NCBI GenBank assembly: GCA_016200125.1
Contig: JACQFK010000281.1
Location: forward strand, 1 to 10,761
Direction: 5' to 3'
Origin: Planctomycetota bacterium
GTDB lineage: Bacteria; Planctomycetota; MHYJ01; JACPRB01
Length of the DNA stretch: 10,761 bases
The position numbers and the translations under genes were made by a program. The notes under the pieces are model-generated. The model was given only the letters and a program-made list of their open reading frames with translations. It was not told where the DNA came from and made no database searches. Of this stretch, positions 1-10,761 are shown one piece after another (within the stretch, counting starts at the first letter, position 1; each line of letters opens with the position of its first letter).

Positions 1-909
1 CTCGCGGCCTCCGCCTCCTCCGACGCCCACACGCGCTTCATGGGCATCGTGGGGATGCTCGTCTATTCGACCGTCATGGCCGCCCCTTTCGTCATCATGG
101 GCATCTTCCCCTCGCTGATCACCACGGTCCGGAAGAGCAGCGGCGACTGGCTCCACACGGTGAAGGTGACGATGGGCTTCGTCGAACTGGCCGTCGCGAT
201 GTTCTATCTGTCCAAGGCGGACACCGTCGGTGGATGGGGCGTGCTCACCCGCTGGGTCATGATCTCCTTCTGGGTGGCCGCGCTGGGCTTCACCATCCTC
301 TACTTGCTCCGGGTCTTCCAGCTGAAGGGCGACGAGCCGGATCCCGCGCCGGCGGAGGACGCTGCGGGCCCTCCGGTCCGCCGCCAGATCGGCATCGCGC
401 GCATGCTGGTGGCGCTCCTGTTCGGGGTGGTCGCCGTTTCCTTCGCCAGCGGCTACGACGGCCGGGCGCTCGGCTGGCTCGACGGCGTCCTGCCGCCCGG
501 GGAGGTCAAGGAAGGGGACATCGCCAGCTATCCCGCCGCGCTGGCGGAGGCGAAGAAGAGCGGCAAGCCCATCTTCCTGGAATTCACCGGCGTGACCTGC
601 ACCAACTGCCAGGTCATGAAGGGCACCGTGCTGGCGAGCGCGGCGGTCCGCGAGCTGGCCTCGCGCTTCGTCTTCGCCGAGCTCTACACGGACCGCAAGT
701 CGGACCCGAAGCACCGCGAGGGGGACGAGGAGAACCGCAAGCTCCTGGTGGAGAAGTTCCAGGGCTACGCGCTCCCGTTCTACGTGACGCTCGGCCCCGA
801 CGGCGTCGAGCGCTCGCGGATCCTGGGCAAGGTGTCCGAAGCCGAGTTCATCGAGTTCCTCAGGCTGGGGCTTTCTCCGCCGCCGCAGACCAACGGCGGG
901 GGACGCTGA
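1..909 (+). CDS. dsbD: DsbD-type thiol:disulfide interchange protein, 3' part (5' end outside window)
   Basis: The reading frame is open from base 1, so this is the C-terminal 302 residues of a longer gene. Seen: about four hydrophobic segments (fragment residues ~16-38, 53-73, 82-105, 133-150), with a GDWLHTVKVTMGFVELA stretch typical of the DsbD/CcdA transmembrane domain. A thioredoxin-like domain follows (from ~170) with a CTNC redox pair at residues 200 and 203 (bases 598-609) and a cis-Pro-like ALPFYV. Family knowledge: DsbD takes electrons from cytoplasmic thioredoxin, moves them through paired membrane cysteines, and delivers them to periplasmic partners through its C-terminal domain. 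The membrane cysteines and any N-terminal domain lie upstream of the window. The stop codon overlaps the Shine-Dalgarno of the thioredoxin gene, which implies one operon. Family call is firm; the exact subtype (DsbD, ScsB or a cytochrome c biogenesis variant) is not settled. Confidence 0.9.
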   Translation, partial: LAASASSDAHTRFMGIVGMLVYSTVMAAPFVIMGIFPSLITTVRKSSGDWLHTVKVTMGFVELAVAMFYLSKADTVGGWGVLTRWVMISFWVAALGFTILYLLRVFQLKGDEPDPAPAEDAAGPPVRRQIGIARMLVALLFGVVAVSFASGYDGRALGWLDGVLPPGEVKEGDIASYPAALAEAKKSGKPIFLEFTGVTCTNCQVMKGTVLASAAVRELASRFVFAELYTDRKSDPKHREGDEENRKLLVEKFQGYALPFYVTLGPDGVERSRILGKVSEAEFIEFLRLGLSPPPQTNGGGR

Positions 910-919
910 GGAGGAACCC

Positions 920-1246
920 ATGTCCCATCTTCCCGCGGTGAACGACCAGACCTTCGACGCCGAGGTCCTCCAGGCCCCCGCGGCCCTGGTCGACTTCTGG
1001 GCGGAGTGGTGAGGGGGCTGCAGGATCCTCGCTCCCGTGGTGGAGCAGGTGGCGGCGGAACTGGGATCGCAGGTGAAGATCGTGGGGGCGGACGTGGACG
1101 AGACCGGCGAGGCCGCGTCGAACGTGGGCATCAGCTCGATCCCGGCGCTCGTGTTTTTCAAGGCGGGGAAGGAAGTCCACCGGATCGTCGGCCACGTCAA
1201 GAAGGAGAAGCTCGTCGACGAGATCCGGAAGCACCTGCTTTCGTGA
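920..1246 (+). CDS. trxA: Thioredoxin with in-frame UGA in the active site; probable selenoprotein (WUGGC)
   Basis: Read through one TGA at 1010-1012, this frame encodes a 108-residue thioredoxin, the usual family length. ATG 920 is preceded by AGGAGGAA (909-916). Residues 23-30 read LVDFWAEW, then UGA (codon 31), then GGC, so the UGA takes the place of the first Cys of WCGPC and the resolving Cys is residue 34. Downstream landmarks fit: Pro39, buried Asp25, cis-Pro75 in SSIPAL, Phe79-Phe80, and a C-terminal helix rich in Lys/Glu. The gene's own terminal stop is also TGA (1244-1246), as are the stops of several neighbours, so UGA is not generally reassigned. Candidate SECIS hairpins follow the UGA. 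Inference: UGA is decoded as selenocysteine, giving a low-pKa redox enzyme that may feed electrons to the DsbD encoded 11 bp upstream. Alternatives: a TGC-to-TGA sequencing error, or a mutated gene. A conventional caller would start at GTG 1037 and miss residues 1-39. Confidence 0.82.
1013..1049 (+). promoter_or_regulatory. Candidate bacterial SECIS element after UGA-1010
   Basis: Two overlapping hairpins can form just after the UGA. Hairpin A: GGGGGC (1013-1018) pairs with GCTCCC (1031-1036), one G-U pair, 12-nt loop. Hairpin B: CCT(C)GCTCC (1027-1035) pairs with GGAGCAGG (1042-1049), 8 bp with one bulged C, and a 6-nt loop CGTGGT (1036-1041). Hairpin B fits the general bacterial SECIS model, in which the apical loop lies roughly 16-37 nt after the UGA and has a G among its first two bases; here the gap is 23 nt and the second loop base is G. 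The two hairpins share bases and exclude one another. The pairing was done by eye without energy calculation. Role, if real: recruitment of SelB with charged tRNA-Sec. Confidence 0.55.
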
Positions 1247-1266
1247 TTCGTGCGGTTTTCCCGAAA

Positions 1267-1282
1267 CGGCGAACTTTCGCCG
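1267..1282 (+). other. Small hairpin between thioredoxin and coiled-coil protein genes
   Basis: CGGCGA (1267-1272) pairs with TCGCCG (1277-1282) around the loop ACTT. No T-run follows, so it is not a convincing terminator. It could be a weak attenuator or mRNA-stability element, or chance in GC-rich DNA. The only -10-like string nearby is TAACTA (1292-1297), without a recognisable -35, so a separate promoter for the next gene is not supported. Confidence 0.25.
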
Positions 1283-1321
1283 CCGTCTGTGTAACTAACG
1301 AATAAGCACGGAGGTAGGACG

Positions 1322-1858
1322 ATGAAGACGGCGGTGGCGACCCTGGCGCTGCTCCTGGGCGCGGCGGGACTGGCGTCGGCGCAGGACGACCGGGAGCGGA
1401 AGGCCGACGAGCTCAAGCGCGACTTCGAGCGCGCGATGAAGGGGCTGCAGCAGAAGTTCGAGTCGGAACGGGACCGGCTGGAGAAGGAGTTCCGGGCCGC
1501 TCGGGAGCGCCTGCTGGAGAAGAAGGGCGAGAAGCGCGAGGAGCCGAAGCCGCGCAGCACCGAGGAGCTGCTCCAGCGCGTGCTCGACCGGCTGGACCAC
1601 CTGGAGAAGCGGCTCGACCAGGAGCTGCCGCGCTTCGATTTCAAGAACCTGCCCTTCGACTTCAAGTCGATGCCCAAGTTCCGGGACTTCGAGGATTTCC
1701 GGGAGTTCATCCCCAAGTGGCGCGAGTTCGCCCCCAAGTTCAAGGACGAGGAGTTCCGCTTCGAGTTCAGGAAGAAGGGCGACGACAAGGACGACGGGAA
1801 GAAGCCAGAGAAGAAGGGCGAGAAGCCCGAAAAGAAGGGCGAGAAGAAGCAGTTCTGA
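1322..1858 (+). CDS. Secreted coiled-coil, Phe- and Lys-rich protein of unknown function
   Basis: 178 residues from ATG 1322, with GGAGG at 1310-1314. Residues 1-20 form a signal peptide ending in ASA before Gln21, so the product is exported to the periplasm or beyond. Residues ~22-70 and ~78-102 are highly charged heptad-like helices (many Arg, Glu, Lys), probably coiled coil. Residues ~103-150 hold a regular aromatic pattern in which Phe or Trp recurs every two to four residues between charged residues (for example KFRDFEDFREF and KWREFAPKF). The tail (151-178) is a Lys/Glu/Gly repeat of PEKKGEK type. I recognise no family. Position behind dsbD and trx allows co-transcription, but the 75-bp gap and lack of redox residues (no Cys at all) mean a shared role is not shown. 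Most likely a structural, membrane- or nucleic-acid-binding periplasmic protein; function unknown. Confidence 0.8.
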   Translation: MKTAVATLALLLGAAGLASAQDDRERKADELKRDFERAMKGLQQKFESERDRLEKEFRAARERLLEKKGEKREEPKPRSTEELLQRVLDRLDHLEKRLDQELPRFDFKNLPFDFKSMPKFRDFEDFREFIPKWREFAPKFKDEEFRFEFRKKGDDKDDGKKPEKKGEKPEKKGEKKQF

Positions 1859-1873
1859 CCGGCGGCGATTCCC

Positions 1874-1916
1874 ACGCCCGGGCGGGGCCCTCCCGCCCGG
1901 GCGTTCTTGTTTTCTT
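1874..1916 (+). terminator. Strong intrinsic terminator
   Basis: A perfect 13-bp inverted repeat, ACGCCCGGGCGGG (1874-1886) and its complement (1892-1904), surrounds the 5-nt loop GCCCT and runs into a T-rich tract (1904-1916, broken only by C and G). It lies 15 bp after the stop of the coiled-coil gene and ends that transcription unit. The end of the T-tract doubles as the -35 region of the next promoter. Confidence 0.92.
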
Positions 1917-1943
1917 GGCAAAGGTTTTCCGCGCCGCTACAAT
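1915..1943 (+). promoter_or_regulatory. Sigma70-type promoter for the fabZ-like gene; leaderless start
   Basis: TTGGCA (1915-1920) and TACAAT (1938-1943) are separated by exactly 17 bp, close to the housekeeping consensus. Transcription would begin about 7-8 nt after the -10 box, near 1950-1952, which is at the GTG start codon (1952). No Shine-Dalgarno lies before that codon, so the mRNA is probably leaderless. Confidence 0.75.
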
Positions 1944-1951
1944 CGCTCCCC

Positions 1952-2431
1952 GTGCCGACCGAATTCCTCCTCGATCCCGCGAAGTATTCGATCGAACGCC
2001 CGATCTTCGACCGGGAGGCGATCGCCAAGGTCCTGCCCCACCGCGACCACATGGCCCTGGTCGACGGGATCTTCCACCTGGACGAGAAGACCTACACGGT
2101 GGGCGGATGGAAGAACGTCGGGAAGGACGAGTTCTGGGCCTCGGGCCATTTCCCGGGGAATCCGATCCTGCCCGGCGTGGTCCTCGTCGAGGCCACCGCG
2201 CAGGTCTCGCTCGTGGCCTACAAGCAGCTGATGCCGGAGATCCGCGACCGGCTGGTGGTCTTCGCGGGCATCGACGGCGTCCGCTTTCGCGGCGCGGTGC
2301 GGCCGGGCGACCGCGTCTACATCGTGTCCCGCCTCAAGGAGATGTCGCGCCGCGGGCTCAAGTGCGACAGCCAGGGCGTCGTCAACGGCAAGCTGGTGTT
2401 CGAAGGCGTCATGTTCGCGGTCGTGACGTGA
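1952..2431 (+). CDS. fabZ: FabZ-like (3R)-hydroxyacyl-ACP dehydratase
   Basis: 159 residues from GTG 1952. A single hot-dog fold is indicated by LPHRDHMALVDGI (28-40) and GHFPGNPILPGVVLVEATAQ (65-84). The latter carries the catalytic pair His66 and Glu80 expected for FabZ, which dehydrates 3-hydroxyacyl-ACP in fatty acid synthesis in the cytoplasm. An in-frame TTG at 1907 would add 15 residues, but it lies inside the terminator and upstream of the promoter, so it is rejected as the start. The N-terminal ~17 residues (TEFLLDPAKYSIERP) are unlike short FabZ proteins. EATAQ replaces the common EAMAQ, and it is not next to other lipid genes, so a dedicated role (a second dehydratase copy, or another acyl thioester) is possible. 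The 3' end overlaps the nucleoside phosphorylase start (GTGA). Confidence 0.87.
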   Translation: MPTEFLLDPAKYSIERPIFDREAIAKVLPHRDHMALVDGIFHLDEKTYTVGGWKNVGKDEFWASGHFPGNPILPGVVLVEATAQVSLVAYKQLMPEIRDRLVVFAGIDGVRFRGAVRPGDRVYIVSRLKEMSRRGLKCDSQGVVNGKLVFEGVMFAVVT

Positions 2432-3201
2432 CGGCCGCAGAGGCCGCGGCCTCCTACCTGCGCCGCCGCCTTCCCTCGCTCCCCCGAACGGCCGTCATCC
2501 TCGGCTCGTGGATGGGCGATCTCGACCTCGGCCGCGCCTCCCTGGAAATTCCGTACGCGCGAATCCCCGGCTTCCCGCGGGTCCGCGTCGCGGGTCATCC
2601 GGGCCGCCTCTCGATCGTGGGGCGCGCGGCGATCCTGCGGGGCAGCGTCCATTTCTACGAAGGCCGCTCGATGGACGAGGTCGTGCATCCCGTCCGCGTG
2701 ATGGCGCGCCTGGGCGTCCGGACGCTCATCCTGACCAACGCCGCCGGCGCGGTGAATCGCAGACTCAAGCCCGGCGACCTGATGGCGATCACCGATCATC
2801 TTAACCTAATGGGGGCCAGTCCGTTGCGCGGGGGAGCCCATTTCGTCGACCTGACCCGCGTGTATGACGCGTCGCCGCTCCGCGGGTTGAAGCGGGGCGT
2901 CTACGCCGCGATGGCGGGGCCGAGTTACGAGACGCCGGCCGAGATCCGCATGCTGCGCCGGCTGGGGGCGGATGCGGTCGGGATGTCGACGGTGCCGGAG
3001 GCGATCGCGGCTCGGCAGGCGGGCCTGCGCGTGATCGGGATCTCGGTGATCACGAACGCGGCGGCGGGGACGACGAAGGCGCCGCTGTCGCACGCCGAGG
3101 TGCTCGAGACGGCGGCCGGGGCGCGGTCGAAGATGGCCGCGCTGCTCGGCAGGATTCTCGCCGGACTTGTGCCGGAACCCGGCTCTTCCGTCCGTCCTTA
3201 A
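2428..3201 (+). CDS. Purine nucleoside phosphorylase, trimeric (PNP/MTAP family), atypical phosphate site
   Basis: 257 residues from GTG 2428, whose last two bases overlap the TGA of the upstream gene, suggesting translational coupling. Family marks: VILGS (23-27), AGHPGRL (55-61), HFYEG (75-79), LTNAAGAVN (102-110), GDLMAITDHLNLMG (116-129), AGPSYETPAE (163-172), GMSTVPE (185-191) and VITNAAAG (207-214) with the base-contacting Asn210. The enzyme cleaves purine nucleosides with phosphate to give free base and ribose 1-phosphate (salvage). Odd points: the usual GSG of the phosphate loop is GSW (Trp28); the phosphate-binding Arg of the usual GRFH motif is Ser73 (GSVH); and the stretch between Tyr146 and GVYA (157-160) is about 12 residues shorter than usual. 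It may therefore have altered activity or specificity. The frame stays open upstream to 1717, but that part lies across fabZ and the preceding gene and lacks family similarity. Confidence 0.88.
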   Translation: MTAAEAAASYLRRRLPSLPRTAVILGSWMGDLDLGRASLEIPYARIPGFPRVRVAGHPGRLSIVGRAAILRGSVHFYEGRSMDEVVHPVRVMARLGVRTLILTNAAGAVNRRLKPGDLMAITDHLNLMGASPLRGGAHFVDLTRVYDASPLRGLKRGVYAAMAGPSYETPAEIRMLRRLGADAVGMSTVPEAIAARQAGLRVIGISVITNAAAGTTKAPLSHAEVLETAAGARSKMAALLGRILAGLVPEPGSSVRP

Positions 3202-3207
3202 GTAATG

Positions 3208-3236
3208 TTGAAATGGGTTGGGCCCGGGGGTATCAT
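3208..3236 (+). promoter_or_regulatory. Sigma70-type promoter for the lipoprotein gene
   Basis: TTGAAA (3208-3213) and TATCAT (3231-3236) are 17 bp apart. The predicted start near 3243 gives a short 5' leader carrying the Shine-Dalgarno GAGGAGA (3248-3254) before ATG 3260. It begins 6 bp after the phosphorylase stop, so this gene is transcribed separately. Confidence 0.72.
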
Positions 3237-3259
3237 GGGGCCACTCTGAGGAGAAACCG

Positions 3260-3856
3260 ATGAAGCTCAAGCACGCGGCGGTCCTCTTGGCGGCGTCATT
3301 CCTCGCGGCCTGCGGAGGCGGGAAGCAGGAGGGCGTCGTCACGTTCATCGGCTTCACGCCCGTCACGGTCAACGACAAGGACATCCGCACGGTGCAGACC
3401 AACTGCCCCGGCTGCGGCGATCCCATCGCGGTCGACACCGCGCGCTGCCCGAACAAGAAGTGCAAGACCGACATGACCTGGCCGAAGGACTACCGCTGCC
3501 CGTCCTGCCAGGGCTCCGGCGTCTGCGCCGCCTGCACCGCGATGGAGCAGACCAAGGGCGAGTGCTACAACTGCCGCGGCACGGGCGTCCTGATCTACGC
3601 CGGCCAGTCGCCGAACTGCCCCAACTGCAAGGGCTCCAAGCAGTGCCCGATCTGCAAGGGGACGCGCAAGTGCGACCAGTGCAACGGCGAGAAGGTCATC
3701 TCCAAGGAGATCGTCAAGGCCAAGGCCGCGAAGTTCGTCAGCAAGGACGGCGACCTGCCGGACTCCGACCCCCGCCCGCCCGACACGAAGAAGCCGGACG
3801 CGGAGAAGAAGGAAGAGCCCAAGAAGGAAGGCGGCTCGACCGAAGAGAAGAAGTAG
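3260..3856 (+). CDS. Lipoprotein with DnaJ-like multiple CxxC zinc-binding region
   Basis: 198 residues from ATG 3260, chosen over upstream in-frame starts because of the GAGGAGA ribosome site and the signal sequence. Residues 1-18 form a lipoprotein signal ending LAAC, with lipidated Cys18. Residues 49-141 contain sixteen Cys in eight pairs: 49/52, 63/68 (CX4C), 80/83, 89/92, 102/105, 120/123, 129/132 and 138/141. Several pairs are followed by Gly-rich turns (CQGSG, CRGTG, CKGSK, CKGTR, CNGEK), like the CxxCxGxG repeats of the DnaJ zinc domain. The C-terminus (~167-198) is a Pro/Lys/Glu-rich tail. Inference: an exported, membrane-anchored zinc protein, perhaps a chaperone-like or scaffold factor. 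No J domain is present. Zinc fingers outside the cytoplasm are unusual. Specific function unknown. Confidence 0.85.
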   Translation: MKLKHAAVLLAASFLAACGGGKQEGVVTFIGFTPVTVNDKDIRTVQTNCPGCGDPIAVDTARCPNKKCKTDMTWPKDYRCPSCQGSGVCAACTAMEQTKGECYNCRGTGVLIYAGQSPNCPNCKGSKQCPICKGTRKCDQCNGEKVISKEIVKAKAAKFVSKDGDLPDSDPRPPDTKKPDAEKKEEPKKEGGSTEEKK

Positions 3857-3868
3857 CCGGGGGTTCCC

Positions 3869-4051
3869 ATCGGGCTCTACGTCGTCGGCCGCTTCCTCCA
3901 GGGAATCGGCATCTGCGTGGTGGGCGTCGGCCTCATGATCGGGCTGAGCTACAACAGCGACTCCTCCTTCAAGGCCGAAGTGGCGTACTTTCTCGCGGGT
4001 TTGCTCCTCTTCAGCGCCGGACTGCTCATCCAGAAGGTGAAGAAGCAGTAA
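3869..4051 (+). CDS. Small two-helix membrane protein without a standard start codon
   Basis: The frame after the lipoprotein's TAG stop encodes a 60-residue protein-like sequence. It has a hydrophobic helix at ~5-26 containing GRFLQGIGI, a short polar loop (SYNSDSSFK), a second helix at ~38-54, and a basic end (QKVKKQ). This pattern is what a real small inner-membrane protein looks like. No ATG, GTG or TTG precedes the first helix. ATC at 3869, five bases after a GGGGG run (3859-3863), is the best-placed start. Internal GTG 3917 would leave 44 residues and remove most of helix 1. Options: a rare ATC start, a sequencing error (ATG to ATC), or TAG read-through fusing it to the lipoprotein. It ends 7 bp from the convergent kinase gene. 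Confidence 0.55.
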   Translation: MGLYVVGRFLQGIGICVVGVGLMIGLSYNSDSSFKAEVAYFLAGLLLFSAGLLIQKVKKQ

Positions 4052-4058
4052 GGCAGGG

Positions 4059-7000
4059 TCACTTCCTCAGGCGGATCGACCGGAAATTCGCCTCGCCCGT
4101 CGTGGTGAGCCCCAGGTCGCGGTCGCCGGGCAGCGCCGCGGCCACGAGCAGCAGGGGACGTTCGGCGGCGTAGCAGGCGATGTCGCCGCCCTCCGCCACG
4201 AAGGCGAGGTCGATCCACTGGCCCGCCGCGAGCTTCCGGCCGAGGGAGGCCGACGCGCTGCGCTTCTCCTCGAAGCCGTCGAACTCGTAGAGCGTCAGCT
4301 CGCCCGTGTCGCGGACGACCAGGCGGCGGTAGCGCCCGTCCTTCGTCGAGGCGTCGAACTTGAACCCGCTGGCGAAGGAGCTGAAGGTGCCGGAGACGGA
4401 GAGCTCCACGGCCGCGCCGCTGGCGCCCCGTGTCTTCACGGCGGAGAGCTCGATCGACTGGTTCGGCTTCAGGCGGAGCCCGCGGCTCGACCTCGTTTCG
4501 TCGTCGACGGGCGCCGGCGTGCCCTGCGCCTTGCCCTCCCAGGTCCAGTCGTCGTTGAGCAGGCTGCCCGCGGGGCTCCAGGTCCCGGTCTGGCGCAGGG
4601 CGTTGGCGTAGGGGGCGAAGACGTCCTCCTCGCGGTAGAGGCCCGGGTAGCCCGTGCGGAGCGCGCGGGCCGCCTGCTTGAGCCGCTGCGGGTCCCGGGC
4701 CCGTTCGTACTGGAGGACCTCCGCGACGAGGATCGCCGCCATCGCGCGTCCGATCTGTTCCTTGAGCAGCGGATCGTGCGCCCAGGCGGCCTGGATCGCC
4801 GCGAGCGGCTGCTTGGCCGCCTCGTAGTTCTTCTTGTCGAGCTGCGCCTTCGAGGCGGCAATGCGGTCCCGCACCTCCTGGTAGCCGCGCTCGCGGAAGC
4901 CCTCGAGGCGGAATCCCAGGCCCGAGAGGCCGATCTCCTCCGCTCGTCGGAACCAGCGGGCCGCCTGGGCCCAGCGCTCGGGGACGGCCGAATGCAGGTA
5001 GGCCGCCCCGGCCGCGCGGCAGAGGAGGTCGTTGCCCTCGTACAGCTTCTCAACCGTCACGCCTTCGAAGACGGCGGCGAGCGCGACGAGGTCCTCCGGG
5101 TGGAGGTCGCGCGTGGTGAAGGACTTCTCGGCGCCTCCCTTGGGCTGGAAGCCGAAACCCTTGGCGTTGACGATGACCCGGCCGCTGGAGCCGTAGGTCG
5201 CGAGCCGGATCTCCGTCCCCTTCTGGAAGAGCGAGTAGAGGCCCTGGCTCGCCTCGGTGACGAGCATCTCGACGTCGAGCGCATCCTGCAGGTCGGAGAG
5301 CATCCGGTAGGGAAGGCTGTCCTGGGCCTTGAGGAAGGCGGAGGCGAGGGCCGAACGCACCTGGAGCAGCGCCGTGTCCTTGAAGGCGTTGTCGGCCGTC
5401 GCCCGGAAGAGGACGTCGTAGTTCAGCGCAGGCACGCGGGAGCAGGACCGCTCCTCCTCGGCCTGGTCCTTCAGGAACTTCGAGACCCGGAAGTACGCGG
5501 CGGCGGTTTCGCGCCTCGCCATCGACTCCTCGAAGGAGGAGTGGACGAGCGCGAACTCGTCCGAAACCTTGCGCAGGACGGCGTCGTTGAACTCGCGCTC
5601 CAGGCGGGGGAGCTCGGCCTTCAGCCGCTCCAGGCGCGTGCGGCGCGTGCCCTCGGCCACCGGGAGCAGCTGGTCCAGGAGGGGCGCGGCCTCCTTGAAC
5701 TTGCCCTCCTTGAGCCGGGCGTCGAGTTTCTTCTCGTCCGACAGGTATTTCGTCTCGGCCTCGCCGAGCGCGATCGCCCGCTCCTCGCGGAGCCGCTTGT
5801 CGATCGGCGTGAGATCGAGCAGCGGCTGCGGGTAGTCCCGGAGCGCCTTGACGCGGCGGTAGGGGTCCGGCTCCTTGAGCGCCTTGTCGAGCTCCTCGCC
5901 CGCCCGCTTCTCGACGTAGTCGTAGAAGGCCTTCTTCCCCTGGCGGGCCTTCTCGATGTAGTCCGCCGAGGTCGTGGACTTGATGAAGTCGTCGTACGCG
6001 GTGAACACGTCCGGATAGGCCGCGAAATTGTCCTTGTTCTTCTTCTCGAACTGGACGACCTCGAGCAGCTTGTCGCTGAGGGGCGGCTTGACCGCCGCGG
6101 GCGGGACCGGATTCTGGGCCGTCTTGTCGGGCGGAGTCCTGGCTCCGCCGCCCGAGAAGGCGGCGATGAGGAGGATCAGCAGCAGGAGGAGCCCGGTCCC
6201 GGCGCCCGCGCCGGCCAGGATCTGCTGCTTCCTCGTGAGGCGGTCGAGTCCGAAGGGAAGGGTGATCGGGACGCGGACCTGGATCTCCTTGCCCTTGAGA
6301 AAGGCCTCCAGGTCGTTCGCGGCGGCGCCGGCGCTCTGGTAGCGGTCGGCCGGCTTCTTCGCCATCATCTTGAGGACGATGTCGTTGAGCGGCCTGGGGA
6401 TGGCCGGCTTATGCTTCATCGGCGGCACGGGCGGCTCGTGGATGTGCTTGTTGAGCACGGCGAGCGCGGTGGCGCCGACGAAGGGTCGCTTGCCCGTGAG
6501 CAGGTAATAGAGGGTCACGCCGGCGGCGTAGACGTCGCAGAGGGGGGTCGCCTTCTGCCCGCGCGCCTGCTCGGGCGCGAGGTAGTAGGGCGTGCCGACG
6601 ACCATGCCGTCCTTGGTGATCTGGAGCGCGGTCTCGGTCTCGATCGCCAGGCCGAAGTCGAGCAGCTTGGGCTCGTCGCCCTTGGTGATCAGGACGTTGT
6701 CGGGCTTCACGTCGCGGTGGACCACGCCCTCCTCGTGGGCGTGCTGCAGGCCGCGGAGCATGCCGGCGGCGATCTTCGCGGCGTCCCGGGGCTCCATCGC
6801 GCCCAGGTTCTCGACGACCGTGGAGAGCGACTCGCCGTCGACGTACTGCATGACGATGAAGTGGCGCCCCTCGGCGTAGCCCACGTCGTGGATCTGGACG
6901 ATGTTGGGATGCTCCATCCTGCCCGCGGTGGTCGCCTCGCGCATGAAGCGGGCGACGTACTCGGGGTCGCGGCCCATCTCGGGCGGGAGGATCTTGACGG

Positions 7001-7130
7001 CGACCTTGCGGCCGAGGCCGAAGTGCTCGGCGAGCCAGACGGAGCCCATGCCGCCCGTGCCGAGCTTGGCTAGAATTCGGCACTTCTCGAAGGTCTTGCC
7101 GACCAGATGGTCTTCGTGCTTAGGCGCCAT
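4059..7130 (-). CDS. Membrane-anchored PknB-type Ser/Thr kinase with large extracytoplasmic region
   Basis: 1023 residues. The kinase domain (~14-278) is complete: GTGGMG glycine loop (24-29), Lys46 in VAVK, Glu65, HRDVKPDN (138-145) with catalytic Asp140, DFG at 158-160, and GTPYYLAPEQ (179-188). A single membrane helix lies at ~304-325. The outer region (~330-855) is helical and charged, with repeated Ala/Leu/Arg/Glu segments suggesting TPR-like or other helical repeats. The last ~166 residues (LNDDWTWEG onward) look like a beta-sandwich of the LamG or DUF1080-like kind, with alternating beta strands and a FRSIRLRK end. Inference: a receptor kinase that senses a cell-surface ligand, possibly a glycan, and phosphorylates cytoplasmic proteins. 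It overlaps the upstream kinase gene by 11 bp and has no clear Shine-Dalgarno, so translation is probably coupled. Kinase identity is certain; the sensor ligand is unknown. Confidence 0.93.
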   Translation of the reverse strand: MAPKHEDHLVGKTFEKCRILAKLGTGGMGSVWLAEHFGLGRKVAVKILPPEMGRDPEYVARFMREATTAGRMEHPNIVQIHDVGYAEGRHFIVMQYVDGESLSTVVENLGAMEPRDAAKIAAGMLRGLQHAHEEGVVHRDVKPDNVLITKGDEPKLLDFGLAIETETALQITKDGMVVGTPYYLAPEQARGQKATPLCDVYAAGVTLYYLLTGKRPFVGATALAVLNKHIHEPPVPPMKHKPAIPRPLNDIVLKMMAKKPADRYQSAGAAANDLEAFLKGKEIQVRVPITLPFGLDRLTRKQQILAGAGAGTGLLLLLILLIAAFSGGGARTPPDKTAQNPVPPAAVKPPLSDKLLEVVQFEKKNKDNFAAYPDVFTAYDDFIKSTTSADYIEKARQGKKAFYDYVEKRAGEELDKALKEPDPYRRVKALRDYPQPLLDLTPIDKRLREERAIALGEAETKYLSDEKKLDARLKEGKFKEAAPLLDQLLPVAEGTRRTRLERLKAELPRLEREFNDAVLRKVSDEFALVHSSFEESMARRETAAAYFRVSKFLKDQAEEERSCSRVPALNYDVLFRATADNAFKDTALLQVRSALASAFLKAQDSLPYRMLSDLQDALDVEMLVTEASQGLYSLFQKGTEIRLATYGSSGRVIVNAKGFGFQPKGGAEKSFTTRDLHPEDLVALAAVFEGVTVEKLYEGNDLLCRAAGAAYLHSAVPERWAQAARWFRRAEEIGLSGLGFRLEGFRERGYQEVRDRIAASKAQLDKKNYEAAKQPLAAIQAAWAHDPLLKEQIGRAMAAILVAEVLQYERARDPQRLKQAARALRTGYPGLYREEDVFAPYANALRQTGTWSPAGSLLNDDWTWEGKAQGTPAPVDDETRSSRGLRLKPNQSIELSAVKTRGASGAAVELSVSGTFSSFASGFKFDASTKDGRYRRLVVRDTGELTLYEFDGFEEKRSASASLGRKLAAGQWIDLAFVAEGGDIACYAAERPLLLVAAALPGDRDLGLTTTGEANFRSIRLRK

Positions 7131-8334
7131 GGGCGTTCACGGGGGTATCGAGGTAGTTGCGGCGCAGCTCCTCCGCGAACTCGAGGGCGGAGGCCTGGCG
7201 CCGGGTCTTGTCCCGCTCCAGCGCGCGGAGGCAGATCGCCTCGAGCGCGCGCGGCGTCCGGGGATTCAGGACCGAGGGGGCGGTCGGGGCGCCATTGAGG
7301 ATCGCGAAGTAGACCTGCACGACGGAGTTGCCGGGAAAGGGGACCTTCCCGGTGAGCGCCTCGTAGAGCATCACCCCCAGGGCGTAGATGTCGCTCCGCG
7401 CGTCGGTGCCGGGCACGTCGCCCATCACCTGCTCGGGGGACATGTAGTAGGGGGTGCCGATCTTGCCGCCGCCCTGGGTGGAGGCCTTCTCCAGGTGGTC
7501 CATCTTGGCCAGTCCGAAGTCGCTCACGTGGGGCCGCCCGGCGGCGTCGAGGATGATGTTCGCGGGCTTCAGGTCCCGGTGGATGATCCCCTGCTGGTGC
7601 GCGTGGTGGACCGCATGGGCGACCTGCTCCAGCACCTCGACGAACTGCCGGAGCGTGAGCCGGTTCGTCGCCAGGGCGCGGTCCAGCGCGACCCCTTCGA
7701 CGACGGCCATGGCGATGTAGTAGGTCCCGTCGTGCTCGCCGGAGTCCAGGACGGGGACGATGTTCGGATGGGAGAGGCGTCCCGCGGCCCGGGCCTCCTG
7801 CTGGAAGCGCCGGAGATAGTTCGGATTGGGAGTGTCGGACTCCTTGAGCACCTTGAGCGCGACGAGGGCGCCCGTCTCCAGGTGCCGCGCCCGGTGGACG
7901 ACGCTCATCGAGCCGCGGCCGATCTCGTCCAGCAGTTCGTAGGGGCCGACCCGGCGGGCGCCCGAGGGGCTTCGCGGCCGCTCGGGCTCGGCGACGCGCC
8001 GGACCACGAGCACCTTCTGGCACTTGCGGCAGACGAACTTGGTGCCCTCCGCGTAGCCCTGGATCAGGTAGTAGGTGTCGCAGCCGGAGCAGGGGAGCAT
8101 GAAGCGGTCGTGGCGGAGCAGCCCGCCGGACTCCGCGGGGGCGCTGACCTCGGCCATGTGGATGCGCTGGATGTCGCGGATGATCTGCACCTGGGAGGGG
8201 TTGAGGAAGCCGCGGTTGACGAGCACCTCGCTGAGGGTGGCCCCGTTCGAGTCGCTCATCGCCGAATCGAGCTGTCCTTGCGTGACGAAGCCCTCCTCGA
8301 CGGCGATCCGGCCGAACAGGCTCTCTTCCTGCAC
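7120..8334 (-). CDS. Soluble Ser/Thr kinase with N-terminal helical repeat module and zinc ribbon
   Basis: 404 residues from a GTG codon. Order: a pair of related helical motifs (LFGRIAVEEGFVTQGQL, residues 6-22, and LSEVLVNRGFLNPSQV, 34-49) resembling the small N-terminal module seen on many regulatory and secretion ATPases; a zinc ribbon with Cys82, Cys85, Cys102 and Cys105; then a kinase domain from ~131. The kinase has GRGSMS (139-144), Lys161 in VALK, Glu180, HRDLKPAN (252-259) with Asp254, DFG 272-274 and GTPYYMSPEQ (293-302). There is no membrane helix, unlike its partner. It likely acts in the cytoplasm, with the ribbon and helical module binding a partner or ligand. It is the first gene of a two-kinase operon and may phosphorylate, or be phosphorylated by, the second kinase. 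Glycine loop GRGSMS lacks the third glycine of GxGxxG, which is tolerated in this family. Confidence 0.92.
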   Translation of the reverse strand: MQEESLFGRIAVEEGFVTQGQLDSAMSDSNGATLSEVLVNRGFLNPSQVQIIRDIQRIHMAEVSAPAESGGLLRHDRFMLPCSGCDTYYLIQGYAEGTKFVCRKCQKVLVVRRVAEPERPRSPSGARRVGPYELLDEIGRGSMSVVHRARHLETGALVALKVLKESDTPNPNYLRRFQQEARAAGRLSHPNIVPVLDSGEHDGTYYIAMAVVEGVALDRALATNRLTLRQFVEVLEQVAHAVHHAHQQGIIHRDLKPANIILDAAGRPHVSDFGLAKMDHLEKASTQGGGKIGTPYYMSPEQVMGDVPGTDARSDIYALGVMLYEALTGKVPFPGNSVVQVYFAILNGAPTAPSVLNPRTPRALEAICLRALERDKTRRQASALEFAEELRRNYLDTPVNAHGA

Positions 8335-8340
8335 CGGAGA

Positions 8341-8346
8341 ATTATA
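8341..8346 (-). promoter_or_regulatory. -10 box (TATAAT) for the kinase operon; leaderless start
   Basis: On the minus strand a perfect TATAAT (8346 to 8341) lies 6 nt before the GTG start at 8334, so the predicted transcript starts at or next to that codon. No Shine-Dalgarno is present. The -35 region at the right distance is weak (TTCCCC around 8369-8364). Confidence 0.6.
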
Positions 8347-8401
8347 ACGAGCGCAGCGAAGGAGGGGAACGCCGATTCATGCGCGAATCAGGACGGAGGA
8401 A

Positions 8402-8528
8402 GAACCAGCACGCCCTACCCAGTGCACCGGCAGAAGAATCTCCCCCCCTCCCTCCCGGGGGAGGGCAAGCGTCTCCCACAGGGGGACAGGAGGGGGGTGG
8501 TTATCCGCCTGTACGGGGTGCTGGTTCA
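8402..8528. repeat. Nested inverted-repeat element between diguanylate cyclase and kinase genes
   Basis: This ~127-bp segment folds on several levels. Its outer ends are a perfect 10-bp inverted repeat, GAACCAGCAC (8402-8411) and GTGCTGGTTC (8518-8527), extended inward through single unpaired bases by CCC/GGG and TAC/GTA. Inside, CCCCCCTCC (8443-8451) pairs with GGAGGGGGG (8489-8497), enclosing hairpin CTCC/GGAG (8452-8463) and a 7-bp hairpin GTCTCCC/GGGGGAC (8471-8487, loop ACA, one G-U pair). The right outer arm overlaps the TGA of the diguanylate cyclase. It could be a REP- or MITE-like element, a terminator for the minus-strand gene (only a weak ATTCTTCT tract follows), or a structured RNA. 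No coding sequence is seen in 8335-8525. Confidence 0.55.
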
Positions 8529-10421
8529 GGTATTGCCAGGGGTCTTGACGGGTGCCAGAACGACCCGGTTTTTCCCGGCTCGCTTCGCAGCATAAAGGGC
8601 TTCGTCGGCCTTGAGAAGCAGCTCGCGCGCGTCGTTCGCGTCGTCCGGGTAGACGGCGCCGCCGATGGAGAAGGCGAGCGAGATGGCGTGGTCGGCGTAG
8701 CGGAACTCCTCCTTGCGCACGGCGTCGAGGATGCGCTCGCCGGCGCGCTGCACCCCCTCGCGGCTGGTCTCGGGGAGGATGATCTCGAACTCGTCGCCGC
8801 CGTAGCGGGCCACGACGGGCGCGGAGTCGCGGTCGTCGCCCCGGCGGGCCACCAGGTCGTCGGTCCGCATCGTCGTGGCGAGCACGCGCGCGACCTTCTT
8901 GAGGATCTCGTTGCCGGCGTCGTGGCCGTAGGTGTCGTTGATCTTCTTGAAGTCGTCCACGTCCATCATCAGCACGCCGCAGGGGCGGCCGTGGCGGCGG
9001 GCGCGGGCGACCTCGCTGTCGAGCCGCTTCTCGAAATGGCCGTGGTTGAAGAGGTTGGTCAGCGCGTCGTGGATCGCCTTGATGTGGAGCAGGGCGTTGT
9101 CGATCGCCACCGCCGCGTGGTCGGTGAGGATCTCGGCGATCTCGATCTCGCGCGGGCCGAAGGCGCCCACGACGTTGGAGTTGTCGAGGTAGACGGCGCC
9201 GATCAGCCGCATCTTGACCCGCAGCGGCACGCAGAGGATCGACAGCAGGCTCTGGTCCTGCACGCTGTCGATGATCCGCAGCGTCGGGTCCTGCCGCGCG
9301 TCCTCGGCGATCACCCGCTTGCCGGAGTCGCGCACCAGCTTGAGCACGGTGCGGGAGACGCCCATCTCGAGGCGCTTGAGCTCGTGCTTCTGGCGGTCGC
9401 GGGAGAGTTCGATCTTGAACTTCTCGCCCTCGAACACCACGATCGTGCCGCGCTGCGCGTTGCAGAACTCGATCGCGGTGTCGAGGATCATCGTGATCAG
9501 CTTGCGCAGGTTGAGCTCGGTGTTGATCTTCTTGATCACCTCGAGCACCGGCTTCAGGGTGCTGAGGCCCATGTCGGTGGTGGACTTCTCCTTGGGGACG
9601 ACGGTAGTGGTGATCTGGACCGGCACCTTCCACATGCCGCTGTTCGTCATCGAGTCGACGCCCATCGCGTTCACCACGGCGGGGTTCTTGAGGAAGCGCT
9701 CGCGGCCGTCCTCCGAGAGCTCCGCCGAGATGCGGTTGATCGTCGTGATGGCCGCCTGGCGGTAGTCCGTGCCCGCCTTCTCCTTGCCCGACTTGAGGCA
9801 GGCGTTGGCCATGGCGGCCTTGATGAGCCAGAGCGTTTCCGCGTCCGGCTGCTTCGCAAGCTCCTGCTCGGCCGCGTTGAGGAGCTCGATCGCCCCGTTC
9901 ATGTCGCCCGTCCGCTCCGCGCAGATCGCCTTGACGAGCCCGGCGCGAGCCTTGAGCCAGGGGGCGTTCAGCGCCACGGCCGAGGAGTAGGCGTCCTCCG
10001 CGAAGACGCGGGCCTCCGCGTAGTCCTCCTGCGTGATGGAGAGCTCGGCGGAGACCAGGTGGGCGAAGGCGGTGATCTCCTGCCCCGCGTGGCGGTTCAA
10101 GGCCTCGAGGGCCCGGTCGATGAGCGTGTCCGCCTGGTCGAACTCCGCCAGGCGCAGCTGGGCGAGGGCTCCGACGGCGAGCGCGTAGCCGGCCGAGAGG
10201 GAGTCCTTCACCCGGGCCGAGAGCTCGTAGGCCTCCTGGGCGAAGCTCTTGGCCTTCGAGGGGCTGTTCAGGAGGCACTGGATGTGGGCGGCGGCCGCCA
10301 GCGCCTGGGCGGCCTGGACCTGCTTGCCCTCCTTCAGGTAGTCGATGGAGAGCCGCTTGGCCAGCTTGAGGGCGCTCTCGTAGTGGCCGTCGTGAACCTG
10401 CTTGTAGACGTCGGGGATCAA
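8526..10421 (-). CDS. Diguanylate cyclase: TPR-like, GAF and GGDEF domains
   Basis: 631 residues from TTG 10421, chosen because a -10 box ends 8 nt before it. The frame opens 13 codons earlier (TTG 10460), and other in-frame candidates are GTG 10439 and TTG 10430. Residues ~5-235 are Ala-rich paired helices of TPR type (for example GHYESALKLAK, EDYAEARVFAEDA). A GAF domain covers ~305-445 (RGTIVVFEGEKF to AVAIDNALL). The GGDEF domain (~452-620) has DALTNLFN, VLMMDVDDFKKINDTYGHD with metal-binding Asp487, and an intact YGGDEF (540-545), so it should make cyclic di-GMP from two GTP. Odd: 13 extra residues (527-539) sit between the DLVAR segment, which contains a possible inhibitory RTDD, and YGGDEF, partly repeating VARxGDD. 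No membrane helix, so a cytoplasmic sensor. Single gene between two intergenic regions. Confidence 0.9.
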   Translation of the reverse strand: MIPDVYKQVHDGHYESALKLAKRLSIDYLKEGKQVQAAQALAAAAHIQCLLNSPSKAKSFAQEAYELSARVKDSLSAGYALAVGALAQLRLAEFDQADTLIDRALEALNRHAGQEITAFAHLVSAELSITQEDYAEARVFAEDAYSSAVALNAPWLKARAGLVKAICAERTGDMNGAIELLNAAEQELAKQPDAETLWLIKAAMANACLKSGKEKAGTDYRQAAITTINRISAELSEDGRERFLKNPAVVNAMGVDSMTNSGMWKVPVQITTTVVPKEKSTTDMGLSTLKPVLEVIKKINTELNLRKLITMILDTAIEFCNAQRGTIVVFEGEKFKIELSRDRQKHELKRLEMGVSRTVLKLVRDSGKRVIAEDARQDPTLRIIDSVQDQSLLSILCVPLRVKMRLIGAVYLDNSNVVGAFGPREIEIAEILTDHAAVAIDNALLHIKAIHDALTNLFNHGHFEKRLDSEVARARRHGRPCGVLMMDVDDFKKINDTYGHDAGNEILKKVARVLATTMRTDDLVARRGDDRDSAPVVARYGGDEFEIILPETSREGVQRAGERILDAVRKEEFRYADHAISLAFSIGGAVYPDDANDARELLLKADEALYAAKRAGKNRVVLAPVKTPGNT

Positions 10422-10429
10422 GCCGTGCA

Positions 10430-10470
10430 ATCGTAGCACAGGGGCCCGACCCCGGGGCAAAAAAATATTT
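10430..10470 (-). promoter_or_regulatory. Probable promoter of the diguanylate cyclase gene (-10 plus AT-rich UP-like tract)
   Basis: On the minus strand TACGAT (10435 to 10430) lies 8 nt before the TTG start at 10421, again with no Shine-Dalgarno. The -35 region is GC-rich and unconvincing. An A/T run (10459-10470) in otherwise very GC-rich DNA falls about 38-49 bases upstream of the predicted start site, where an UP element would sit. Partly inferred from the matching arrangement at two other genes. Confidence 0.42.
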
Positions 10471-10528
10471 CACGGGATCCGGGCCCCCCGCTTGCGCCGC
10501 CGATGGAGCAATCCACTTCCCGGGACGT

Positions 10529-10534
10529 TATAAT
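10529..10534 (+). promoter_or_regulatory. -10 box (TATAAT) of the divergent secreted-protein gene
   Basis: A perfect TATAAT at 10529-10534 lies 50 bp before ATG 10585. The predicted start near 10541 leaves a ~44-nt leader with the Shine-Dalgarno AGGAG (10571-10575). No good -35 hexamer is visible 16-18 bp upstream. The rest of the 163-bp divergent gap (10422-10584) holds only GC-rich palindromic strings and the AT run. Confidence 0.5.
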
Positions 10535-10584
10535 TCAGGGGTCCGGACGGTGTCGGATCCTTTAGTGGGGAGGAGCCTGTCCTT

Positions 10585-10761
10585 ATGAAGACGACGCGGA
10601 CGCTGCTGCTCGCGCTGGGCCTCGCGGGGCTCCTGCCGGGCTTCCAGGGCTCGCCCCAGGACGAGTACAAGACCAAGCTCACGGCCCTCAACAAGTCCAC
10701 CGCCGGCAAGCACTACTCGATCGCCGACTACCTCGCGAGCGCCTCGATGTTCATCTGGGCC
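10585..10761 (+). CDS. Secreted protein of unknown function, N-terminal part (runs off window)
   Basis: ATG 10585 has AGGAG nine bases upstream, and the frame is open for 59 codons to the window end. Residues 1-~22 form a signal peptide (Lys/Arg start, a Leu-rich core, then PGFQGSPQD), so the product is exported. The mature part begins DEYKTKLTALNKSTAGKHY and then YLASASMFIWA, which looks helical. The stretch may begin a helical repeat of the kind in the neighbouring sensor proteins, but too little is visible to name a family. It is divergent from the diguanylate cyclase gene. Confidence 0.72.
   Translation, partial: MKTTRTLLLALGLAGLLPGFQGSPQDEYKTKLTALNKSTAGKHYSIADYLASASMFIWA

What the first reader, a model, noticed from the sequence alone, without database searches (positions are those of the whole stretch)
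920..1246. Selenocysteine thioredoxin: UGA replaces the first active-site Cys (WUGGC)
The frame with one TGA at 1010-1012 gives a full-length, otherwise well-conserved thioredoxin. The TGA falls exactly on the nucleophilic Cys codon, the resolving Cys34 is kept, and other genes here use TGA as a normal stop. A random nonsense mutation would rarely hit that codon. The usual Pro of CGPC is Gly (GGG GGC codons), which supplies the 5' arm of a hairpin, as if coding were bent to RNA structure. Gene callers would truncate this gene to start at 1037.
Basis: partly seen in the sequence, partly recalled or inferred. Interest (0 to 1): 0.93.

Follow-up and report, generated by a model that had tools for sequence, protein, structure and literature searches.

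The report
Selenocysteine thioredoxin in a planctomycete
This gene makes a small redox protein, thioredoxin, in which a stop codon in the active site is most likely read as the rare selenium amino acid selenocysteine; the kind is already known, but this gene's lineage and its RNA signal add a well-supported new branch.

Summary
ORF 920-1246 is a full-length thioredoxin with one internal TGA (1010-1012) on the nucleophilic Cys codon (WUGGC). It is not a lone nonsense mutation: thioredoxin-like genes with TGA at that codon turned up in 13 other Planctomycetota genomes. In the window and the 10 closest of these, found by protein similarity, a hairpin CUCC-NGUNNU-GGAG lies at one fixed distance from the UGA; 0 of 41 Cys thioredoxins have it there. 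Two more genes were found by that pattern itself. A distant one (Mariniblastus, WUPPC) has another hairpin. The stem uses a GCT alanine codon, which the window uses for 6 of 389 alanines. Of the 12 genomes with the shared hairpin, 11 have SelB and the twelfth tRNA-Sec. No genome is held for the window, so its own Sec machinery is untested.

Loss of the Pro before the second Cys is instead common (Pro in 1 of 11 UGA genes, 41 of 41 Cys genes). In seven relatives the upstream DsbD-like gene also has UGA in its CxxC. Sec-thioredoxin is a published family: a new member of a known kind.

The parts
920..1246 (+). Selenocysteine thioredoxin gene (108 aa with U31; stop TGA 1244-1246)
   Evidence: UGA-bearing homologues
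1010..1012 (+). In-frame UGA, predicted Sec codon, first position of the UxxC motif
   Evidence: TGA at the same codon in 10 related genes, two more found by pattern and one in Mariniblastus
1019..1021 (+). TGC, resolving Cys34 (Cys also in the relatives)
   Evidence: the pattern required it
1031..1046 (+). Apical stem-loop of the predicted bacterial SECIS element: GCUCC-CGUGGU-GGAGC, loop 1036-1041, 23 nt between UGA and loop
   Evidence: Core present in 11 of 11 UGA genes found by protein similarity and 0 of 41 Cys genes, and once in the window; RNAalifold picks the helix on 13 genes, two of them found by the pattern itself; absent from the Mariniblastus gene
1031..1033 (+). GCT Ala38 codon, rare here (6 of 389 Ala codons; the only GCT among the 14 Ala codons of this ORF); its T makes the U-A pair of the stem
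909..914 (+). AGGAGG, likely ribosome binding site just upstream of ATG 920
   Evidence: Sequence read directly
1037..1246 (+). Truncated ORF that a gene caller would report (69 aa, GTG start)
   Evidence: same truncation in database proteins
1..909 (+). Upstream DsbD-like membrane protein with C-terminal thioredoxin-like domain (5' end outside the window); motif CTNC at 598-609, UxxC in seven relatives
1322..1858 (+). Neighbouring gene of unknown function, kept near the UGA-thioredoxin of G283 (44% identity over 163 aligned positions)

Best explanation
The gene encodes a thioredoxin of an uncultured Planctomycetota bacterium in which the UGA at 1010-1012 is translated as selenocysteine. A bacterial SECIS hairpin inside the coding sequence (apical stem-loop 1031-1046) would bind SelB carrying Sec-tRNA-Sec and deliver it to the UGA. 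The Sec31-Cys34 pair would then do thiol-disulfide exchange, perhaps passing electrons to the DsbD-like membrane protein encoded just upstream. Shown: the UGA position, its conservation, the shared hairpin and codon bias, Sec machinery in relatives. Inferred: Sec insertion in this organism, the electron partner, any catalytic benefit.
For: Homologues: in 392 Planctomycetota genomes the four best places (52-60% identity) and a fifth (46%) carry exactly one internal stop, a TGA; no other listed place does, though the list was cut. In the class of the closest genome 9 of 22 listed places carry one TGA. Eleven TGAs (window plus 10) all fall on the first Cys codon of CxxC, as does one in Mariniblastus. 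RNA: CTCC.GT..TGGAG at the same offset in 11 of 11 UGA and 0 of 41 Cys genes (p=1.7e-11, relatedness ignored); codon +7 ends in T in 11 of 11 vs 9 of 41; codon +8 is CCC in 10 of 11 vs 7 of 41. The pattern of UGA, Cys codon and hairpin gave 12 matches in 12 of 392 genomes, 0 for the reversed pattern; the two new ones are also thioredoxin-like with UxxC. The window meets the published bSECIS model: 6-nt loop, G then U at loop positions 2-3, spacing 23 nt, -18.1 kcal/mol for the extended fold (model from passages of PMC13188914). Machinery in the 12 genomes with the shared hairpin: SelB over cut-off in 11 (5 of 5; 6 of 7); tRNA-Sec(UCA) confirmed by ARAGORN in 8; of the five examined, SelD over cut-off in 5 and SelA in 4.
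Against: No genome is held for the window, so its Sec genes could not be looked for; the window holds no tRNA. No Rfam match at 900-1320. Folding energy near the UGA is no better than shuffles in five stretches (z -0.07 to 1.45). The published model is permissive: 15 of 41 Cys thioredoxin genes and the Cys site of the window's own DsbD-like gene meet it, one UGA gene (G247) fails it, and in two others (G004, G149) the lowest-energy structure that meets it is not the shared hairpin. Covariation is weak: four of five pairs never vary. The shared core is not universal: the Mariniblastus UGA gene lacks it, though it has another hairpin that fits the model. SelB is common in genomes where no UGA-thioredoxin was found (3 of 7; 26 of 40), so it is not diagnostic; tRNA-Sec likewise (7 of 14 such genomes at E<=1e-8). 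G149 has no SelB over cut-off; G247 and G126 no tRNA-Sec at E<=1e-8; G283's best hit is a tRNA-Ser. Sec machinery was not searched in G002 (Mariniblastus).
Confidence: 0.95

Rival explanations
1. Sequencing error or a recent nonsense mutation (pseudogene) in an ordinary Cys thioredoxin.
For: The window is one contig whose reads were not available.
Against: Other genomes have TGA at the same codon, the 38 best protein hits are all truncated, and hairpin and codon bias are shared. The full-length Cys hits listed reach at most 51-54% identity.
Confidence: 0.02
2. UGA is read as another residue (Trp, Cys, Gly) rather than Sec.
For: The reading of UGA was not measured; codon reassignment exists in other bacteria (recalled).
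Against: TGA ends six of nine annotated ORFs in the window, this one included. The internal TGA sits on the catalytic Cys codon with a specific hairpin after it, and relatives encode SelB and tRNA-Sec.
Confidence: 0.02
3. The real product is the short ORF from 1037, a half-thioredoxin without an active site.
For: Gene callers start there in many relatives.
Against: The part before the UGA is conserved in relatives with its own ATG (MSHLPAVNDQTFDAEVLQAPAALVDFWAEW in the window, MAHLPAVTDQNFQQEVLGAPAAVVDFWAEW in L012), it has a likely ribosome binding site, and the resolving Cys upstream of the short start is kept.
Confidence: 0.01

Closest known systems
Bacterial selenoprotein thioredoxin (Trx, PF00085, UxxC): in the tables of PMC13188914 and PMC9312934; listed for Geobacter, Anaeromyxobacter, Carboxydothermus and Treponema denticola in PMC1794560 (passages seen)
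   Same: Thioredoxin family, UGA at the first Cys of CxxC, second Cys kept.
   Different: This branch is in Planctomycetota, most members have lost the Pro before the second Cys, and they share one SECIS core. The published proteins were not fetched or aligned here, so these contrasts with them are untested.
Trx-like 1 (COG0526, UxxC) of the GOS marine selenoproteome (PMC2398784, passages seen)
   Same: Same motif and superfamily; 321 selenoprotein sequences in its table.
   Different: Not compared sequence by sequence here.
Sec-containing thiol:disulfide interchange protein (Trx-like 2, cd02953, UxxC, in PMC2398784)
   Same: The upstream gene in seven relatives: DsbD-like with UxxC in its C-terminal thioredoxin-like domain (domains checked in L012 and L014).
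   Different: In the window this gene has Cys (CTNC). Membership in cd02953 was not tested.
Escherichia coli fdhF bacterial SECIS (recalled)
   Same: Apical stem-loop about 20 nt after the UGA with G-U in the loop.
   Different: Sequence differs (recalled); no Rfam match in the window.

Membership tests
Selenoprotein thioredoxin (Trx, UxxC) | Thioredoxin domain over the whole ORF | tested here: met
   PF00085 E=1.3e-27; TIGR01068 above cut-off
Selenoprotein thioredoxin (Trx, UxxC) | In-frame UGA at the first Cys of CxxC, with Cys homologues | tested here: met
Selenoprotein thioredoxin (Trx, UxxC) | UGA conserved in homologues of other organisms | tested here: met
Selenoprotein thioredoxin (Trx, UxxC) | Bacterial SECIS element (loop 3-9 nt, stem 4-16 bp, G in first two loop positions, 16-37 nt from UGA, MFE <= -7.5) | tested here: met
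   with my own implementation, which is permissive (15 of 41 Cys controls also meet it); the specific core is 11 of 11 against 0 of 41
Selenoprotein thioredoxin (Trx, UxxC) | SelA, SelB, SelD and tRNA-Sec in the same genome | not testable with these tools
   No genome held for the window; found in relatives to the extent told
Selenoprotein thioredoxin (Trx, UxxC) | Selenium actually incorporated; Sec-dependent activity | not testable with these tools
   Needs an experiment

The most novel reading that the evidence does not exclude
In a Planctomycetota lineage a Sec thioredoxin and a DsbD-like membrane protein that also has UGA in its CxxC form a dedicated selenium electron relay encoded side by side, with the two sites swapping between Sec and Cys independently (the window: Cys in one, Sec in the other). 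Holding Sec goes with loss of the otherwise strict active-site Pro, and often of the Trp before it, perhaps to retune the redox potential.
Probability: 0.35. Interest if true: 0.6.

Novelty: new member of a known kind. Interest (0 to 1): 0.42.

Why it matters
It points to thioredoxins that databases hold as headless fragments, gives a short RNA signature that recovered two further UxxC genes, and offers Sec and Cys thioredoxins side by side in four genomes for asking what selenium changes in this active site.

Tried and rejected
Rfam on 900-1320 found nothing. Fold energy against shuffles was uninformative. The genome-contig scan gave eight loci at 26-48% identity; at first I took all for Cys proteins, but a late check showed that one, L002 (Mariniblastus), has TGA at the CxxC; in the other seven the aligned codon is TGC or TGT. 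It is the place G002:C6 that one search had listed with one TGA. I left it out of the 52 sites and of every statistic. The viral contigs protein scan gave two Cys thioredoxins. The hairpin pattern in viral contigs gave eight matches; read in the UGA frame I see no thioredoxin sequence on both sides of the motif, so I take them as chance; this was by eye. The window's lower helix (1017-1021 with 1052-1056) is not conserved: 53.8% of cells paired. A single origin of the UGA genes is neither shown nor rejected (three changes on a quick tree of 53 rows; one-clade test p-AU 0.61; the G126 and Mariniblastus genes were not in it). The codon and motif tests use best-hit loci, not a random sample, and ignore relatedness.

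Full report
Observation. The frame 920-1246 reads as a 108-residue thioredoxin with one internal TGA at residue 31. The Pfam model covers residues 6-103 at E=1.3e-27 and NCBIfam's thioredoxin model scores above its cut-off. The TGA lies on the first Cys codon of CxxC (WUGGC). TGA is also an ordinary stop here: six of the nine ORFs I annotated end with it. An AGGAGG (909-914) precedes the ATG at 920.

Is it chance? No. A protein search gave 222 hits, 120 listed. Of those, 61 are shorter than 80 aa, among them the 38 best; the first full-length hit ranks 39th, at 51% identity with CGPC. Of the 61, 34 start at the residue coded at 1037 and 15 four residues earlier, as gene callers do with a selenoprotein; these fragments do not themselves show the codon. 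DNA does. In 392 Planctomycetota genomes the four best places and one lower one have exactly one internal stop, a TGA; the other listed places have none, and the list was cut. The 23 genomes in the class of the closest genome added five. Over 52 aligned sites the codon is TGA in 11, TGC in 35 and TGT in 6. A further UGA-thioredoxin, more distant, is in a named Mariniblastus MAG (L002, WUPPC), and two more came from the pattern below: 13 other genomes in all. The phylum of the window is inferred from these relatives and from its purine nucleoside phosphorylase: three of 120 listed hits name an organism, each Planctomycetota.

The RNA element. Folding alone says little. Comparison says more. In the window and the ten related UGA genes found by protein similarity, CUCC-NGUNNU-GGAG lies at the same offset, with 23 nt between the UGA and the loop: 11 of 11, against 0 of 41 Cys genes. 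On 13 genes (two of them found by the pattern, so matching by construction) the stem has five pairs, four invariant, and RNAalifold picks this helix by itself. The published model (passages of PMC13188914) is met by the window, but it is permissive: 10 of 11 UGA and 15 of 41 Cys genes meet it, and in two of the ten (G004, G149) by another hairpin. Part of the core follows from protein sequence; synonymous positions show it too: among genes with Ala or Ser at codon +7, the codon ends in T in 11 of 11 UGA and 7 of 30 Cys genes. In the window GCT is 6 of 389 Ala codons, and the only one of 14 in this ORF is the one in the stem. These tests treat related genes as independent. Covariation is weak because the stem hardly varies. 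The Mariniblastus gene lacks this core and has another hairpin that fits the model (loop CGGG, 22 nt).

Prediction test. A scan of 392 Planctomycetota genomes for UGA, Cys codon and hairpin at fixed spacing matched once in each of 12 genomes; the reversed pattern matched none. Ten were the known genes. The other two (G049, G126) read as thioredoxin-like proteins with UxxC. In viral contigs the same pattern gave eight matches that look like chance.

Machinery. No genome is held for the window. Of the 12 genomes with the shared hairpin, SelB is over the cut-off in 11; the exception, G149, has a tRNA-Sec. ARAGORN confirms tRNA-Sec(UCA) in 8 of 12; G283's best hit is a tRNA-Ser, G292 has a 53-bit hit not checked further, and G247 and G126 have none at E<=1e-8. 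In the five examined, SelD is over cut-off in 5 and SelA in 4, the fifth (G283) having a contig-end fragment. SelB is also in 29 of 47 genomes where I found no UGA-thioredoxin: the trait is widespread in the phylum and does not by itself point to this gene.

Active site. The conserved hairpin does not include codons 32-33, and the longer helix that touches codon 33 is broken in many relatives (first pair unpaired in 12 of 13, second in 8 of 13). Yet loss of Pro before the second Cys is common: Pro in 1 of 11 UGA genes against 41 of 41 Cys genes, and Trp before the first position in 4 of 11 against 40 of 41. Of the three genes outside that count, two (GUPTC, GUMSC) lack both, and Mariniblastus (WUPPC) keeps both, which goes against a strict rule; with them Pro is in 2 of 14. 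A chemical reason, such as retuning redox potential, is inference.

Neighbourhood. The gene upstream (1-909) is the C-terminal part of a DsbD-like protein with CTNC. Beside the UGA-thioredoxin, seven relatives have TGA at the first Cys of the same motif: L012, L014, L015, L036 and L092, and L091 and L093. In L013, L042, L096, L117 and L118 the search of the stretch held found no clear copy, L042 holding little upstream DNA. In four of the genomes (G149, G236, G292, G118) an ordinary CGPC thioredoxin lies next to the UGA one. The L012 protein has DsbD_TM and Thioredoxin_7 domains and is 45% identical to the window's. The gene at 1322-1858 has a 44% identical counterpart near the UGA-thioredoxin of G283. 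An electron path between the two proteins follows from the known role of DsbD (recalled), not from a test.

What is known. Sec thioredoxin (PF00085, UxxC) is in current catalogues (PMC13188914 and PMC9312934, passages), was listed in 2006 for Geobacter, Anaeromyxobacter, Carboxydothermus and Treponema denticola (PMC1794560, passages), and UxxC Trx-like proteins are abundant in marine metagenomes (PMC2398784, passages). Selenoproteins in Planctomycetes were reported in PMC4807772 (passages; its table S9 was not seen). The listings of my searches showed no title on Sec thioredoxin in this phylum; they cover open-licence papers only and I saw the top rows. The finding is a well-supported new member of a known kind.

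Noticed in passing
L036, L091, L092, L093 (genomes G149, G292, G236, G118): A UGA-thioredoxin (GUHAC) sits next to an ordinary Cys thioredoxin (CGPC), a natural Sec/Cys pair.
   Followed up: partly
L012, L014, L015, L036, L091, L092, L093: The DsbD-like gene beside the UGA-thioredoxin has its own in-frame TGA at the first Cys of its C-terminal CxxC; Cys in the window.
   Followed up: partly
L002:5025 (Mariniblastus sp., JALZWN010000006.1) = L137: A more distant UGA-thioredoxin (WUPPC) with a different hairpin after the UGA; keeps Pro and Trp. Its genome was not searched for Sec machinery.
   Followed up: partly
L079-L083, L085-L087 and G203:C165: selD itself carries an internal TGA in 9 of 10 places over the cut-off; the G308 copy also shows a TAG.
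   Followed up: no
L118 (G126): Thioredoxin-like protein with KGUMSC found only by the hairpin pattern; it looks like a different subfamily using the same core.
   Followed up: partly
window 3260-3856: Protein rich in CxxC motifs with no Pfam or NCBIfam match.
   Followed up: no
window 4059-10460, minus strand: Two Ser/Thr kinase genes and a GAF-GGDEF gene.
   Followed up: no
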